Made by a program: the position numbers and the translations under genes. The notes beneath the pieces were generated by a model, which was not told the DNA's origin, did not search any database, and saw nothing but the letters and a program-made list of their open reading frames with translations. A stretch of DNA of 64,000 nucleotides. It comes from Salinibacterium sp. ZJ450 (lineage in GTDB: Bacteria > Actinomycetota > Actinomycetes > Actinomycetales > Microbacteriaceae). Location: positions 186,001 through 250,000 of the forward strand of contig NZ_CP061771.1 of the NCBI RefSeq assembly GCF_011751885.2. Direction: 5' to 3'. This document shows positions 1 through 64,000 of the stretch, one piece after another (positions within the stretch are counted from its first letter, which is position 1; each line of letters starts with the position of its first letter).

Positions 1-453
1 GCCGCGCGCGTGGGAGTGCAGTACTCGGGAGCGCCCGAGGAGTACCTGGATCCGGTCACGGAATACGGCGAGAAGATCGGCGTCGCGTTCCAGCTGATCG
101 ACGATGTCATCGACCTCGCTCCCAAGGACGACAACACCGGCAAGAATGCCGGCACCGACCTGCGCGCGGGCGTGTCCACCCTGCCGCTGCTCTACCTGAC
201 CGAACAGGCAGCGACGGATGCCGCATCCGCCGCCCTGCTCGAACGGATCGACCGCGCGGTACAGGCCGACGATGAGGCCGGCGTGCAGTCGGCAGTCGCC
301 GAACTGCGCAAGCACCCGGCAACGCAACGCACCCTCGACGAGGCGCACGCGTGGGCACGCTCCGCGATCGCCGCGCTGGAATCGCTGCCACGTGGCCCGG
401 TCAAGAAGGCGCTCGTCAAGTTCGCCGACGCGATTGTGGAGCGCTCGAGCTGA
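1..453 (+). CDS. Polyprenyl diphosphate synthase, C-terminal part (cut by window edge)
   Basis: The open frame runs in from before base 1, so the N-terminus and first Asp-rich motif are outside the window. The visible 150 codons carry the second Asp-rich motif DDVID, followed by a K-D-D-N-T-G-K-N-A-G-T-D-L run and the helical C-terminus typical of all-E polyprenyl synthases. These enzymes condense isopentenyl diphosphate onto an allylic diphosphate to make menaquinone side chains or carotenoid precursors. Chain length cannot be judged without the first motif. The next gene, a ferredoxin reductase, starts 91 bp downstream on the same strand. Confidence 0.85.
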   Translation, partial: AARVGVQYSGAPEEYLDPVTEYGEKIGVAFQLIDDVIDLAPKDDNTGKNAGTDLRAGVSTLPLLYLTEQAATDAASAALLERIDRAVQADDEAGVQSAVAELRKHPATQRTLDEAHAWARSAIAALESLPRGPVKKALVKFADAIVERSS

Positions 454-544
454 CGCCATTCGCTCAGTCTCTGACAGGGGCTGTGCGCAAGACTTGATGA
501 AATCCCTTCGATACGTTCGGGGAAGAATCCTGAAAGGAAACACC

Positions 545-1909
545 GTGACCAAGCTGAGGCTGGCCATTGTCGGTGCCGGACCCGCGGGTATCTACGCCGC
601 AGACATCCTGCTGAAGTACGAAAAGCAGTTCGACGTGTCGGTCGACCTGTTCGAGCACCTCCCGGCCCCGTACGGGCTTGTCCGGTACGGCGTGGCCCCC
701 GATCATCCGCGGATCAAGGGCATCGTCAACGCGCTTCGCGATGTGCTCGACCGCGGCGACATCCGCATCTTCGGCAACGTGCTGTACGGCCGCGACATCA
801 CCCTTGACGACCTGAAGAAGCACTACAACGCGGTGATCTTCGCCACCGGCGCGGTGCGCGATGCCGACCTGCGCATCCCCGGCATCACCCTGCCCGGCTC
901 GTACGGTGCCGCCGAGTTCGTCAGCTGGTACGACGGCCACCCGGACTTTCCGCGGGAGTGGCCGCTCGAGGCCAGAGAAGTCGCCGTGATCGGCAATGGC
1001 AACGTGGCGCTGGATGTCGCCCGCGTGCTCGCCAAGCACGCAGACGACCTGCTGCCGACCGAGATCCCCGCGAATGTCTACGAGGGCCTGAAGGCCTCGC
1101 CGGTGACCGACGTGCACGTGTTCGGTCGGCGCGGTCCGGCGCAGGTGAAGTTCACCCCGCTGGAGCTGCGCGAGCTCGGCGAGCTGCACGACGTCGACAT
1201 GGTGCTCTACGACGAGGACTTCGACTACGACGAGGCCTCGAAGCTGGCGATCGAGAGCAACAAGCAGGTCATGGTGATCGACCGGGTGCTCACCAAGTGG
1301 CGCGAACGCCAGGCCGAGCGGCGGGCCGAGGGCACGCCGGCGTCCCGGCGACTGCACCTGCACTTCTACGCCAAGCCGCTCGAGGTGCTCGGCAACGGCA
1401 AGGTGGAGGGCTTCCGTTACGAGCGCACCGCGCCCGACGGGGAGGGCGGCATCGTCGGCACCGGCGAGATCCGGGAGCTGCCGATCCAGGCCATCTACCG
1501 CGCGGTCGGCTACTTCGGGTCGCCGCTGGATGGCATCCCGTTCGACGAACACCACGGCGTGATCCCGAACCACGAGGGCCAGGTGCTCGACGACGACAAC
1601 CAGCAGGTGCACGGCGTGTACGCCACCGGCTGGATCAAGCGCGGCCCGGTCGGGCTGATCGGGCACACCAAGTCCGATGCCATGCAGACCGTGCAGCACC
1701 TGGTGAACGACCAGGGCAACTGGTGGCTGCCATCGCACCCCGAGGAGTCGGCGATCGTCGAGCTGCTCGAGTCGCGCGGCATCCAGTTCACCACCCTGGA
1801 GGGATGGCACTCGCTCGACGAGCACGAACGCGCGCTCGGCGAACCCGAGGGCCGGGAGCGCATCAAGGTCGTGCCGCGCGACGAGATGGTGCACATCTCG
1901 CGTTCGTAG
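545..1909 (+). CDS. fprA: Ferredoxin--NADP+ reductase, adrenodoxin-reductase type (FprA-like)
   Basis: A 454-residue flavoprotein that moves electrons between NADPH and ferredoxin-type partners in the cytoplasm. The FAD-binding GAGPAG is at residues 10-15, a Y-G-L-V-R-Y-G-V-A-P-D-H-P segment follows, the NADP-binding GNGNVALDVAR is near residue 150, and the ATGWIKRGPVGLIG FAD-contact motif is near residue 360. These are signatures of the adrenodoxin reductase/FprA family, and the length fits. I chose the GTG at 545 because GAAAGGAAA lies just upstream and the glycine-rich motif then sits at the N-terminus as expected. The reading frame stays open further upstream, but there it overlaps the synthase gene. 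Confidence 0.93.
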   Translation: MTKLRLAIVGAGPAGIYAADILLKYEKQFDVSVDLFEHLPAPYGLVRYGVAPDHPRIKGIVNALRDVLDRGDIRIFGNVLYGRDITLDDLKKHYNAVIFATGAVRDADLRIPGITLPGSYGAAEFVSWYDGHPDFPREWPLEAREVAVIGNGNVALDVARVLAKHADDLLPTEIPANVYEGLKASPVTDVHVFGRRGPAQVKFTPLELRELGELHDVDMVLYDEDFDYDEASKLAIESNKQVMVIDRVLTKWRERQAERRAEGTPASRRLHLHFYAKPLEVLGNGKVEGFRYERTAPDGEGGIVGTGEIRELPIQAIYRAVGYFGSPLDGIPFDEHHGVIPNHEGQVLDDDNQQVHGVYATGWIKRGPVGLIGHTKSDAMQTVQHLVNDQGNWWLPSHPEESAIVELLESRGIQFTTLEGWHSLDEHERALGEPEGRERIKVVPRDEMVHISRS

Positions 1910-1981
1910 CGGGCGCATAGCGCGGCATAGGGATTGCCCAGCGCCGGCTTGCAGCATGGGCGCAACATCCTCTGGAGGCGC

Positions 1982-2232
1982 TGGCCCGGCTGGTACCGCG
2001 GCCGGACGGTGCACATCCACCTGAAGGTGCACGTGAACAAGGTGAACGTGGTCACCGGCCAGCTGTTTTTCGACGACGACCTGAACGACGTGGTCTACCA
2101 GGCCGCGCCGTAAGCGACCACACCGGCCGGGACACCTAGAACCGCAACGACAGAATCTTCACCGACAGCGGGCTGCTCGCCGTGGAGCAAACCAGCGATG
2201 GCTACCTCGCCTACCTGAACCTGGGGCTGTGA
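1982..2232 (+). pseudogene. Remnant of an intradiol ring-cleavage dioxygenase C-terminus
   Basis: Translation from 1982 gives W-P-G-W-Y-R-G-R-T-V-H-I-H, then a T-G-Q-L-F-F-D-D segment, V-V-Y and A-A-P. This matches the active-site region of protocatechuate/catechol intradiol dioxygenases, including the Fe-ligand Tyr and the H-x-H. The frame then meets TAA at 2111. Shifting one frame at 2113 continues S-D-H-T-G-R-D-T, a TAG at 2137, then N-R-N-D-R-I-F and a terminal L-N-L-G-L before TGA at 2230. I therefore read a one-base deletion in the Tyr codon plus a nonsense change. No N-terminal half is visible upstream. The family match is from motif recall. Confidence 0.7.
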
Positions 2233-2295
2233 CATCGGCTGCTCATCGGCTCTGACTCGGTGAGCGGATGCCGGGACCTGCGCCGCGACCCGTAG

Positions 2296-3720
<1,425 letters not shown>

Positions 3721-3739
3721 CGGCGGCACCGACTAGAGG

Positions 3740-3772
3740 CCGCGGGCTGCAGTTGCTACTGCAGCCCCGCGG
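3740..3772. terminator. Hairpin between convergent argG and cardiolipin synthase genes
   Basis: A near-perfect inverted repeat, CCGCGGGCTGCAG facing CTGCAGC-CCCGCGG with a six-base loop, lies 20 bases after the argG stop. It overlaps the last codons of the cardiolipin synthase gene, whose stop is at 3756. There is no T-run on either side, so factor-independent termination is only plausible. Confidence 0.5.
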
Positions 3773-5219
3773 TCAGGCGGGCCAGGTTGTCGAGCACCTG
3801 GCTACGGAACGGCCGTTCCAGCCATTCGTCCAGGCCCAGTTCGCGGCTGTTGCGCCGGTAGTCCTCTTCGACCTTGCGCAGGTCGCGCACGAAGCTCGCG
3901 CCGTGGATCATCACGGAGATCTCGAGGTTCAGCGTGAACGAGCGCATGTCCATGTTGCTTGAGCCGATCACCGCCACCTCATCGTCGATGGTGAAGTGCT
4001 TGCCGTGCAGCACGGTGGGTGCCTTGTACAGCCAGATCCGCACGCCCGCCCGCAACAGTGCCTCGTAGTAGCTGCGTTGCGCGTGGTACACCGTGGGCTG
4101 GTCGGCGACCTCGCTCACGAACAACTGCACATCGAGACCCCGCTGCGCCGCGGTGGTGATGGCGTACAGCATCGACTCGTCCGGCACGAAGTACGGGCTG
4201 GTGATGATGATGCGTTCCAGCGCGTTGTAGAGCAAGGCGTTGAACAGGCGCAGGTTGTTCTCACCCTCGAAGCCCGGCCCGCTCGGCACCACCTGGCAGT
4301 CGAGCGGCGCCACGGTCTGCACCTGGCGGGCGACCTCGGTCTCGCGCAGCAGCAGCTCGTCGGTCTCGCTGTACCAGTCGGTGATGAACAGCGCGTCGAT
4401 GCCGGCCACGATCGGGCCCTCGAAGCGCACCATCAGGTCCTTCCACTGCAGACCCTTGCGGAGGTTCTTCTTCTTGTTGTAGCTGGCGTCGATCATGTTC
4501 TGCGAACCGGTGAACGCGAGCGTGCCATCGATCACCAGCAACTTGCGGTGGTTGCGCAGGTCGGGGCGCTGGTATTTGCCCTTCAGCGGCTGCACCGGCA
4601 GCATCAGCTGCCACTGCACCCCCATCCGCTTCAACCGGCGAACGGTGCGGCGGTACCCCGGGTAGCGCACCGACGCGACGTGGTCGAGCAGCACCCGCAC
4701 GGTCACGCCGCGCTTGCGGGCATCCTCAAGCGCGATGAAGAAGGGCTCGCTGGTCGGGTCGAGATTGAGGATGTAGAACTCGGCGTGCACGTACCGGTTG
4801 GCCGTCTTCACGGCATCCGTCATCGCCTGAATTGACTCGTTGTAATTCGGCAGCAGGCTGGCCGAGTTGCCGCCGACCAGCGGCATCGCACCGAGCGTGC
4901 GGTTCATCTCGATGATCGACTCCAGCCAGATCGGCCAGGGCGTGTCGGTGCGCACCGCCTCGATGCCCTCGGTGGTCTCGAGAATGAAGGTGTTGATGGT
5001 CTCCTGCCGCTCCCGGCGCTTCTTCGGCAGCTTGGTGGAGCCGATGAGCAGGAACAGCAGGATGCCGATGAACGGCAGCAGGAAGATCGCAAGCAGCCAG
5101 GCGGTCGCGGTCTGCGGGCGACGGTTGCGCGGCACGACGATCAGTGAAACGACACGCACCGCGAGGTCGATCATGATGACTGCCACCGTGATCACCAGCG
5201 TGATCGTCGAGGCATCCAT
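3756..5219 (-). CDS. cls: Cardiolipin synthase (phospholipase D family)
   Basis: Membrane enzyme that condenses phosphatidylglycerol molecules, or CDP-diacylglycerol with phosphatidylglycerol, into cardiolipin. The 487-residue protein has two N-terminal membrane segments (about residues 5-30 and 38-62) and then two HKD motifs: H-R-K-L-L-V-I-D-G near residue 220 with a downstream G-S-Q-N-M, and H-G-K-H-F-T-I-D-D near residue 403 followed by G-S-S-N-M-D-M-R. This layout is standard for bacterial Cls of about 480 residues. It is encoded downstream of the YajQ gene on the same strand with a 39 bp gap. Confidence 0.93.
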   Translation of the reverse strand: MDASTITLVITVAVIMIDLAVRVVSLIVVPRNRRPQTATAWLLAIFLLPFIGILLFLLIGSTKLPKKRRERQETINTFILETTEGIEAVRTDTPWPIWLESIIEMNRTLGAMPLVGGNSASLLPNYNESIQAMTDAVKTANRYVHAEFYILNLDPTSEPFFIALEDARKRGVTVRVLLDHVASVRYPGYRRTVRRLKRMGVQWQLMLPVQPLKGKYQRPDLRNHRKLLVIDGTLAFTGSQNMIDASYNKKKNLRKGLQWKDLMVRFEGPIVAGIDALFITDWYSETDELLLRETEVARQVQTVAPLDCQVVPSGPGFEGENNLRLFNALLYNALERIIITSPYFVPDESMLYAITTAAQRGLDVQLFVSEVADQPTVYHAQRSYYEALLRAGVRIWLYKAPTVLHGKHFTIDDEVAVIGSSNMDMRSFTLNLEISVMIHGASFVRDLRKVEEDYRRNSRELGLDEWLERPFRSQVLDNLARLTAGLQ

Positions 5220-5258
5220 AGTCTCGAATCCTACTGATTCGAGAGGATTTCTTGTAAG

Positions 5259-5747
5259 TTAGCGGAAATTCACGAACTGCAGGGCGACCTCGAGGTCCTT
5301 GCCCTTGAGCAGCGCCATGGTTGCCTGCAGGTCGTCACGGCTCTTCGACTGCACCCGCAGCTCGTCGCCCTGGATCTGGCTCTTCACGCTCTTCGGGCCC
5401 TCGTCGCGGATGATCTTCGAGATCTTCTTCGCGTCATCCGAGGCGATTCCGTTCTTCAGGCTCACCTCGATGCGGTATTCCTTACCGCTCGCGAACGGCT
5501 CGCCGGCATCCAGAGAGCGCAGGCTGATGCCGCGCTTGATGAACTTCTGCTCGAGCACCTCGAGCACCGCCTTCACCCGCTCCTCGGCGCTCGCCTTGAG
5601 CAGCAGCTTCTCGCCGCTCCATTCCACGGATGCGCCGACGCCCTTGAAGTCATACCGCTGCGCGATTTCCTTCTGCGCCTGGTTGACGGCGTTCTCCGCC
5701 TCCATCTGGTCGACCTTGCTGACGATGTCGAATGATGAATCTGCCAT
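5259..5747 (-). CDS. YajQ-family nucleotide-binding protein
   Basis: A 162-residue protein that aligns by eye with YajQ over its whole length: start [18 protein letters not shown] near residue 31, and an F-V-N-F-R C-terminus. YajQ proteins are small two-domain ferredoxin-like folds reported to bind cyclic di-GMP or nucleotides. What it does in actinobacteria is unclear. It lies 13 bp downstream of the LacI-type regulator gene on the same strand and could be cotranscribed with it. Confidence 0.9.
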
Positions 5748-5760
5748 GGGGGGAGTTTAG

Positions 5761-6786
5761 CTAGTGCCGGCGCGCATCGGGGCGTGCCGTGCTGGCGCGC
5801 ACCATCAGCTCGAACGGCAGCGGCGTGTTCACCGAGCCCCGTTCGCGGCTGCCGGGATGCAGCTGGTCCATCAGGATCTCGACCGCCTTGCGGCCCTGCA
5901 GCGCCGGAAACTGCGCCACCGTGGAGAGCCCGAAGAACTCGGCGAGCTCGTGATCGTCGACCCCGATCACCGAGACATCGTCCGGCACGTGCAGGCCCAT
6001 GTCGCGGGCGGCGAGGATGGTGCCGATCGCCATCTCGTCGGATGCGGCGAAAATCGCGGTCGGCCGGTTGCGCGGGTTGCCGAGCAGTTGCTTGGCGGCG
6101 CGGTACCCGCCCTGGATGGTGAAGTCGGCGGTGTGGAACAGCTCGGGCTGCACCGGGATGCCGACCGCTTCCAGCGCGGCCTCGTAGCCAACGCGGCGGT
6201 TGGTGGGCAGGTGGAAGTCGAGCTCGAACTCCTTGTCACCGCCGATGTGTGCGATTTTCTTGTGCCCGAGCGCGATCAGGTGTTCGGTGGCGAGCCGGGC
6301 GATCTCCACGTCGTCGACGCTGAGCGTGCGCACCCCGGGCAGCGGTCCGCCGACGCCGACGATGGGCTTGTTGATGGCGAGCAGCCGGCTCACCTCGTTG
6401 GCGGTAAGTTCGAGACTCACCGCGATGACGGCATCCACCCGCTTGCGCATCAGGAAGTGCTCGAACACGCTGCGCCGCTCTTCGCCGCCGCCGCCGAGGT
6501 TGTACAGGGTGAGGTCGTAGCCGTGGCTGAGCAGCGCGGACTCTGCCCCCTCGAGCACCGAGGTGTAGAACCACCGGTCGAGGAAGGGCACCACCACGCC
6601 CACGTTCTTGGTGCGGCCGGTGGCGAGGCTGGAGGCATTCGACGAGGCGACATAGCCCAGCTCACCCGCGGCGAGCAGCACTTTCTGCCGAGTGGCCTCG
6701 AGCACGTGCCCGTTGCCGCTGAGCGCGCGCGACACGGTGGCGGTGGACACACCGGCCAGCGCGGCGACGTCGTTGATACCGGGCAT
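5761..6786 (-). CDS. LacI-family transcriptional regulator
   Basis: A 341-residue regulator. Residues 3-25 form the LacI helix-turn-helix (I-N-D-V-A-A-L-A-G-V-S-T-A-T-V-S-R-A-L), followed by the hinge and a periplasmic-binding-protein-like sugar-sensing domain ending near S-T-V-A-Q-F-P. The frame stays open upstream, but the ATG at 6786 is preceded on its strand by AAAGGAGGTG about 11 bases away and places the HTH at the start of the protein as in all LacI members. The nearest sugar genes with LacI-type operators are the GH13/malEFG set 6 kb away. A link is possible but unproven. Confidence 0.9.
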   Translation of the reverse strand: MPGINDVAALAGVSTATVSRALSGNGHVLEATRQKVLLAAGELGYVASSNASSLATGRTKNVGVVVPFLDRWFYTSVLEGAESALLSHGYDLTLYNLGGGGEERRSVFEHFLMRKRVDAVIAVSLELTANEVSRLLAINKPIVGVGGPLPGVRTLSVDDVEIARLATEHLIALGHKKIAHIGGDKEFELDFHLPTNRRVGYEAALEAVGIPVQPELFHTADFTIQGGYRAAKQLLGNPRNRPTAIFAASDEMAIGTILAARDMGLHVPDDVSVIGVDDHELAEFFGLSTVAQFPALQGRKAVEILMDQLHPGSRERGSVNTPLPFELMVRASTARPDARRH

Positions 6787-6887
6787 CCGCGACGGCACCT
6801 CCTTTGGCATTCCCTGATAGTAGCGGTGCGGCGGCGCGTGTTCGTTCCGTGTTTTCTTCGGTGGCTGGCGGTGGTCTGCGGGGCGGG

Positions 6888-6929
6888 TGCTGGGCGCTGG
6901 CGGACGGATGCTGGGCGCTGGCGGACGGA
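6888..6929 (+). repeat. Tandem duplication of a 21-bp unit
   Basis: Two exact consecutive copies of a 21-base unit that begins TGCTGGGCG and ends GGACGGA lie upstream of the LacI-type gene and 15 bp before the 86-bp repeat element at 6945. Confidence 0.8.
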
Positions 6930-6944
6930 TGCGATGGCGGGGGC

Positions 6945-7030
6945 GCGCAGAACGGCAGCATTCCGTCGCGCCACGCCGCTCAACTCGGGCGACACGCCGC
7001 TTCTCGCCGCGGATCACTGCCGTTGTACGC
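6945..7030. repeat. 86-bp palindromic intergenic element, copy 1
   Basis: Begins GCGCAGAACGGCAG and ends CTGCCGTTGTACGC, with two internal copies of an ACGCCGCT-like word. It is one of five elements in the window that are all exactly 86 bp with the same terminal inverted repeats. It lies between the divergent-side end of the LacI gene region and the stop of the AbiEi-like gene. Confidence 0.85.
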
Positions 7031-7072
7031 GGCAGCATCGCGGCATCCGCACGTCCAGGCTGGTCGCGCGGC

Positions 7073-7993
7073 TCACCTGAGGTGTTCGCCGCGGTCCATC
7101 TTTCGGAAGATCACTGCTTCGACCGTCAGCCAATCCCACATCACCTGACGGTTGCTGAACTCGAGGGTCAGAAAGCCGTACCCGTTCAGGATCGCCTCGC
7201 GGTCACGGTCCCGGTTGTAGTCGCTTGGCGAGCTGTGGTGCGCGATGCTTCCGATTTCGATCAGCATGCGGTCGCCGACCGCGAGGTCGGCGCGAATACC
7301 CTCTGCCACCCAGACTTGCGGGCGCACCGGGATTCCGGCGCGCAGGGCCCGCACTCGGGCGACCGACTCCGAGCCGGTATCGGCGCATGGCTCGACCTGG
7401 GCGAAGGTCGACTGGAACCGCGCCGGCATCCGGAGCTGGAGGGTGCGGTATTGCTCCGCCGTCATCAGTGGCCCGACCGTTTGGCCCGCAGCGTCGCGTC
7501 CAACGTGCAGCGCGGAATCGAGCATGGCGATCGCGTACTCCTCGGGCAGCGTTCGCAGGGACTGTTCGAGGCAGGTGACCAGCGGCACCACGAACGCCTC
7601 TAGATCGGGGTCGAACCTCTTGCGGTCGCGTCGCACCGCCACGCCATCGTCGGGACCGAGCGCGCGACCGAAGTCGTTGGGATGCTTGAGTTGGTGCGCG
7701 TCGGCGGCGACGCTGACGTGCAGCTTCTGGTGCGGCGGCTCCCACAATGAGTGGAACTGGGCGGCCGAGACGCCCGCCAGCGCGCCACCCACCCGCGCGG
7801 CACGGACGATGTCCGGCGGTGCCCCCGGTGCGGCATAGATTCCGCGACGCACGCGCACAATGTCGCCGCGCTGCTGAGCGCGGTGCACGGCGTCGTGCGA
7901 GTGGCCGGCAGCCAGCAGTTGGCGCGCACTCGCGACACCGCCCAGTGCCACGAGGGTGCGGAGTACGGATGCTGCTGCCACGAGTATGAGCAT
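7073..7993 (-). CDS. AbiEi antitoxin-like / DUF559-like protein
   Basis: A 306-residue protein whose N-terminal 90 residues resemble the AbiEi winged-helix antitoxin domain (V-A-L-G-G-V-A-S-A-R-Q-L then R-R-G-I-Y-A). Its C-terminus (R-A-D-L-A-V-G-D-R-M-L-I-E-I, a Y-N-R-D-R-D-R-E segment, and R-Q-V-M-W-D-W) resembles DUF559/Vsr-like nucleases. Such proteins are common orphans in Microbacteriaceae. In most relatives I recall, the core reads I-E-x-D-G, whereas here it is I-E-I-G-S, so nuclease activity may be lost. No AbiEii toxin gene is adjacent. The ATG at 7993 is the most likely start. The frame runs on upstream into an 86-bp repeat, which I do not consider coding. Confidence 0.65.
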   Translation of the reverse strand: MLILVAAASVLRTLVALGGVASARQLLAAGHSHDAVHRAQQRGDIVRVRRGIYAAPGAPPDIVRAARVGGALAGVSAAQFHSLWEPPHQKLHVSVAADAHQLKHPNDFGRALGPDDGVAVRRDRKRFDPDLEAFVVPLVTCLEQSLRTLPEEYAIAMLDSALHVGRDAAGQTVGPLMTAEQYRTLQLRMPARFQSTFAQVEPCADTGSESVARVRALRAGIPVRPQVWVAEGIRADLAVGDRMLIEIGSIAHHSSPSDYNRDRDREAILNGYGFLTLEFSNRQVMWDWLTVEAVIFRKMDRGEHLR

Positions 7994-8111
7994 CACCGAG
8001 CCCGTGCGGCCGGTGGGGGTGGCTCCGGCATCGGGGGATGGTCGCGCCGCCCGCGGGCGGTGGAGGAGCGGATGCCGCGGACCGGTGGGACTGTCGGCGG
8101 TGGGCGGGTCC

Positions 8112-8197
8112 GCGCAGAACGGCAGTGATCCGTCGGGGTGGGCGGCGTGTCTTCGCAGCTGAGCGGCGTGTCGCCAGCGATCACTGCCGTTCTGCGC
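8112..8197. repeat. 86-bp palindromic intergenic element, copy 2
   Basis: Perfect 14-base terminal inverted repeats, GCGCAGAACGGCAG and CTGCCGTTCTGCGC, extend through TGATC / GATCA. Internally it has two GGCGGCGTGTC words. Its reverse complement aligns closely with copy 1 at 6945. Confidence 0.88.
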
Positions 8198-8281
8198 GGG
8201 GTGCTGGGCGGGAGGTGTTGCGCAGGGTGCCGACCGGCTCGCCAGTGCCGTGTTCTCGAGCACTCCCAACAGCAGGTATTC

Positions 8282-8312
8282 TTGTCGAGCGCCCTCGATT
8301 GGTGACTACACT
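8282..8312 (+). promoter_or_regulatory. Possible promoter of tRNA-Tyr
   Basis: TTGTCG at 8282-8287 and TACACT at 8307-8312 are separated by 19 bases, with the mature tRNA beginning 17 bases after the -10. The spacer is slightly long, so this is tentative. Confidence 0.4.
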
Positions 8313-8329
8313 CGGTCGAGCGCGCACCT

Positions 8330-8414
8330 GGCGAGTTACCCAAGTGGCCAAAGGGATCTGACTGTAAATCAGACTGCATCGCATTCGGGGGTTCGAATCC
8401 CTCACTCGCCACCA
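8330..8414 (+). tRNA. tRNA-Tyr (anticodon GTA)
   Basis: Acceptor arms GGCGAGT (8330-8336) and ACTCGCC (8404-8410) pair fully. Anticodon GTA is at 8364-8366 within the stem TCTGA/TCAGA. A long variable arm typical of bacterial tRNA-Tyr is present, then GGTTCGAATCC. Discriminator A is followed by an encoded CCA (8412-8414). Confidence 0.96.
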
Positions 8415-8416
8415 GC

Positions 8417-8450
8417 AAGAACCCCCGGACGCCGGGGGTTCTTTCGTTTT
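8417..8450 (+). terminator. Rho-independent terminator after tRNA-Tyr
   Basis: Perfect 12-bp stem AAGAACCCCCGG / CCGGGGGTTCTT with a three-base loop, followed by TCGTTTT. It starts two bases after the encoded CCA. Confidence 0.88.
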
Positions 8451-8483
8451 CCGGCGGCTCTCGGCACGTGGGAGAGTGGCGAT

Positions 8484-9281
8484 ATGAACTCTGAGCTGCT
8501 GAACCTCGCCCGCACCATCGCCGTCGAGGCGGGGGAACTGGCGCAGCGCCGGCGCATCGAGGGCGTCGAGGTGGCCGATCACAAGTCGTCGGCGGTGGAT
8601 GTCGTCACCCACGCCGACCGCGAGACCGAGGCATTCATCCGCGCACGGCTCGCCGATGCGCGCCCCGGCGACGGCTTCCTCGGCGAGGAGAGCGCGGCCG
8701 AGTCGGGCACGACCGGGCTCACCTGGGTGGTCGACCCGATCGACGGCACCGTCAACTTCCTCTACGGCATCCCGCACTACGCCGTGAGCATCGCCGTCGT
8801 CGAAGGCGAGCCCGACCCGCTCACCTGGACGGCGCTCGCCGGCTGCGTGGTAAACCCGGAGACGGGCGAGGTGTACTCCGCCGCGGCCGGACACGGCGCG
8901 TTCCTGGGGGAGGAGAGGTTGCAGGTGGCACCCGCGGTCGACCTGTCGCAGGCGCTCATTGGCACCGGGTTCGGCTACTCGGCCGACCGGCGGGCCGAGC
9001 AGGGCGCGCTGGTCGCACGGCTGCTGCCGCGGGTCCGCGACATCCGTCGCCTCGGAACCGCGTCACTCGACCTGTGCTTCGTGGCAGCCGGCCGCCTGAA
9101 CGGGTATTACGAGCGGGGACTGAACCCGTGGGACCACGCCGCCGGTGCGCTGGTCGCGGCCGAGGCAGGCGCCCGCGTAAGCGGCTGGTCGGGCAGGCCG
9201 GCGACCTCCGAGTTCATCCTCGCCGCGGAGCCCACCGTGGCGGAGGCACTGGAGCAGTTGCTCACCGAGTTCCACAGTTAA
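8484..9281 (+). CDS. Inositol monophosphatase family protein
   Basis: A 265-residue Mg-dependent phosphatase of the IMPase fold. It has the GEE segment (residues about 69-71), the metal-binding D-P-I-D-G-T near residue 84 and the W-D-H-A-A-G motif near residue 216, all in the expected order and spacing. Likely substrates are inositol-1-phosphate, histidinol phosphate or another small phosphate ester, and sequence alone does not decide. The ATG at 8484 follows GGGAGAG by seven bases. It is a single gene between the tRNA-Tyr terminator and the M23 peptidase gene. Confidence 0.88.
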   Translation: MNSELLNLARTIAVEAGELAQRRRIEGVEVADHKSSAVDVVTHADRETEAFIRARLADARPGDGFLGEESAAESGTTGLTWVVDPIDGTVNFLYGIPHYAVSIAVVEGEPDPLTWTALAGCVVNPETGEVYSAAAGHGAFLGEERLQVAPAVDLSQALIGTGFGYSADRRAEQGALVARLLPRVRDIRRLGTASLDLCFVAAGRLNGYYERGLNPWDHAAGALVAAEAGARVSGWSGRPATSEFILAAEPTVAEALEQLLTEFHS

Positions 9282-9378
9282 AGAAATTCGACTGGCACCG
9301 AATCCGATCGCTGTGTAGGGTTTATAAATCCGTTATATCTGGCTTGAACGTCGCGACGGATACCACCCCGAAGAATCG

Positions 9379-9405
9379 GTTCCACAACACCTGTGTGTGC
9401 GGAAC
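9379..9405 (+). promoter_or_regulatory. Inverted repeat in the leader of the M23 peptidase gene
   Basis: GTTCC at 9379-9383 and GGAAC at 9401-9405 flank ACAAC-ACCTGTGTGTGC, which can pair further (ACAC with GTGT). It lies about 20 bases before the proposed start codon. A folded leader or an operator is possible. I do not recognise a known riboswitch. Confidence 0.35.
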
Positions 9406-9427
9406 ATGTCCTGGAGAGTCACCGAAG

Positions 9428-10735
9428 TTGGAAAAGATCGCTGAACCCGGCAAGTCTTCGCCGACCCAGCGACCCAACGGACTCTTCACACAGGGATTCG
9501 AGCAGGCCGCAACGCCAGCGGCGACGGCTCAGCCGCTGACTCGCCGCGAACTGCGCGAGCGGGAGCGAGCAGCCGCTGCCCGCAAGCCGTCCGACTCGAT
9601 CGCCCCGACCGAGATGCTGCCCGCCGTAGTCGAGGTCGGCGCGGTGAGCCCGGTCATCGACGAGACCGTCGAGCCATTCGTTCCCCAGCTGTTCCAGCCC
9701 ACCATGGCAGTCACGCCGCCGGCCGCTCGCCCCGCTGCTGACAGCGCTGCAGAGGCGAAGGTCGCCGCGGCGACCGAGCCGCTGTTCGGCTTCCTGGCCG
9801 ATGCGGTCATGCAGGTTGCCGAGCCCGCGGTCACCACCACCACCGTCGATCTGGTCACGCCCGCCGCGCTGCCCACCGCCACCGCATCCATCCCGGTTCC
9901 CGAGCAGACCGCTCCCTCCGAGCCGGCGGTCAGCCCGCGCCGTGCGGCCCGCCTCGCGGCGCCCGCGCGCTCGGGTCGGAAGCGTCAGGTCGCCGCCCGT
10001 CCGGCGACGGTGCGTGCAAAGCCCGGCTTCGCCAACGGCGTGGCCCGCAAGGTGCTCTCGGGCGCGGCATTCCTGTTTGCGGGCACGTTGATGGTCGGTA
10101 TGACCGTTCCGGCGAATGCCTTCCGCATCGAGACCTACCAGGAACTCGGCACCGACGCCGACCAGAAGATCGTCGGCCAGAGCCTCGACCTTGCCGGCGC
10201 CTCCGCCGACGCTCAGGCGACCACTCGCGACGCGTTCACAGTGACCGACTTCGCCCAGGTGCAGCGCCTCAAGTACGGCACCGGCAACCGTGACCTGTCG
10301 TACACGACCAGCGGAACCGGCCCGGTCCGCTGGCCGTTCCCGGTGGCCGTTCCGCTCAGCTCCGGCTACGGCGACCGCGTGGCACCTTGCCGCGGCTGCT
10401 CCAGCCAGCACGAGGGCGTCGACTTCGTGCCCGGAGCCGGCACGCCGATCTTCGCGATCGCCGATGGCGTGGTGAAGAGCCACACCCAGGGTGGCGCGTA
10501 CGGCAACCATGTCGTGCTCGAGCATGTGATCAACGGCAAGAAGGTCACCAGCCTGTACGCGCACATGCAGTGGGGCTCCAGCCCGCTGTCCGAGGGCGAC
10601 ATGATCCCGGTGGGCGAGTTCATCGGTCTCGTCGGCAACACCGGCGCATCCACCGGCCCGCACCTGCACTTCGAAATCCACCTCGATGGCGTTCCCGTGA
10701 ACCCGTTCACGTGGCTCAAGGCAAACGCCTTCTAA
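9428..10735 (+). CDS. M23-family peptidase (LytM-like cell wall hydrolase), membrane-anchored
   Basis: About 435 residues. A 200-residue Ala/Pro/Glu-rich N-terminal region precedes one membrane segment near residues 207-225 (L-S-G-A-A-F-L-F-A-G-T-L-M-V-G-M-T), then an extracytoplasmic linker and a C-terminal peptidase domain. Zinc-site motifs are H-E-G-V-D near residue 331 and H-L-H-F near residue 411, as in LytM and lysostaphin. It should cleave peptidoglycan cross-links or act in division and remodelling. No ATG fits the start. I chose TTG at 9428, nine bases after GGAGAG (9413-9418). A perfect hairpin follows the gene. Confidence 0.82.
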   Translation: MEKIAEPGKSSPTQRPNGLFTQGFEQAATPAATAQPLTRRELRERERAAAARKPSDSIAPTEMLPAVVEVGAVSPVIDETVEPFVPQLFQPTMAVTPPAARPAADSAAEAKVAAATEPLFGFLADAVMQVAEPAVTTTTVDLVTPAALPTATASIPVPEQTAPSEPAVSPRRAARLAAPARSGRKRQVAARPATVRAKPGFANGVARKVLSGAAFLFAGTLMVGMTVPANAFRIETYQELGTDADQKIVGQSLDLAGASADAQATTRDAFTVTDFAQVQRLKYGTGNRDLSYTTSGTGPVRWPFPVAVPLSSGYGDRVAPCRGCSSQHEGVDFVPGAGTPIFAIADGVVKSHTQGGAYGNHVVLEHVINGKKVTSLYAHMQWGSSPLSEGDMIPVGEFIGLVGNTGASTGPHLHFEIHLDGVPVNPFTWLKANAF

Positions 10736-10748
10736 GTCCCGCTTAACA

Positions 10749-10778
10749 ACGGATGCCCCGCTCGCGCGGGGCATCCGT
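10749..10778. terminator. Bidirectional terminator between M23 and GH13 genes
   Basis: Perfect 13-bp stem (ACGGATGCCCCGC and its complement) with a TCGC loop, followed by GTTT. It is placed between two convergent genes 14 bp after the peptidase stop. Confidence 0.8.
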
Positions 10779-10810
10779 GTTTCGAACTGGGTGACCAGTG
10801 AGGCCGCTCG

Positions 10811-12532
10811 CTACACCAGCCACACGGTGGCGTCGCCGGGCAGCTCGCCGTCGATCGGCGCGCTGGAGAGCACGACGTCGCCGGCGGGCAGCGCGATCGG
10901 TTTCGTGCCGGTGTTCGCGATTACGGTCACCGACCCGTTGCGGAAGGCGACCACGTCGTCCGGGTAACCGTCGAGCCAGGTCACGTCGCCCGAGCCGAGC
11001 GCGTGCTCGCGTCGCAGCTCGAGTGCGCGGCGGTACAGCTCCAGGGTGCTGCCCTGAACGCCGAGCTGCTTGTCGCGAGCCAGCGCAGACCAGCCGGTCG
11101 GCTGCGGCAGCCAGCTGGCTCCCGTGCCGTTGAAGCCGAACGCGGGGGCGTCCGCTTCCCAGGGCAGCGGAACGCGGCATCCGTCTCGGCCATATCGCTC
11201 GCCGTTGGTGCGGAACCAGGTCGGGTCCTGGCGCGCCGAGTCCGGCAGGTCGATGGCCTCGGGCAAGCCGAGTTCCTCGCCCTGGTAGATGTATGCGCTG
11301 CCGGGCAGCGACAGCATCAGCGCGGTGGCGGCGCGGGCGCGACGCAGGCCGACTTCCTGGTCGGGAAGGCCGACGGTTTTCGGTCCGATGCCGTGACCCT
11401 GCAGATTGTCGGCGGTGAGGGCGAGTCGGCTGGCGTGTCGCACCACGTCGTGGTTGCTGAGCACCCAGGTGCTCGGTGCGCCGACCGCGCTGAACGCCTC
11501 GATCGAGTCGTCGATCACCGCGCGCAGGTCCTTGCCCGCCCAGGGTGTTTCGAGGTAGGCGAAGTTGAAGGCCTGGTGCATCTCGTCTGGGCGTACCCAG
11601 TTGGCCACCTTGCTCAGCGGATCCACCCAGGCCTCGGCGGCGAGGATGCGCCCGCCCGGGTAGCTGTCGAGCAGGATGCGCCACTCCCGGTAGATCTCGT
11701 GCACGCCGTCCTGAGCCCAATACGGCGGGTCGTCGGTGGCCTCGTCGCTGATCCCCGGTTCGAGGGTCGCGGTTCCGCCGCCCATGCTGCCGCCTTCGGC
11801 CGGTGGGGTGTAGTCGGGCAGGCCGTCGGCCTTGATCATGCCGTGCGCCACGTCGACGCGGAAGCCGTCGACGCCGCGGTCGAGCCAGAAGCGCAGCACG
11901 TCGAGGAACTGGTCGCGCACCCAGCGGTTGTTCCAGTCGAGATCTGGCTGCGAGGAGTCGAACAGGTGCAGGTACCACTGCTCGGGCTGACCGTCGGCGC
12001 CGGTCACGCGGGTCCAGGCGGGTCCGCCGAAGACCGACTGCCAGTTGTTCGGCGGCAGTTCGCCGTTCTTGCCCTTGCCGTCGCGGAAGATGTACCGGGC
12101 GCGCTCCACCGAGCCGGCGCCCGCGGCCAGCGCCGCCTGGAACCAGCGGTGCTGGTCGGACGAGTGGTTGGGCACCAGATCGACGATGACGCGGATGCCG
12201 AGTTCGTGAGCCCGCGCCGTCATGGCGTTGAAGTCGGCCAGAGTGCCGAACAGCGGGTCGATGTCGCAGTAGTCGGCGACGTCGTAACCGGCGTCCTTCT
12301 GCGGCGAGGTGTAGAACGGCGACAGCCAGATGGCGTCGACACCAAGGGCGGCGAGCGAGTCGAGCCGGCCGGTGATGCCGGGCAGGTCGCCGATGCCGTC
12401 ACCCGACGCGTCGGCGAATGACCGGGGGTAGATCTGGTAGATGACAGCCGTGCGCCACCACTCGGCACCGGGCGCCAGCGCGGCGTCGGTGGCGGAGGGC
12501 ATGGCAGCGGGCAGTGCGCTCTCGTTGGACAT
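10811..12532 (-). CDS. Glycoside hydrolase family 13 alpha-glucosidase / oligo-1,6-glucosidase
   Basis: A 573-residue cytoplasmic amylase-family enzyme. Conserved regions appear in order: D-L-V-P-N-H near residue 117, G-F-R-V-D-V-A-H-G (nucleophile Asp) near 226, A-E-A-W (acid/base Glu) near 298 and S-N-H-D-V near 359. The N-terminal W-W-R-T-A-V-I-Y-Q-I-Y-P-R-S-F is typical of alpha-glucosidases acting on maltose, isomaltose or sucrose-like substrates. The start ATG at 12532 is the first one that gives a normal N-terminus. It is divergent from a maltose-type importer, with LacI-type palindromes between the two, so the enzyme likely hydrolyses the imported sugar. Confidence 0.9.
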   Translation of the reverse strand: MSNESALPAAMPSATDAALAPGAEWWRTAVIYQIYPRSFADASGDGIGDLPGITGRLDSLAALGVDAIWLSPFYTSPQKDAGYDVADYCDIDPLFGTLADFNAMTARAHELGIRVIVDLVPNHSSDQHRWFQAALAAGAGSVERARYIFRDGKGKNGELPPNNWQSVFGGPAWTRVTGADGQPEQWYLHLFDSSQPDLDWNNRWVRDQFLDVLRFWLDRGVDGFRVDVAHGMIKADGLPDYTPPAEGGSMGGGTATLEPGISDEATDDPPYWAQDGVHEIYREWRILLDSYPGGRILAAEAWVDPLSKVANWVRPDEMHQAFNFAYLETPWAGKDLRAVIDDSIEAFSAVGAPSTWVLSNHDVVRHASRLALTADNLQGHGIGPKTVGLPDQEVGLRRARAATALMLSLPGSAYIYQGEELGLPEAIDLPDSARQDPTWFRTNGERYGRDGCRVPLPWEADAPAFGFNGTGASWLPQPTGWSALARDKQLGVQGSTLELYRRALELRREHALGSGDVTWLDGYPDDVVAFRNGSVTVIANTGTKPIALPAGDVVLSSAPIDGELPGDATVWLV

Positions 12533-12565
12533 GAGCGCCACAATACGCCAAACCCCCACCCTGTG

Positions 12566-12579
12566 TGCAAGCGCTTGCA
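12566..12579. promoter_or_regulatory. LacI-type operator, site 1
   Basis: TGCAAGCGCTTGCA is a perfect 14-bp palindrome with the CG centre typical of LacI/CcpA-like operators. It lies 34 bp upstream of the GH13 start codon. Confidence 0.7.
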
Positions 12580-12692
12580 GAGGTGAGTGGAAGCGGGCTG
12601 GCGCCCCCATTCCGGAGGGCAGCGCGGCTGGCCGTCCGCGGTTGTGGATTAGCGACAAAAGTTTGCTAAATCTGATTTGACCGGTGTATGAA

Positions 12693-12706
12693 TGGAAGCG
12701 CTTGCA
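12693..12706. promoter_or_regulatory. LacI-type operator, site 2
   Basis: TGGAAGCGCTTGCA matches site 1 except at one base and lies about 120 bp upstream of the binding-protein gene. Its centre is 127 bp from that of site 1, so looping or independent control of the divergent genes is possible. Confidence 0.68.
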
Positions 12707-12828
12707 TATCGCAGGCACCCCCATCAAGAGAACGACCTCTGGGACACGTTATGGATTGCAATCACCAATCCAGGCCGCAGGCTGGCCAGGCGTGTGCGGA
12801 GATCGTCCGCACATGAAAGGTGACACCA

Positions 12829-14049
12829 ATGAAGGTGAAAACACGCAGCATCCTCACGGCTGGTGCGCTCGCAACCACGGCAGCACTGGTGCTCGCCGGG
12901 TGCGCGGGCGGAGCAGACGATTCCGGTGACGCCGCGGCGACCAGCACGCTGACGGTCTGGGTCGACGCCGAGCGCGTCGATGCCCTGAAAGATGCCGCGG
13001 CGGCATACCAGGACAAGACCGGTGTCGAGGTCGACCTGGTTTCCAAGGACGTCGCCAAGATCAAGGATGACTTCATCCAGCAGGCGCCGACCGGCAAGGG
13101 CCCTGACATCGTGATGGGCGCCCACGACTGGCTGGGCGAGCTCGTCACCAACGGTGTCGTCGCTCCGATCGAGCTGTCCGACAAGGAAGGTGACTTCCTC
13201 GAGGTCGCCTACAAGGCTGCCACCTACGACGGCAACCAGTACCTGCTGCCCTACGCAGTGGAGAACCTCGCACTGCTGCGCAACGCCGACCTCGTTCCCG
13301 AGGCAGCGTCCTCCTTCGACGACATGATCGCCAAGGGCACCGCAGCCGGTGTCGAGCTTCCGTTCGTCGTCGAGCAGGGTGCCGAGGGCAACCCCTACCA
13401 CCTGTACCCGTTCCAGACCGCATTCGGCGCCCCGGTCTTCGGCAGCAACGAGGGCGGCTATGACGCCACCGACCTGCAGCTCGGCAACGCCGGAGGCGAG
13501 CAGTTCGCCCAGTGGCTGGCCGCACAGGGTGTCGCCGGCACGCTGAGCACCGAGATCACCGGTGACATCGCCAAGGAGAAGTTCACCGCCGGCCAGGCTG
13601 CCTTCTGGCTGACCGGACCGTGGAACGTCGGCGCAGCAGTCGACGCCGGCATCAACGTTGAGGTCGACGTCATCGCCAGCCCCGGACCCGAGGCGGCCCA
13701 GCCGTTCGCCGGCGTCAAGGGCTTCCTGCTCAGCGAGACCAGCAAGAACAAGGTTGCCGCCAACGACTTCCTGGTGAACTACCTCGCCACCGAAGACGTG
13801 CAGACCGCCCTCTACGAGTCGGGCAACATCCTTCCCGCGCTGGCGGCATCCGCTGAGGCTGCTTCCTCTGACCCGATCGTCGGCGGCTTCGCAGCCGTGG
13901 GCGCCGAGGCCGTGCCGATGCCCGCCGTTCCCGCGATGGGTTCGGTCTGGCAGTTCTGGGGCATCGCTGAGGCAGCGATCATCGACGGCGCCGACCCTGT
14001 CACCATCTGGCAGAAGCTGGCCACCGACGTGCAGGGCGCAATCGGCTAA
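12829..14049 (+). CDS. Maltose-type ABC transporter substrate-binding lipoprotein (MalE-like)
   Basis: A 406-residue extracytoplasmic solute-binding protein of family 1. A lipoprotein signal ends L-V-L-A-G-C with Cys25, then T-L-T-V-W-V-D begins the first lobe. Motifs such as G-P-D-I-V-M-G-A-H-D-W-L and A-F-W-L-T-G-P-W are usual in MalE/cyclodextrin-binding proteins. The ATG at 12829 follows GAAAGG at suitable spacing. It is first in a malE-malF-malG operon whose upstream region carries LacI-type palindromes. There is no ATPase gene in the cluster, so a shared MsiK-like ATPase encoded elsewhere is expected. Confidence 0.9.
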   Translation: MKVKTRSILTAGALATTAALVLAGCAGGADDSGDAAATSTLTVWVDAERVDALKDAAAAYQDKTGVEVDLVSKDVAKIKDDFIQQAPTGKGPDIVMGAHDWLGELVTNGVVAPIELSDKEGDFLEVAYKAATYDGNQYLLPYAVENLALLRNADLVPEAASSFDDMIAKGTAAGVELPFVVEQGAEGNPYHLYPFQTAFGAPVFGSNEGGYDATDLQLGNAGGEQFAQWLAAQGVAGTLSTEITGDIAKEKFTAGQAAFWLTGPWNVGAAVDAGINVEVDVIASPGPEAAQPFAGVKGFLLSETSKNKVAANDFLVNYLATEDVQTALYESGNILPALAASAEAASSDPIVGGFAAVGAEAVPMPAVPAMGSVWQFWGIAEAAIIDGADPVTIWQKLATDVQGAIG

Positions 14050-14139
14050 CACCGGTCTCCCCGATTCCCCTGGGCGAGGCACACGCTTCGCCCGGGGGAG
14101 TCAGCACTACACCAGCAGGTCTCTCGAAGAAAGAAGCCG

Positions 14140-15762
14140 ATGAGCACGCTCACCGATGACGAGGTCACAGAGTCGGAGTCGCTGCCTCCGACCAAGAGGC
14201 AGAGGCAGGCCGCGCGTCTGGCCGAGCACGCATCGATCGGTGTGAGGGCGCTGCTGGTCAAGATCCTGCTGCTCGGCATCGTCGACGCCATCGCAGTGTG
14301 GGCGCTCTTCATCCTCGTGATGAAGGAACAGTGGGTGATCGGCGCGATCGTGCTGGTCGTCACCCTGCTCGCCAACTGGATCTACTTCAGCCCGGGCAAG
14401 CTGCCCGCGAAATACCTCACGCCCGGCGTCATCTTCCTGGTCGTGTTCCAGATTTTCGTCATCGTCTACACCGGGTACATCGGCTTCACCAACTACAGCA
14501 CCGGTCACAACAGTGACAAGGAGCAGGCGGTCTCCGCCCTGATCAGCTCCGCGCAGGAGCGCGTGCCGGATTCCCCCACGTACGGCGTGACGGTGGTGGA
14601 GAACCTCGAGGGTCTCGGCGTGCTGGTCACCGACCCTGACGGCGACGTCTCCGTCGGCAAACCCGACTCACCGCTCGAGCCGGTGCGCAACGCCACGATG
14701 GACGGCGGTAAGGCGGTCGCCGCAGACGGGTACACCAGCCTGTCGTTCCAGCAGATCCTCACCAGGCAGAACGAGATCTCGTCGCTGTCTGTGCCGTTCT
14801 CGGATGACCCCAATGACGGGTCGCTGCGCACCCCGGACGGCCAAACCGGATACCTCTACACCTCGAGCCTCGTCTACGACCAGGCGGCCGACACCATGAC
14901 CGACACGGCCACCGGAACCGTCTACACCGACCAGGGCACCGGGGCGTTCACCTCCGCCGACGGCGAGGAAATGCTGCCCGGCTGGCGCATCAACGTGGGC
15001 TTCGATAACTTCACCCGCGCGTTCAGCGAGGAGAGCATCCGCGATCCGCTGGTCAACGTGATCATCTGGACCATCGTGTTCGCGCTGATCTCGGTGGCGT
15101 CCACGTTCTTCCTGGGGCTCTTCCTCGCCATTGTCTTCAACGACATGCGGATGAAGGGGCGCAAGTTCTACCGGGTGCTGATGATCCTGCCGTACGCCTT
15201 CCCGGCGTTCCTCTCGGCGCTGGTCTGGTCCGGCATGCTCAGTGAGAGCTTCGGGTTCGTGAACCAGGTGGTGCTGGGCGGCGCGGAGATCCCGTGGCTG
15301 ACCGACCCGTTCCTCGCCAAGGTCAGCATCCTGATGGTCAACCTCTGGCTCGGATTTCCCTACATGTTCCTGGTCTGCACCGGAGCGCTGCAGTCGATTC
15401 CGGATGACGTGCTGGAAGCCGCGAAGATGGACGGCGCGAAGCCATGGGCGATCTTCCGGCTGATCAAGCTGCCGCTGCTGCTGGTGTCGCTGGCGCCGCT
15501 GCTGATCTCGTCGTTCGCGTTCAACTTCAACAACTTCAACCTGATCTACATGCTCACCGGCGGAGGCCCGCGCGACCCGCTGGCCGGCGTGAACGTCGGC
15601 GCCACCGACATCCTGATCTCCATGGTTTACAAGGTGGCCTTTACCGGGCAGGCGCGTGACTATGGCCTGGCCAGCGCGTTCTCGATCATCATCTTCATCA
15701 TCGTGGCGACTATTTCGATCATCGCGTTCCGACGCACCAAGATGCTGGAGGAGCTGAACTGA
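14140..15762 (+). CDS. Maltose-type ABC transporter permease MalF-like
   Basis: A 540-residue inner-membrane permease. Three N-terminal membrane segments are followed by a large external loop (about residues 125-285) and five or six C-terminal segments. The EAA loop, E-A-A-K-M-D-G-A-K-P-W-A-I-F near residue 426, docks the ATPase. The long periplasmic-type loop is the hallmark of MalF as opposed to MalG. It starts 90 bp after the binding-protein gene and its stop overlaps the malG start by one base (TGATG). Confidence 0.9.
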   Translation: MSTLTDDEVTESESLPPTKRQRQAARLAEHASIGVRALLVKILLLGIVDAIAVWALFILVMKEQWVIGAIVLVVTLLANWIYFSPGKLPAKYLTPGVIFLVVFQIFVIVYTGYIGFTNYSTGHNSDKEQAVSALISSAQERVPDSPTYGVTVVENLEGLGVLVTDPDGDVSVGKPDSPLEPVRNATMDGGKAVAADGYTSLSFQQILTRQNEISSLSVPFSDDPNDGSLRTPDGQTGYLYTSSLVYDQAADTMTDTATGTVYTDQGTGAFTSADGEEMLPGWRINVGFDNFTRAFSEESIRDPLVNVIIWTIVFALISVASTFFLGLFLAIVFNDMRMKGRKFYRVLMILPYAFPAFLSALVWSGMLSESFGFVNQVVLGGAEIPWLTDPFLAKVSILMVNLWLGFPYMFLVCTGALQSIPDDVLEAAKMDGAKPWAIFRLIKLPLLLVSLAPLLISSFAFNFNNFNLIYMLTGGGPRDPLAGVNVGATDILISMVYKVAFTGQARDYGLASAFSIIIFIIVATISIIAFRRTKMLEELN

Positions 15763-16706
15763 TGAGCGACTCGACCACCACCAGGGCCCACGCCGGCACC
15801 GCCAGCTCGCCGCGCGCGCTGAAGATGGCGCCCGATCTTCCCCGGCGGCCATTCGACCTGCGCCGCTGGTTCTTCGCCACCGGATGGCGGCACATTGTGG
15901 GCGTCATCATGGTGCTGTACTCGGTGTTCCCGCTGCTGTACGTGCTGTCGGCGTCGCTCAACCCGCGCGGCACCCTCACCGGCTCGAACCAGCTGTTCTC
16001 GGCCATCGGACTGGACGCCTACGCGCGCCTACTGAACGACCCGGACCAGCCGTTCGCCGCCTGGTTCGGCAACACCCTTCTGATCGCCGGAGTCACCGCG
16101 GTCTGCAGCGTCTTCCTCGGCGCGCTCGCCGCGTACTCGTTCTCACGGATGCGATTCAAGGGCCGCCGAATGGGCCTGATGTCGGTGGTGCTGGTGCAGA
16201 TGTTCCCGCAGCTGCTGGCCGTGGTGGCGATCTTCATGGTGATGTCGACGATCAGCGACATCTTCCCGGCGATCGGTCTGAACACCCACATCGGCCTCAT
16301 CATGGTGTACCTCGGCGGTGCGCTGGGCGTGAACACCTACCTGATGTACGGCTTCTTCAACACGGTGCCGACCGACATCGACGAGGCAGCGAAGATCGAT
16401 GGAGCCAGCCACGCCCGCATCTTCTTCACCATCATCCTGCGGCTGGTGGCGCCGATCCTCGCCGTGGTCGCACTGCTGTCGTTCATTTCGACCACCAACG
16501 AATTCGTCGTCGCCAGCATCCTGCTGATCGACCCGGAGAAGCAGACGCTCGCCGTCGGCCTCTACAAACTCGTCTCCAACCCCAACTACGCCGACTGGAG
16601 TGCATTCTCGGCCGGTGCCGTGCTGGCCGCTCTGCCGGTGATGGCGCTGTTCCTGTTCCTGCAGAAGTACATCGTGGGCGGCCTGACCGCGGGGGCGGTG
16701 AAGTAA
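15762..16706 (+). CDS. Maltose-type ABC transporter permease MalG-like
   Basis: A 314-residue permease with six predicted membrane segments and an EAA loop, D-E-A-A-K-I-D-G-A-S-H-A-R-I-F, near residue 208. The ATG overlaps the malF stop by one base, which points to translational coupling and 1:1 assembly with MalF. It is the last gene of the operon. The next feature downstream is tRNA-Thr, 90 bp away. Confidence 0.9.
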   Translation: MSDSTTTRAHAGTASSPRALKMAPDLPRRPFDLRRWFFATGWRHIVGVIMVLYSVFPLLYVLSASLNPRGTLTGSNQLFSAIGLDAYARLLNDPDQPFAAWFGNTLLIAGVTAVCSVFLGALAAYSFSRMRFKGRRMGLMSVVLVQMFPQLLAVVAIFMVMSTISDIFPAIGLNTHIGLIMVYLGGALGVNTYLMYGFFNTVPTDIDEAAKIDGASHARIFFTIILRLVAPILAVVALLSFISTTNEFVVASILLIDPEKQTLAVGLYKLVSNPNYADWSAFSAGAVLAALPVMALFLFLQKYIVGGLTAGAVK

Positions 16707-16775
16707 CGAAGCGCCCGCGTTCAATGAGGCCTCTTGGGGATGATATTGTTTAGCGGTTGCCAAAACACCGGCACG

Positions 16776-16793
16776 GTTTCACAGTTGTGAAAC
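16776..16793. promoter_or_regulatory. Perfect 18-bp palindrome abutting tRNA-Thr
   Basis: GTTTCACA-GT-TGTGAAAC ends three bases before the mature tRNA-Thr. It may be an operator, a leader processed off the tRNA precursor, or a weak terminator for malG. There is no T-run after it. Confidence 0.55.
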
Positions 16794-16796
16794 TAT

Positions 16797-16868
<72 letters not shown>

Positions 16869-16896
16869 CGATCGGGCAGTATTGACTGCAGGTCGC

Positions 16897-16973
16897 GGCG
16901 GGATAGCTCAGGTGGTCAGAGCACACGGCTCATAATCGTGGTGTCGCGGGTTCAAGTCCCGCTCCCGCTACCA
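16897..16973 (+). tRNA. tRNA-Met (anticodon CAT), elongator-like
   Basis: Acceptor GGCGGGA pairs with TCCCGCT (one G-T pair). The anticodon loop is CTCATAA and the T-arm GCGGG-TTCAAGT-CCCGC. The encoded CCA is at 16971-16973. The anticodon stem CACGG/TCGTG lacks the three consecutive G-C pairs of initiator tRNA. A CAT anticodon could also be lysidine-modified tRNA-Ile2, but the tRNA-Thr/tRNA-Met pairing is a known actinobacterial arrangement. Confidence 0.9.
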
Positions 16974-17006
16974 ACACCGCTCCACATCGCCTCGCGGCGC
17001 GCTGCG

Positions 17007-17771
17007 TCACAGACGCGGGCGTTCCACCGGTGTGAGCTCCGCGAACTTCGGTTCCCGGCCATCGCCCGATGACTTGCGGGTGAGCCGTCGCCCGATCCAC
17101 GGCAGCACGTACTGCCGGTAATACGTGGCCGTGCCAATCCGCTCGGCCACCGACTCGTCTACCGGCGGGTGCCAGTCGACACCGAGTGCGGTCAGCACGT
17201 TGCGGGCGACCCGCGCGTGCCCCGTCGCGTTCAGATGCAGCCGGTCAGCCGACCAGTAATCACGCTTCATCAGCTCGGGGTCTGACCAGTTGTGCACCAT
17301 CGTGACGGCCTTACGGCCGGCGATCACCGGTTTCAGCGCGACCGCCAGCTCATCGCCGCGACGTTGCATGACCGCCCCAAGCGGCAGGTGCAGCGACGGA
17401 TTCGCGCCGCTCAGCAGCAGCACATGCGTTCCGGTGTCTGCGGCCCGGTCCAGTACGTGCCGGGTGAGGGCGACCAGGTACTCCAGCGACATCCGCGGGC
17501 GCATCATGTCGTTCCCGCCGCCATTGAACGAGAGCAGCTCCGGCTTCAGGGCGAGCGCCGGCTCCAGCTGCTCGCTGATGATCCGGCCGAGCAGGCGACC
17601 ACGGATGGCGAGGTTGGCGTAGCTCACCGGCTCCTCGGATGCGGCAGCCAGCCCGGCGGCGACCATGTCGGCCCAGCCGCGCACGCGTCCGTCGGGCAAC
17701 TCGTCGCCGACCCCCTCGGTGAAGCTGTCACCGATGGCCACGTAGCTTCGAAACACCGCGCTCTCGCCCAT
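17007..17771 (-). CDS. SGNH/GDSL hydrolase
   Basis: A 254-residue esterase/lipase-like protein of the SGNH fold. Block I is G-D-S-F-T-E-G at residues 14-20 (nucleophile Ser), block III is N-G-G-G-N-D near residue 84, and block V is D-R-L-H-L-N-A-T-G-H (catalytic Asp and His) near residue 179. There is no signal peptide, so it is probably cytoplasmic. The substrate is unknown. It lies four bases downstream of the IclR-type regulator gene on the same strand, which suggests cotranscription, though a link to the gentisate pathway is not evident. Confidence 0.85.
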   Translation of the reverse strand: MGESAVFRSYVAIGDSFTEGVGDELPDGRVRGWADMVAAGLAAASEEPVSYANLAIRGRLLGRIISEQLEPALALKPELLSFNGGGNDMMRPRMSLEYLVALTRHVLDRAADTGTHVLLLSGANPSLHLPLGAVMQRRGDELAVALKPVIAGRKAVTMVHNWSDPELMKRDYWSADRLHLNATGHARVARNVLTALGVDWHPPVDESVAERIGTATYYRQYVLPWIGRRLTRKSSGDGREPKFAELTPVERPRL

Positions 17772-17775
17772 GCGG

Positions 17776-18588
17776 CTACGCTACTCGGCCGGAGGAGACA
17801 CGGATGCCGTGCTCCACGAGCTCGGCGTGGATCGCGTCCCTGGTCTGCAGCGCCGCGGCCACGGTGTCCCGGCTCAGCACCCGCTCGAATCGGGACACCG
17901 GGGTGGCGATCGAGAACGCCGCGATCGGCCGGTCGTCGGCGCCGGGAATCGCGAAGCCGATCGCGCAGACCCCTCGCTCGGTCTGCTGCCGGTTGATCGC
18001 GAACCCCTGACGGCGGATCGTGTCCAGCTCACGCTGAAACGCGTGGAACTCGGCATCCGTCATCCACTCGCCCGACAGCTCCGACCCGGCCGAGCGGTAC
18101 AGCCGCTCCAGCACGCGCTCGTCGACGGTGGCGAGCAGCGCCTTGCCGCCCGACGCGCGCCGAGCCGAGAGCACCTGCCCCTGACGGTCGCTGACCCGTT
18201 CCTCGTTCTCGGACTGCACCGTGGACAGGAAGCGCACCGCGGCGCCGACCCGCACCATCAGGTTCACCGTCTCGGTGATGCTGTGTGAGAGAACTTTCAA
18301 ATGCGGATGCGCGATGTCGAGCAGTGCTCTCGTCCAGGTCGCGCGGATCGGCATCACGCCCAGGCCCGGGCCGGGCAGGTAGACCCGCGACTCGTCCTGA
18401 ATCGCGAACCCGCGGTAGACCAGCATGGCGAGCAAGCGGTGCGTGGTGGACGGGGCGACCCCGAGCTGTTTCGCGGCGTCCTTCACTCGCACGCTGCCAT
18501 GATCGCGCAGTAACTGCAGCAGGTGCAGGGCGCTGTCGACCGACTCGATCGTGTATTGCGGCGGACGTGCCAGCGGCTGATTCTGCAC
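17776..18588 (-). CDS. IclR-family transcriptional regulator
   Basis: A 270-residue regulator with an N-terminal winged helix (residues about 13-75, V-K-D-A-A-K-Q-L-G-V-A-P-S-T-T-H-R-L-L) and a C-terminal IclR effector domain (T-E-R-G-V-C-A-I-G-F-A-I-P near residue 205). It starts at GTG 18588. It is divergent from the FAD monooxygenase gene across a 92 bp gap, the usual place for an IclR regulator of aromatic-acid catabolism. The effector is probably 3-hydroxybenzoate or a related acid (inference). Confidence 0.9.
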   Translation of the reverse strand: MQNQPLARPPQYTIESVDSALHLLQLLRDHGSVRVKDAAKQLGVAPSTTHRLLAMLVYRGFAIQDESRVYLPGPGLGVMPIRATWTRALLDIAHPHLKVLSHSITETVNLMVRVGAAVRFLSTVQSENEERVSDRQGQVLSARRASGGKALLATVDERVLERLYRSAGSELSGEWMTDAEFHAFQRELDTIRRQGFAINRQQTERGVCAIGFAIPGADDRPIAAFSIATPVSRFERVLSRDTVAAALQTRDAIHAELVEHGIRVSSGRVA

Positions 18589-18680
18589 GCCAGAATTCTA
18601 GTGCCGGTTCGCGGAGAGGTTTGCCAGAGTGGGAGGAAGTTTTCGCGCCAATCATGGCGTTGGTTCATAAAGGAGTGACC

Positions 18681-19904
18681 ATGGGCACCACAACACCCGA
18701 AGTTCTTGTCGTCGGCGGTGGAATCGGCGGACTCGCGACCGCATTCGTGCTGCGCCGGGCCGGCGTGAACGTGACGCTCATCGAGCGGGCCGCCGAGTTC
18801 GGCGAGGTGGGAGCCGGCCTGCAGCTCGGCCCGAACGCCACCCGCATCCTCGATGACTGGGGCCTGCTCGAGAACGTGAAGGCGATCGGAGTCGTTCCGC
18901 ACAACCTGGTGGTGCGCGACGCGATCACCAATGAGGAACTCACCAGGCAAGAGCTGCTCGGCGACTTCGCCGAGCGCTACGGCGCCCCCTATGTCGTTGC
19001 GCACCGCAGCGACCTGCACACCGTGTTCCTGAACGCCGCCCGGGACGCGGGCGTCACCCTCGTGACGAGCGAGCAGATCGACCGGGTCGAGACCGTGGGT
19101 GACCGCGCCATCGCGCACGCGGTGAGCGGGAAGACCTGGGAGGTCGACGCGGTGATCGCCGCCGACGGACTGCGGTCCGCGCTGCGCGCTCAGATCTCAG
19201 ACGATGCGCCCGTGGCATCCGGCTACGTCGCCTACCGCGGTACCTGCCCGATCGACGAGGTCCCGGAACTGCAGCACCACGACGACGTTGTGGTGTGGGT
19301 CGGCCCGGGCTGCCACTTCGTGCAGTACCCGCTGCGCGGCGGCGAGGTGCTCAACCAGGTGGCCGTGTTCCAGTCACCGGCGTTCGAGCGCGGCGAAGCC
19401 GAATGGGGAGGACCCGAAGAGCTCGAAGCGGCGTACAAGGACTGCGTCGAACCGATCCGCGAGGGCCTCGAGCACATCTGGAAAGACCGCCAATGGCAGA
19501 TGTACGACCGGGAGCCGATCGGCACCTGGGTGCAGGGCCGGATGGTGCTCGTCGGTGACGCGGCACACCCGATGCTGCAGTACCTGGCGCAGGGCGCCTG
19601 CCAGGCGATCGAGGATGCCGAGGCCATCGGCCGCGCTGTCGCGAATCATGTCCTGGCCGCGCAGGCCGACAACGCCGAGCAGGCCAACAACGCCGGCTGG
19701 CCCGCCGCGCTCGAGGAGTTCGCCGCGGAGCGCACGGTGCGCACCGCCCAGGTGCAGCGCAGTGCTCGCAAATGGGGCGCGTCCTGGCACGTCGATGGCG
19801 CCGCCCGGGTGGCGCGGAACGCGCTGTACAAGGGCCGCGACGCGCACAGCTACGAGTACCTCGACTGGATCTACGCCGAGCGCAATCTGGCCGTCACGAA
19901 GTAG
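18681..19904 (+). CDS. FAD-dependent aromatic-ring monooxygenase, probable 3-hydroxybenzoate 6-hydroxylase
   Basis: A 407-residue class A flavin hydroxylase. The FAD Rossmann motif G-G-G-I-G-G-L-A is at residues 12-19, an L-I-E-R-A segment follows, the D-G motif A-A-D-G-L-R-S is near residue 158, and G-D-A-A-H-P-M-L-Q-Y-L-A-Q-G is near residue 292. The last motif occurs in salicylate and 3-hydroxybenzoate 6-hydroxylases. The neighbouring gentisate dioxygenase argues for gentisate as product, so 3-hydroxybenzoate 6-hydroxylase is the best reading. Salicylate 5-hydroxylation is usually done by a different enzyme type. AAGGAG precedes ATG 18681. It converges with the MarR gene, and only one base separates the stops. 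Confidence 0.85.
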   Translation: MGTTTPEVLVVGGGIGGLATAFVLRRAGVNVTLIERAAEFGEVGAGLQLGPNATRILDDWGLLENVKAIGVVPHNLVVRDAITNEELTRQELLGDFAERYGAPYVVAHRSDLHTVFLNAARDAGVTLVTSEQIDRVETVGDRAIAHAVSGKTWEVDAVIAADGLRSALRAQISDDAPVASGYVAYRGTCPIDEVPELQHHDDVVVWVGPGCHFVQYPLRGGEVLNQVAVFQSPAFERGEAEWGGPEELEAAYKDCVEPIREGLEHIWKDRQWQMYDREPIGTWVQGRMVLVGDAAHPMLQYLAQGACQAIEDAEAIGRAVANHVLAAQADNAEQANNAGWPAALEEFAAERTVRTAQVQRSARKWGASWHVDGAARVARNALYKGRDAHSYEYLDWIYAERNLAVTK

Positions 19905-19905
19905 G

Positions 19906-20358
19906 TCAGGGGGCAGGCTCCACGGGCGCATCCTCGCGCGCTGACAGCAGCGTGGTGAGGATGCGCCTGAGCTGCGCCTGCTCCTCGGGAGCAAGTGTCG
20001 CGATGAGTCGGGCGTTGATGTCCTCGGCGTGGGCGCGTAACGGTGTCAGCGCGTCGCGGCCCGCCCGAGTAAGGGTGAGCAGCCGGCGGCGTCGGTCCGC
20101 GACATCCGGAATCCGTTCGAGATATCCCTGGCGTTGCAGGCGCGCGACCAGGTCGGCGATGGTGGACCGGTCCAGCTGCAGCAGCTCGCCGAGGCTCTTC
20201 TGGTCGATGCCGGGGTGCGCCTCAACGAGGGTGAGCACGCCGAACTGGATGCCGGTGACGCCGAATGGTGCGCCCGCTGCCCACAGGTCCAGATGGACCT
20301 GCTGCAGCGCGCGCACCAGAAAGCCCGTGTACGCCTCCAGCTCCGGCGCGACGGTCAT
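19906..20358 (-). CDS. MarR-family transcriptional regulator
   Basis: A 150-residue winged-helix dimer-type regulator. The recognition helix region is L-G-E-L-L-Q-L-D-R-S-T-I-A-D-L-V-A-R-L and the wing D-V-A-D-R-R-R-R-L-L-T-L-T. Its ATG lies two bases after the stop of the maleylpyruvate isomerase gene, so it is the last gene of the gentisate operon and probably controls it in an autoregulatory loop. A likely operator is the GTACT-C-AGTAC palindrome upstream of the operon. Confidence 0.9.
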   Translation of the reverse strand: MTVAPELEAYTGFLVRALQQVHLDLWAAGAPFGVTGIQFGVLTLVEAHPGIDQKSLGELLQLDRSTIADLVARLQRQGYLERIPDVADRRRRLLTLTRAGRDALTPLRAHAEDINARLIATLAPEEQAQLRRILTTLLSAREDAPVEPAP

Positions 20359-20360
20359 GG

Positions 20361-21113
20361 TCACAGCCAGCGCGGTGCCGGTTTTGCCGGAGACCCGTCC
20401 GCGTAGCTGACGCGGTCGCCGCCCCGGCCGGTCGCCCAGCGGAGCAGGTCCACGGCGGTGCCGTGCACCGCAACCGGGTCGCCCGCGGCTCCCGCGACCG
20501 CGATCACGTCGCCGAGGTGGGTGACCAGGTGCACCGGCGGAATGCTGTCGTCGGTCTCGGCCCGCTTGCTCCAGGTGCCGACGATGTCGCGCAGCAGCCG
20601 GTCGACGAACTCCGCGGGCAGCTGCTCGAACTTGCCGCCGTTGTCGAGGTCGATGGCGTGCATCCACACCTCGCGGGTGCGCATCCAGACGGTTTCGGAT
20701 GCCGGGACCAGGCGACCCTGCGCGGTGCGCACGGTCGCCGACCACTTGTCCTCCGGCAGGTCGCGCCATTCCACGTTGAGGTGCACCGCCGCGTGCGCGG
20801 ACAGGTTGCGAAGCGCGATCGGCGGCAGGGTGGCGCCGAACTCGATCTCCTCACCGCGTTGCGCGGTGGAGGTGTACATCGGAGTCTCGACCCCGGTGTA
20901 CGCCCACTCGACCAGCCGGGTGATGGCCCTGGCGTTGTAGCCGACGTGCGCGATCACGTGCGCCCGGCTCCAGCCAGGCAGCAGCGACGGCTCAGCGAAC
21001 TCGGCGTCGGAGAGCTCATTCAGCTTGCGGCTGAAGTACGCCTGCCCCCGTCGGGCCAGCAGCAGGTCTGCCGCCAGCTTCGGATCGGTGACGTTGTCGG
21101 TGCGGGCGACCAT
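20361..21113 (-). CDS. Maleylpyruvate isomerase, mycothiol-dependent (DinB-like)
   Basis: A 250-residue protein of the DinB/MDMPI family, which isomerises maleylpyruvate to fumarylpyruvate with mycothiol as cofactor. The N-terminal four-helix bundle contains L-L-P-G-W-S-R-A-H-V-I-A-H-V near residue 44, with metal-binding His. A second His region is R-T-R-E-V-W-M-H-A-I-D-L near residue 145. It is four bases downstream of the fumarylpyruvate hydrolase gene. The context between gentisate dioxygenase and hydrolase makes the function strong. Confidence 0.9.
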   Translation of the reverse strand: MVARTDNVTDPKLAADLLLARRGQAYFSRKLNELSDAEFAEPSLLPGWSRAHVIAHVGYNARAITRLVEWAYTGVETPMYTSTAQRGEEIEFGATLPPIALRNLSAHAAVHLNVEWRDLPEDKWSATVRTAQGRLVPASETVWMRTREVWMHAIDLDNGGKFEQLPAEFVDRLLRDIVGTWSKRAETDDSIPPVHLVTHLGDVIAVAGAAGDPVAVHGTAVDLLRWATGRGGDRVSYADGSPAKPAPRWL

Positions 21114-21117
21114 GGGC

Positions 21118-21951
21118 TCAGTCCACGCGGACGGCGCGGTTCGACTGCGCGCCGAGCCCGTCGATCGAGGTCTCCAGGATGTCACCCTCGGCCAGGTAGC
21201 GCGCGGGCTTGCGCGCGTGACCGACGCCGCCGGGGGTGCCGGAGGCGATCACGTCGCCGGGGTTCAGGGTCAGGATGTCGGAGATGTACGACACCAGCGT
21301 GGTCGGGTCGAACACGAGGTCGGCGATCGCCACTTCCTGCACGGTCTCGCCGTTGACCTTGGTGCGCAGCACCGCGTCGTCGCCGAGTTCGTCCGCGGTG
21401 ACCAGGTACGGCCCGAACGGGGTGGTGTTCTCGAAGGTCTTGCCCTGCAGCCACTGCGGGGTGCGGTACTGGTAGTCGCGCATGGTCACGTCGTTCAGCA
21501 CGGCGTAGCCGGCGATCGCGGCCGTGGCGGCCTCGCCCGAGACCTTGCGGGCCGGGCTGCCGATGATGATGGCGAGCTCACCCTCCCAGTCCACCTGGTT
21601 TGACACGGAGGCCAGTTCCACGTCGTCGAACGGTCCGACTAGCGCCTCGGGGAACTTCGCGAACAGGGTCGGGAACTCGGGGAGCTCGCGGCCCATCTCG
21701 AGGATGTGGTTCTTGTAGTTCAGGCCGACGCAGACGATCTTGCCCGGGCGCGGTACGACCGCGTCCCAGCGGGTGGGGGCGATGTCCTTGAGCGGATGCG
21801 CGGTGCCGGACGCCTGCTCGGCGACACTCTTCCATCCTTCGGTTGCCAGCAGCTCGCCGACGTTGCTGAAACCGTCGATCTCGACGGCCGAGTCTGAGTC
21901 AACGCGGACTGCCACCGTTGAGGTGCCGTTGCGGAGGGTGGCCAACTTCAT
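21118..21951 (-). CDS. Fumarylacetoacetate hydrolase family protein, probable fumarylpyruvate hydrolase
   Basis: A 277-residue FAH-superfamily hydrolase that splits fumarylpyruvate into fumarate and pyruvate, the last step of the gentisate route. Visible motifs are V-G-L-N-Y-K-N-H near residue 75, the metal ligand run D-W-E-G-E-L-A-I-I-I-G near residue 121, and P-G-D-V-I-A-S-G-T-P-G-G-V-G near residue 235. Its ATG overlaps the stop of the gentisate dioxygenase gene in ATGA, so the two are translationally coupled. Confidence 0.9.
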   Translation of the reverse strand: MKLATLRNGTSTVAVRVDSDSAVEIDGFSNVGELLATEGWKSVAEQASGTAHPLKDIAPTRWDAVVPRPGKIVCVGLNYKNHILEMGRELPEFPTLFAKFPEALVGPFDDVELASVSNQVDWEGELAIIIGSPARKVSGEAATAAIAGYAVLNDVTMRDYQYRTPQWLQGKTFENTTPFGPYLVTADELGDDAVLRTKVNGETVQEVAIADLVFDPTTLVSYISDILTLNPGDVIASGTPGGVGHARKPARYLAEGDILETSIDGLGAQSNRAVRVD

Positions 21952-23048
21952 TTTTGTGCTCCAGGGATGTAGGTACGGGCAAACTTCAGACGGTCCATGA
22001 CCGGGCCGTCGTTGAATCGGAAGAGATCGAACTGGGTGGTGGCGTGCAGCGACCATGGCACCCAGGAGGGCACCACGAACAGGTCACCGGTCTCGAGCTT
22101 GTGCTCGACGCCGCCGAGCACAACGCTGCCGTCGCCCTCGAACACCTGCCACACCGACGAGCCGACCTCGTGCCGGGTGTCGGTGTCGGCGCCGGCACGC
22201 AGCCGGTGGAACTCGGCGCGCAGCGTCGGCATCACGTCGCCGCCGGTGGTCGGGTTGGTGTACCGGATGGCGGCGTGGCCCTGCTCGACGGTGGCGGGGT
22301 AGCCCTCGTCCTCCAGCGCCAGCTGCTCGCGCAGCGCGGCATCCGTGTGCTCCCAGCGATACGCCGCGAGCGGGCTGGAGCGCTGGTCGTCGAGGACCGA
22401 GAGCGGGCGCAGCCCGGGGTGTGCCCAGAGGCGCTCGGCGCGTGACACGTTCGGCGATGCCTCGTCGGTGACGCGCTCCGAGCCGAACTCGAAGAAGCCC
22501 ACGTCGATGTAGTGTGACAGCGGGATGTCGAGGCCGTCGATCCACGCCATCGGCTTGTCGGTGTCGTTGTGGTGGCCGTGGAAGTTCCAGCCGGGGGTGA
22601 GCAGCAGGTCGCCGCGGCGCATGGCCACCGGGTCGCCGTTCACCACGGTCCAGACGCCCTCGCCCTCCACCACGAAGCGGAACGCGTTCTGCGAGTGGCG
22701 GTGCTCCGGCGCGGTCTCGTGACCGCCGAGGTACTGGATGGCGGCCCAGAGGGTGGGCGTCGCGTACGCGGTGCCGGGCAGGCCGGGGTTGGCCAGGCCG
22801 ATGGCGCGGCGCTCGCCGCCGCGGCCGACAGGCACCAGCTCACCGGACTTCTGCGCCAGCTCGAACAGGGTCTTCCAGCGCCAGACGTGCGGCACGGCCT
22901 GCGGGCTCGGCACCATCGGCATCAGGTCACCCAGCTGCGTCCACAGCGGCGACATGTGGTTGGCTTCGAACGCGGCATAGAGCTTCGCGAGTTCGGCCTC
23001 TGTTTCGGCATCGACGGGCGTGTTCATCGCGTCGGTGATTTCAGTCAT
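21948..23048 (-). CDS. Gentisate 1,2-dioxygenase
   Basis: A 366-residue bicupin Fe(II) dioxygenase that opens gentisate to maleylpyruvate. The N-terminal cupin has H-R-H-S-Q-N-A-F near residue 117 and the downstream H-G-H-H-N-D near residue 157. A second cupin covers about residues 270-350 (W-Q-V-F-E-G, D-L-F-V-V-P-S-W). Length and motif order fit bacterial gentisate dioxygenases. It is the first gene of a four-gene operon, dioxygenase, hydrolase, isomerase, MarR. GAGGAGGAG lies just upstream of ATG 23048. Confidence 0.93.
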   Translation of the reverse strand: MTEITDAMNTPVDAETEAELAKLYAAFEANHMSPLWTQLGDLMPMVPSPQAVPHVWRWKTLFELAQKSGELVPVGRGGERRAIGLANPGLPGTAYATPTLWAAIQYLGGHETAPEHRHSQNAFRFVVEGEGVWTVVNGDPVAMRRGDLLLTPGWNFHGHHNDTDKPMAWIDGLDIPLSHYIDVGFFEFGSERVTDEASPNVSRAERLWAHPGLRPLSVLDDQRSSPLAAYRWEHTDAALREQLALEDEGYPATVEQGHAAIRYTNPTTGGDVMPTLRAEFHRLRAGADTDTRHEVGSSVWQVFEGDGSVVLGGVEHKLETGDLFVVPSWVPWSLHATTQFDLFRFNDGPVMDRLKFARTYIPGAQK

Positions 23049-23077
23049 GGACTCCTCCTCGAATCCTGGGCACCAAA

Positions 23078-23088
23078 GTACTCAGTAC
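23078..23088. promoter_or_regulatory. Possible MarR operator of the gentisate operon
   Basis: GTACT-C-AGTAC is an 11-bp palindrome 30-40 bp upstream of the gentisate dioxygenase start, a position where a MarR dimer would cover the promoter or the transcription start. It is inferred from position and symmetry only. Confidence 0.45.
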
Positions 23089-23243
23089 ACCAACTATTGC
23101 ATCGCGGCGCGGCGATGTCCAGAGCGCACGTCGATCGGATGAACACTTTTTCACCCGGCTCTACTTTTTGCGTCATGGTCGGCTGGCAACCTGATTCATG
23201 CGCCCGGGATATCGGTCTGGCGCACAGGATTCAGAGGAGCACC

Positions 23244-23759
23244 ATGAAGAAGTCGTCCATCACTCTCACCGCCGCCACCGCTGCCGTCGCCGTCACGCTC
23301 ATCGGAGGCGCCGCCTTCGCCGCGAACGGCGTTCTGGCCCCGGTCGAGACCGAGCCGGTCGCTGTCACCGATGTGGCCGTGCCGACGGCGAACCCCGACG
23401 ACGCGGCGCTCGAGGGCGCTGCCGCTGTGGCCGCCGAGGCTGAGGTCGACGCCGCGGTCGAGGCAGAGGCGGCAGCGGATGTCGCGGCCGAGGCCGCCGC
23501 AGCGGCCGGTGCCGCCCGTGCCGCCGAGGCGCAGGCCGAGGCCGCCGCCAACGGCAGCGCGCGCAGCCAGGAAGTGGCGCTCGTTCCCCGCGAGGCGTCG
23601 AAGCTCGCCTCCGAGGTCGCGGGCAGCGAGACCGGCGAGACCATCTCCGAGTGGGCCAAGACGCAGGCCAACAAGAAGGCCGCCGCCGAAGCCGAGGTCA
23701 CCGTTGACGGCTCGGCCGAGGTCGACGTCGAGGGTGGCGTCACCGAGCGCAGCCGCTAA
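23244..23759 (+). CDS. Secreted alanine/glutamate-rich low-complexity protein
   Basis: A 171-residue protein of unknown function. A signal peptide is clear: M-K-K-S-S, a hydrophobic core, and A-A-F-A-A-N as cleavage region near residues 25-28. The middle (about residues 50-105) consists almost only of Ala, Glu and Val in runs such as A-E-A-E-V-D-A-A-V-E-A-E and can form a long helix. The C-terminus is charged (A-N-K-K-A-A-A-E-A-E-V). ATG 23244 follows GAGGAGC. It stands alone between the gentisate operon and a two-component system. Confidence 0.75.
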   Translation: MKKSSITLTAATAAVAVTLIGGAAFAANGVLAPVETEPVAVTDVAVPTANPDDAALEGAAAVAAEAEVDAAVEAEAAADVAAEAAAAAGAARAAEAQAEAAANGSARSQEVALVPREASKLASEVAGSETGETISEWAKTQANKKAAAEAEVTVDGSAEVDVEGGVTERSR

Positions 23760-23791
23760 CCCAGACCGCCGCGGCCTCGCGCCGCGCCTCC

Positions 23792-23835
23792 AGCACCCTG
23801 GCGGACGTGAGTCGGTACTCGCCCGCCGGGGTGCT
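23792..23835. terminator. Terminator hairpin between secreted protein and response regulator genes
   Basis: Arms AGCACCCTGGCGG (23792-23804) and CCGCCGGGGTGCT (23823-23835) pair over 13 positions, with one T-G pair. The loop contains a further GAGT/ACTC pairing. It lies between the stops of two convergent genes. Confidence 0.7.
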
Positions 23836-23838
23836 TCT

Positions 23839-24498
23839 CTATTTCAGCCGGTAGCCCATGCCGCGCACCGTCTCGAGGCGCTCCCGCCCGATCTTCGCGC
23901 GCAGGTGCCGGATGTAGACGTCGACGATGTTCGACTCCGGATCGAAGTCCACGCCCCAGACCCGGCTGAGCAGCTGCTCGCGGCTGAGCACCTGCTCCGG
24001 ATGTTGCAGGAACTCCACGGCGAGACCGAACTCCCTGGCCGACAGGTCGACCGTCTTCCCCGCCACGGAGATGCGTCGGGTGCGGTGATCGAGCTCCAGG
24101 TCGCCATGGCGGAGCAGGTCCGAGGATGTCGAGGGCGCGGCATCCTTCAGTCTGAGCCGTACCCTGGCGAGCAGTTCGTCGAAGCGGAACGGCTTGGACA
24201 GGTAGTCATTGGCGCCGCCTTCGAGGCCGCGCACGGTATCCATCGAGCTGCCGCGGGCGGTGAGCATGATGATCGCGAGCTGGTGTCCCTCGCCGCGCAG
24301 CGTCTTCAGGATGCTGAAGCCGTCGATCACCGGCAGGCCGACATCCAGAATCATCAGGTCGAACTCGAACGACCGGGCCATGGCGATGGCCTCCGACCCG
24401 GTGCTCGCGACCGACACCGAGTAGCCGGCGGCGGTCAGCCCGCTCTCGATGAACTGGGAGATCCGCGCCTCGTCTTCGGCGATCAGGATGGTGGCCAC
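23839..24498 (-). CDS. OmpR-family response regulator
   Basis: A 219-residue two-domain regulator. The receiver domain has acidic E-D-E at residues 8-10, phospho-acceptor Asp in M-I-L-D-V-G near residue 52, Thr/Ser in M-L-T-A-R near 80, and Lys in L-S-K-P near 102. The C-terminal winged helix (about residues 125-219) ends in T-V-R-G-M-G-Y-R-L-K. The GTG start follows the stop of the kinase gene directly (TGAGTG), so the pair is cotranscribed. The target genes are not evident. Confidence 0.93.
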   Translation of the reverse strand: MATILIAEDEARISQFIESGLTAAGYSVSVASTGSEAIAMARSFEFDLMILDVGLPVIDGFSILKTLRGEGHQLAIIMLTARGSSMDTVRGLEGGANDYLSKPFRFDELLARVRLRLKDAAPSTSSDLLRHGDLELDHRTRRISVAGKTVDLSAREFGLAVEFLQHPEQVLSREQLLSRVWGVDFDPESNIVDVYIRHLRAKIGRERLETVRGMGYRLK

Positions 24499-25956
24499 TC
24501 AGCTGACTCCTACTTCTTCTCGGACGGGTTCGGCTGCCGGCAGCACCATTGTGAACGTCGACCCGACCCCCGGCTCGGAATCCAGCAGAACGCTACCCCC
24601 GTGCGCATGGGTAATCGCCCGGACGATGCTGAGCCCGAGCCCGGACCCCTCCACACCGCGGCCGGTTTCCACCCGGTGGAAGCGCTCGAACACGCGCTGC
24701 TGGTCTGCCTCGGCGACCCCCACGCCTTCGTCGCGCACCCACAGCCGCAGTTCCCGGGCTGCCCCGTCGCCGACCGTTTCGCCGCCGAGGGTGATGATGC
24801 TGCCGACATCCGAATATTTCACGGCGTTCTGGCACAGCTGCAGGTACGCCTGGGTGATGCGGGTGCCATCGAGCGGCACCAGCGCGTCGGTGTCGGAGCG
24901 CACCCGCCAGCTGTGCCGGGGCGACAGCGCCTTCGCCTTCGCCGCCAGGTCGCTGAGCAACTCGTCGACGTCGGTGGGCAGCCGCACCACGAACCCGGTG
25001 GTGCCGGATTCGGCGAGCACCGACAGTTCGGTGACGAGGGCGCCCATCCGGGCGAGTTCGTCGAGGGCGAGTTCCCGCACTCGGTCGACCCTGTCCGGCT
25101 GGCGACCGTCAAGCAGTTCCAGGTGCCCCTGGATGATCGTGATCGGCGTGCGCAGCTCGTGGCTAACGTCATCCACCAGTTGACGCTGCGCGGTGAACGC
25201 GCGTTCCAGGCGGTCGACCAGGTCGTTGACCGTGACGGTGAGCAGCGAGACGTCGTCGTGGCCACGCACTGGGATGCGCTCACTGAGATCGGAGGCGCTC
25301 ATCCGGCCGGCGGCTTCGCGCAGCCGTCGCAGCGGGCGAAGCAGCCTGCCGGACACGAACCAGCCGACCGCGCCGATCAGCAGCAGGGCGACCAGCGAGA
25401 CGGCGATCGACGTGCGCAGGATCGCAGCGGCGTCATCGAGCTGCCGGTCAAGCAGGAACGCCGACACGTAGAAGCCGCTGCTGTCGTCGCCGGTCACCGC
25501 GACCGGCACGATCGAGTACTGCACGGTGCCGACCGGCAGGATGCTGGTGCCGGTGACCACGGCGGTCGGATCGGCGGAGGCGACCAGAAACTCGACGAAG
25601 CGTGCATCCGCGTCGATGCGGAAGGGCAGGTTGGCGTCCGGCACGTATGCGGCCTCGCCGTTCAGGATGCCCAGCACGCTCTCGTTCGGCTCCGGCAGGA
25701 TGCGTTGCATCGCTGTGTTCAGGAAGGACTCCACCGTTGCCGGGGGAGCTGCCACCTCGTCGCCCTCGGCGATCGCCGTCAGCTCGTCGGCCAGCTGATA
25801 CATCCGGTCGCCCACCTCGCCGAGGGCACGCTGCCGTTCCACCAGGTAGACCGAGGCGGTCAGGGCGCCCATTCCCAGCGCCGCGACCAGCAGGATGGCG
25901 AGAATGATCCGCGCTCGCACTGAAACGTGGCGGGTGCGCGCCGAATGCCTGCTCAT
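24499..25956 (-). CDS. Sensor histidine kinase
   Basis: A 485-residue membrane kinase. The first membrane segment is residues about 15-37, then comes an extracytoplasmic sensor of about 140 residues, a second segment near 180-202 and a HAMP domain. The H-box is V-S-H-E-L-R-T-P-I-T near residue 270. The ATP-binding domain has C-Q-N-A-V-K-Y, D-E-G-V-G-V and G-S-G-L-G-L-S-I-V. The start at ATG 25956 was chosen because it places the first membrane segment near the N-terminus. The reading frame upstream overlaps the divergent MaoC gene. Confidence 0.9.
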   Translation of the reverse strand: MSRHSARTRHVSVRARIILAILLVAALGMGALTASVYLVERQRALGEVGDRMYQLADELTAIAEGDEVAAPPATVESFLNTAMQRILPEPNESVLGILNGEAAYVPDANLPFRIDADARFVEFLVASADPTAVVTGTSILPVGTVQYSIVPVAVTGDDSSGFYVSAFLLDRQLDDAAAILRTSIAVSLVALLLIGAVGWFVSGRLLRPLRRLREAAGRMSASDLSERIPVRGHDDVSLLTVTVNDLVDRLERAFTAQRQLVDDVSHELRTPITIIQGHLELLDGRQPDRVDRVRELALDELARMGALVTELSVLAESGTTGFVVRLPTDVDELLSDLAAKAKALSPRHSWRVRSDTDALVPLDGTRITQAYLQLCQNAVKYSDVGSIITLGGETVGDGAARELRLWVRDEGVGVAEADQQRVFERFHRVETGRGVEGSGLGLSIVRAITHAHGGSVLLDSEPGVGSTFTMVLPAAEPVREEVGVS

Positions 25957-26010
25957 TACCCGACAATCCTCACACGCTCGCCCGGACGGACGCCGAACTA
26001 GACTGTCGGG

Positions 26011-26457
26011 GTGCCAGTGAACCCCGAATTGCAGGGCCGCGAGTTCGCGCCGACCGCACCGTATCTGGTGGGTCGCGAGAAGATCCGCGAGTTCTCGAAT
26101 GCCGTCTTCGCGACCGACCCCGTCAACCATGATCCGGATGCCGCGCGTGCCGCGGGTTACTCGGACATCGTCGCGCCGCCCACCTTCGCCGTTGTGGTGC
26201 AGGAGCGGACCCTCGCGCAGTTGCTGTCGGAACCGGATGCCGGCATCGACTTCAGTCGGGTCGTGCACGGCGACCAGCGCTTCAGTTACACCCGTCCGAT
26301 CGTCGCCGGCGACGAGCTCACCGCGACCCTCACCGTGGCCAGCGTCAAGACCCTCGGCCCGCACAGCATGGTCACCGCGCAGTCGAACGTGGTCGACGCC
26401 GCCGGCGAACACGTGGTGACCGCGACATCCACCCTCGTTGTCAGGGGAGAAGAATGA
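26011..26457 (+). CDS. MaoC-like / FAS1-type dehydratase subunit (HadA-like)
   Basis: A 148-residue hot-dog-fold protein of the N-terminal MaoC dehydratase family. The region A-T-D-P-V-N-H-D-P followed by D-I-V-A-P-P-T-F-A corresponds to the HadA/HadC subunit of mycobacterial (3R)-hydroxyacyl-ACP dehydratases. Here it forms the first gene of a block with a second MaoC gene and murB, each overlapping by four bases. It probably acts as a heterodimer with the next product in fatty-acid or hydroxyacyl metabolism. Members of the inferred family make no mycolic acids, so the exact substrate is open. Starts at GTG 26011. Confidence 0.85.
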   Translation: MPVNPELQGREFAPTAPYLVGREKIREFSNAVFATDPVNHDPDAARAAGYSDIVAPPTFAVVVQERTLAQLLSEPDAGIDFSRVVHGDQRFSYTRPIVAGDELTATLTVASVKTLGPHSMVTAQSNVVDAAGEHVVTATSTLVVRGEE

Positions 26458-26864
26458 CCGTCATCGTGGACCTGACCGTTGGCGACATCATCGCCGAGAA
26501 GACCTTCCACCTGACCCGCGACTCGCTCGTGCGGTACGCGGGAGCGTCGGGCGACTTCAACCCGATCCACTACCGCGACGACGTCGCGGAGTCGGTGGGC
26601 CTGCCCGGCGTCCTGGCGCACGGCATGCTCACCATGGGGTTCGCGGTGCAGCCGGTCGTCGACTTCATCGGAGACAGCGGCAAGGTCGTCGACTACCAGG
26701 TCAAGTTCACCCGCCCGGTGGTCGTTGACGGCACGGATGGCGCGGACGTCACCGTGGTCGCCAAGGTCGGCGCCGTGGACGCCGCCGGTGCCCGCATCGA
26801 CCTCACCGTGGCCTACGGCGGGCAGACCGTGCTCGGCAAGGCCCAGGTGCGCGTCACACTGTGA
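26454..26864 (+). CDS. MaoC-like dehydratase, catalytic subunit (HadB-like)
   Basis: A 136-residue single hot-dog protein with the hydratase-2 motif: Y-A-G-A-S-G-D-F-N-P-I-H near residues 24-35 (catalytic Asp and His), followed by G-L-P-G-V-L-A-H-G-M. It is likely the active partner of the preceding subunit. The start overlaps the previous stop (ATGA) and the stop overlaps the murB start (GTGA), so the three genes are translationally coupled. Confidence 0.9.
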   Translation: MTVIVDLTVGDIIAEKTFHLTRDSLVRYAGASGDFNPIHYRDDVAESVGLPGVLAHGMLTMGFAVQPVVDFIGDSGKVVDYQVKFTRPVVVDGTDGADVTVVAKVGAVDAAGARIDLTVAYGGQTVLGKAQVRVTL

Positions 26865-27958
26865 ACCTCGCTGACCTGACCACGCTGCGGGTCGGCGGTC
26901 CCGCCCACCGCATCGTCGCGCCGCTCACCACGCAGGAACTCATCGACACCACCCTCGAGGTCTGGGGGTCGGGCGAGAACTGGCTGTTGCTTGGCGGCGG
27001 CTCGAACGTGGTGATTAGCGATGAGGGCTTCGACGGCACGGTGATCCGCGTGGTGACGCCCGGCATCGAGGTGTTCCGGTCGGGTCCGGACGCCGCCACC
27101 GCCACCGTCCGCATTCGCGTGCAGGCCGGCCAGAACTGGGACGAACTCGTGGCCTGGACCGTCGAGAACGGCTGGGCGGGCATCGAGGCGCTCTCCGGCA
27201 TCCCCGGCTCGGTCGGCGCCGCTCCGATCCAGAACATCGGCGCCTACGGTCAAGAGCTCTCCGCAGCCCTCGTCGCCGTCGACTTCCTCGACTACGAGTC
27301 GGGCGAGCTCGAGCGACTCACCGCAGACCAACTGGGACTCGGCTACCGCACCAGCACTTTCAAGCGCGGCCGCGCCGGACTCGTCCTGGCCGTCGAACTC
27401 GAGCTGACCGACACCGGCGGCACCAGCCAGCCGATCGCCTACGCCCAACTGGCCACCGCCCTGGGCGCCCCGCTCGGCGACCGGGTTGCGCTGAGCGGGG
27501 TGCGGGATGCCGTGCTGGCGCTGCGCGCGTCGAAGGGCATGGTGCTGGATGCTGCCGACCCCGACTCGGTCAGTGCCGGGTCGTTCTTCACCAACCCGAT
27601 CGTGAGCGAGAACTTCGCCAGGTCGCTGCCCACAGACGCGCCACGCTGGTCGATGGCGCCTGATGTCGCGGACCGGGTGGTGCCGCTCGGCTTCGAGCCG
27701 GCGCTGCCGCCGCCGCCCGCCGACGACCGGGTGAAGCTCAGCGCCGCCTGGCTGATCGAGCGTTCGGGCATCTCACGGGGGTTCCGGCTGCCCGGCTCCC
27801 GCGCCGCCGTCTCGAGCAAGCACACCCTCGCGCTGACCAACACCGGCGGCGCCACCGCCGACGAGATCCTGCAGCTGGCCCGGTACGTGCAGACCCGGGT
27901 GATGTCCGAGTTCGGTGTGCAGCTGCATCCGGAGCCTGTGATCGTCAGCAGCGACTAG
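26861..27958 (+). CDS. murB: UDP-N-acetylenolpyruvoylglucosamine reductase
   Basis: A 365-residue flavoenzyme that reduces UDP-GlcNAc-enolpyruvate to UDP-MurNAc with NADPH in peptidoglycan precursor synthesis. The FAD site is seen as L-G-G-G-S-N-V-V-I-S near residue 44, with S-G-I-P-G-S-V-G-A-A-P-I-Q-N-I-G-A-Y-G near residue 110. The catalytic Ser is in A-G-S-F-F-T-N-P near residue 243, and the catalytic Glu in H-P-E-P near the C-terminus. Start GTG 26861. MurB next to MaoC dehydratase genes is a conserved actinobacterial neighbourhood. Confidence 0.95.
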   Translation: MNLADLTTLRVGGPAHRIVAPLTTQELIDTTLEVWGSGENWLLLGGGSNVVISDEGFDGTVIRVVTPGIEVFRSGPDAATATVRIRVQAGQNWDELVAWTVENGWAGIEALSGIPGSVGAAPIQNIGAYGQELSAALVAVDFLDYESGELERLTADQLGLGYRTSTFKRGRAGLVLAVELELTDTGGTSQPIAYAQLATALGAPLGDRVALSGVRDAVLALRASKGMVLDAADPDSVSAGSFFTNPIVSENFARSLPTDAPRWSMAPDVADRVVPLGFEPALPPPPADDRVKLSAAWLIERSGISRGFRLPGSRAAVSSKHTLALTNTGGATADEILQLARYVQTRVMSEFGVQLHPEPVIVSSD

Positions 27959-27996
27959 CAATTCCGCCGGAGCTGCGATTGCTCGGGCGATGACCC

Positions 27997-28082
27997 GCGC
28001 AGAATGGCAGTGTTTCGTGACGACACGCCGCCCGCGGGCGCCGTCGACCGGAGTGTCGCCCCCGATCGCTGCCGTTCTGCGC
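27997..28082. repeat. 86-bp palindromic intergenic element, copy 3
   Basis: Begins GCGCAGAATGGCAG and ends CTGCCGTTCTGCGC, with internal GACACGCCGC and a facing GGAGTGTCG. It lies between the convergent murB and NarL-type regulator genes, where it could also act as a terminator. Confidence 0.87.
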
Positions 28083-28104
28083 GCCGGGCACGTCGTGGCG
28101 GCGG

Positions 28105-28734
28105 CTACAGCAGCCGCAGCTCCATCGCCAGGGTCACCGCGCGGGTGCGGTCGTCGACGCCGAGCTTCTCGAACACGTGCAGCAGGTGCGTCTTCACGGT
28201 CGCCTCGCTGAGGAACAGGGTGCGGGCGATCGCCGGGTTGCTCTGCCCCTGCGCGACCAGGCGCAGCACCTCCAGCTCGCGCGGGGTGAGCGTCGGCGTC
28301 GGCGGGCGTCGCATCGAGTCCACCAGTTTCGCCGCGATCGACGGGGCCAGCGCCACCTCGCCGCGGGCGACCGAGCGGATGCCGGCGAGCAACTCCTCCT
28401 GCGGCGCGGCCTTCAGCAGGTAGCCGCTGGCCCCGGCCTCGATCGCAGTGAGGATCGCGGCATCCGTCTCATACGTCGTCAACACGACAACGCGGATGTC
28501 GGGCTGCGCGGCGAGGATTCGGCTGGTGGCCTCGTCACCGTCGAGTTCGGGCATGCGCAGGTCCATCAGTATCAAGTCGGGGGCAAGCTCGGCCGCCAAC
28601 TTCACCGCTTCTAGGCCGTTGGTGGCCTCGCCGACCACCGCCAGGTCGGGGAACTCCTGCAGCATCGCCACGATGCCGCCGCGCACGATGGGGTGGTCGT
28701 CGGCGACCAGGATGCGGATCGGGGTGTCGGTCAT
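28105..28734 (-). CDS. NarL/LuxR-family response regulator
   Basis: A 209-residue regulator. The receiver has D-D-H at residues 11-13, phospho-acceptor Asp in I-L-M-D-L-R near 56, and K-A-A in place of K-P near residue 106. The C-terminal LuxR helix-turn-helix is L-T-P-R-E-L-E-V-L-R-L-V-A-Q-G to V-K-T-H-L-L-H-V-F. It overlaps the end of the kinase gene by four bases. Together with the two ABC genes upstream it forms an exporter-plus-sensor module. Confidence 0.93.
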   Translation of the reverse strand: MTDTPIRILVADDHPIVRGGIVAMLQEFPDLAVVGEATNGLEAVKLAAELAPDLILMDLRMPELDGDEATSRILAAQPDIRVVVLTTYETDAAILTAIEAGASGYLLKAAPQEELLAGIRSVARGEVALAPSIAAKLVDSMRRPPTPTLTPRELEVLRLVAQGQSNPAIARTLFLSEATVKTHLLHVFEKLGVDDRTRAVTLAMELRLL

Positions 28735-29927
28735 GAGGCCTCCTGCCGGCTCGGCTCGGCGGCGGGTACCCCTTCGCCCGCGACGGCGACGCCGCCAGGC
28801 ATCGTCATGGTCAGCACCGTCCCGGAGGCGTCGCTCGCCACGTCGAGCGAACCGCCGACGAGCCCGAGCCTGTCCCGCATGCCGGGCAGCCCGAAACCCA
28901 CGCCGGAGTGCCGCGCGATCCCCACCCCGTCGTCGCGCACGGTGAGGGTTACCTCGCCCTCGTGCTCACGCAGCGCGATGCGCACGCTGCTGGCGTGCGC
29001 GTGCTTGCGCACGTTGGCGAGGGACTCCTGCGAGCAGCGCAGCAGCACCACCTCCCGGTCGCGGGCGAGCGTCGGCAGCGCGGTGTCCGCGTCCACGTCG
29101 ACGGTGACGCCGGTTTCGCGTTCGAAGCGTGCGGCCAGTCGCCGGAGCGCCGGCACGATGCCGCCGTCGACGGCCACCGGCACGCCGGCGGCCACCAACG
29201 TGCGGGTCTCCACGAGCGATTCGCGGGCGCTTTCCTCGAGCAGCTCCAGCCGTCCGCGCACACGCTCCAGGTCACCGACATCCGCATCTCGTCTGGCGCT
29301 CTGCACCAGCATCACGATGCCGGTGAGGCTCTGGGCGAGAGTGTCGTGCAGTTCGCGGGCCATGCGTTCCCGTTCGAAGGTTGCACCGGCATCCCGGTGC
29401 AACACCGCCAGCTGCTCCTGCGCCGCGGTGAGCTCCTCGAGCAGCCGGCCGCGTTCTGCGGAATGAACCTCGACGGAACTGATCCAGAACCCGATCGCCA
29501 TGCTCAGCGCGAATGAGAAGCCCATGGTCAAGAGGATGAGTGGAACGGATGTCGCTTCCTGACCGAACGCCAGGAAGAAGCCGCTGCCCACGGCGACGGC
29601 CACCAGCACGTTGGTGACCATCACCTCGCGCCTCGTCCGCGAGAAGGTCCACGCGAACGGGAAGGCGAGCGCCTGCAGGATCGCGGTGTTCGGTGAGAAC
29701 GAGATGGCGGTTGCGAGCAGCACCAGTAACACGGCGAAGAAGGTCACACCAACCGCGCGCGACTGGAACGACCGTCGGCCGAACGCGAACCAGCTGGCGG
29801 GAACCAGGGCCAGCGCGATCACGGCGCCAGCCCCGTGGGCCGGGTCCTCTGCTGAGAGCAGGACAACGAGCACCAGCAGCAGTGGCACGCCGCTGAACAC
29901 GACGTGCCACCACTTCAAAGTTTGCAT
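28731..29927 (-). CDS. Sensor histidine kinase (HisKA_3 type)
   Basis: A 398-residue kinase with five or six membrane segments in the first 150 residues, a coiled region, then a HisKA_3 dimerisation domain with the phospho-acceptor motif R-E-L-H-D-T-L-A-Q-S near residue 193. The ATPase domain has N-V-R-K-H-A, D-D-G-V-G-I and G-L-P-G-M-R-D-R. This DesK-like layout usually senses the membrane or an antimicrobial agent. ATG 29927 follows GGTGAGGAT. It is cotranscribed with the ABC-2 permease 36 bp upstream. Confidence 0.92.
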   Translation of the reverse strand: MQTLKWWHVVFSGVPLLLVLVVLLSAEDPAHGAGAVIALALVPASWFAFGRRSFQSRAVGVTFFAVLLVLLATAISFSPNTAILQALAFPFAWTFSRTRREVMVTNVLVAVAVGSGFFLAFGQEATSVPLILLTMGFSFALSMAIGFWISSVEVHSAERGRLLEELTAAQEQLAVLHRDAGATFERERMARELHDTLAQSLTGIVMLVQSARRDADVGDLERVRGRLELLEESARESLVETRTLVAAGVPVAVDGGIVPALRRLAARFERETGVTVDVDADTALPTLARDREVVLLRCSQESLANVRKHAHASSVRIALREHEGEVTLTVRDDGVGIARHSGVGFGLPGMRDRLGLVGGSLDVASDASGTVLTMTMPGGVAVAGEGVPAAEPSRQEAS

Positions 29928-29963
29928 ATCCTCACCTTGCCACCCTCCGGCGCGCGCCGTAGG

Positions 29964-30860
29964 TCAGCTGTCCTTGCGGATCCAGCGGAACGTCAGTCTG
30001 CAGAGGATTAGACCCGCCACCAGCCAGACGCCGAGCCACAGCCCGACACCGGCCAGATCCCAGACGCCGCCCACCTCGAGCGCCTCAAAGTTCTCCGGCA
30101 GGAACACATTGCGCATCCCCTGCGCCATCCACTTCAGCGGGAAGGCGCTGGCGAACCCCTGCAGCCAGTCCGGCAGCTGCGAGAACGGCAGATACACACC
30201 CGATATGAACTGCAGCAGCAACACGATCGGGATCACGACCGCGGTCGCCGATTTTCCGGAGCGCGGAACGCCGCTCAGTGCGATTCCGAGGGCAGCGGAT
30301 GTCACGATGCCCAACACGAACACCCAAAGGAAGGTGAGCCACTTCTCTGGCTCGCTGGGCAGAGGCACCCCGAAGGCGAGTGCTGCGACGCCGACGATCA
30401 GCGCCGCCTGCAGCACGCCGGTGACGAAGACCTGGCCGATCTTGCCGATGAAGTAGCTGAATACCGGCAGCGGAGAGCCGGCGAGCCGCTTCAGGGTGCC
30501 GTCGCTCTTCTCCGTCGCGATGTCCACAGCGAGGTTCTGCACCCCGCTCAGCAGCAGGCCCGCCGCGAGCATCGCCGGCAGGTAGAACCAGGCGGCGGTC
30601 ACGTCGTTGCCGTCGGCGTCCTGGCCGAAGCTCGCCTCGCTGAACGCGACCGAGAAGATCAGCAGCATGATGATCGGGAACAGGAAGGTGAAGACCAGGC
30701 CGTCCTTCTGCCGGAAGTAACTCTTCACCTCGTACCCGACCCGCCGGACGCCGAGGGCGAGGGCGTTCGGGCGGGTGCGGTTGCGGTTGCCGCCTCCGCT
30801 GGTTAGGCCGACTTCGCTGGTTGAGCCGACTCCGCTGGTTGAGCCTGTCGAAACCGTCAT
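29964..30860 (-). CDS. ABC-2 type transporter permease
   Basis: A 298-residue membrane subunit of a drug- or lipid-export type ABC transporter, with six membrane segments and an F-P-I-I-M-L-L-I-F-S-V-A-F first segment. After it come the amphipathic T-E-K-S-D-G-T-L-K-R-L region and S-G-V-Y-L-P. The extreme N-terminus (residues about 5-22, Ser/Thr/Gly/Val rich) is encoded by three 18-bp direct repeats and looks like a recent in-frame expansion. Its start overlaps the ATPase stop by four bases. Confidence 0.9.
   Translation of the reverse strand: MTVSTGSTSGVGSTSEVGLTSGGGNRNRTRPNALALGVRRVGYEVKSYFRQKDGLVFTFLFPIIMLLIFSVAFSEASFGQDADGNDVTAAWFYLPAMLAAGLLLSGVQNLAVDIATEKSDGTLKRLAGSPLPVFSYFIGKIGQVFVTGVLQAALIVGVAALAFGVPLPSEPEKWLTFLWVFVLGIVTSAALGIALSGVPRSGKSATAVVIPIVLLLQFISGVYLPFSQLPDWLQGFASAFPLKWMAQGMRNVFLPENFEALEVGGVWDLAGVGLWLGVWLVAGLILCRLTFRWIRKDS
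30795..30848 (-). repeat. Three in-frame 18-bp direct repeats inside the permease 5' end
   Basis: Units of 18 bp share the core CGCTGGTT(G/A)(A/G)GCC and encode six-residue blocks such as S-T-S-G-V-G and S-T-S-E-V-G. The last unit continues into GAGCCTGTCGAAAC, a word I recall as common in Microbacteriaceae intergenic DNA. That suggests the coding region grew out of a repeat-bearing sequence. Confidence 0.75.
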
Positions 30861-31738
30861 GATGCCCGCTCCAATTCGATGATTTCGGTGGCGTGGTGTC
30901 CGACCAGGCCGAGGTACACGTCTTCCAGGGTGGGTCGCACCACCTCGAGGCCGTCGGGCTCATGCCCGAGAGCATCGAACAGTTGCGCCACAACCGCCCC
31001 GGGCTCCCGGGTGCGTCGCTCCTGGGGCACGCCGTTCTCCCGCCAGCGCACCAGGGGGACCCGAGCATCCGGAGCGCCGATCTCGTCGATCCGCCCGATG
31101 TCGACGAGCCCGCCGTTCGCGATGATGCCGGCGCGGTCACCGAGTTGCGCGGCCTCGTCCAGGTAGTGCGTGGTGAGCAGGATCGTGGTGCCCTCGTCGC
31201 TCAGCTCGCGCACCAGGTCCCAGAACTGCCGCCTGGCCTCCGGGTCGAAGCCGGTGGTCGGCTCGTCGAGGAAGAGCAGTTCCGGCCGGCCGACGATGCC
31301 GAGTGCCACGTCCACCCGGCGACGCTGCCCGCCGGACAGGGTGCGGATCAGGGCACCCGCCTTCTGCTCCAGCCCGACGGCGGCGATCACCTCGTCGACG
31401 TTGCGCGGGTTTGGGTAGAAGCTGGCGAAGTGGGCGAGCTGCTCCCGCACGGTGACGTTGCCCTGCTCGCCGGTCTCCTGCAGCACGATGCCGAGCCGCG
31501 CCTTCCAGTCGAGCCGGCCGCGCTGCGGGTCCTCGCCGAGTACGGTGACCTCGCCGCTCGTGCGGTCGCGATAGCCCTCGAGGATCTCGATGGTGGTGGA
31601 CTTGCCGGCCCCGTTCGGGCCGAGCAGGGCGAAGGTCTCGCCGCGATGGATGTCGAAGCTCACGCCGTCGACGGCGGAGAAGTCACCGTACGTCTTGCGC
31701 AGGTCGCGCACGCGGACGGCCAGGTCTGAAGAGGTCAT
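30857..31738 (-). CDS. ABC transporter ATP-binding protein (exporter)
   Basis: A 293-residue ATPase with Walker A G-P-N-G-A-G-K-S-T near residue 40, Q-loop L-Q-E-T-G-E-Q, signature L-S-G-G-Q-R-R-R near residue 139, Walker B L-L-F-L-D-E-P-T-T-G-F-D, and H-loop T-T-H-Y-L-D-E-A. A C-terminal extension of about 75 residues is of the DrrA/CcmA type. It couples to the ABC-2 permease encoded immediately downstream. Start ATG 31738 places the nucleotide domain at the N-terminus. Confidence 0.92.
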   Translation of the reverse strand: MTSSDLAVRVRDLRKTYGDFSAVDGVSFDIHRGETFALLGPNGAGKSTTIEILEGYRDRTSGEVTVLGEDPQRGRLDWKARLGIVLQETGEQGNVTVREQLAHFASFYPNPRNVDEVIAAVGLEQKAGALIRTLSGGQRRRVDVALGIVGRPELLFLDEPTTGFDPEARRQFWDLVRELSDEGTTILLTTHYLDEAAQLGDRAGIIANGGLVDIGRIDEIGAPDARVPLVRWRENGVPQERRTREPGAVVAQLFDALGHEPDGLEVVRPTLEDVYLGLVGHHATEIIELERAS

Positions 31739-31902
31739 GCCTCCATGCTGGCGAAGGCCGCGACATCCGACCAGTGATGCACCGGCTGAATTCGGCTCAA
31801 CCGATCGGTGGATGCCGCGGGCTTGACCCGCTCGTGTCTGACGCCGACCCGATGCCGACGGCGACCCCGACGCCAACCCCCGGGCTGCCGTCGAGTGCCG
31901 CT

Positions 31903-31957
31903 CAGGTCTGCCCTTTAGTCCTTCCCGGCGAGTGGGAAAGACCAAACGGCAGACCTC
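31903..31957. repeat. 55-bp palindromic element, pair 1 left
   Basis: Arms CAGGTCTGCC...TAGTCCTTCCC and GGGAAAGACC...GGCAGACCTC pair around a short GGCGAGT loop. It belongs to a four-copy family of fixed 55-bp length. Confidence 0.82.
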
Positions 31958-31995
31958 ACGTGGGCCGCAGGCGGCGTGCGATGCCGAGTTGCTCT

Positions 31996-32050
31996 CAAGT
32001 GAGCCATTTGGTCCTTCCCGACGCTTCGGAAGGACTAAACGCCAGACCTC
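31996..32050. repeat. 55-bp palindromic element, pair 1 right
   Basis: Same family: core GGTCCTTCC facing GGAAGGACT and ending CCAGACCTC, with a decayed outer left arm. It lies 38 bp from its partner at 31903-31957. Confidence 0.78.
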
Positions 32051-32117
32051 ACAAACCGGGCCAGATCAGCGACCTGCTGGTGGGATGCTCGCCCCACCAG
32101 GGACCGTCAGTGCCCAC

Positions 32118-32369
32118 TCAGAGACGGTCCTGATCCCGAGACTCGGGCCGTGGCCCCGCCTCGGCGCTCGCCGAACCGGGGCGTGCCGTCTTGAGGATCA
32201 GGCCGAGAATGCCGCCGAGCACCAGCACGGCGCCGATCCCGCCGATCGCCCCGACGACGAGCACGGTGGGGTTGAGGGCGCTGAGGTCGGCCAGGCTGCC
32301 CACGAGGAACGCTGCCGCGACGGCGAGGATGAAGCATCCCCAGACGATGGTGGAAACCCGGGTCTTCAT
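32118..32369 (-). CDS. Small two-TM membrane protein
   Basis: An 83-residue protein with two membrane segments (about residues 7-29 and 34-60) and a charged C-terminal tail ending R-D-Q-D-R-L. I recognise no family beyond a resemblance to short membrane proteins often encoded with PspC genes. Its start overlaps the stop of the PspC-domain gene by four bases, so the two are coupled. Confidence 0.8.
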   Translation of the reverse strand: MKTRVSTIVWGCFILAVAAAFLVGSLADLSALNPTVLVVGAIGGIGAVLVLGGILGLILKTARPGSASAEAGPRPESRDQDRL

Positions 32370-33967
32370 CGCAGTTCTCCTTCGGTGATGATGGTGATCT
32401 CGCCGGCGCCCAGCATGACGGTGAGTGAAATTTCGCGGGCCAGCTCGTCCCAGTCGGCGCCGGCCGGAAGCAGCTGATGGAAGCCCTGCAAGCCGGAATC
32501 GGTGCTGCCGTCCGGCTGGCGCAGCTCGGCGTCTCCGACGCCCGAGCGCAGGTTGAGGCTGGCGGCGGTGTCGTCGGGCAGAATCACCGTGGTGTCCCCT
32601 GCGCCGAGCAGCAGCGTGACCGAGCCGTACTGGTGGCCGTTGCCGCGCACCGCAGGCCGCGGGGCGCCGTCCCAGTAGTCGCTCAGGTCGACCACAGGCT
32701 GACCGGCGCCGACCAGGTAGGTGACGCTGGTCTGGTCGCGGTACTGCGGCGCGAACTCGGGATTGCCGGCGAACACGATCCGGCCGCCGATCGAGAGAAC
32801 GGATGTCGCGATCAACGCCGCCGCGACCACCCAGGCCATGCCGCTGGCGCCACCGCTGCGCTTGCCCATCACGCCGTTGCCGATGACGGCGAGGCCGAGC
32901 ACGCCGAGGGTGGTGGCGAGTCCGGCGACCACCGCGGTGTTGGTGAGTGTGCCGTCGCCGACCAGCATCATCACCCCGGCACCCGCGACGAGCGCGACGC
33001 CGATCGTGATCAGGCTGTACAGCGGGTTCGACCGGGTGCGGTCGAGCTCCTCCCGGTAGGCGGCGGCGCGGGCATCGCGCTCCCGCTTCTGCTCGGCGGC
33101 GCGCGCGGCGGTCGCGGCGCGCTGCGCATCCCGCTGGTCGCGCACGTACTGGTCGCGTTCCTGCTTAAAGCGCTCCTGCTGTTCCTTCCAGGCGGCGAGC
33201 TCCGCGGCATCCGTCGGCGCCGCACCCGCATTCGGCAGCGGCACGGTGGGCTGGGTGGCGATGGGCGGCACCAGGCCGGCGGCGTCCGGGGAGGCCGAGC
33301 CGAACGGCACCGTGGACGCCGCCGAGTTGAACACCTCGGAGCCGTACGGCACGGTGGCCGGGTCGGTGTCGGTGGTCGCCGGCACCACGGTCGGGCCGGA
33401 CGGGTCGGATGTCGCGGATCCCTGCGCGCTCGACCGGCGGGACAGCCACACCGCGAACCACACTGCGGCGCCCACCACGGCAAGGGTCCAGAAGACGCGG
33501 AGCACGTCGCCGAAGTTGCCGTCGACCGACCACCACGGGAAGATCGGCCCCACGAACGGCAGCGCGACGTTCGCGCCGGGAAGCAGCTCGAGCAACACCA
33601 TCAGGCCGGCGCCGGCCACCGGGGCTTCGAAGCGTCCGCGGCTCAGTTCCTCGGCGTGGATCTTGCCGGTGTGGTCGGGCAGCAGCATCCAGGCGGCGGC
33701 GTAGAGCAGCAGCACCGGGGCGCCGAGCAGCCCCACCACCACGAGGATGCCGCGCACGATCAGCGGGTCGATGTTCAACCGCTGGGCGATGCCCGCGGCC
33801 ACGCCGCCGATCCAGCCCGGCTGACGTGTCAGGTCAAGGTTTCGGAGCCAGGCGAAGAATCGGTTGCTGGCCGGCTGCGCAGGCGGCGGCTGCGAGAAAT
33901 ACGGCGGCTGTGGCTGCGGACCCGGCTGCGGTGCATCCGGCGTCTCGGGGAAGGATTCGGTGGGCAT
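32366..33967 (-). CDS. PspC-domain membrane protein with C-terminal adhesin-like region
   Basis: A 533-residue protein. A Pro-rich N-terminus is followed by a PspC domain at about residues 40-100 (G-W-I-G-G-V-A-A-G-I-A-Q-R-L-N, then V-R-G-I-L-V-V-V-G). Further membrane segments, a cytoplasmic Arg/Glu/Gln-rich coiled-coil-like stretch (W-K-E-Q-Q-E-R-F-K-Q-E-R-D) and a C-terminal beta-rich region (G-A-G-D-T-T-V-I-L-P) come next. The C-terminal region resembles the toastrack/LiaF-like fold found with PspC. It is divergent from a kinase that itself begins with PspC, which suggests a stress-sensing set for the cell envelope. Confidence 0.85.
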   Translation of the reverse strand: MPTESFPETPDAPQPGPQPQPPYFSQPPPAQPASNRFFAWLRNLDLTRQPGWIGGVAAGIAQRLNIDPLIVRGILVVVGLLGAPVLLLYAAAWMLLPDHTGKIHAEELSRGRFEAPVAGAGLMVLLELLPGANVALPFVGPIFPWWSVDGNFGDVLRVFWTLAVVGAAVWFAVWLSRRSSAQGSATSDPSGPTVVPATTDTDPATVPYGSEVFNSAASTVPFGSASPDAAGLVPPIATQPTVPLPNAGAAPTDAAELAAWKEQQERFKQERDQYVRDQRDAQRAATAARAAEQKRERDARAAAYREELDRTRSNPLYSLITIGVALVAGAGVMMLVGDGTLTNTAVVAGLATTLGVLGLAVIGNGVMGKRSGGASGMAWVVAAALIATSVLSIGGRIVFAGNPEFAPQYRDQTSVTYLVGAGQPVVDLSDYWDGAPRPAVRGNGHQYGSVTLLLGAGDTTVILPDDTAASLNLRSGVGDAELRQPDGSTDSGLQGFHQLLPAGADWDELAREISLTVMLGAGEITIITEGELR

Positions 33968-34071
33968 GGTTCGATGCTTGCAGGTTCCCGGCATCCGCTG
34001 CCATAGGGTTTTCCCCTGATCGCACCCTGAAACCCGTCAGAAGAGCGCCCGCGGCGTGCTTGGATTTGATC

Positions 34072-35220
34072 GTGTCCTTCCCTGCCCGCGCCCCAATGAC
34101 TCGCCCGCGTCACGCGATGATCGGCGGTGTCTGCGCCGGACTCGCCGCCCACCTCGGCGTGCCGGTGCCCGTGGTGCGCCTGCTGATGGTGCTCGCGGCG
34201 TTCCTCGGCGGCGCCGGTGTGCTGTTTTATCTGTGGCTCTGGGCGCTCACCCCGCTTGAGCTGGCACCGGATGCCGCGGGCGAGGTTCGTCGCCGGTTCC
34301 CGACCGCCCCGATCCTGGTCGCGCTCGCCGGGGTGACCGCGATCATCTCGCTGCTGCTGGCGGAGGCCAGCGGCGCCGACGCGGCGTTCCTCGTGCTGGC
34401 GACGATCCTGCTGGCGGGCGGCGCCGTGGCGTGGAGCCTGCTGTTCGACCGGCGGGATCCCGAGCGGTCCGAGCGGTACGGCGTGATCGTGCGCACCGTC
34501 GCGGCCGCGCTTATGCTGGTCACCGCGGTGCTGCTGCTGTCCACGGAGCCGATGGTGCTCACCACGGTGCTCTCGGTTGCGATGATCATCGCCGGAGTTG
34601 GCGTGCTGGTGGCCCCGTACGTGGTGCGACTTTGGACCGAGCTCATCGCCGAGCGCAGCGCCCGGGTGCGCGAGGAGAGCCGCGCCGAGGTGGCCGCGCA
34701 CCTGCACGACTCCGTGTTGCAGACCCTGGCCCTGATCCAGAACCGGGCCGGGGCATCCACCGAGATCGCCCGGATCGCCCGCGCCCAGGAACGCGAGCTG
34801 CGCGACTGGCTGTTCGCCGGAACCAGGCCAAGCGACGGCGACTTCGCCTCCGAGCTGCGCGAGATCGCCTCCGAGATCGAGCTGCAGCTGCCGGTGCGCT
34901 TCGACATCGTCACCACCGGAGACTTCACCGATCGCACCTTCCCGCCGGTGCTCGCCGCCGCCCGGGAGGCGATGCTGAACGCGGCCAGGCACGCCGGAGG
35001 CGACGTGTCCGTGTACGTCGAGCTGTCGACATCCGCCCTCGACGTGTTCATCCGCGACCGCGGTCCCGGATTCGCGCTCGATGCGGTGCCGGACGGCCGG
35101 CTGGGCGTGAAAGGCTCGATCATCGGCCGGATGTCGCGGCACGGCGGCACCGCGACCGTCACCTCAAGCGACACCGGCACCGAGATCCACCTGCACCTCG
35201 AGACGGGAGACGGTAAATGA
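34072..35220 (+). CDS. PspC-domain sensor histidine kinase
   Basis: About 382 residues. A PspC domain sits at the N-terminus (residues about 10-65, M-I-G-G-V-C-A-G-L-A-A-H-L-G), with four or more further membrane segments. A dimerisation/H-box H-L-H-D-S-V-L-Q-T-L-A-L near residue 218 and a GHKL ATPase domain (A-A-R-E-A-M-L-N-A-A-R-H-A, D-R-G-P-G-F) follow. PspC fused to a kinase is an actinobacterial arrangement associated with LiaFSR-like envelope stress control. The start is uncertain: GTG 34072 or ATG 34096, neither with a clear ribosome-binding site. Confidence 0.88.
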   Translation: MSFPARAPMTRPRHAMIGGVCAGLAAHLGVPVPVVRLLMVLAAFLGGAGVLFYLWLWALTPLELAPDAAGEVRRRFPTAPILVALAGVTAIISLLLAEASGADAAFLVLATILLAGGAVAWSLLFDRRDPERSERYGVIVRTVAAALMLVTAVLLLSTEPMVLTTVLSVAMIIAGVGVLVAPYVVRLWTELIAERSARVREESRAEVAAHLHDSVLQTLALIQNRAGASTEIARIARAQERELRDWLFAGTRPSDGDFASELREIASEIELQLPVRFDIVTTGDFTDRTFPPVLAAAREAMLNAARHAGGDVSVYVELSTSALDVFIRDRGPGFALDAVPDGRLGVKGSIIGRMSRHGGTATVTSSDTGTEIHLHLETGDGK

Positions 35221-35861
35221 GAGTGCTCATCGTCGACGACCATTCGATCTTCCGGTCTGGGCTGCGCGCCGACCTCGACGCCTCGCTCGAGGTGGTCGGT
35301 GAGGCCGCGACCGTGGACGAGGCGGTCGAGCTGATCGCGTCGCTCGAGCCGGAGGTGGTGCTGCTCGATGTGCACCTGCCCGGTGGTGCCGGCGGCGGAG
35401 GTGCCGAGGTGCTGAAGCGCAGCGCGGCGTTGCTCGACCGGGTCAAGTTCCTGGCGCTCAGCGTTTCGGATTCCGCCGAGGATGTCGTCGGCGTGATCCG
35501 GGCCGGTGCCCGCGGCTACATCACCAAGGGGTCATCGGGCTCCGAGGTCTCGCGCGCGGTGGCCACCGTGGCGGCGGGCGATGCCGTGTTCTCGCCGCGG
35601 CTGGCCGGGTTCGTGCTCGACGCGTTCGGCGCGGTCGCGGGGGAGCAGGCGGTGCGCGACGACGAGCTCGACCGGCTCTCGGCCAGGGAGCGTGAGGTGA
35701 TGCGGCTGATCGCCCGCGGCTACGCCTACAAGGAGGTCGCCAGCGAGCTGTTCATCTCGATCAAAACGGTGGAAACACACGTCTCCGCGGTGCTGCGCAA
35801 GCTGCAGATGTCGTCGCGGCACGAGCTGACCGCCTGGGCGCTGGAGCGCAAGCTGCTGTAG
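35217..35861 (+). CDS. NarL/LuxR-family response regulator
   Basis: A 214-residue regulator. The receiver starts M-R-V-L-I-V-D-D-H, the phospho-acceptor Asp is in V-L-L-D-V-H near residue 51, and Lys is in I-T-K-G near residue 103. The LuxR HTH is L-S-A-R-E-R-E-V-M-R-L-I-A-R-G to T-V-E-T-H-V-S-A-V. The start overlaps the PspC-kinase stop (ATGA). It is predicted to be phosphorylated by that kinase and to control the divergent PspC genes (inference). Confidence 0.93.
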   Translation: MRVLIVDDHSIFRSGLRADLDASLEVVGEAATVDEAVELIASLEPEVVLLDVHLPGGAGGGGAEVLKRSAALLDRVKFLALSVSDSAEDVVGVIRAGARGYITKGSSGSEVSRAVATVAAGDAVFSPRLAGFVLDAFGAVAGEQAVRDDELDRLSAREREVMRLIARGYAYKEVASELFISIKTVETHVSAVLRKLQMSSRHELTAWALERKLL

Positions 35862-35870
35862 CCCGGCAGC

Positions 35871-35918
35871 CGGCAGTCCGGCAGTCCGGCAGTCCGGCAG
35901 TCCGGCAGTCCGGCAGTC
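35871..35918 (+). repeat. Six tandem copies of an 8-bp unit
   Basis: CGGCAGTC is repeated six times without interruption, flanked by partial copies on both sides, directly after the response regulator stop and just before an 86-bp element. The array has no spacers, so it is a microsatellite rather than a CRISPR. Confidence 0.92.
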
Positions 35919-35926
35919 GGCAGCCT

Positions 35927-36012
35927 GCGGACAACGGCAGCGTTTCGTGACGACACGCCGTCCGCCGGCAGGGTTGAGCGGCGCGCCGCCCCGAATCTCT
36001 GCCGTTCTACGC
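35927..36012. repeat. 86-bp palindromic intergenic element, copy 4
   Basis: A more diverged copy: GCGGACAACGGCAG at the left and CTGCCGTTCTACGC at the right, with internal CGACACGCCG and GGCGCGCCGC. It lies between convergent genes. Confidence 0.82.
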
Positions 36013-36047
36013 AAGCTGGGGCCGGGCAGCTGTTAGCTGAACAGTAG

Positions 36048-37277
36048 CTAGCTGAACAGCTTCTGCAGCCGCCGCACACCCTCAAGCAGCGGCTCGTCGC
36101 CGAGCGCGTACGACAGGCGGATGTAGCCGCTCGGGCCGAACGCCTCCCCGGGAACCACGGCCACCTCGGCCTGCTCGAGGATCAGGTCGGCGAGCTCGAG
36201 CGACGTGGTCGGGGTGACGCCACCCCATTCGCGGTTCAGCAGGCCCGTGACATCCGGATACACATAGAACGCGCCCTCCGGCGTCGGCGTGACCATGCCC
36301 GGGATGGTGTTCAGCTCCGACACGATCAGCTTGCGGCGGCGGTCGAACGCCTGCCGCATAGTTTCCACCGAATCCTGCGGGCCGGTGAGCGCCGCGAGCG
36401 CCGCGCGCTGCGAGATGTTCGACACGTTCGATGACAGGTGCGACTGCAGGTTCGCGGCGGCCTTGATCGCATCGGTCGGGCCGACCATCCATCCCACCCG
36501 CCATCCGGTCATGGCGTAGGTTTTCGCCACGCCGTTGACCAGGATGGTGCGGTCGGCGAGCTCCGGCACGGCTTCCACGATCGAGGTGGCGTGACCGGGA
36601 ACCTCGGCAGATGACGGGGTGCCCGCGGTGTCGTAGACCAGGTTCTGGTAGATCTCGTCGCTGATCACCCACAGGCCGTTCTCCAGCGCCCACTCGCCGA
36701 TCGCCCGGGTCTGTTCGGCCGAGTAGACGGCGCCGGTCGGGTTGGACGGCGATACGAACAGCAGCACCTTGCTGCGAGGGGTGCGAGCCGCCTCCAGCTG
36801 CTCCACGGTGACCAGGTAGCCCTGGTCGGAGCCGGCGAACACCTCGACTGGCACGCCGCCGGCGAGCCGGATCGCCTCCGGGTATGTGGTCCAGTACGGC
36901 GCCGGCATCAGCACCTCGTCGCCGGGGTCGAGCAGCGTGGCGAACGCCTGGTACACGGCCTGCTTGCCGCCGTTGGTCACCACAACCTGGGAAGCGGATG
37001 CCGCGAGCCCGCTGTCCCGCAGCGTCTTCGCCGCGACCGCCTCCCGCAGGTCGGGCAGCCCCGCGGCCGGCGTGTACCGGTAGTTCTTCGGGTCGTGCAC
37101 GGCCGCGAGGGCCGCCTCCACGATGTAGTCGGGCGTGGCGAAATCGGGCTCACCGGCGGCATAACTGATCACCGGGCGGCCCTCGGCCTGCAACGCCTTG
37201 GCCTTGGCATCGACCTTGAGGGTGGCGGACTCGCTGATCGAGCCGATACGACGGGATACGCGGGGGAATTCAGGCAC
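36048..37277 (-). CDS. Pyridoxal-phosphate aminotransferase, probable aspartate aminotransferase
   Basis: A 409-residue class I/II aminotransferase of the AspB type. Cofactor contacts are T-N-G-G-K-Q-A near residue 101, the conserved N-P-T-G near 178, and Asp/Tyr in D-E-I-Y near 209. The Schiff-base Lys is in [13 protein letters not shown] near 250, and R-L-S-Y near the C-terminus binds the substrate carboxylate. It interconverts aspartate and 2-oxoglutarate with oxaloacetate and glutamate. Its location just before tRNA-Trp/secE is conserved in many actinobacteria. Confidence 0.92.
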
Positions 37278-37462
37278 GCGTCAAGACTACTGATCGGCGC
37301 GCTTTTGCGTGGTCTCCCGGCGTCCTCTACACTAGGGCGAGGTAGTTGAAATCTGCCAAGCTTTGTCGCGCCTGTTTCGGGCAATCCAGCCTTGACCAAC
37401 CGTAGCGAAGCTATGCTGTTTCACTCGTATCCTTGAGAGTGCGTTGTCTTGGCAACGCGCAA

Positions 37463-37535
37463 AGGGCGGTGGCTCAATTGGTAGAGCAGCGGTCTCCAAA
37501 ACCGCAGGTTGCAGGTTCGAGTCCTGTCCGCCCTG
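37463..37535 (+). tRNA. tRNA-Trp (anticodon CCA)
   Basis: Acceptor AGGGCGG pairs with CCGCCCT. The anticodon stem is GCGGT/ACCGC with CCA at 37496-37498, and the T-arm is GCAGG-TTCGAGT-CCTGT. The discriminator is G. CCA is not encoded. It is followed by secE 61 bp downstream with no terminator between, so cotranscription is likely. Confidence 0.96.
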
Positions 37536-37596
37536 CAAGTTACTTCGCGAAGCTCGCGGAGGACTTAACACCCGTGACAGACGTCAGAAGGTAGTG

Positions 37597-37875
37597 ATGG
37601 CCAAGAAAGTTATCGACGAACCCAGCGAGGATGTCGTCGCCAACGCGAAAAAGGAACGCGCCGAACGCCGCGGTCCGTTTTCTCGGCTTGCACTGTTCTT
37701 CCGTCAGGTCATCGGCGAACTGAAAAAGGTTGTCACCCCGACCCGCAAAGAGCTGCTGAGCTACACCGGCGTCGTGTTGGTGTTCGTTGTCATCATGATG
37801 GCGCTGGTCTCCTTGCTCGACCTCGGGTTCGGAACCTTGGTGTCGTACGTGTTCGGCGACGGCCCAATCAACTAA
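37597..37875 (+). CDS. secE: Preprotein translocase subunit SecE
   Basis: A 92-residue single-span subunit that stabilises SecY. It has a charged N-terminus, the amphipathic stretch F-F-R-Q-V-I-G-E-L-K-K-V-V-T-P-T-R-K-E near residues 35-53 that is the SecE signature, and one membrane segment at residues about 57-82. Start ATG 37597 follows AGAAGG. The order tRNA-Trp, secE, nusG, rplK, rplA supports the call. Confidence 0.95.
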   Translation: MAKKVIDEPSEDVVANAKKERAERRGPFSRLALFFRQVIGELKKVVTPTRKELLSYTGVVLVFVVIMMALVSLLDLGFGTLVSYVFGDGPIN

Positions 37876-37949
37876 ACAACTTCCCGCTCATCGCTGGCTG
37901 CGCCGTACTGGCTGCACCGCGGTGATCACCAGAATTGAAATGAGATCCA

Positions 37950-38885
37950 GTGTCTGAACAAGAGCGCCGCGACATCGACCTCGCGACTGCCGCCGAGCAG
38001 TCGTCCGAAGAGGACGAGGCTCAGGAGGGCAACACGCTCGCCGCGGATGAGCGATCCGTCGATTCCGCCGAGCACGAGGCCATCCACGTCTTCGAAGAGG
38101 GCGAAGTCGAAGAGGAGGGCGACCTGAGCGGTCTGCTCGATGACCTCGACGCCGCCATGGACCCCGAAGCCGACTCCGTGGTCGATGACGCCCTCGATGT
38201 CGACTCCCTCGACGAGGCGGAAGCCGCCGTCGAAGCCACCGAGGACGAGCAGGCCGCAGAGGTTGACCCGTACGAGGAGTTCCGCGCTGAACTCCGTGCG
38301 AAGTTCGGCAAGTGGTACGTCATTCACTCCTACGCCGGGTTCGAGAAGCGCGTCAAGCAGAACATCGAGAACCGCCGCGTCAGCCTCGGCATGGAGGACT
38401 TCGTTTTCGAGGTCCAGGTGCCGATGGAAGACGTCGTCGAGATCAAGAACGGTCAGCGCAAGCTGGTCAACCGGGTGCGCATTCCCGGCTACGTGCTGGT
38501 GCGCATGGACCTCAACGAGGACAGCTGGTCGGTCGTGCGTCACACGCCCGGTGTCACCGGCTTCGTCGGCAACTCGCACAACCCCACCCCGCTGCGCTTC
38601 GAAGAGGCCTTCTCGATGCTGAAGAGCCTCGTGCAGGTCGAGGTTGCTCCCACCGCGAAGGGCGCGGCAGGCAAGGGTGGCCAGAAGCTGCAGGCTCGCG
38701 TCATCCCCGCCGAGATCGACTTCGAGGTCGGCGAGACCATCACCATCAAGGAAGGCTCGTTCGCCGGCCTTCCCGGCACGATCAGCGAGATCAAGCCGGA
38801 GAGCGGCAAGCTCACCGTGCTCGTGTCGCTGTTCGAGCGTGAGACTCCGGTCGAGCTCAGCTTCGACCAGGTCACCAAGCTCTAA
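37950..38885 (+). CDS. nusG: Transcription termination/antitermination factor NusG
   Basis: A 311-residue protein. The NGN domain begins at [10 protein letters not shown] near residue 117 and continues through [11 protein letters not shown]-terminal KOW domain contains [17 protein letters not shown]. NusG binds RNA polymerase and couples it to Rho or the ribosome. The first 110 residues are a highly acidic, probably disordered extension rich in Asp and Glu; such extensions are known in actinobacterial NusG, while the E. coli protein lacks it. Starts at GTG 37950. Confidence 0.95.
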
Positions 38886-38975
38886 GAGCTCCCCTAAACC
38901 ACCGCAACCCGCCCGGGTTCGCGGGAGAGCGGTCCGGAATTCCGGCTGCTCGAACACCAATAAGAAGGAAGAACA

Positions 38976-39407
38976 ATGGCACCGAAGAAGAAGGTTACTG
39001 GTCTGATCAAGCTTCAGATCAACGCCGGCGCCGCGAACCCCGCCCCGCCCATCGGCCCGGCCCTGGGTCAGCACGGCGTGAACATCATGGAGTTCTGCAA
39101 GGCGTACAACGCGGCGACCGAGTCGCAGCGCGGCAATGTCATCCCGGTTGAGATCACCGTGTACGAGGACCGCTCGTTCACCTTCATCCTGAAGACTCCT
39201 CCGGCAGCCGAGCTCATCAAGAAGGCGGCTGGCGTCGCCAAGGGTTCCGCCACCCCGCACACCGTCAAGGTTGCCAAGCTCACCCGCGACCAGGTTCGCG
39301 CGATCGCCGAGCAGAAGCAGGCCGACCTCAACGCCAACGACATCGCTGCCGCCGAGAAGATCATCGCCGGCACCGCTCGGTCGATGGGCATCACGGTCGA
39401 CGCGTAG
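38976..39407 (+). CDS. rplK: 50S ribosomal protein L11
   Basis: A 143-residue protein with the conserved L11 start [20 protein letters not shown], the P-P-I-G-P-A-L-G segment, and the C-terminal rRNA-binding domain ending [10 protein letters not shown]. It binds the GTPase-associated region of 23S rRNA. AGAAGGAAG precedes the ATG. It is followed by rplA. Confidence 0.97.
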
Positions 39408-39424
39408 TCGGCACCAGAACCTCA

Positions 39425-39443
39425 GGCCCCGCCAAGCGGGGTC
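39425..39443 (+). other. Intercistronic hairpin between rplK and rplA
   Basis: GGCCCCGC-CAA-GCGGGGTC forms an 8-bp stem with a three-base loop 17 bases after the rplK stop. No T-run follows, so it is more likely an RNA processing or stability element than a terminator. Confidence 0.45.
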
Positions 39444-39502
39444 GCAAAGTGGAAGAGCCCGCCTGGCTCGTTACCCACGAACTCACTTTTTAGGAGAACA
39501 AC

Positions 39503-40192
39503 ATGGCACAGAAGTCCAAGGCCTACCGCGCCGCGGCCGAGAAGCTCGAGCCCGGCAAGTTTTACGCCCCCACCGAGGCCGTCGCGGTTGCCCGCGAGAC
39601 CGGTGCGACCAAGCCCAACTCGACCGTTGAGGTTGCGTTGAAGCTCGGCGTCGACCCCCGCAAGGCTGACCAGATGGTCCGCGGCACCGTCATTCTTCCT
39701 CACGGTACCGGCAAGACCGCCCGCGTCATCGTCTTCGCAACCGGCCCCGCGGCCGAGGCTGCTATCGCAGCCGGCGCCGACGAGGTTGGTGGCGACGAGC
39801 TGATCGAGAAGGTGGCCGGCGGCTACACCTCGTTCGACTCGGCAGTCTCGACCCCCGAGCTCATGGGCAAGGTCGGTCGCCTCGGTAAGGTGCTGGGCCC
39901 GCGCGGCCTGATGCCGAACCCGAAGACCGGCACCGTGACCCCGGATGTCGCGAAGGCTGTCTCCGACATCAAGGGCGGAAAGATCGAGTTCCGCGTCGAC
40001 AAGCACTCCAACGTGCACTTCGTGATCGGCAAGGCGAACTTCACCGCCGAGCAGCTCGACGAGAACCTGAAGTCGGCTCTCGACGAGATCGTGCGTCTGA
40101 AGCCGTCGAGCTCGAAGGGCCGCTACGTGCTGAAGGGCGCCCTGTCGACCACGTTCGGCCCCGGCATCCCGCTGGACGTCAACGCCATCTAG
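39503..40192 (+). CDS. rplA: 50S ribosomal protein L1
   Basis: A 229-residue protein with the typical start [11 protein letters not shown]. The signature region [17 protein letters not shown] is near residue 131, and the C-terminus G-P-G-I-P-L-D-V-N is also typical. It forms the L1 stalk and in other bacteria represses its own mRNA. TTTTTAGGAGAACAAC precedes the ATG. A strong hairpin after the gene ends the transcription unit. Confidence 0.97.
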
Positions 40193-40209
40193 CTAACAGC
40201 TAACAGCGC

Positions 40210-40509
40210 TCAGTTAGACAGAGAAGGGTCCGCCATCTGGCGGGCCCTTCTTTCGTTGTGCTCGGCCAGCTTGCGATCGTCCATCCCGGAGCCGCGCGTG
40301 ATGAGATACGCGAGCACCGGGAGGAGGGGAACCAGGAGCAGGAAGAATATCCACAGCGCTTGGTACCAGCCGCTCAGCGAAGGGTCGCGCATGAGGTCGG
40401 CGATCACCCAGAGCAACGGCATGAGGTACACGAGCAGGATGAGGGTGGCGACGATAAACAGCGCGCCGAAAAATATGATCACTTCCATGATCACTTCATA
40501 GAGCCCCAT
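40210..40509 (-). CDS. PLDc_N-domain small membrane protein
   Basis: A 99-residue protein with two membrane segments (about residues 9-34 and 47-70) separated by W-V-I-A-D-L-M-R-D-P-S-L-S-G-W, which resembles the phospholipase D N-terminal transmembrane domain. The C-terminal tail G-S-G-M-D-D-R-K-L-A-E-H-N-E-R-R-A is cytoplasmic. No catalytic HKD domain is present. GGAGAGGG precedes ATG 40509. Its last codons contain the rplA terminator hairpin. Confidence 0.8.
   Translation of the reverse strand: MGLYEVIMEVIIFFGALFIVATLILLVYLMPLLWVIADLMRDPSLSGWYQALWIFFLLLVPLLPVLAYLITRGSGMDDRKLAEHNERRARQMADPSLSN
40223..40255 (+). terminator. Rho-independent terminator of the secE-rplA unit
   Basis: GAAGGG-T-CCGCC ATCT GGCGG-G-CCCTTC forms an 11-bp stem with one internal T-G mismatch/wobble, followed by TTTCG. 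It lies within the 3' coding end of the convergent membrane protein gene. Confidence 0.82.
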
Positions 40510-40695
40510 GAATCCCTCTCCTTCGCCAGCCAGCCTGGCTCTAAACTGTGCCGGGGGATGCCGGGCGTGGCAACCCTCTGTGAAGTTTCGGCTTAGGTTG
40601 CCCGGTTGCAGCCCCCGGTGGTCGGCAGTACCCTGACCGTGAACGGCGGGTGCAGGCCCTCCCGCCGCGACCTGCATCATGGGCGAGCAAGCATC

Positions 40696-42333
40696 ATGAC
40701 ATCCGCGACCGAGCTGGATCGCGGTCGCGCCGCGTACGTCGACCGTCAGTGGACCGAGGCCGTCGCCCGGTTCGCCGACGCTGACCGCTCGGAGGCACTC
40801 GCCGCCGATGACATGATGCGGTTGTCGACGTCGGCCACCATGGTGGGTGACGTCGTGGCAGGTACCGATTTCCTCACCCGCGCGCACGAGAAGTATTTGG
40901 CGGCGGGCGACCTCCGCGGCGCGGTGCGGGCCGCGTCCTGGCTCGGCCTGCAATTCCAGAACTCGGGTGACCGCGCGCAAAGCGCCGGGTGGTTTGCCCG
41001 AGCGCAACGCCTCGTCGAGGAGGACCCGGATGACGACTACCTGCCGGGGATGCCGCTGATCGGCGCCGCACTGGTCACCATGTATGGCTCCGGAGACGCG
41101 ACAGGCGCCCTGGCGTTGTTCGAGCGGGCCGCCCAGATCGGTGCGCGGTTCGATGACCCCGACCTGCTCGCCCTCGGTCGGCTGGGGTACGGGCAGGCCT
41201 CCGTGATCCTCGGCGATGTGACCACGGGTCTTCGCGCGCTCGATGAGGCGATGGTCTCGGTCACCGCCGGTGAGGTGTCGCCGATCCCGTCTGGCATCAT
41301 CTACTGCGCCGTGATCGGCACCTGCCACCTGGCGTTCGACGTGCGCCGCGCATACGAGTGGACCCTCGCCCTCGACCACTGGTGCGACACCCAGCCGGAT
41401 CTGGTGAACTTCAGCGGGCAGTGCCAGGCACATCGCGCGGCCCTGTTCTTACTGCATGGCGCGTGGGCCGAGGCCCTGGTGGCCGCCGAAACGGCGCAAG
41501 ACCTGTTTCGGCGCGGCGACCGAGCCGCCGGCTTCGGGGCGTTCTATCAACAGGGCGAGGTGCTTCGCCGACGCGGCGAGTTCGACGCCGCGGAGCTGTG
41601 CTTCCGGGAAGCCGGCCGATCGGGATGGGATCCGCAGCCAGGCTTGGCGCTGCTACAGCTCGCACGCGGCAATGTGGCCCAGGCGCAGTCGCAGATCCAG
41701 CGCGCGGCGGACAGTGCCGACCCCGCGACCCGCCGCCAGTTGCTGCCGGCGATGGCCGAGATCATGCTGGCGGCCGCGGATGTCGCGGGAGCACGGGCTG
41801 CGGCGGACGAGTTCGCGGCAATCGCGGAACAGAATCCCATGCCGCTGCTGTTGGCCACGGCCGCCCAGACCGACGGCGCCGTGCTGGTCGCCGAGCGCAG
41901 GCCGAGCGACGCGCTTGGCAGGCTGCGCGGGGCCGTGCTGCTCTGGCGCGAACTCGAGGCGCCATACGAGGAAGGCGAGTGCCGGATGCTGATGGGACGC
42001 GCCTGCCGTGCCCTCGGCGACGACGACTCGACCGTCATGGAGTTCGACACCGCCCGCAGCATCTTCGCCGAACTCGGTGCAAAGCCTGCCCTCGCCGAGC
42101 TCGACGCCCTGGCGCGCGCTCACCAGGAGGACGCCCGAGGTCCGCTCACCGCCCGGGAGATCGAGGTGCTACGGCTGGTTTCGGCCGGGCTCACCAACCG
42201 TCAGGTGGCCGAGCGGCTGTACCTGAGCGAGAAGACCGTGGCGCGCCATCTGAGCAATATCTTCACGAAACTCGACCTGCCGTCGAGGGCGGCGGCGACG
42301 GCGTACGCCTACGAGCACCAGTTGGTGTCGTAA
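40696..42333 (+). CDS. LuxR-type transcriptional regulator with TPR-like repeats
   Basis: About 545 residues. The first 470 are helical hairpin repeats of TPR type (for example G-D-L-R-G-A-V-R-A-A-S-W-L-G-L and A-L-A-L-F-E-R-A). The C-terminal LuxR DNA-binding domain reads L-T-A-R-E-I-E-V-L-R-L-V-S-A-G-L-T-N-R-Q-V-A near residue 482 and E-K-T-V-A-R-H-L-S-N-I-F-T-K-L. There is no P-loop ATPase, unlike MalT/LAL regulators. ATG 40696 was preferred over an upstream TTG at 40606. It precedes a PEBP gene by 26 bp and probably regulates the following small operon. Confidence 0.85.
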   Translation: MTSATELDRGRAAYVDRQWTEAVARFADADRSEALAADDMMRLSTSATMVGDVVAGTDFLTRAHEKYLAAGDLRGAVRAASWLGLQFQNSGDRAQSAGWFARAQRLVEEDPDDDYLPGMPLIGAALVTMYGSGDATGALALFERAAQIGARFDDPDLLALGRLGYGQASVILGDVTTGLRALDEAMVSVTAGEVSPIPSGIIYCAVIGTCHLAFDVRRAYEWTLALDHWCDTQPDLVNFSGQCQAHRAALFLLHGAWAEALVAAETAQDLFRRGDRAAGFGAFYQQGEVLRRRGEFDAAELCFREAGRSGWDPQPGLALLQLARGNVAQAQSQIQRAADSADPATRRQLLPAMAEIMLAAADVAGARAAADEFAAIAEQNPMPLLLATAAQTDGAVLVAERRPSDALGRLRGAVLLWRELEAPYEEGECRMLMGRACRALGDDDSTVMEFDTARSIFAELGAKPALAELDALARAHQEDARGPLTAREIEVLRLVSAGLTNRQVAERLYLSEKTVARHLSNIFTKLDLPSRAAATAYAYEHQLVS

Positions 42334-42359
42334 CTGCTCTTCCCGAGATTGGAGCCGGC

Positions 42360-42803
42360 ATGGAACTCAGTTCGTCAGCATTCGCCTCGGCGCAGCCGAT
42401 CCCGGAGCGGCACGGCAAGAGAGCGGGCAACGCGTCTCCGTCGCTGTCGTGGACCGGCGTTCCGGCTGGCACACGATCCTTCGCTCTATCGGCTCTGGAT
42501 CGAATCTCACCCGGCAACGTGTACGTGCACTGGCTGGCCTGCGACATCCCGGGCACGGTCACGGCTCTGGATGACGACGCTTCGGGATCCGGTCGGATGC
42601 CGGAGGGCTCCCGGGAGCTGACGCGGTATGTCGGGCCGTTTCCGCCGTCGGGCACGCACACATACGAGTTCACGCTGTACGCCCTGGACACCGATCGCCT
42701 CGATCTGGCCGCCGGGGTCTCGCTGCCTGCGTTCGAGCGGGCGGTGAATGGGCACACCCTCGACGCCGCGACGCTGTCTGGCACATTCAAGGCGCGCGGG
42801 TAG
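42360..42803 (+). CDS. YbhB/YbcL-family (PEBP-like) protein
   Basis: A 147-residue protein of the phosphatidylethanolamine-binding/Raf-kinase-inhibitor-like family. The family signature N-x-S-P-x-L-x-W appears as N-A-S-P-S-L-S-W at residues 24-31, then H-W-L-A-C-D-I-P and the G-P-x-P-P-x-G-T-H-x-Y-x-F-x-L-Y-A-L motif near residues 95-112. Bacterial members are soluble, with unclear ligand. GGAGCC sits just before ATG 42360. Confidence 0.92.
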   Translation: MELSSSAFASAQPIPERHGKRAGNASPSLSWTGVPAGTRSFALSALDRISPGNVYVHWLACDIPGTVTALDDDASGSGRMPEGSRELTRYVGPFPPSGTHTYEFTLYALDTDRLDLAAGVSLPAFERAVNGHTLDAATLSGTFKARG

Positions 42804-42895
42804 GGCCGTATGCGCAGAATTACCCACGCCGCCCCGGCGCGAAATGGGTGATTCGGCCGACGAACGTTGGCAGTTGCGTTCCTAATGTTGCTGGC

Positions 42896-43213
42896 ATGAA
42901 CCTCCCGATCATCGCCGGCACCATTTCCACGGTGCTGTTTGCCGCGAGCATGCTGCCCATGCTCGCGAAGGCCGCCAGAACCCGCGACCTGGCCTCGTAC
43001 AGCCTGAGCAACCTCGCCCTGACGAACTTCGCCAACCTGGTGCACACGGCCTATGTCGCCAGCCTTCCCACCGGACCGATCTGGCTGCTGCACGGCTTCT
43101 ACGTTGTGGCATCCGCTCTGATGCTCGCCTGGTTCTTGCGATATCACGCCCGCGACCGTGCGGAAGGAACGGTCGAGGCACCCACTCTGCACATTCTGGA
43201 GCACGCATCATGA
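42896..43213 (+). CDS. Three-TM PQ-loop/SemiSWEET-like membrane protein
   Basis: A 105-residue protein with three membrane segments (about residues 4-22, 41-60 and 64-83), the size and topology of a SemiSWEET/PQ-loop half transporter. Conserved P in M-L-P-M-L near residue 20 and N in F-A-N-L-V near residue 47 fit, but the full PQ motif is not clear, so the family call is moderate. Its stop overlaps the flavoprotein start (ATGA), coupling the two. Confidence 0.65.
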   Translation: MNLPIIAGTISTVLFAASMLPMLAKAARTRDLASYSLSNLALTNFANLVHTAYVASLPTGPIWLLHGFYVVASALMLAWFLRYHARDRAEGTVEAPTLHILEHAS

Positions 43214-44370
43214 CTACTCACACACCCCCTGTCCACCCGTCCGCCAACCCGGAAACGGTGGACACCGCCATCATCGGTGGCGGTCAGGCGGGGCTTGCCC
43301 TCGCCCACTATCTGGCCCGGCACGGCGACGACTTCGTCGTGCTGGACGCGAACGACCGCGTCGGCGACGCCTGGCGGCAACGCTGGGACTCGCTGCGGCT
43401 GTTCACGCCCGCCAAGTTCGACGGGCTGCCGGGCATGAGATTCCCCGGTGACCGGCTGGCGTTCCCCACCAAGGACGAACAGGCCGCCTACCTCGAGGCC
43501 TACGCCGAACGCGAGCAGCTTCCCATCAGGAACGGGGTGCGGGTTGACGGGGTGCACCGGGACGGCCCCTTCTTCGTGCTCGAGGCCGCCGGTCACCGGT
43601 GGCGTTCGCGCAACCTGGTCGTCGCGACGGGCAGCTACCAGGTGCCGAGAATCCCGGCGTTCGCAAACCGGTTGGCGCCGACGATCACCCAGCTGCACTC
43701 CATCGCCTACCGCAACCCGGATCAGCTGCCACCCGGTGAGGTGCTGGTGGTCGGGTTGGGCAACTCCGGCGCCGAGATCGCGCTCGAGGTGAGCCGCACA
43801 CATCCCACCGTGCTGGCCGCGCGGCCCGGCAGGGAATTGCCGATCCGCCATGGGCGTACCGCGGCTCGATTCGCGTTGCCTGTCATTCGCTTCGTCGGCC
43901 TGCACGTGCTGAACCATCGCTCGCCGATCGGCCGACGGGTGCTGCCGATACTGGAGCGAGAGGCGACACCGCTGATTCGCACCAAGCGTCGGGATCTCGA
44001 GCGCGCCGGAGTGCGCTTCGCGGCCCGCATCGCGGACGTGCGGGACGGCCTTCCGGTGACCGAGGATGGCGACATCCTGAACCCCTCTGCAGTGATCTGG
44101 TGCACGGGGTATGCCGAAGAGTACGGCTGGCTGAGCCTTCCGGCGGTGGACTCGGAGGGTCGGCTCGCGCAGCGCCGCGGGGTCTCCAGCACGGTTCCCG
44201 GCCTGTACTTCCTCGGGCAGGAATTGCTGTTCTCGATTGTCTCTGCGACTCTCCCCGGCGTCGGCCGGGACGCCCGCTACATCGCGCGGCAGGTGCACCG
44301 CCGGCGTGACGCGACCCTCGGCGCGCCGTCGTTCACGCAGCTGCGGAGCCGTAAGCTCGAAAGGGTATGA
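43210..44370 (+). CDS. Flavin-containing monooxygenase-like oxidoreductase
   Basis: A 386-residue FAD/NAD(P)H protein. The FAD motif I-I-G-G-G-Q-A-G-L-A is near residues 20-29, V-V-L-D-A-N-D-R-V-G-D-A-W-R is near residue 44, a V-V-A-T-G-S-Y motif follows, and the NADP Rossmann V-V-G-L-G-N-S-G-A-E is near residue 179. A C-terminal W-C-T-G-Y is present. This is the CzcO/YUCCA-like group, which oxidises small nucleophiles or acts as a diaphorase. The true substrate is unknown. It is coupled by ATGA overlaps on both sides, to the PQ-loop and GNAT genes. Confidence 0.87.
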   Translation: MTTHTPPVHPSANPETVDTAIIGGGQAGLALAHYLARHGDDFVVLDANDRVGDAWRQRWDSLRLFTPAKFDGLPGMRFPGDRLAFPTKDEQAAYLEAYAEREQLPIRNGVRVDGVHRDGPFFVLEAAGHRWRSRNLVVATGSYQVPRIPAFANRLAPTITQLHSIAYRNPDQLPPGEVLVVGLGNSGAEIALEVSRTHPTVLAARPGRELPIRHGRTAARFALPVIRFVGLHVLNHRSPIGRRVLPILEREATPLIRTKRRDLERAGVRFAARIADVRDGLPVTEDGDILNPSAVIWCTGYAEEYGWLSLPAVDSEGRLAQRRGVSSTVPGLYFLGQELLFSIVSATLPGVGRDARYIARQVHRRRDATLGAPSFTQLRSRKLERV

Positions 44371-44915
44371 GCACTCACGAGACGTCAACGATCACGGTGC
44401 GCCACGCCGAGCCAACGGATGCCGCTGCCCTCCACGTCGTCGCGGGGGAGACGTTCGCGCTCGCCTGCCCTCCCGGCACCCAGCAGCCCGACATCGATGC
44501 GTTCATCGCGGAACACCTGTCCGAAGAGAAGTTTCGGCTCCATCTCGCCGATCCCGACCGGGCGCTGCTCATCGCCGAGGTGAACGGCGTCGTCGCCGGG
44601 TACACCATGCTCGTGTTCGGGGAGCCGCAGGATGCGGATGTCGCCAAGGCGATCACCGTGCGACCGACCGCGGAGCTGAGCAAGTGCTACGTGCTCTCCA
44701 CCCAGCACGGACACGGAGTTGCATCCCACCTGATCGCCCAGAGCGTCGAGATGGCCCACCAGCGCGGCGCCGTCGCGGTGTGGCTGGGGGTCAACCAGCA
44801 GAACGAACGCGCCAACCGGTTCTACGAGAAGAACGGGTTCACCAGGGTGGGCGAGAAGCGCTTCCTGGTCGGCTCGGAATGGCACGAAGACTTCGTGCGG
44901 GAGCGCGTGCTCTAG
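44367..44915 (+). CDS. GNAT-family N-acetyltransferase
   Basis: A 182-residue acetyltransferase. The acetyl-CoA loop appears in a variant form, T-Q-H-G-H-G-V-A-S-H-L near residues 112-122, in place of the standard Q/R-x-x-G-x-G/A. W-L-G-V-N-Q-Q-N-E-R-A-N-R-F-Y-E-K-N-G-F near residues 139-158 is the conserved GNAT C-terminal region. The substrate is unknown. It is the last gene of the LuxR/PEBP/PQ-loop/flavoprotein string. It ends on CTAG, which is a stop on both strands. Confidence 0.9.
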   Translation: MSTHETSTITVRHAEPTDAAALHVVAGETFALACPPGTQQPDIDAFIAEHLSEEKFRLHLADPDRALLIAEVNGVVAGYTMLVFGEPQDADVAKAITVRPTAELSKCYVLSTQHGHGVASHLIAQSVEMAHQRGAVAVWLGVNQQNERANRFYEKNGFTRVGEKRFLVGSEWHEDFVRERVL

Positions 44916-45580
44916 AAGGCGGCCGCCCGCCCTCTCGGCAGCGGCACCGCCCGGCCGGCGAAGTCGTCGCGGGAGAGCGCCAGCGTCCACAACGGGAGCG
45001 CCAACCAGCTGAGCACGCTCGGCACGCCGCCCACCGTCAGCACCAGCAGCTGGGCGGCGGAACCCCAGGGCAGCAGCAAAGCCGACGCGAGCACCACCTC
45101 GGCGGCGATCCCGATGGAGCCCAGCGCCGAACCCCACCGCCAGAGCAGCCCGTCTTGTTCCGGCTGCAGTCGTCTGGCCTGCTGGCTGACCACGAACTGC
45201 CAGCCGAAGACGAACGCGATGCAGATCGCGAAGGTCACACCCTGCACCTGGAAGTCGATCTGGCGCAGCACGAGCAGCAAGCAGCTGAGGGCGATCAGGG
45301 CCATCGAGGCTCCACCGAGCACGGTCCAGACTCGCAGGGTGCGACTGGCCGGCAGCAGCACCCACAGCGCGAAGGCGACCGGCATCAACGCGATCAGGGA
45401 GGCGACGCTGGCGAAGTTGCCGAAGAAACCGGCCCACGACCAGCCGGTCGGCACGAGGGGAAACGGGTCGCCGAAGGTGTAATACCCCAGCAGGAACAGG
45501 CCCGCAATGATTCCGGTCACCGCACTGAGTTGCGCAAACGCCCGCATCTTCGAGCGCGCAATCCGAGGATCGTGTTCCAT
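44912..45580 (-). CDS. Polytopic membrane protein of unknown function
   Basis: A 222-residue protein with about six membrane segments (near residues 15-35, 48-75, 85-105, 110-130, 150-175 and 178-200) and an Arg-rich C-terminus. I do not recognise the family. GTG 45610 is a possible earlier start, but ATG 45580 gives a shorter, more usual N-terminus. It follows the oxidoreductase gene at 46610-45636 on the same strand by 55 bp and could share its transcript. Confidence 0.75.
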   Translation of the reverse strand: MEHDPRIARSKMRAFAQLSAVTGIIAGLFLLGYYTFGDPFPLVPTGWSWAGFFGNFASVASLIALMPVAFALWVLLPASRTLRVWTVLGGASMALIALSCLLLVLRQIDFQVQGVTFAICIAFVFGWQFVVSQQARRLQPEQDGLLWRWGSALGSIGIAAEVVLASALLLPWGSAAQLLVLTVGGVPSVLSWLALPLWTLALSRDDFAGRAVPLPRGRAAAF

Positions 45581-45635
45581 GACACCGCCTTTGGTGAGGA
45601 GTTCCCGCACTCTACTCCTCGGCGGCGGAACGTGG

Positions 45636-46610
45636 CTAGCTCTCAGTTACCGCCAGCACGATTTTGCCCCGGGTGTGGCCGCGTTCCAGCGCCTGGTGCG
45701 CCTCGGCCGCGTCGGACAGCGGGAACACCTCGTCGACGTGCACCCGCACGTCTCCGGCCTCGATCAGCCGGGTGATGACCTCGAGCGTGGACGCGGAGGG
45801 TGACACCTTGTAGCTGGTGGAGCGCATGCCTGCGGCCGCGGCATCCGTCATGAAAGTGGGCCAGCTTCCGGTCGGCACGTTGACCAGCAGCCCGCCGGGC
45901 CGCATCGTCGCCAGGGAGCGGGTTCCGGTGTCGTCGTGCACGTTGCCGATCAAATCGATCACGGCATCAACGTCGGACACCTGCTGCTCGAACCGGGTGC
46001 TGGTGTAGTCGATGACCTCGGTGGCGCCAAGGTCGCGCAGCCAGCCGAGATTGCGGGTGGAGCCGGTGGCGATCACGTGCGCGCCGAAGTACGCGGCGAA
46101 CTGCACCGCGAAGTGCCCGACACCGCCGGAGCCGGCGTGGATCAGTATCCGCTGTCCCTCATGGGCGCGGGCCACGTCGACGACAGCGCCCCACGCGGTC
46201 ATTGCCGCCAGCGGCACGCCGGCCGCCTCGACGTGCGAGAGGTTGGCTGGCTTCTTCGCAACGCTGAGCGCCTGCACCGCAATGTACTCGGCGTAACTGC
46301 CACTAGCGACACGGGGCGCTGGCGCCATGCCGTACACCTCGGTGCCCGGCTGGAACGGGTGCGCCTCGTACGGCGCCTCGACGACGACCCCGCTGAAGTC
46401 GCTGCCGAGCACGGCCGGGAAGTTCCGGATGCCGGCGATCACGCCGCGACCGGCGCGGGTCTTGGCCTCAATGGGGTTGATCCCGGCGGCCTCGACCTTG
46501 ATAAGGAACTCCGCGTTCACTTTCGCGGGCATGTCGATCTCGGCCAGCACCAGCACGTCGGGCGCCCCGGTCTCGTTGATTACCGCCGCGCGCATCGTCG
46601 TCATTGTCAT
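45636..46610 (-). CDS. Zinc-independent MDR oxidoreductase (quinone oxidoreductase-like)
   Basis: A 324-residue medium-chain dehydrogenase/reductase. The GroES-like half includes G-I-N-P-I-E-A-K-T-R and L-G-S-D-F-S-G-V-V. The Rossmann half has H-A-G-S-G-G-V-G-H-F-A-V-Q near residues 146-158. The zinc-binding Cys cluster is absent, which places it with quinone oxidoreductases. It uses NADPH to reduce quinones or enones. Start ATG 46610 follows GGGAAGG. A C-terminal G-K-I-V-L-A-V is typical. Confidence 0.9.
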   Translation of the reverse strand: MTMTTMRAAVINETGAPDVLVLAEIDMPAKVNAEFLIKVEAAGINPIEAKTRAGRGVIAGIRNFPAVLGSDFSGVVVEAPYEAHPFQPGTEVYGMAPAPRVASGSYAEYIAVQALSVAKKPANLSHVEAAGVPLAAMTAWGAVVDVARAHEGQRILIHAGSGGVGHFAVQFAAYFGAHVIATGSTRNLGWLRDLGATEVIDYTSTRFEQQVSDVDAVIDLIGNVHDDTGTRSLATMRPGGLLVNVPTGSWPTFMTDAAAAGMRSTSYKVSPSASTLEVITRLIEAGDVRVHVDEVFPLSDAAEAHQALERGHTRGKIVLAVTES

Positions 46611-46858
46611 GCCTTCCCGCCGTGTGCCCCTAGTCAACCGGGGCAATGAGTCATCCGCGTTTCAGCCATGTCAAACGCGTGCAAACTGTGTGCTGCCGCC
46701 TACCGAGGATACCGGGTGGTGGCGGCCCACTCCGCCGGGGGAGGCCGGTCCCGGCTTGGGCCTCGCGGTCTCCCGGCGGGCGGACTTCGGGCGCTCGGGA
46801 GGACGTTTTTCGCGGATTTCGTCCTGCCGAGCCGCCGAACTCCGACCGAGCGGGCGAG

Positions 46859-48046
46859 CTACACCTGCACCATGCTGTCGATGCTCTCCGGCGACAGGGC
46901 GTGGTGGATGGCGAGCATGCTCGCGCCGATCACCCCGGCGTTCTCGGCGGCCCGCGACTGGGCGATCTGCAGGTGCTCGGTGGCGAGCGGCATCGAGCGG
47001 GTGTAGACGACCTCACGCACTCCGGCGATCAGGTGCTCGCCGGCCTGCGCCATCGACCCGCCGATCGCGATCACCGAAGGGTTGATCAGGCTGACGCACG
47101 CGGTCAGCACCTCGCCGATGTCGCGGCCGGCCTGCCGCACCGCCTGGATGGCGTCAATGTTTCCGCGTTTCACGAGGTCGACGACATCCTGACCGGTCTG
47201 CACGTCGATGCCGGAGCGGCGCAGTTCCGCCGCGATCGCCGGCCCGGAGGCCATCGCCTCGAGGCAGCCGCGGTTGCCGCAGTGGCACGGGATGCCGGCA
47301 CCGCGCGGGATCTGCACGTGCCCGATGTCGCCGGCGATGCCCTGCGCGCCGCGCTGCAGCCGGCCGCCCGAGATCACGCCGGAGCCGATGCCGGTGGCCA
47401 CCTTGACGAAGATGAAGTGGTCCTCGTCCGGCCAGGCGAAGGCCTGCTCGCCGAGCGCCATGATGTTCACGTCATTGTCGACCAGTACCGGCACCTTGAG
47501 GTGCTGCTGCACCCAGCCCGGCACGTCGAAGGCGTTCCAGCCCGGCATGATCGGCGGGTTGACCGGCCGGCCGCTGGCGTGGTGCACAGGGCCTGGCAGG
47601 CCGATGCCGATCGCGATCAGATCGCTGGCCTCGCGGCCCACGGTGTTCACCAGGTCCTGGCCGGTTTCGACCAGCCAGCCGAGCACCGCTTCCGGCCCGC
47701 GGTCGATGGCGACGCTTTCCCGGCGCTGCGCCAGGATTACCCCGCTGAGGTCGCTGATGCCCACGGTGGCGTGCGTCGCGCCGAGGTCGGCGGCGAGCAC
47801 GATGCGGGCTCCGGGGTTCAGGGCGAACTGTGATGAGGGGCGGCCGCCGGTGGAGATCGCATCGTCGACCGGGCTCACCAGCCCGAGGCGGATCAGCGAG
47901 TCGACACGGGCGGCGATGGTGGAACGGGCCAGTCCCGTGAGGTTCGCCAGCTCGGCGCGAGTGCGCGGCCGGCCGTCGCGCAGCAACTGGAACAGCTCGC
48001 TCGCCCCCGAGGTGCCGAGCGCTGTTGCGCGGCTGATGTCCACCAT
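46859..48046 (-). CDS. ROK-family transcriptional regulator
   Basis: A 395-residue repressor-type ROK protein. An N-terminal winged helix (residues about 15-75, R-A-E-L-A-N-L-T-G-L-A-R-S-T-I-A-A-R) is followed by a sugar-kinase-like fold with A-A-D-L-G-A-T near residue 87, G-I-G-L-P-G-P near 147, and the zinc motif C-H-C-G-N-R-G-C-L-E near residues 254-263. It is divergent from the sugar ABC operon, with direct TTTTGCAT repeats between, so it most likely senses the operon's sugar and represses it. Confidence 0.92.
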   Translation of the reverse strand: MVDISRATALGTSGASELFQLLRDGRPRTRAELANLTGLARSTIAARVDSLIRLGLVSPVDDAISTGGRPSSQFALNPGARIVLAADLGATHATVGISDLSGVILAQRRESVAIDRGPEAVLGWLVETGQDLVNTVGREASDLIAIGIGLPGPVHHASGRPVNPPIMPGWNAFDVPGWVQQHLKVPVLVDNDVNIMALGEQAFAWPDEDHFIFVKVATGIGSGVISGGRLQRGAQGIAGDIGHVQIPRGAGIPCHCGNRGCLEAMASGPAIAAELRRSGIDVQTGQDVVDLVKRGNIDAIQAVRQAGRDIGEVLTACVSLINPSVIAIGGSMAQAGEHLIAGVREVVYTRSMPLATEHLQIAQSRAAENAGVIGASMLAIHHALSPESIDSMVQV

Positions 48047-48096
48047 GTCGACAGTTAATCACAGACACATTCGTTCGGATACCAGCAGCTAAAGAA

Positions 48097-48118
48097 TTTT
48101 GCATAACAACTTTTGCAT
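48097..48118. promoter_or_regulatory. Two TTTTGCAT direct repeats, possible ROK operator
   Basis: TTTTGCAT occurs at 48097-48104 and 48111-48118, spaced 14 bp start to start, within the 114 bp between the divergent ROK gene and sugar operon. Position just upstream of a -35-like TTGACA suggests a regulator site. Confidence 0.5.
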
Positions 48119-48123
48119 GTGCC

Positions 48124-48160
48124 TTGACAGAAGTGCGTGGGGCGGGCAGACAATGGGCAC
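48124..48160 (+). promoter_or_regulatory. Probable promoter of the sugar operon, likely leaderless
   Basis: TTGACA at 48124-48129 and GACAAT at 48149-48154 (19 bp apart) place transcription start at or next to the ATG at 48161. No ribosome-binding site is visible, which agrees with a leaderless mRNA. Confidence 0.55.
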
Positions 48161-49285
48161 ATGACAACGGATGTCACGGCCTCACCGCTGCGCGCGGCGA
48201 TCGTCGGCGGCGGTTTCATGGCCGCGGTGCACAGCCGTGCCATCCGTGCCGCGCGGGGAACCGTGGTGGGGGTCGCGTCATCCTCTAGGGAAAGCGCCGA
48301 GCGCGCCGCCGCCAGCCTCGACCTCGGCACCGCCTACGGCTCGGTGGCCGAACTGCTCGAGCAGCCCGACATCGACGTAGTGCACATCTGCACCCCGAAC
48401 GTCACCCATGCCGGGTACGCGCAGGCCGCCCTCGACGCCGGCAAGCACGTGATCTGCGAGAAGCCGCTGGCGGTGGATGTCGCCGACGCCGAGTCGCTCG
48501 TGGACCAGGCCGCCGCCGCGGGCAGGGTGGCCGCGGTGCCGTTCGTGTACCGGTTCCACCCGCTGGTGCGCGAGGCGCGCGCCCGGATTGCCCGCGGCGA
48601 CGCCGGCCGGTTGCTGTCGGTGCAGGGCTCCTACCTGCAGGACTGGCTGCTCGGCGTCGACGACACCGACTGGCGGGTCGACCCGTCGCTCGGTGGGCCC
48701 TCCCGCGCGTTCGCCGACATCGGCTCGCATCTCGCCGACCTCGTCGAGTTCGCCACCTCCGACCGCATCGCCCGGCTGTGCGCCGTGGTCAGCCGGGCAC
48801 ACGCGACCCGCGCGGGCGCCGCGGTGGCCACCGAAGACGCCGTCGCGCTGGCCTTCGAGCTGACCGGCGGCGCGATCGGCACGATGCTGGTTTCCCAGGT
48901 CGCCGCGGGGCGCAAGAACGCACTCGTGATCGAGATCGGCGGCAGCGACGAGAGCGTGCGTTTCGAGCAGGAGAACCCCGAGACCCTCTGGCTCGGACGT
49001 CGCACCGGCAGCATGCTGCTGCCCCGCGACCCCGCGCAGGCCAGCCCGGACTCGGCACGCCTCTCGGTGCTTCCGGCGGGACATCCGCTCGGCTATCAGG
49101 ACGCCTTCAACGCCTTCGTCGCCGACGCCTATGCCGCGATCGGCGGGGCGCAACCCGAGGGGCTGCCGACCTTCGTCGATGGGCTGCGCGCGGCCCAAGT
49201 GACCGAGGCAGTGTTGCGCTCGGCGCGAGACGGCGGCTGGGTCGACCTGCCCACAACCCGAACACGTGAGGAGGTGACCGCATGA
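48161..49285 (+). CDS. Gfo/Idh/MocA-family oxidoreductase
   Basis: A 374-residue NAD(P)-dependent sugar or polyol dehydrogenase. The Rossmann motif A-I-V-G-G-G-F-M near residue 15 is followed by V-H-I-C-T-P-N-V-T-H near residue 78 and the catalytic Lys in C-E-K-P-L near residue 105. The family includes inositol 2-dehydrogenase and enzymes that oxidise sugar C3. As the first gene before an ABC importer and two TIM-barrel isomerases, it probably oxidises the imported sugar or a derivative. Its stop overlaps the ATPase start (ATGA). Confidence 0.9.
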   Translation: MTTDVTASPLRAAIVGGGFMAAVHSRAIRAARGTVVGVASSSRESAERAAASLDLGTAYGSVAELLEQPDIDVVHICTPNVTHAGYAQAALDAGKHVICEKPLAVDVADAESLVDQAAAAGRVAAVPFVYRFHPLVREARARIARGDAGRLLSVQGSYLQDWLLGVDDTDWRVDPSLGGPSRAFADIGSHLADLVEFATSDRIARLCAVVSRAHATRAGAAVATEDAVALAFELTGGAIGTMLVSQVAAGRKNALVIEIGGSDESVRFEQENPETLWLGRRTGSMLLPRDPAQASPDSARLSVLPAGHPLGYQDAFNAFVADAYAAIGGAQPEGLPTFVDGLRAAQVTEAVLRSARDGGWVDLPTTRTREEVTA

Positions 49286-50784
49286 CCGACGCACCTGATG
49301 CCCCGGTGCTGTCCGCCCGCGGCATCGAAAAGGGATTCTTCGGCGTCACAGTGCTGAAGGGCATCGACCTCGATCTGTACCCCGGCCGGGTACACGGCCT
49401 GGTCGGTGAGAACGGCGCGGGCAAGTCAACCCTGATGAAGATCCTCGCCGCCGTGTACCACGCCGACGCCGGCAGCATCACCTTCGCCGGCAACCCGGTC
49501 GCCTTCACCCACCCGGTGCAGGCGATGCGCGCCGGCATTGTCACCGTGTTCCAGGAGTTCAACCTGCTGCCCGAACGCAGCGTCGCCGAGAACGTCTTCC
49601 TCGGGCGCGAACCGCGCAAGGGCGGGTTCGTCGACAAGGGACGGATGTCGCGGGACACGCAGACGCTGCTCACCGAGCTCGGCATCGACTTCATCGACCC
49701 GTCCGCCCGCGCCGGCACACTGACCGTGGCCGAGCAGCAGGTAGTGGAGATCGTCAAAGCGCTGTCGTTCGACGCCAGGGTGATCTCGATGGACGAGCCG
49801 ACCGCCGCGCTCGCCGAACACGAGGTCGAATTGCTCTACGCAATCGTGCGCCGGCTCACCGCACGCGGGGTCGCCATCCTCTACGTGTCGCATCGGCTTA
49901 AGGAGATCTTCGACCTGTGCGACACCATCACCGTGCTGAAGGACGGAGCGATGGTGGCGAGTCGCCCCGCGGCTGAACTCGACACCAACGAACTCGTACG
50001 GCTGATGGTCGGCCGGGCGATCTCCACCTACTTTCCGGGGCCGATCGAGGGCACCGTGCTCGGGGCGCCCCGGCTCGAGCTGCGCGGCTGTGGCAACGCC
50101 TATGTGCAGGGCATCGATCTCGACGTGCACGCCGGCGAGATCGTGGGCCTGGCCGGGTTGCAGGGCAGCGGACGCACCGAACTGGTGGAGGCGGTGTTCG
50201 GCGCCGTCCCGTTCACCAGCGGACAGATGCGGCTGGACCGCCGCGAGATCCGCACCACCGGGCCCCGGATGGCGGTGAAAGCGGGCATCGCGTTGATCAC
50301 CGAGGATCGCAAGGCGCAGGGCCTCGCGCTTAACCAATCCGTGCTGAACAACGTGCTGCTGGCCATCCGCGGGGTGTTCCCCGGCCGCACGGCCAAGGCG
50401 CGGGCGGCAGCGCCGGGCGTGCTCAGCTCGCTCGAGGTGTCCTCGCAGGGCGTCGACCAGGAGGTGCAGTTCCTCTCCGGCGGCAACCAGCAGAAGGTGG
50501 TGCTCGCCAAGTGGCTGGCCACGAAACCCCGGCTTGTGCTGCTGGATGAACCCACGCGCGGCATCGATGTCGGCGCGAAGATCGCGGTGTACCGGCTGAT
50601 GCGTGAGTTGGCGGCATCCGGTGTCGCGATTTTGATGGTGTCCTCGGAACTGCCAGAGGTGATCGGCATGTCCGACCGGATCCTGGTGATGCACGACGGA
50701 CGCATCATCGGCGAACTGCCGGCCGGTGCGAGTGAGGAAGCGGTGCTCGGCGCCGCGACCGGAAACGTGGGGGTGCTCGAATGA
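49282..50784 (+). CDS. Sugar ABC transporter ATP-binding protein (RbsA/XylG type)
   Basis: A 500-residue double-domain ATPase. The first domain has G-E-N-G-A-G-K-S-T near residue 40, Q-E-F-N-L and a degenerate signature L-T-V-A-E-Q-Q near 151. The second has a degenerate Walker A G-L-Q-G-S-G-R-T-E near 292, a canonical signature L-S-G-G-N-Q-Q-K-V near 398, and Walker B L-V-L-L-D-E-P-T-R-G-I-D. One degenerate site in each half is normal in the RbsA class. It is coupled by ATGA overlaps to the genes on both sides. Confidence 0.94.
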   Translation: MTDAPDAPVLSARGIEKGFFGVTVLKGIDLDLYPGRVHGLVGENGAGKSTLMKILAAVYHADAGSITFAGNPVAFTHPVQAMRAGIVTVFQEFNLLPERSVAENVFLGREPRKGGFVDKGRMSRDTQTLLTELGIDFIDPSARAGTLTVAEQQVVEIVKALSFDARVISMDEPTAALAEHEVELLYAIVRRLTARGVAILYVSHRLKEIFDLCDTITVLKDGAMVASRPAAELDTNELVRLMVGRAISTYFPGPIEGTVLGAPRLELRGCGNAYVQGIDLDVHAGEIVGLAGLQGSGRTELVEAVFGAVPFTSGQMRLDRREIRTTGPRMAVKAGIALITEDRKAQGLALNQSVLNNVLLAIRGVFPGRTAKARAAAPGVLSSLEVSSQGVDQEVQFLSGGNQQKVVLAKWLATKPRLVLLDEPTRGIDVGAKIAVYRLMRELAASGVAILMVSSELPEVIGMSDRILVMHDGRIIGELPAGASEEAVLGAATGNVGVLE

Positions 50785-51815
50785 GCGGGATTGCCCGGGC
50801 GGTGCGTCGTCGCCGCCTCGACCCCACCGCGATCGTGCTGATCGCCCTGATCGGGGTGATCGTGATCGGTGCGATCCTGGTCTCGACCGTGGGGCGCAAC
50901 TTCTTCAGCCCAGGCAACATCCGCGACATCCTGACGGGGATGAGCGTGCTCGGCTTCGTGGCGATCGGGCAGACCCTGGTCATCCTTTGCGCGTCGCTCG
51001 ACCTGTCCGTGCCGTACGTGGTGAGCCTGTCGAGCCTGATCGCCGCCCAGACGATGAATGGGTCCGCCGCGAACATCGCGCCGGCGGTGCTGCTCACCCT
51101 GTTCGTGGCCGCGCTGATCGGCCTGGCGAATGGGCTGATCGTCACCCAGTTGAAGGTGAACGGCTTCATCGCCACGCTCGGCACCGGCCTGATCATCAAG
51201 GGCTATCTCGACACCCGGTATCAAGGCACCGCCGGAAGCGTGCCGGCGGAGTTCCAGTTGATCGGTGCCACCGGCATCGGTCCGGTGCCGGTGTCGACCC
51301 TCATCATGATCGCCATCGCGGTGCTGGTGGCGCTGTTCCTCAGCCGTACCCGCACCGGGAACCATATCTTCGCGGTCGGCGGCAGCGTGGCCGTCTCGCG
51401 ACTGTCGGGGCTGCACACCAGCCAGCCGCTGATCGTGGCGCACATGCTGTGTTCGATCACCGCGGCGTTCGCCGGGCTGCTGCTGGCCAGCCGGCTCGGC
51501 GTCGGCAGCCCCACCGTCGGCAGCCAGGGTGGCTACGACCTGCTGTCGATCGCCGCCGTAGTGCTGGGCGGCACGCTGCTGCTCGGCGGCCGCGGGTCGG
51601 TGTGGGGAACCATCGGCGGCGTCGCCATCTTCGCGGTGCTCGACAACGTGATGAGCGTGATGCAGGTGAACCCGTTCATGAAAGACGTGGTGCGAGGCGT
51701 GGTCATCGTTGCCGCCGTCGCGGTCTACACCGGCCGGGGCGTGGAGCGGCGACGGGCGCGATTCACGCCGGCCGTGCAGCGAGAGGAGGCCGCTCGTGAG
51801 CCAGTCGGTTCCTAA
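50781..51815 (+). CDS. Sugar ABC transporter permease 1 (RbsC type)
   Basis: A 344-residue permease of the BPD_transp_2 family. About eight to ten membrane segments are visible, with V-A-I-G-Q-T-L-V-I-L-C-A-S-L-D-L-S near residue 55 and G-G-T-L-L-L-G-G-R-G-S-V-W-G-T near residue 265. The first motif corresponds to the G-x-D-L-S region of RbsC. It probably forms a heterodimer with the next gene product. The start overlaps the ATPase stop by four bases. Confidence 0.92.
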   Translation: MSGIARAVRRRRLDPTAIVLIALIGVIVIGAILVSTVGRNFFSPGNIRDILTGMSVLGFVAIGQTLVILCASLDLSVPYVVSLSSLIAAQTMNGSAANIAPAVLLTLFVAALIGLANGLIVTQLKVNGFIATLGTGLIIKGYLDTRYQGTAGSVPAEFQLIGATGIGPVPVSTLIMIAIAVLVALFLSRTRTGNHIFAVGGSVAVSRLSGLHTSQPLIVAHMLCSITAAFAGLLLASRLGVGSPTVGSQGGYDLLSIAAVVLGGTLLLGGRGSVWGTIGGVAIFAVLDNVMSVMQVNPFMKDVVRGVVIVAAVAVYTGRGVERRRARFTPAVQREEAAREPVGS

Positions 51816-52890
51816 CCCCTCAATCGGCAGCCGCATCGCCACGGTGGGCCGCAACCTGATCAGCCCGCGCGGGGCCGTCTTCCTGCTGCTGATCGTGCTG
51901 CTGATCGCGATCATCATCCTGAACCCCAGGTTCGCCGAGCCAGACAACCTGATCCGGTTCGTACAGCGGGTGGCGCCGATCGCGATCGCCGCCATCGGCC
52001 AGTACTTCGTGATCGTGTCGGGTGAGTTCGACCTGTCGATGGGGTCGCTGGTGACCGCGCAGGTGGTGATCGCCGGAAACTTGATCGGGCAAGACGACAG
52101 CCGCAGCATCCCGGTCCTAATCCTCATGCTCGTGTTCGGTGCCTTCATCGGGCTGATCAATGGCCTCATCACCACGTTGCTGCGCGTGCCGTCGTTCATC
52201 GTGACGCTCGGCATGATGCTCGCCCTGCTCGGCGCGGTGTTCTACATGACCGGCGGTGCGGCAACCGGCAACCCCGCCGACTCGTTCCGGCAGATCGGCC
52301 GCGGCGGCATCCGCGACGTTCCGGTGCTCGAGATCATCCCGTACCCGGTGATCATCCTCGCTGTGATCCTGGCCGCGGCGGTTTGGTTCATGCGGCGCCC
52401 GTTCGGCCGTACCCTGATCGCGGTCGGCGACAATGTCGTCACGGCTCGCTACACCGGAGTTCGGGTCTGGTGGGTGAAGACCAGCGCGTTCATCCTCTCG
52501 GCCCTGTCCGCCACCGTCGCCGGCATCCTGCTCGTCGGGTATGCCGGGGTGCACCCATCGGTCGGCCGCGGCTACGAGTTCATGGCGATCACCGCCGTGG
52601 TGCTTGGCGGAGTGGTGCTCGGCGGCGGCCGCGGCTGGGTCGTTGCGGCGGCGGCGGGAGCCTTCGCGCTGGAGGCGCTGTTCACTCTGCTCAACTTCGC
52701 CGAAGTGCCGTCCACCCTGCGCGACTCCATTCAGGGCGTCATCATCATCCTCGCTGTGGCCTACTCCGCCGTCACCTTCCGGGCTCGCCGCAAGGGCCGC
52801 CCGCTCGAAGCTTCTCCCGCACCGGGAGGGGAGCCCGCTCCCGAAGAGAGCCGGGCCGAACCTGCACCGCATGTAACCAAAGGAGGTTAG
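51796..52890 (+). CDS. Sugar ABC transporter permease 2 (RbsC type)
   Basis: A 364-residue permease homologous to the preceding one: I-G-Q-Y-F-V-I-V-S-G-E-F-D-L-S-M-G near residue 63 and G-G-V-V-L-G-G-G-R-G-W near residue 275. The C-terminal 30 residues are Pro/Glu-rich and cytoplasmic. I chose GTG 51796 because GAGAGGAGG lies 7-13 bases upstream. The start is inside the end of permease 1, a 20 bp overlap. Confidence 0.92.
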   Translation: MSQSVPNPSIGSRIATVGRNLISPRGAVFLLLIVLLIAIIILNPRFAEPDNLIRFVQRVAPIAIAAIGQYFVIVSGEFDLSMGSLVTAQVVIAGNLIGQDDSRSIPVLILMLVFGAFIGLINGLITTLLRVPSFIVTLGMMLALLGAVFYMTGGAATGNPADSFRQIGRGGIRDVPVLEIIPYPVIILAVILAAAVWFMRRPFGRTLIAVGDNVVTARYTGVRVWWVKTSAFILSALSATVAGILLVGYAGVHPSVGRGYEFMAITAVVLGGVVLGGGRGWVVAAAAGAFALEALFTLLNFAEVPSTLRDSIQGVIIILAVAYSAVTFRARRKGRPLEASPAPGGEPAPEESRAEPAPHVTKGG

Positions 52891-54099
52891 ATGATGCGAC
52901 GCCACACTCGATGGGCCCCCGCGATTTTGGGAGCCGCCGCCGTCATTGCGCTCGCCGGCTGTACCACCGACCCCACCGTCACAGCGCCCACCAACGGCGC
53001 CGACGAGGAGACCGACAGCACGGAGTGGTTCAACCAGGAGCTCTACGACAAGCAAGACGAAGAGCGAGGGGTGACCCCGGAAGGCCCGGAAGGTCAGCCG
53101 TGGCTGCAGCACATCAACGCAGAGATGGTCGACACCGCCGGGTTCGCCAGCCCGGGCGCCAAGAAGGCCTGCTTCGCCAACGCGTCGATCTCGAACCCCT
53201 GGCGGCAGACCGGCTGGATCACCATGAACGAACAGCTCAAGGTGCTGCAGCAGGCCGGCGCGATCAGCGAGATGGAGACCCGCGACGCCCAAGACAATGA
53301 CGACACACAGATCGCCGACATCGACTACTTCATCAATGAGGGCAACTGCGACGTCTTCATCATCTCGCCGAACAGCACGGCGGCGATGACCCCGGCCGTG
53401 GAGCGGGCCTGTGACACTGGCAAGCCGGTGATCGTGTTCGACCGCGGTGTGGAGACCGACTGCCCGGTCACGTTCATCCACCCGATCGGTGGTTTCGCCT
53501 GGGGCATCGACACCGCCGAGTTCCTGATTGACCAGCTCAATGAGGGCGACAAGGTGGTGGCGCTGCGCATCCTGCCCGGCGTCGACGTGCTGGAACAGCG
53601 CTGGGCCGCGGCCGAGAAGCTGTTCGAGGAGGCCGGCATCGACGCTGTCGACTACTTCACCGGAGCGGACCCGGCCGAGATCAAGAAAATCATCTCGGAC
53701 GAACTCGCCACCGGCGACGTCCAGGGAATCTGGATGGATGCCGGTGACGGCGCCGTCGCCGCGATCGAGGCGTTCGAGGACGCCGGCGTCGACTACCCGG
53801 TGATGACCGGCGAGGACGAGCTGAGCTTCATGCGCAAGTGGGAGGAGACCGGGATGACCGCGCTCGCCCCGGTGTACTCGAACTTCCAGTGGCGCACCCC
53901 GCTGCTCGCGGCGCAGATGATCTTCGCCGGGCAGGAAGTGCCGAAGGAATGGGTGCTTCCGCAGGTGCCGATCACCGAAGACGAGCGAGCGCAGTTCCTT
54001 GAGGCGAACGACGGCATGCCCGACGGGCACTATGCCAAGTTCGGCGGCGAGGACCTGCCCGGCTACCCGGAGGTGTGGCAGAACCGCCAAATCCCGTAA
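52891..54099 (+). CDS. Sugar-binding lipoprotein of the ABC importer
   Basis: A 402-residue periplasmic-binding-protein type I product with a lipoprotein signal, I-A-L-A-G-C-T-T with Cys24. The mature part contains D-V-F-I-I-S-P-N-S-T-A-A-M-T near residue 155 and F-D-R-G-V-E near residue 186, as in ribose/galactose/inositol-binding proteins. It is about 60-80 residues longer than RbsB because of an N-terminal insertion with W-F-N-Q-E-L-Y and W-L-Q-H-I. AAAGGAGG precedes the ATG directly after the permease 2 stop. Confidence 0.9.
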   Translation: MMRRHTRWAPAILGAAAVIALAGCTTDPTVTAPTNGADEETDSTEWFNQELYDKQDEERGVTPEGPEGQPWLQHINAEMVDTAGFASPGAKKACFANASISNPWRQTGWITMNEQLKVLQQAGAISEMETRDAQDNDDTQIADIDYFINEGNCDVFIISPNSTAAMTPAVERACDTGKPVIVFDRGVETDCPVTFIHPIGGFAWGIDTAEFLIDQLNEGDKVVALRILPGVDVLEQRWAAAEKLFEEAGIDAVDYFTGADPAEIKKIISDELATGDVQGIWMDAGDGAVAAIEAFEDAGVDYPVMTGEDELSFMRKWEETGMTALAPVYSNFQWRTPLLAAQMIFAGQEVPKEWVLPQVPITEDERAQFLEANDGMPDGHYAKFGGEDLPGYPEVWQNRQIP

Positions 54100-54186
54100 A
54101 CCGCTCAATCGAGGCGCCAGGCCCTTTCCGCGAGATACTCGGGGAAAGGGTCCGCGCGCGGGCGGGGCACGATGCGAAGGAGCATG

Positions 54187-55059
54187 ATGCGACGAGTCCT
54201 CGGAGTGAACACCTGGGTGTGGGCGTCGCCGCTCACCGACGACACCCTGAAAAAACTCGCGGTGAAGATCGCCAACATGGGCTTTCGCGCCATCGAGCTG
54301 CCGGTGGAGAACCCGGGCGACTGGGATCCGCACCTGGCGCGCGACCTGCTCGGCGAACTCGGGCTGCGCCCTTACATCGTCGGCGCGATGGCGCCGGGCC
54401 GCAACCTGGTGGCCGCCCCCGCGTCGGACATCGTGGGCACCCAGAACTACCTGGCGCACTGCATCACCGTCGCCGGCATCCTCGGCGCCCCGGTGGTGGC
54501 AGGCCCGTTCACGGCCGCAACCGGCCGCACCTGGCGGATGTCGGAGGCCGACCGCGCCGACGCCTACCAGCAGCTGCGCAGCAGCCTTACCCCGGTGGTG
54601 AACCGGGCCGAACGCGCTGGCGTGACCCTCGCGATCGAACCGCTCAACCGGTACGAGACGAGCCTGATCAACACGGTCGAGCAGGCCCTCGACGCCCTCG
54701 GCCCCCTGCTCGGCACAGGCCTCGGCCTGATGCTGGACACCTACCACCTGAACATCGAAGAGAAGGATGTCTCGGCCGCCGTCGAGTTGGCCGGCGGGCA
54801 CATCGCCCACGTGCAGGTCAGCGGCACCGACCGGGGAGCCGTCGGCGACGATCACTTCGCCTGGCCGGCGTTCCTCGACGCGCTCGATGTGGCCGGCTAC
54901 CGCGGCCCGCTCAACCTGGAGAGCTTCACCGGCGACAACGACGCGATCGCCACCGCCACGTCCATCTGGCGGCCGCTGGCCTCCTCCCAGGACGCGCTCG
55001 CCCGGCGCACCCTCGACTACCTGACCCGACTACAGAACGAACGCGAGGCAGCAGCATGA
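54187..55059 (+). CDS. Sugar phosphate isomerase/epimerase-like TIM-barrel protein (1)
   Basis: A protein of about 290 residues of the xylose-isomerase-like TIM-barrel group. It shows V-N-T-W-V-W near the start, I-E-L-P-V-E-N-P near residue 33, the metal-binding A-I-E-P-L-N-R-Y-E near residue 150 and L-M-L-D-T-Y-H-L-N near 182. H-V-Q-V-S near 207 and N-L-E-S-F near 245 follow. Relatives include tagatose 3-epimerase and hydroxypyruvate isomerase. Three in-frame ATGs compete as start (54172, 54184, 54187); AAGGAG at 54177-54182 favours 54187. Confidence 0.85.
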   Translation: MRRVLGVNTWVWASPLTDDTLKKLAVKIANMGFRAIELPVENPGDWDPHLARDLLGELGLRPYIVGAMAPGRNLVAAPASDIVGTQNYLAHCITVAGILGAPVVAGPFTAATGRTWRMSEADRADAYQQLRSSLTPVVNRAERAGVTLAIEPLNRYETSLINTVEQALDALGPLLGTGLGLMLDTYHLNIEEKDVSAAVELAGGHIAHVQVSGTDRGAVGDDHFAWPAFLDALDVAGYRGPLNLESFTGDNDAIATATSIWRPLASSQDALARRTLDYLTRLQNEREAAA

Positions 55060-56060
55060 GCCATCCCGTCACCCTGTTCACCGGCCAATGGGCCGACCTG
55101 CCGTTCGAGGAGGTGGCCAGGCTCGCCAGCGGGTGGGGCTACGACGGACTCGAGATCGCGGCATCCGGCGACCATCTCGATCTGGAACGCGCCGATCAAG
55201 ATGACGCGTACCTGCGCTCCCGGCTGGAGATCCTCGACCGGCACGGCCTGAAGGTGTACGCGATCTCGAACCATCTGACCGGGCAGGCGGTCTGCGATGA
55301 CCCGATCGACTTCCGGCATCAGGCGATCCTCCGCCCGTCGACCTGGGGCGACGGCGACCCGGAGGGGGTGCGGCAGCGCGCCGCGGACGACATGAAGCGC
55401 GCCGCGCGAGTGGCCCGCAAGCTCGGCATTGACGTCGTGGTCGGCTTCACCGGGTCGAAGATCTGGCCATACGTCGCCCAGTTCCCACCGGTGCCTGCCT
55501 CGGTGATCGACGCCGGCTACCAGGACTTCGCCACCCGCTGGAACCCGATCCTCGACGTCTTCGACGCCGAGGGGGTGCGCTTCGCGCACGAGGTGCACCC
55601 GTCGGAGATCGCCTACGACTACTGGAGTTCGGTGCGCTCCCTCGAGGCGATCGGGCACCGGGCGGCGTTCGGCTTCAACTGGGACCCGTCGCACATGATG
55701 TGGCAGGACATCGACCCCGTCGGCTTCATCTGGGACTTCAAGGACCGCATCTACCACGTCGACTGCAAGGACACCCGGATGCGGCCGAAGAACGGCCGCG
55801 CCGGGGTGCTCGGCTCGCACCTGGCCTGGGGTGACCCGCGGCGCGGTTGGGACTTCGTCTCCACCGGGCACGGCGACGTGCCGTGGGAGGACGCGTTCCG
55901 GGCGCTGGAGGCCATCGGCTACACCGGCCCGATCTCGATCGAGTGGGAGGACGCCGGGATGGACCGCCTGCACGGCGCCGCCGAGGCGCTGCAGTACATC
56001 CGGTCGCTGCTCTGGGACCGGCCGACGACATCCTTCGACGCCGCCTTCAGCAACCAGTAG
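55056..56060 (+). CDS. Sugar phosphate isomerase/epimerase-like TIM-barrel protein (2)
   Basis: A 334-residue relative of the preceding protein with all likely metal ligands: H-E-V-H-P-S-E near residue 183, N-W-D-P-S-H near residue 209, Y-H-V-D-C-K-D near residue 230 and S-I-E-W-E-D near residue 292. This longer subgroup is often encoded beside Gfo/Idh/MocA dehydrogenases. The start overlaps the previous stop (ATGA). It is the last gene of the sugar operon. A role on a keto-sugar made by the dehydrogenase is inferred. Confidence 0.88.
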   Translation: MSHPVTLFTGQWADLPFEEVARLASGWGYDGLEIAASGDHLDLERADQDDAYLRSRLEILDRHGLKVYAISNHLTGQAVCDDPIDFRHQAILRPSTWGDGDPEGVRQRAADDMKRAARVARKLGIDVVVGFTGSKIWPYVAQFPPVPASVIDAGYQDFATRWNPILDVFDAEGVRFAHEVHPSEIAYDYWSSVRSLEAIGHRAAFGFNWDPSHMMWQDIDPVGFIWDFKDRIYHVDCKDTRMRPKNGRAGVLGSHLAWGDPRRGWDFVSTGHGDVPWEDAFRALEAIGYTGPISIEWEDAGMDRLHGAAEALQYIRSLLWDRPTTSFDAAFSNQ

Positions 56061-56082
56061 CGGCACTTCGCGGGTGCCTGCG

Positions 56083-56802
56083 TCAGCGGGTGAGCGCCTC
56101 CGCCACCGCCGCGCGGGTCGCGTCGGTGTAGGCGCGCACCCCGTCGTCGCGGGCGGGCAGCACCGTCAGGCGCGCGTTCGGCAGGTCGGCCGTCCACTGC
56201 TCGGCGACGGCCACCGGATGCACCGGGTCGCGAGGCGCTGCGATGACGGATGCCGGGATGCCCAGGCCCGCGAGCTCGGAGGCTGCGCGGTATGCCCGGT
56301 TGCGCGGAATCTCCACCAGCCGGATCGCCCGGGCCGCGGCATCCGGTTTCCGGAATTGATCGAGCATGCCCTGCGCGCCGATCTCGGACTCCGCCTCGAT
56401 CGCGTGGAACAGGTTGCTGTACCGAAACACTTCCTCGCCGCGCTCGGCGCCGTGGTGGGCAAGCAGTTCGCCGATCACCGGGAACACCCGCAGATGCGCC
56501 GGCAGCGGCTGGGTGGTGAACGATGGCCGCAGCAGGATCAGCCGCTCAACCGGCCGGGTGAGGGCGATGCGCAGCGCCAGTGCCGCGCCCATCGAGACGC
56601 CGATCAGGGTGAGCGGGCCGGCCGGCAGCGGCAGGTCCGCGGCCAGGGCGGCGAGGGTGAAGTCGGCCGGGTGTCCGATCAGCGTCGAGCTGCCGTGCGC
56701 GCGTACGTCCGGCGCGATGGTGTCGGCGGGCAGCACGGGGCCAAGCAGGCTGAGCGGCTGCCGGCGGTCTCCGCCGAGGCCGTGCAGCAGCACCGTCGCC
56801 AC
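56083..56802 (-). CDS. Alpha/beta hydrolase
   Basis: A 239-residue hydrolase. The oxyanion region L-L-H-G-L-G-G is near residue 5, the nucleophile elbow G-V-S-M-G near residue 67 and an acidic P-R-D-P-V-H-P segment near residue 191. The usual C-terminal catalytic His is not obvious (A-R-D-D-G-V-R-A is found there), so activity is uncertain, although H194 in D-P-V-H-P could take part. It starts at GTG 56802, one base after the stop of the nuclease gene, so the two are cotranscribed. Confidence 0.8.
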   Translation of the reverse strand: MATVLLHGLGGDRRQPLSLLGPVLPADTIAPDVRAHGSSTLIGHPADFTLAALAADLPLPAGPLTLIGVSMGAALALRIALTRPVERLILLRPSFTTQPLPAHLRVFPVIGELLAHHGAERGEEVFRYSNLFHAIEAESEIGAQGMLDQFRKPDAAARAIRLVEIPRNRAYRAASELAGLGIPASVIAAPRDPVHPVAVAEQWTADLPNARLTVLPARDDGVRAYTDATRAAVAEALTR

Positions 56803-56803
56803 G

Positions 56804-57415
56804 TCAGCGCCGGATCAGCCTGAGCAATTGGTCGGCGAGTCCGACCAGCTGGTGGATCTCGTTGTCGTCGCGGTCGACCCAGCGGCATTTCGGCTCGGTG
56901 GAGATCGGCACGAAGTCCAGGTGCTGTTCCCAGACCACCAGGGTGCGTTCGGCGCCGAGCACGTACTGCTGCCACCACACCTGGCGGAGGTAGGAGCGCG
57001 GAATCGACTTCCAGGCGGATGCCGTGGTCTTGATCTCGGCGAGCACGAGCGTGCCGTTCAGCTCGGCCAGCCCATCGGGAGTGGCCAGGTGCGAGCGCTC
57101 GCCGTAGGCGTGGAACAGGGCGTCGCTCGGCTCGATGCGGTGCTCGGCGCGCACCCACTTGGCGATCTCCGGTTCCCGCGCGCGACCGTGATCGGTGTAG
57201 GCGTTGCCCGAGAAACCGCTGCCCAGGATCTTGTCCTGGGCCACCGATTGCAGCGCCTTCGCGCTGGACAGGCGCGCGACATCCGTTGCTGTGACGCCCT
57301 GACTGCGCGCCCGCAACCAGGCGAACCGGTCGCTCGACCGCGCCACGATCCGGGATCGGTGGTCGGGAAGCGGCTCGTCCTCCCACAGGGGGAGGGTCGG
57401 CTGCGCAATCGTCAC
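56804..57415 (-). CDS. YqaJ-like PD-(D/E)XK nuclease
   Basis: A 203-residue protein resembling YqaJ/lambda-exonuclease-type recombinases. An S-Q-G-V-T-A-T-D motif at residues 38-45 matches the family's S-x-I-G/A-T-D segment. E81 or E83 in A-R-E-P-E-I-A follows, with D114 in T-P-D-G-L and E127-x-K129 in L-A-E-I-K-T-T. All catalytic positions of a PD-(D/E)XK core are present. YqaJ relatives usually occur in phages, but no phage genes flank it here. The function may be DNA repair or recombination. Confidence 0.78.
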   Translation of the reverse strand: MTIAQPTLPLWEDEPLPDHRSRIVARSSDRFAWLRARSQGVTATDVARLSSAKALQSVAQDKILGSGFSGNAYTDHGRAREPEIAKWVRAEHRIEPSDALFHAYGERSHLATPDGLAELNGTLVLAEIKTTASAWKSIPRSYLRQVWWQQYVLGAERTLVVWEQHLDFVPISTEPKCRWVDRDDNEIHQLVGLADQLLRLIRR

Positions 57416-57481
57416 CCGTCCATTGTCTCCCCGGGCGCCGTCACCGCCGGACGCGACGCGACGCGGTCGGTTGCTTCGGGT

Positions 57482-57536
57482 GAGGTCTGCCCTTTAGTCC
57501 TTCCCTCGGCCCGGGAACGACCGTTTGCCAGACCTC
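57482..57536. repeat. 55-bp palindromic element, pair 2 left
   Basis: Begins GAGGTCTGCCCTTTAGTCC and ends TTTGCCAGACCTC. The left arm is almost identical to that of the element at 31903. Confidence 0.82.
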
Positions 57537-57575
57537 GGCCACGACTCGCCCATCCCAGAGCGGGTCGGTTGGGGT

Positions 57576-57630
57576 GAGGTCTGGAGTTTGGTCCTTCGCG
57601 AGCGCCCGGAAGGACGAAACTCCAGACCTC
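57576..57630. repeat. 55-bp palindromic element, pair 2 right
   Basis: The most symmetrical copy: GAGGTCTGGAGTTTGGTCC facing GGACGAAACTCCAGACCTC, with one mismatch. It lies 39 bp from its partner. Confidence 0.87.
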
Positions 57631-57726
57631 ACCCGCAACCAAGCGCGCTTGCCAGGCCTCACTCGCAACCACCCGACCCACCCGAACCGCCCGCACCGCA
57701 GATCGCTTCAGGTAACATTCAGACTT

Positions 57727-57744
57727 CTCTTAGGAAGCTCTTAG
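57727..57744 (+). promoter_or_regulatory. CTCTTAG direct repeat upstream of the response regulator gene
   Basis: CTCTTAG occurs at 57727-57733 and 57738-57744, 11 bp (one helical turn) apart, ending 16 bases before the ATG. OmpR-family regulators bind such direct repeats, so autoregulation is plausible. Confidence 0.5.
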
Positions 57745-57760
57745 CGAGCGGGGCGACACT

Positions 57761-58492
57761 ATGGACGTGACTCAGCAGACTCGCCTTACCCGCGTCGACG
57801 GATCGCCCATCCGTGTGCTGGTCGTCGACGACGAAACCTCTCTCGCCGACCTGCTGCAGATGGCGCTGCGTTACGAGGGCTGGGAGGTGCGCACGGCGGC
57901 CACCGGCCAGCAGGCGTTGAAGCTCGCGCGGGAGTTCGAACCGGACATCTGCGTGCTCGACATCATGCTGCCCGACATCGACGGGCTCGATGTGCTGCGC
58001 CGGTTGCGGGCGGATGGCAACGACATCCCCGTGCTGTTCCTCACCGCCAAGGACTCGGTGGATGACCGGGTGGTCGGCCTCACCGCCGGCGGCGACGACT
58101 ACGTGACCAAGCCGTTCAGCCTGGAGGAACTCGTCGCCCGGCTGCGCGGGCTGATCCGCCGCTCGGCGGTCGTGCTCGGTGGCGCCGTCGACCCAGAGGT
58201 GCAGGTCGGCGATCTGGTGCTGAACGAGGAGAGCTACGAGGTGTACCGCGGCGACACCTCGATCGAGCTGACGGCCACGGAGTTCGAGCTATTGCGCTTC
58301 CTGATGCGTAATCCGCGCCGGGTGCTCAGCAAGAGCCAGATTCTCGACCGGGTCTGGAGCTACGACTTCGGCGGGCGGGCCAGCATCGTCGAGATCTACA
58401 TCTCTTATCTGCGGAAGAAGATCGACGCCCTCGGCGCACCCATGATCCACACCGTGCGCGGCGTCGGATACATGATCAAGCCGGCGGTATGA
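57761..58492 (+). CDS. OmpR-family response regulator
   Basis: A 243-residue regulator. The receiver contains V-V-D-D-E-T at residues 21-26, the phospho-acceptor Asp in C-V-L-D-I-M near 66, F-L-T-A-K near 92 and T-K-P-F near 116. The winged helix ends T-V-R-G-V-G-Y-M-I-K-P. The layout is close to TcrX/TrcR/CutR-type regulators of actinobacteria. The kinase gene overlaps its stop by four bases. Confidence 0.93.
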   Translation: MDVTQQTRLTRVDGSPIRVLVVDDETSLADLLQMALRYEGWEVRTAATGQQALKLAREFEPDICVLDIMLPDIDGLDVLRRLRADGNDIPVLFLTAKDSVDDRVVGLTAGGDDYVTKPFSLEELVARLRGLIRRSAVVLGGAVDPEVQVGDLVLNEESYEVYRGDTSIELTATEFELLRFLMRNPRRVLSKSQILDRVWSYDFGGRASIVEIYISYLRKKIDALGAPMIHTVRGVGYMIKPAV

Positions 58493-59916
58493 CGCGCGCG
58501 CCTTGGTCGCTAAAGCGCCGGCTGGTGGTCGGCATCGTCGCGCTGGTCGCGGTGGTCAGCATCATCATCGGCGCCGTCAGCGTGCTGTCGCTGCGCGGGT
58601 ACCTGCTCGGCCAGCTCGACGTTGAGGTGAACCTCGCCACCGAGCGCAGCGTCAGGGCGCTCACCCAACGCCCCGAGGTGTCGCCGCCGCCTGGCATCGG
58701 AAACGCGCAAGCCGGCGGCACCCTCGGCGTGGTCGTGGCCGCCGACCGGATCGCGACCCCGCAGTACTTCGACAAGCAGGCGCGGCTGCGCACCCTCACC
58801 AATGCGCAGCAGCAGGCATTAATCCAGATTCCGGATGACGCGACCCACCACAGCGTCGACCTCGCCGGCGACCTCGGCAGCTATCGGGTAGTGCACGTGC
58901 AACTCACCGACAGCATCGGCCTGATCGTCGGACTTCCGCAGTCCGGGGTCGACAGCGCCAGCGGGCAGCTCTTCCTGACCATCGCCGGGGTGTCGCTCGC
59001 TGCGCTGGTGATCACCGCGCTCGCCGGAACGGCGGTGGTTCGCGTGGCCCTCCGCCCGCTCGGGCGGGTGGTGGGCACCGCGCGTCGCGTGGCCGAGCTG
59101 CCGCTGGCCACGGGCGAGGTTGCGCTCGCCGAACGGGTGCCGGACGTCGACACCGACCCGCGCACCGAGGTCGGCCAGGTCGGCGCCGCCCTGAACCTCA
59201 TGCTCGACCACGTCGGCGAGGCGCTGGCGGTTCGCCAGGCGAGCGAGAGCAAGGTGCGCCGGTTCGTCGCCGACGCCAGCCACGAACTGCGAACGCCGCT
59301 CGCGTCGATCCGCGGCTACTCCGAACTCACCCGCATGAGCGGGCGCGAACTGCCGGAGGACATCAGCCATGCGCTGTCCCGCATCGAGTCCGAGTCGATC
59401 CGGATGACCGCCCTGGTCGAGGAACTGCTGCTGCTCGCCCGGCTGGATGCCGGCACCGAACTGCGCCACGACGAGGTCGACGTCAGTCGCCTGCTCGCCG
59501 ACGCGGTCGCCGACGCGCACGCGGCCGGTCCGGAGCACATCTGGCATCTCGAGCTTCCCGAGACGCCGATCACGGTGACCGGTGATCAGGGACGCCTGCA
59601 CCAGGCGGTGGCCAACCTGCTGACCAACGCGCGCGTGCACACGCCGGCCGGCACCACCGTGACCGTTGCCGCGCAGACCGCCAACAGGCACGCGATCATC
59701 ACGGTCGCCGACGACGGGCCGGGGATCGACCCCGAGCTGCTGCCGAGCCTGTTCGAACGTTTCGTGCGCGGCGACTCCTCCCGCTCCCGCGCCGCGGGCA
59801 GCACCGGCTTGGGCCTCGCGATCGTGCGGGCCATCGTGGAACGCCATGGCGGCACCCTGGATGTCGAGAGCCAGCCGGGAGCGACCCGCTTCGAGCTACG
59901 GCTGCCGCGGGCCTGA
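58489..59916 (+). CDS. Sensor histidine kinase
   Basis: A 475-residue kinase. Membrane segments at about residues 11-33 and 160-185 enclose an extracytoplasmic domain of about 125 residues, followed by HAMP. The H-box D-A-S-H-E-L-R-T-P-L-A-S-I-R is near residue 263. L-L-T-N-A-R-V-H (N-box, with Asn followed by Ala-Arg), D-D-G-P-G-I and G-S-T-G-L-G-L-A-I-V (G-box) are all present. It pairs with the preceding regulator through an ATGA overlap. Confidence 0.93.
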   Translation: MTRAPWSLKRRLVVGIVALVAVVSIIIGAVSVLSLRGYLLGQLDVEVNLATERSVRALTQRPEVSPPPGIGNAQAGGTLGVVVAADRIATPQYFDKQARLRTLTNAQQQALIQIPDDATHHSVDLAGDLGSYRVVHVQLTDSIGLIVGLPQSGVDSASGQLFLTIAGVSLAALVITALAGTAVVRVALRPLGRVVGTARRVAELPLATGEVALAERVPDVDTDPRTEVGQVGAALNLMLDHVGEALAVRQASESKVRRFVADASHELRTPLASIRGYSELTRMSGRELPEDISHALSRIESESIRMTALVEELLLLARLDAGTELRHDEVDVSRLLADAVADAHAAGPEHIWHLELPETPITVTGDQGRLHQAVANLLTNARVHTPAGTTVTVAAQTANRHAIITVADDGPGIDPELLPSLFERFVRGDSSRSRAAGSTGLGLAIVRAIVERHGGTLDVESQPGATRFELRLPRA

Positions 59917-59952
59917 GACGCGCCAGCGCCAGCGCCCGCGCCAGCGACGAGT

Positions 59953-60038
59953 GCGCAGAACGGCAGCGATCCGAGGCGGCACGCCGTGCAGCGTCGCGTT
60001 CAGGCGGCGTGTCATCGCGATACGCTGCCGTTCTGCGC
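59953..60038. repeat. 86-bp palindromic intergenic element, copy 5
   Basis: Perfect 14-base terminal inverted repeats GCGCAGAACGGCAG and CTGCCGTTCTGCGC, with internal GGCACGCCGTG and GGCGGCGTGTC. It lies 36 bp after the kinase stop, where it may also end transcription. Confidence 0.88.
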
Positions 60039-60149
60039 GGGCGCGGGCCTGCGCGGGCGCGCCGGGCGAGGCTGGGGTGTCCGATTTGCGGTGGCGGGCG
60101 GCATCCCGTAGCCTGATCGGAGCCAAAGACCGCCGGTTATCGGTGCGCC

Positions 60150-60305
60150 CGTGAGGGATGTCACTGATCGAAGGTTCACTCGTGTGAACGGCCCGCGCAG
60201 GTGTATGAAGTCAAGTCCCTTTCTGGGTGTTGCTCCGTGCGCTTGCGCCGGAGCTTTTCTTATGAGCACACCAGGGGCTGCCGGCTTTATTCATCAAGGA
60301 GCGCC
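60150..60305 (+). promoter_or_regulatory. Ribosomal protein L10 leader (autoregulatory mRNA region)
   Basis: The 150 bases before rplJ contain a GTTCAC-TCGT-GTGAAC hairpin (60174-60189), a purine-rich middle and a strong GC hairpin followed by TTTTCTT. L10 leaders bind the L10-L12 complex to limit translation or transcription. I infer it from position and structure. The exact 5' limit is not known. Confidence 0.55.
60232..60259 (+). terminator. Terminator-like hairpin (attenuator) in the rplJ leader
   Basis: GCTCCG-T-GCGC-TT-GCGC-CGGAGC is followed by TTTTCT, 46 bases before the rplJ start. It has all parts of a factor-independent terminator but sits upstream of an essential gene, which points to attenuation. 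Confidence 0.65.
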
Positions 60306-60821
60306 ATGGCGAACAAGGAAGCCTCGGTTGCCGAGCTCACGGAGAAATTCCAGAGCTCGACCGCCGTTCTGCTGACCGAGTACCGCGGTCTCACTGTTGC
60401 CCAGCTGAAGACGCTGCGCAAGTCCATCAGTGCGGACGCAACCTACGCCGTGGTGAAGAACACGCTGTCCAAGATTGCGGCGAACAACGCCGGAATCACC
60501 GCCTTCGACGACGAGCTTGTTGGCCCGTCGGCGATCGCGTTCGTACACGGTGACCCTGTCGCCGTCGCGAAGAGCCTGCGTGACTTTGCCAAGGCCAATC
60601 CTCTGCTGGTCGTCAAGGGTGGTTACTTCGACGGTAACCCGCTGACCGCCGACGAGGTTACGAAGCTCGCCGACCTCGAAAGCCGGGAGGTGCTGCTGGC
60701 CAAGCTGGCCGGTGCCTTCAAGGCGTCGCTGTTCGGTGCCGCATATCTCTTCAACGCACCGCTGTCGAAGGCCGTTCGCACGGTCGACGCGCTGCGCGAG
60801 AAGCAGGAGTCCGCGAGCTAA
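60306..60821 (+). CDS. rplJ: 50S ribosomal protein L10
   Basis: A 171-residue stalk-base protein. The N-terminal rRNA-binding domain includes [17 protein letters not shown] near residues 15-31 and V-K-N-T-L near 51. The C-terminal helix that carries L12 dimers ends A-L-R-E-K-Q-E. TCAAGGAGCGCC precedes ATG 60306. It is followed by rplL after 42 bp. Unlike in many bacteria, it is not next to rplA. Confidence 0.97.
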
Positions 60822-60863
60822 TTCAGCCTCGCGGAATCAGACAACAACACCAAGGAGAAAAAC

Positions 60864-61247
60864 ATGGCAAAGCTCACTTCTGACGAACTGATTGCAGCGT
60901 TCAAGGAACTGACCCTCATCGAGCTCAGCGAGTTCGTCAAGGCGTTCGAGGAGACCTTCGAGGTCACCGCCGCTGCCCCCGTCGCCGTTGCTGCTGCTGG
61001 TGGCGCCGCCGCTGCTGTTGAAGAGGTCGAAGAGAAGGACTCGTTCGACGTCGTCCTCGAGGCCGCTGGCGAGAAGAAGATCCAGGTCATCAAGGAGGTG
61101 CGCGCACTCACCAGCCTCGGCCTTGGTGAGGCGAAGGCACTCGTTGACAACGCCCCTTCGGCCGTGCTCGAGGGCGCGAACAAGGAGACCGCTGAGAAGG
61201 CAAAGGCCCAGCTCGAAGAAGCTGGCGCCACCGTTACCCTCAAGTAA
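60864..61247 (+). CDS. rplL: 50S ribosomal protein L7/L12
   Basis: A 127-residue acidic stalk protein. The N-terminal dimerisation domain ([14 protein letters not shown]) leads to an Ala-rich hinge ([12 protein letters not shown]). The C-terminal factor-binding domain contains [11 protein letters not shown] and [23 protein letters not shown] precedes the ATG. A perfect terminator hairpin follows 84 bases after the stop. Confidence 0.97.
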
Positions 61248-61330
61248 TTCGGGCCCCACGGGGCATCCGATATCACTTGGTGTGACAACGCCTGTAACGC
61301 GGTTACTCCTCATCGAGTAATCCGCGCTCG

Positions 61331-61363
61331 AGGGCGTCGCCCCCTAAAACGGGGCGACGCCCT
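61331..61363 (+). terminator. Terminator of the rplJ-rplL unit
   Basis: A perfect 13-bp stem (AGGGCGTCGCCCC and its complement) with a CTAAAAC loop, followed by a weak pyrimidine-rich tail CTCGGCATTT. Confidence 0.8.
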
Positions 61364-61398
61364 CTCGGCATTTAACGGCCAGACATGCGCGCGCGACA

Positions 61399-61432
61399 AA
61401 CGGGGGCGGAACCGTGTGGTTCCGCCCCCGTT
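61399..61432. terminator. Second strong hairpin before the convergent surface-protein gene
   Basis: A perfect 15-bp stem (AACGGGGGCGGAACC and its complement) with a GTGT loop. Read from the minus strand it could end transcription of the LPXTG gene; read from the plus strand it backs up the first hairpin. Confidence 0.72.
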
Positions 61433-61530
61433 CGCCCGGGGGCGGGGCCCCGCGCGGGGAAGCGGGGCACCCGGGGTGGTTCAGCGGCGTGGAACCCGGG
61501 GAGATCCGTCACGCGCGCCGAACCGGATCT

Positions 61531-63189
61531 TTATCCTTTCGACTCGCTCAGCTGACGCCGACGCCGGCTGGCCACGGCCATCATCGCGGCACCGAGCGGC
61601 AGCAGCACCAAGCCTGCGAATGCCAGGCCGGATGCGTCACCACCGGTCACCGGAAGGATGGCCGCGGGCGCAACCACTGTCGGCTGAATCACTGCAGGCG
61701 GTGCAGGCGGTGCAGGCGGTGCTGGTGGTGCCGGCGGCACCGGTGGGGTCACCGGAACCTCGCACTCCGGAACGGTGAACTTCTCGCTGACAACCCGCGG
61801 CTTGTGATCGCCGTGCTTGCCAGACCCGTTGTTCGTCGTCACCGTCACCTCGTACGATCCCGGCTCCAAGTCGGTGAACGTGAAGGTTTCGGTGTCGGAG
61901 TCTGCAACGAAGGTCACGTCGTCCTCACCGGTCACCGACACCGTGTACTCGGTGTCCTCGATGAGGTTCGACAGGGTCACTTCGACCTCACCGACCGTTG
62001 GGCAGGCGGTCACCGTCGCCTCGATGGCAACGTCCTCCGGGCAGTCCGCCGTGTCGAAGTCCTTCGAGACCGGACCGATCGGACCGCCATGGTGCAGCTT
62101 GCCCTTCACCGTCAAGGTGTAGTCCGTGCCCGGATCGACGTCCACTCGCTCACTGAACTCGGTCGCGTCGCTCACGTCCCACGTCTCGGAATCGCCCGTG
62201 TCGTTGTTCGTCAGCGTGACGCGGTACCAGGCGTGCTCGGACAGGTCGTTGATCCAGAATCGGATCGACGCGTCCCCGTCGGGCTCTGTGCAGTCGTTCA
62301 CCCTCACGTTGATGTCAGGGCACGGCTTGGTCCAGAACTCTTTCTCCACGTGCTTCCACTCGCCGCGGTCGGAGCGGGAATCGTCGCCGTGTGAGTCGTC
62401 CGAGAACTTCTTGCCGTTGAACCAGACGGTGACGGTGTGCTTGCCGGGGTCGAGATCGTCCACGTACACCGACGCCCTGGTCTCGCCCTTGATCGCGTCG
62501 ACGAACTCGTCGTCGAGCTTCACGATGTAGCGCACCGACTCGTCGAGGTCACGCAGGTTGATGGTCGCGGTTCCGGGGCAGGATGTCTCGTCCACCCAGA
62601 CGCGCGGATCGGCGACATCCTCTCCCTCGTCGGAGTGCTCACCGTCGTCGGAGTGTTCACCCTCCTCGGAGTGCTCGGTTGTCGCGTCCTCAGACGTGGC
62701 CGGGGCCGGCGATTCGGAGGACTCGGAGCCGGATGAATCTGACTCGGTGGCCTCGGGGTCAGTGGCTTCCGGCTCCGCCGGCGGTGCTGTCGCGTCGTCG
62801 GGTTCGGCGGCATCCGGGGCTTCGGGCTCCGCGGCATCCGGGGCTTCGGGCTCCGCGGCGGGCGCGGGTGCCTCAGGCGCTGCGGGCTCTTCGGCGGGCG
62901 CCGAATCCTCCGCCGGTGCAGGAGCGGGTTCGGGGTCCGGGGCGGCCGGAGCAGGCTCCTCAGCGGCCGGCTCCTCAGGAGCGGGCTCAGCAGCCGGCTC
63001 GGGTGCCGGCTCGACGACCTGCTCGACCGCGGGGGCGGCGGCGTCATCTGCCGACGCTGACAGCGGGAAGGCGAGAACGCCTGCGCCGGTCAGTATCGCA
63101 ACGACAAAGCCGGCCAGCATGCTGCGGCGACGGTTGTGAAAAGCGCCTGATCGGGTTTCAGATGTGGGTGGTGCAGCATTATGTTGCAT
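61531..63189 (-). CDS. LPXTG-anchored surface protein with Pro/Ala/Glu stalk
   Basis: A 552-residue cell-wall protein. A long signal peptide (residues 1 to about 47, ending S-A-S-A-D) precedes a Pro/Ala/Glu-rich stalk at residues about 50-165. An Asp/Ser/Glu-rich stretch and three related beta-sandwich-like repeats (about residues 205-265, 300-385 and 395-460) follow, each starting near a Cys and containing a D-P-G or E-P-G turn. A Pro-Ala linker, the sorting motif L-P-V-T-G at residues 512-516, a hydrophobic tail and R-R-R-R complete it. It should be linked to peptidoglycan by a sortase encoded elsewhere. GAGGGTAACC precedes ATG 63189. Confidence 0.88.
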   Translation of the reverse strand: MQHNAAPPTSETRSGAFHNRRRSMLAGFVVAILTGAGVLAFPLSASADDAAAPAVEQVVEPAPEPAAEPAPEEPAAEEPAPAAPDPEPAPAPAEDSAPAEEPAAPEAPAPAAEPEAPDAAEPEAPDAAEPDDATAPPAEPEATDPEATESDSSGSESSESPAPATSEDATTEHSEEGEHSDDGEHSDEGEDVADPRVWVDETSCPGTATINLRDLDESVRYIVKLDDEFVDAIKGETRASVYVDDLDPGKHTVTVWFNGKKFSDDSHGDDSRSDRGEWKHVEKEFWTKPCPDINVRVNDCTEPDGDASIRFWINDLSEHAWYRVTLTNNDTGDSETWDVSDATEFSERVDVDPGTDYTLTVKGKLHHGGPIGPVSKDFDTADCPEDVAIEATVTACPTVGEVEVTLSNLIEDTEYTVSVTGEDDVTFVADSDTETFTFTDLEPGSYEVTVTTNNGSGKHGDHKPRVVSEKFTVPECEVPVTPPVPPAPPAPPAPPAPPAVIQPTVVAPAAILPVTGGDASGLAFAGLVLLPLGAAMMAVASRRRRQLSESKG

Positions 63190-63316
63190 GGTTACCCTCG
63201 CATTTCAGTGGGATCCGGGTACCCGGCATACAACCACCGGCGGGCGGGTGATTGGGGGCGCCAACGGGGGTGACTGGAGGGTGAAGCGAGGGTGGTGTGC
63301 GGTGATCGGCTCGGCG

Positions 63317-64000
63317 TTACGGGGCGATGCCGAACGCGCTCGCCTGGTTCACGGCCTCGTGCCGGTTGGAGGCTCCGAGCTTGCGGTAGATGCTTCGAAC
63401 CTGGGACTTCACGGTGTTCGGTGACACCTGCAACTCCGCCGCGATGCGCTTGACGCTCTCACCGGAGGCGATACGCCTGAGCACGACACGCTCGCGGTCG
63501 GTAAGGGGCGAGATGGCGGGCTGGCTGCTGTCGGTGACCGACCGCAGCAGGTCATCGATGACGCTGCGCCGTACGGCGGGCTGCGGTCGAGCGCCCGCCG
63601 CCTTAAGCAGGCTCAGCAGTCGGTCGGCCGGCAGTGTCGTGAATGCCCTGCGCTCGCCGGTGCGTGCCGCATGGGCCAGGGCGCGATCGGTTCCCGCCGC
63701 TGCGATGCCGGAATCGCCGAGCGCGTCGTGCGCGGCCGCCCGCAACACCTCGATGTACAGCGATGTGCGCGGGGCATGATCGTCGCCCAGCGTGAGGCAG
63801 CCCTCGGCGGCGGCCAGCGCGTCTGCGAGATTGCCGGTCGTGAGTTCCAGCAGCGCCGCCAGTCGGGCCGGGCACAGCGCGTGGTGGGCGTCGGCGGTGA
63901 GCCGCGTGATCAGCTGCCGGGCGGCGGGCATCTCGCCGACGTGGATGAGCGCGTTCGCGCGATCCGCGTCGTGCAGTGACTGCAGCATCCGCGGACTCTG
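63317..64000 (-). CDS. LuxR-type regulator, C-terminal part (cut by window edge)
   Basis: The frame is open to base 64000, so the N-terminus lies beyond the window. The visible 227 codons show helical TPR-like segments (L-A-A-L-L-E-L-T-T-G-N-L-A-D-A-L) and a C-terminal LuxR DNA-binding domain: L-T-D-R-E-R-V-V-L-R-R-I-A-S-G-E-S-V and N-T-V-K-S-Q-V-R-S-I-Y-R-K-L. This matches the end of a MalT/LAL-type regulator. It lies 127 bp upstream of, and on the same strand as, the surface-protein gene, so it may control it. Confidence 0.87.
   Translation of the reverse strand, partial: QSPRMLQSLHDADRANALIHVGEMPAARQLITRLTADAHHALCPARLAALLELTTGNLADALAAAEGCLTLGDDHAPRTSLYIEVLRAAAHDALGDSGIAAAGTDRALAHAARTGERRAFTTLPADRLLSLLKAAGARPQPAVRRSVIDDLLRSVTDSSQPAISPLTDRERVVLRRIASGESVKRIAAELQVSPNTVKSQVRSIYRKLGASNRHEAVNQASAFGIAP

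Follow-up and report, generated by a model that had tools for sequence, protein, structure and literature searches.

What might a TPR-LuxR regulator, a PEBP-family protein, a small putative PQ-loop protein (PQ), a flavin monooxygenase (FMO) and a GNAT acetyltransferase do together? The five genes lie on the plus strand of the window, by which we mean the whole 64,000-nucleotide stretch analysed from Salinibacterium sp. ZJ450. A sequence-only reading had taken them for a coupled string whose products may take up or release, and modify, one small molecule, an interpretation that our analysis partly supports. The coordinates and order of the genes were confirmed, including the placement of the regulator and PEBP genes 5' of PQ (Table 1). 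The serial four-base overlaps that had been reported are ATGA sequences shared by PQ and FMO (43210-43213) and by FMO and GNAT (44367-44370), and would couple these three genes. The five are not conserved as one unit, and a promoter lies between PEBP and PQ. The regulator and PEBP genes are separated by 26 bp, while the PEBP-PQ gap of 92 bp (42804-42895) contains this conserved promoter, and the string therefore probably comprises two transcription units. Our scan of the region 5' of PQ found no sigma-70 consensus promoter and no terminator.

Table 1. Features of the locus, in window positions.
Feature	Positions	Strand	Remarks
TPR-LuxR regulator	40696-42333	+	545 aa; predicted TPR-like solenoid and C-terminal GerE/LuxR HTH
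PEBP, YbhB/YbcL type	42360-42803	+	147 aa; sits between regulator and promoter
Candidate operator, distal part TGCGCAGAATTACCCA	42811-42826	+	window copy picked by eye
Candidate operator, proximal part AAATGGGTGATTCGGCCGACGAAC	42842-42865	+	overlaps -35 position; 25.8 bits
-10 hexamer TAATGT	42883-42888	+	7 nt 5' of ATG; putative leaderless start
PQ-loop/SemiSWEET-fold protein (putative), divergent	42896-43213	+	105 aa from ATG; three helices
Type II FMO-like NAD(P)/FAD monooxygenase	43210-44370	+	386 aa
PaiA-like GNAT acetyltransferase	44367-44915	+	182 aa; translationally coupled, lineage-limited

Conservation was assessed at 94 PQ loci, which are 103 less repeats of genomes already counted (L055, L064, L074, L097, L100, L123, L124), a fragmentary PQ match (L050) and L113; the last, with no operator (2.3 bits) and a weak LuxR match (5.7e-15), was left out without good reason and would join the partnerless class below. 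Loci near contig ends were kept in the counts on 94. We found a same-strand TPR-LuxR gene within 3 kb of PQ at 64 of the 94 loci; 37 of these also carry an FMO gene, and 12 carry a gene for an Rv2258c-like methyltransferase instead. Unselected clustering of neighbouring frames, in which an antisense shadow-frame cluster (63 loci) was passed over, returned TPR-LuxR (65/94) and FMO (42/94) as the commonest coding neighbours of PQ. Gene order varies, the LuxR, PQ and enzyme genes occurring in 12 different arrangements. The conserved core is TPR-LuxR, PQ and type II FMO, not the five-gene string. The sequence-only reading had proposed a check of co-occurrence across genomes and would have yielded had the genes been neighbours in no relative; regulator, PQ and flavoprotein occur together in several families and gene orders, and since these three adjoin in relatives, that objection falls away. 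At 27 of the 94 loci PQ has none of its three partners within 3 kb, and PQ may therefore have another role.

The two remaining genes, which had been counted as members of the set, did not hold that place. The PEBP protein is clearly of its family (Pfam PBP, E 1.3e-31; TIGR00481, 97.5 bits against a cut-off of 57.75). Among the loci compared, its gene stands beside PQ only in the window; we reject it as a core member, and it is probably a local insertion. The GNAT protein matches Acetyltransf_1 and scores 73.9 bits against the PaiA spermidine acetyltransferase model (NF053587), below the cut-off of 250. It is lineage-limited: of the loci compared, just the window and two others (L029 and L051) have its gene next to PQ.

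The flavoprotein matches the Pfam families Pyr_redox_3 and FMO-like. Its residues 7-366 align with residues 4-358 of 4usq (E 7e-46), and it aligns over nearly its full length with 4usr (E 2e-40); we take these structures to be CFMO and PSFMO, respectively, and 4a9w to be SMFMO. As judged by this whole-chain homology, the protein is probably a type II FMO, which agrees with its earlier description as a flavin oxygenase. Unlike known type II FMOs, it sits with a TPR-LuxR regulator and a PQ protein. Membership of the ArsO family (NF040505) was rejected, the score being 213.4 bits against a curated cut-off of 425. The alternative methyltransferase matches 5f8c, presumably Rv2258c (E 4e-128), as well as HTH_65, 'Rv2258c-like winged HTH', and it also matches TnmJ (8g5s; E 2.5e-46), which we take to be a natural-product enzyme. 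Elsewhere such Rv2258c-like methyltransferases serve as the alternative enzyme; the window has none in its cassette. The window flavoprotein is close in sequence to type II FMOs that, according to PMC4220118, were tested on sulfides.

The regulator carries a C-terminal LuxR/GerE helix-turn-helix (Pfam E 1e-17; PF00196, 63.9 bits against a cut-off of 23.5). Pfam TPR_12 falls below its own cut-off in this protein, and the predicted TPR solenoid is drawn from the AlphaFold model (mean pLDDT 94.9), in which residues 3-479 form a helical-hairpin solenoid followed by the HTH, and from a PDB comparison in which TPR proteins rank with the best matches of that model. TPR+LuxR regulators of Actinobacteria share this architecture, which PMC3466318 gives for a few species; in contrast with the cassette context described here, the words operator, monooxygenase and methyltransferase have no occurrences in its main text. 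Paralogues of the regulator in the same genome stand beside SnoaL-like genes (L165; L164 by likeness) and an alpha/beta hydrolase gene (L166).

These genes probably form a small, locally regulated small-molecule response cassette activated by TPR-LuxR. As their families suggest, the FMO would add oxygen to a small molecule at a soft nucleophilic atom (S or N), which the methyltransferase or GNAT would mask another way. The TPR solenoid may sense the compound or a partner. Detoxification is a tentative proposal for the purpose of such a cassette. Alternatively, in signalling or biosynthesis, FMO, methyltransferase or GNAT would tailor an endogenous metabolite, PQ would export it and TPR-LuxR would act as receptor or amplifier. 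The TnmJ-like character of the methyltransferase and the genes beside the regulator's paralogues favour this role, but one locus has a different type of enzyme from another, and no core biosynthetic family was recognised in the first 14 neighbour clusters, a weak objection as these are mostly unannotated or shadow frames; we regard this alternative as unlikely.

The sequence-only reading had proposed a check of regulator binding upstream of 42360; the candidate operator was found instead 5' of 42896. In most loci a two-part motif, followed by a -10 hexamer and then ATG, precedes PQ, and where an FMO or methyltransferase gene is separate from PQ, the same motif lies 5' of it. Its proximal part spans 24 bp and is followed, at a tight spacing, by a TAGCGT-type -10 shortly 5' of the ATG, so that the PQ message is probably leaderless. 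The distal part was found in 54 of 68 promoters, at two spacings relative to the proximal part; its motif total was 928, compared with 360-385 for six shuffles, on which the search used half the number of seeds. The proximal motif exceeds 18 bits 5' of PQ at 67 of the 94 loci, these being the regions on which it was trained. Outside PQ promoters, 2.88 million positions yielded only 12 such matches, 10 of them directly 5' of FMO (7) or methyltransferase (3) genes; of the other two, the one at L099 has no assigned gene and the one at L039 is probably due to chance. Within the 3.83 Mb genome itself, the window copy of the proximal core is the sole site at up to 3 mismatches. A test for dyad symmetry 5' of the proximal site gave no support (4.4% against 3.3% in shuffles).

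Among 396 genomes of the order, a strict pattern matched in 2, each time 5' of an FMO gene. At class level it matched in none of 394 genomes, and it misses the window's own site. A promoter profile gave 19 matches of at least 35 bits in the 396 genomes, of which 7 had served for training; the remaining 12 stand before PQ (3, by position, for a PQ total of 10), FMO (4), methyltransferase (3) and ABC ATPase (2; L145 and L151) genes, the last two being counted against the motif. At E<=0.01 the profile matched in 206 of the 396 genomes, many matches being partial; those below 35 bits that are confined to the -10 part (from model position 15 onward) were not counted. Such -10-part matches lead other genes, often ABC ATPase-like to judge by the look of a Walker A motif. 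Eight of nine motif-found loci without PQ, chosen for inspection, carry FMO or methyltransferase and an adjacent same-strand TPR-LuxR gene; in the ninth (L173), which is one of the two ABC ATPase matches just mentioned, the motif leads an ABC ATPase gene.

The presence of the motif also tracks the regulator. Where a LuxR gene is adjacent, an operator scoring above 13 bits was found at 58 of 64 loci (all but 6), versus 13 of 30 with no LuxR gene within 3 kb (Fisher p 2e-6, nominal since the rows are related by descent). In L030-L033 the FMO gene follows a second LuxR gene and has no recognisable operator. The Bacillus subtilis GerE consensus is RWWTRGGYNNYY, and as in GerE-type LuxR operators, AAATGGGTGATT matches it at every letter; for the rest of the site we know of no counterpart. 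These sequence relationships make it likely that TPR-LuxR, the operator and the PQ, FMO or methyltransferase genes behind it belong together. The regulator would be an activator that binds both parts of the operator, the proximal part replacing a -35 element, and so turns on a promoter that has a TANNNT -10 and no leader; in the window, one message would then carry PQ, FMO and GNAT, coupled by the ATGA overlaps. That an alternative sigma factor instead uses the motif as its promoter, LuxR being a mere neighbour, is improbable: the position of the motif near -35 and its tight spacing to the -10 would suit such a factor, but the -10 fits the TANNNT of housekeeping type, the distal part occurs at two spacings, the genome holds a single site, and the motif keeps company with LuxR, also at eight of the nine inspected loci without PQ.

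The PQ-loop reading of the 105-residue protein draws on faint profile matches and a comparison of predicted structure. The protein has no Pfam match at E<=0.01 and scores 16.3 bits against MtN3_slv, under the cut-off of 23.7. Its model matches SemiSWEETs in Foldseek (best E 0.02) and aligns with 4qnc, 5uhs, 4x5m and 4x5n at Z 10.2-11.6 (the value of 11.6 over 91-92 residues, rmsd 2.0-2.3), versus 8.0 and below for SWEET, MPC and KDEL receptor structures; Z values below about 13 can be common among helical bundles, and the SemiSWEETs still rank above the rest. Like LbSemiSWEET (4qnc), 4x5m and 4x5n, the model has three helices in the same predicted fold, and the equivalents of Gly6, Pro19, Ser34, Tyr51 and Pro59 are kept. 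The earlier description as a three-helix membrane carrier thus gains its three helices and a carrier fold, although a shared fold shows no function.

Unlike SemiSWEETs, the protein has PM for the PQ motif of helix 1, the proline kept and glutamine replaced by methionine in 94/94 loci. The sugar pocket of LbSemiSWEET includes Trp48, Asn64 and Thr13, according to PMC5972207. In a register set by a weak ungapped profile match and by the ranges aligned structurally with 4qnc (offset 2), the equivalents at the 94 loci are His (75), Tyr (17) or Gln (2) for Trp48, His (93, with one gap) for Asn64, and Phe (94/94) for Thr13. An ordinary SemiSWEET sugar carrier, with the other genes serving sugar metabolism, would share this fold, but the pocket residues disfavour it, and the enzymes that accompany PQ, flavin monooxygenase or methyltransferase, differ from the carbohydrate-metabolism contexts named for SemiSWEET and PQ-loop carriers in the abstract and consulted passages of the review PMC5972207; we consider it highly improbable. 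We infer both substrate and direction of transport: PQ would be a SemiSWEET-type dimeric carrier of the substrate or product, a non-sugar, moved most likely outward.

It is conceivable, if somewhat doubtful, that the cassette belongs to a widespread, previously undescribed actinobacterial regulon, in which TPR-LuxR and a two-part operator would govern interchangeable FMO, methyltransferase and sometimes GNAT enzymes and a non-sugar, pocket-histidine branch of the SemiSWEET fold, for minimal modification and export of a sensed heteroatom-bearing compound. The cassette is not described in the literature searched. In it, three groups about which little is known, TPR-LuxR regulators, minimal PQ-loop proteins and stand-alone type II FMOs, meet in one probable regulatory circuit. 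Its defined operator offers a direct route to the inducers and to the substrates, and the cassette suggests a use of the SemiSWEET fold beyond sugars in bacteria.

A chance grouping of all five genes is scarcely credible: PEBP, and GNAT outside three loci, are not conserved neighbours and chance may account for PEBP, but it is contradicted for LuxR, PQ and FMO, which share an operator and recur in several families, their order varying. A defence system was rejected, PADLOC matches being confined to the regulator HTH and the N-terminal 34 matched residues of the FMO. Among the matches listed in a blastn comparison with plasmids, no record covers 80% of the query; the 20 of 50 records listed are distant, 19 lying in the FMO part and one in the regulator HTH part.

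The five genes that the sequence-only reading had proposed as a coupled string are all present where it had placed them, and its serial four-base overlaps are confirmed as ATGA at 43210-43213 (between the PQ-loop protein, PQ, and the type II FMO-like flavoprotein, FMO) and 44367-44370 (FMO/GNAT). The TPR-LuxR regulator (LuxR) was modelled as a solenoid of helical hairpins that ends in an HTH (mean pLDDT 94.9), and TPR proteins were among its best PDB matches. Its gene follows rplA in the window (39503-42333) and in L029, L044, L045, L051 and L054, all loci of the window's family; in these loci the cassette therefore stands behind ribosomal protein genes.

Features of the cassette and its promoter region (window positions)
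Feature	Position	Basis
TPR-LuxR	40696-42333	Pfam/NCBIfam support for LuxR
PEBP	42360-42803	Pfam/NCBIfam support
Second (distal) part of candidate operator	42811-42826	picked by eye
Proximal element	42842-42865	motif search
-10, TAATGT	42883-42888	follows proximal element
PQ-loop protein, 105 aa	42896-43213	weak profile matches and fold
FMO	43210-44370	Pfam/NCBIfam support
GNAT	44367-44915	Pfam/NCBIfam support

PQ-loop and MtN3 models matched 10 and 8 of 20 PQ family members at E<=1, weakly (best 0.0008 and 0.003), and the window protein scored 16.3 bits against an MtN3_slv cut-off of 23.7. Its AlphaFold model (mean pLDDT 90.2) has the SemiSWEET fold: SemiSWEET rows in Foldseek gave query TM values of 0.58-0.84, with E no better than 0.02, and VIA returned Z 11.6 across 91-92 residues for 4x5m and 4x5n, against at most 8.0 for non-SemiSWEET families. 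PMC5972207 names Trp48, Asn64 and Thr13 as pocket residues of LbSemiSWEET. We found that, in the PQ proteins of 94 loci, Trp48 is replaced by His, Tyr or Gln (75, 17 and 2 loci), Asn64 by His in 93 (one gap) and Thr13 by Phe in all; the Gln of the SemiSWEET PQ motif is Met throughout, and the equivalents of Gly6, Pro19, Ser34, Tyr51 and Pro59 are retained. Because the pocket equivalents differ from LbSemiSWEET, a sugar is an unlikely substrate.

The PQ protein is sparse, with matches at E<=0.001 in 3/59 genomes and in 22/396 genomes of the order (one, G287, marginal), the window's own genome included in both counts. A scan of named genomes yielded 164 relatives; the best 80, which we retained, include Agromyces, Arthrobacter, Kribbella, Nocardioides, Sinomonas, Knoellia, Tessaracoccus and others, and a few Chloroflexi MAGs. 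We examined 103 loci, kept 94 for counts, and clustered neighbouring frames without preselected families. Among annotated clusters, an antisense-frame cluster (63 loci) having been set aside as a shadow of coding genes, the commonest coding neighbour within 6 kb was LuxR (65/94 loci, 72 copies), followed by FMO (42/94, 43 copies), every copy on the PQ strand; a cluster of Rv2258c-like methyltransferases (5f8c at E 4e-128; Pfam HTH_65), which replace FMO in some loci, occurred in 13. By score thresholds within 3 kb, PQ was accompanied by LuxR and FMO in 37 of the 94 loci, LuxR and methyltransferase in 12, LuxR only in 15 and FMO only in 3; all three partners were absent in 27, which counts against the cassette reading. 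Twelve arrangements were seen among LuxR-linked loci, and the orders include LuxR-PQ-FMO (17), PQ-FMO-LuxR (15), LuxR-PQ (12) and LuxR-PQ-methyltransferase (7). Since order changes while membership stays, the linkage of LuxR, PQ and enzyme speaks for a functional connection rather than frozen synteny. Of the proposed string, then, LuxR, PQ and FMO recur together in several orders, but the other members do not: among the loci examined, PEBP lies beside PQ in the window only, and GNAT in the window, its congener L029 and Cryobacterium sp. BB307 (L051), a locus in which FMO was not found.

An unsupervised motif search upstream of PQ yielded a 24-bp element, AAATGGGTGATTCGCCCGAYGCGG. Of 71 loci scoring >13 bits, 38 carry it 29-31 bp before the aligned PQ start; in another 11 the distance is 40 bp, measured from a start placed a few codons too far downstream. 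In a set of 47 promoters a TAGCGT-like -10 follows, in many cases about seven bases ahead of the start codon; for such loci this points to a leaderless PQ message, and some others have a longer leader. If the A of ATG is taken as +1, the element covers -54 to -31, where a class II activator site would lie. Further upstream, by 12-15 bp (40 promoters) or 25-27 bp (12 promoters), 54/68 promoters carry a second part with the consensus cTGCgtcgAAcnaCCCAt; its motif total was 928 versus 360-385 in six shuffles, for which half as many seeds were used. AAATGGGTGATT also matches the GerE consensus. A symmetry test upstream of the element found no significant dyad, which counts against the proposed switch.

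The motif exceeded 18 bits before PQ in 67/94 loci, that is, in its own training regions. Across the 2.88 million positions of the 94 loci, 12 further sites exceeded 18 bits, ten of them immediately ahead of a gene for FMO (7) or methyltransferase (3); of the remaining two, that in L039 is probably chance, and that in L099 (22.6 bits, +292 from PQ) precedes a gene without an assigned family, which matched no panel protein. The motif was present in 58/64 loci with an adjacent LuxR versus 13/30 without (nominal p 2e-6). Against an operator-regulator link count six LuxR-linked PQ loci without the motif and its absence before the FMOs of L030-L033. A strict pattern, which misses the window's own site, matched 0/394 genomes at class level and 2/396 at order level, both times leading FMO genes. 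A profile of 47 PQ promoters gave 19 matches of at least 35 bits in the 396 genomes; seven were training promoters, and the other 12 lead PQ (3, assigned by position before matches of the order-wide search), FMO (4), methyltransferase (3) and ABC ATPase (2; L145, refetched as L173, and L151). The ATPase matches count against specificity, as do matches, many partial, in 206/396 genomes at E<=0.01. Of nine motif-found loci without PQ selected for fetching (L167-L175), eight contain FMO or methyltransferase with an adjacent same-strand TPR-LuxR; in the ninth, L173, the site leads the ABC ATPase, and neither enzyme nor LuxR was found. The element occurs once in the window's genome (<=3 mismatches), where three further regulator homologues (31-33% identity over most of their length) neighbour SnoaL-like or hydrolase genes in loci without a site >13 bits. 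In a tree of 72 regulators, methyltransferase-linked and FMO-linked members separate at 100/100, with a program warning of long branches, L076 above all; of regulators from loci lacking both enzymes, one groups with the former and 15 with the latter. On these sequence comparisons, operator and regulator are probably linked.

The sequences themselves show the linkage, the changes of order, the association of operator and regulator, and the operator's place ahead of the genes for PQ, FMO and methyltransferase. We hypothesize that the TPR-LuxR protein would bind the operator and activate, its TPR domain sensing an inducer, and that the enzymes would oxygenate or mask a heteroatom and a non-sugar compound be transported. 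Detoxification plus export is a tentative role for such a cassette, somewhat short of an even chance; its main rival is signalling, or the tailoring of an own metabolite. The cassette parts belong to known families; the openly licensed literature searched held no description of the set, and both circuit and carrier branch seem to be undescribed.

Several side loci bear mention. In L170 the operator stands before an FMO frame (6431-7633) that begins with MELPIL, similar to the start of the PQ protein, a picture that an in-frame deletion of PQ would give. Upstream beside PQ in L037, L061 and L065 is another flavoenzyme-like sequence, which resembles the C-terminus of a berberine-bridge-type FAD-linked oxidase. 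Several genomes from the family of the window (L145, L151, L157-L159, L163) share a different promoter (TAGCGTCGAAGGCATG and variants), conserved and seemingly leaderless, ahead of a gene assigned to the ABC ATPases by its Walker A motif. In the window's own genome, two TPR-LuxR genes that resemble each other closely lie some 22 kb from one another (L164, 963500-973500; L165, 985500-995500). A SnoaL-like gene comes after each of them, a pairing of this regulator type with a different enzyme, and a third homologue (L166, 2754500-2764500) is divergent from an alpha/beta hydrolase gene.
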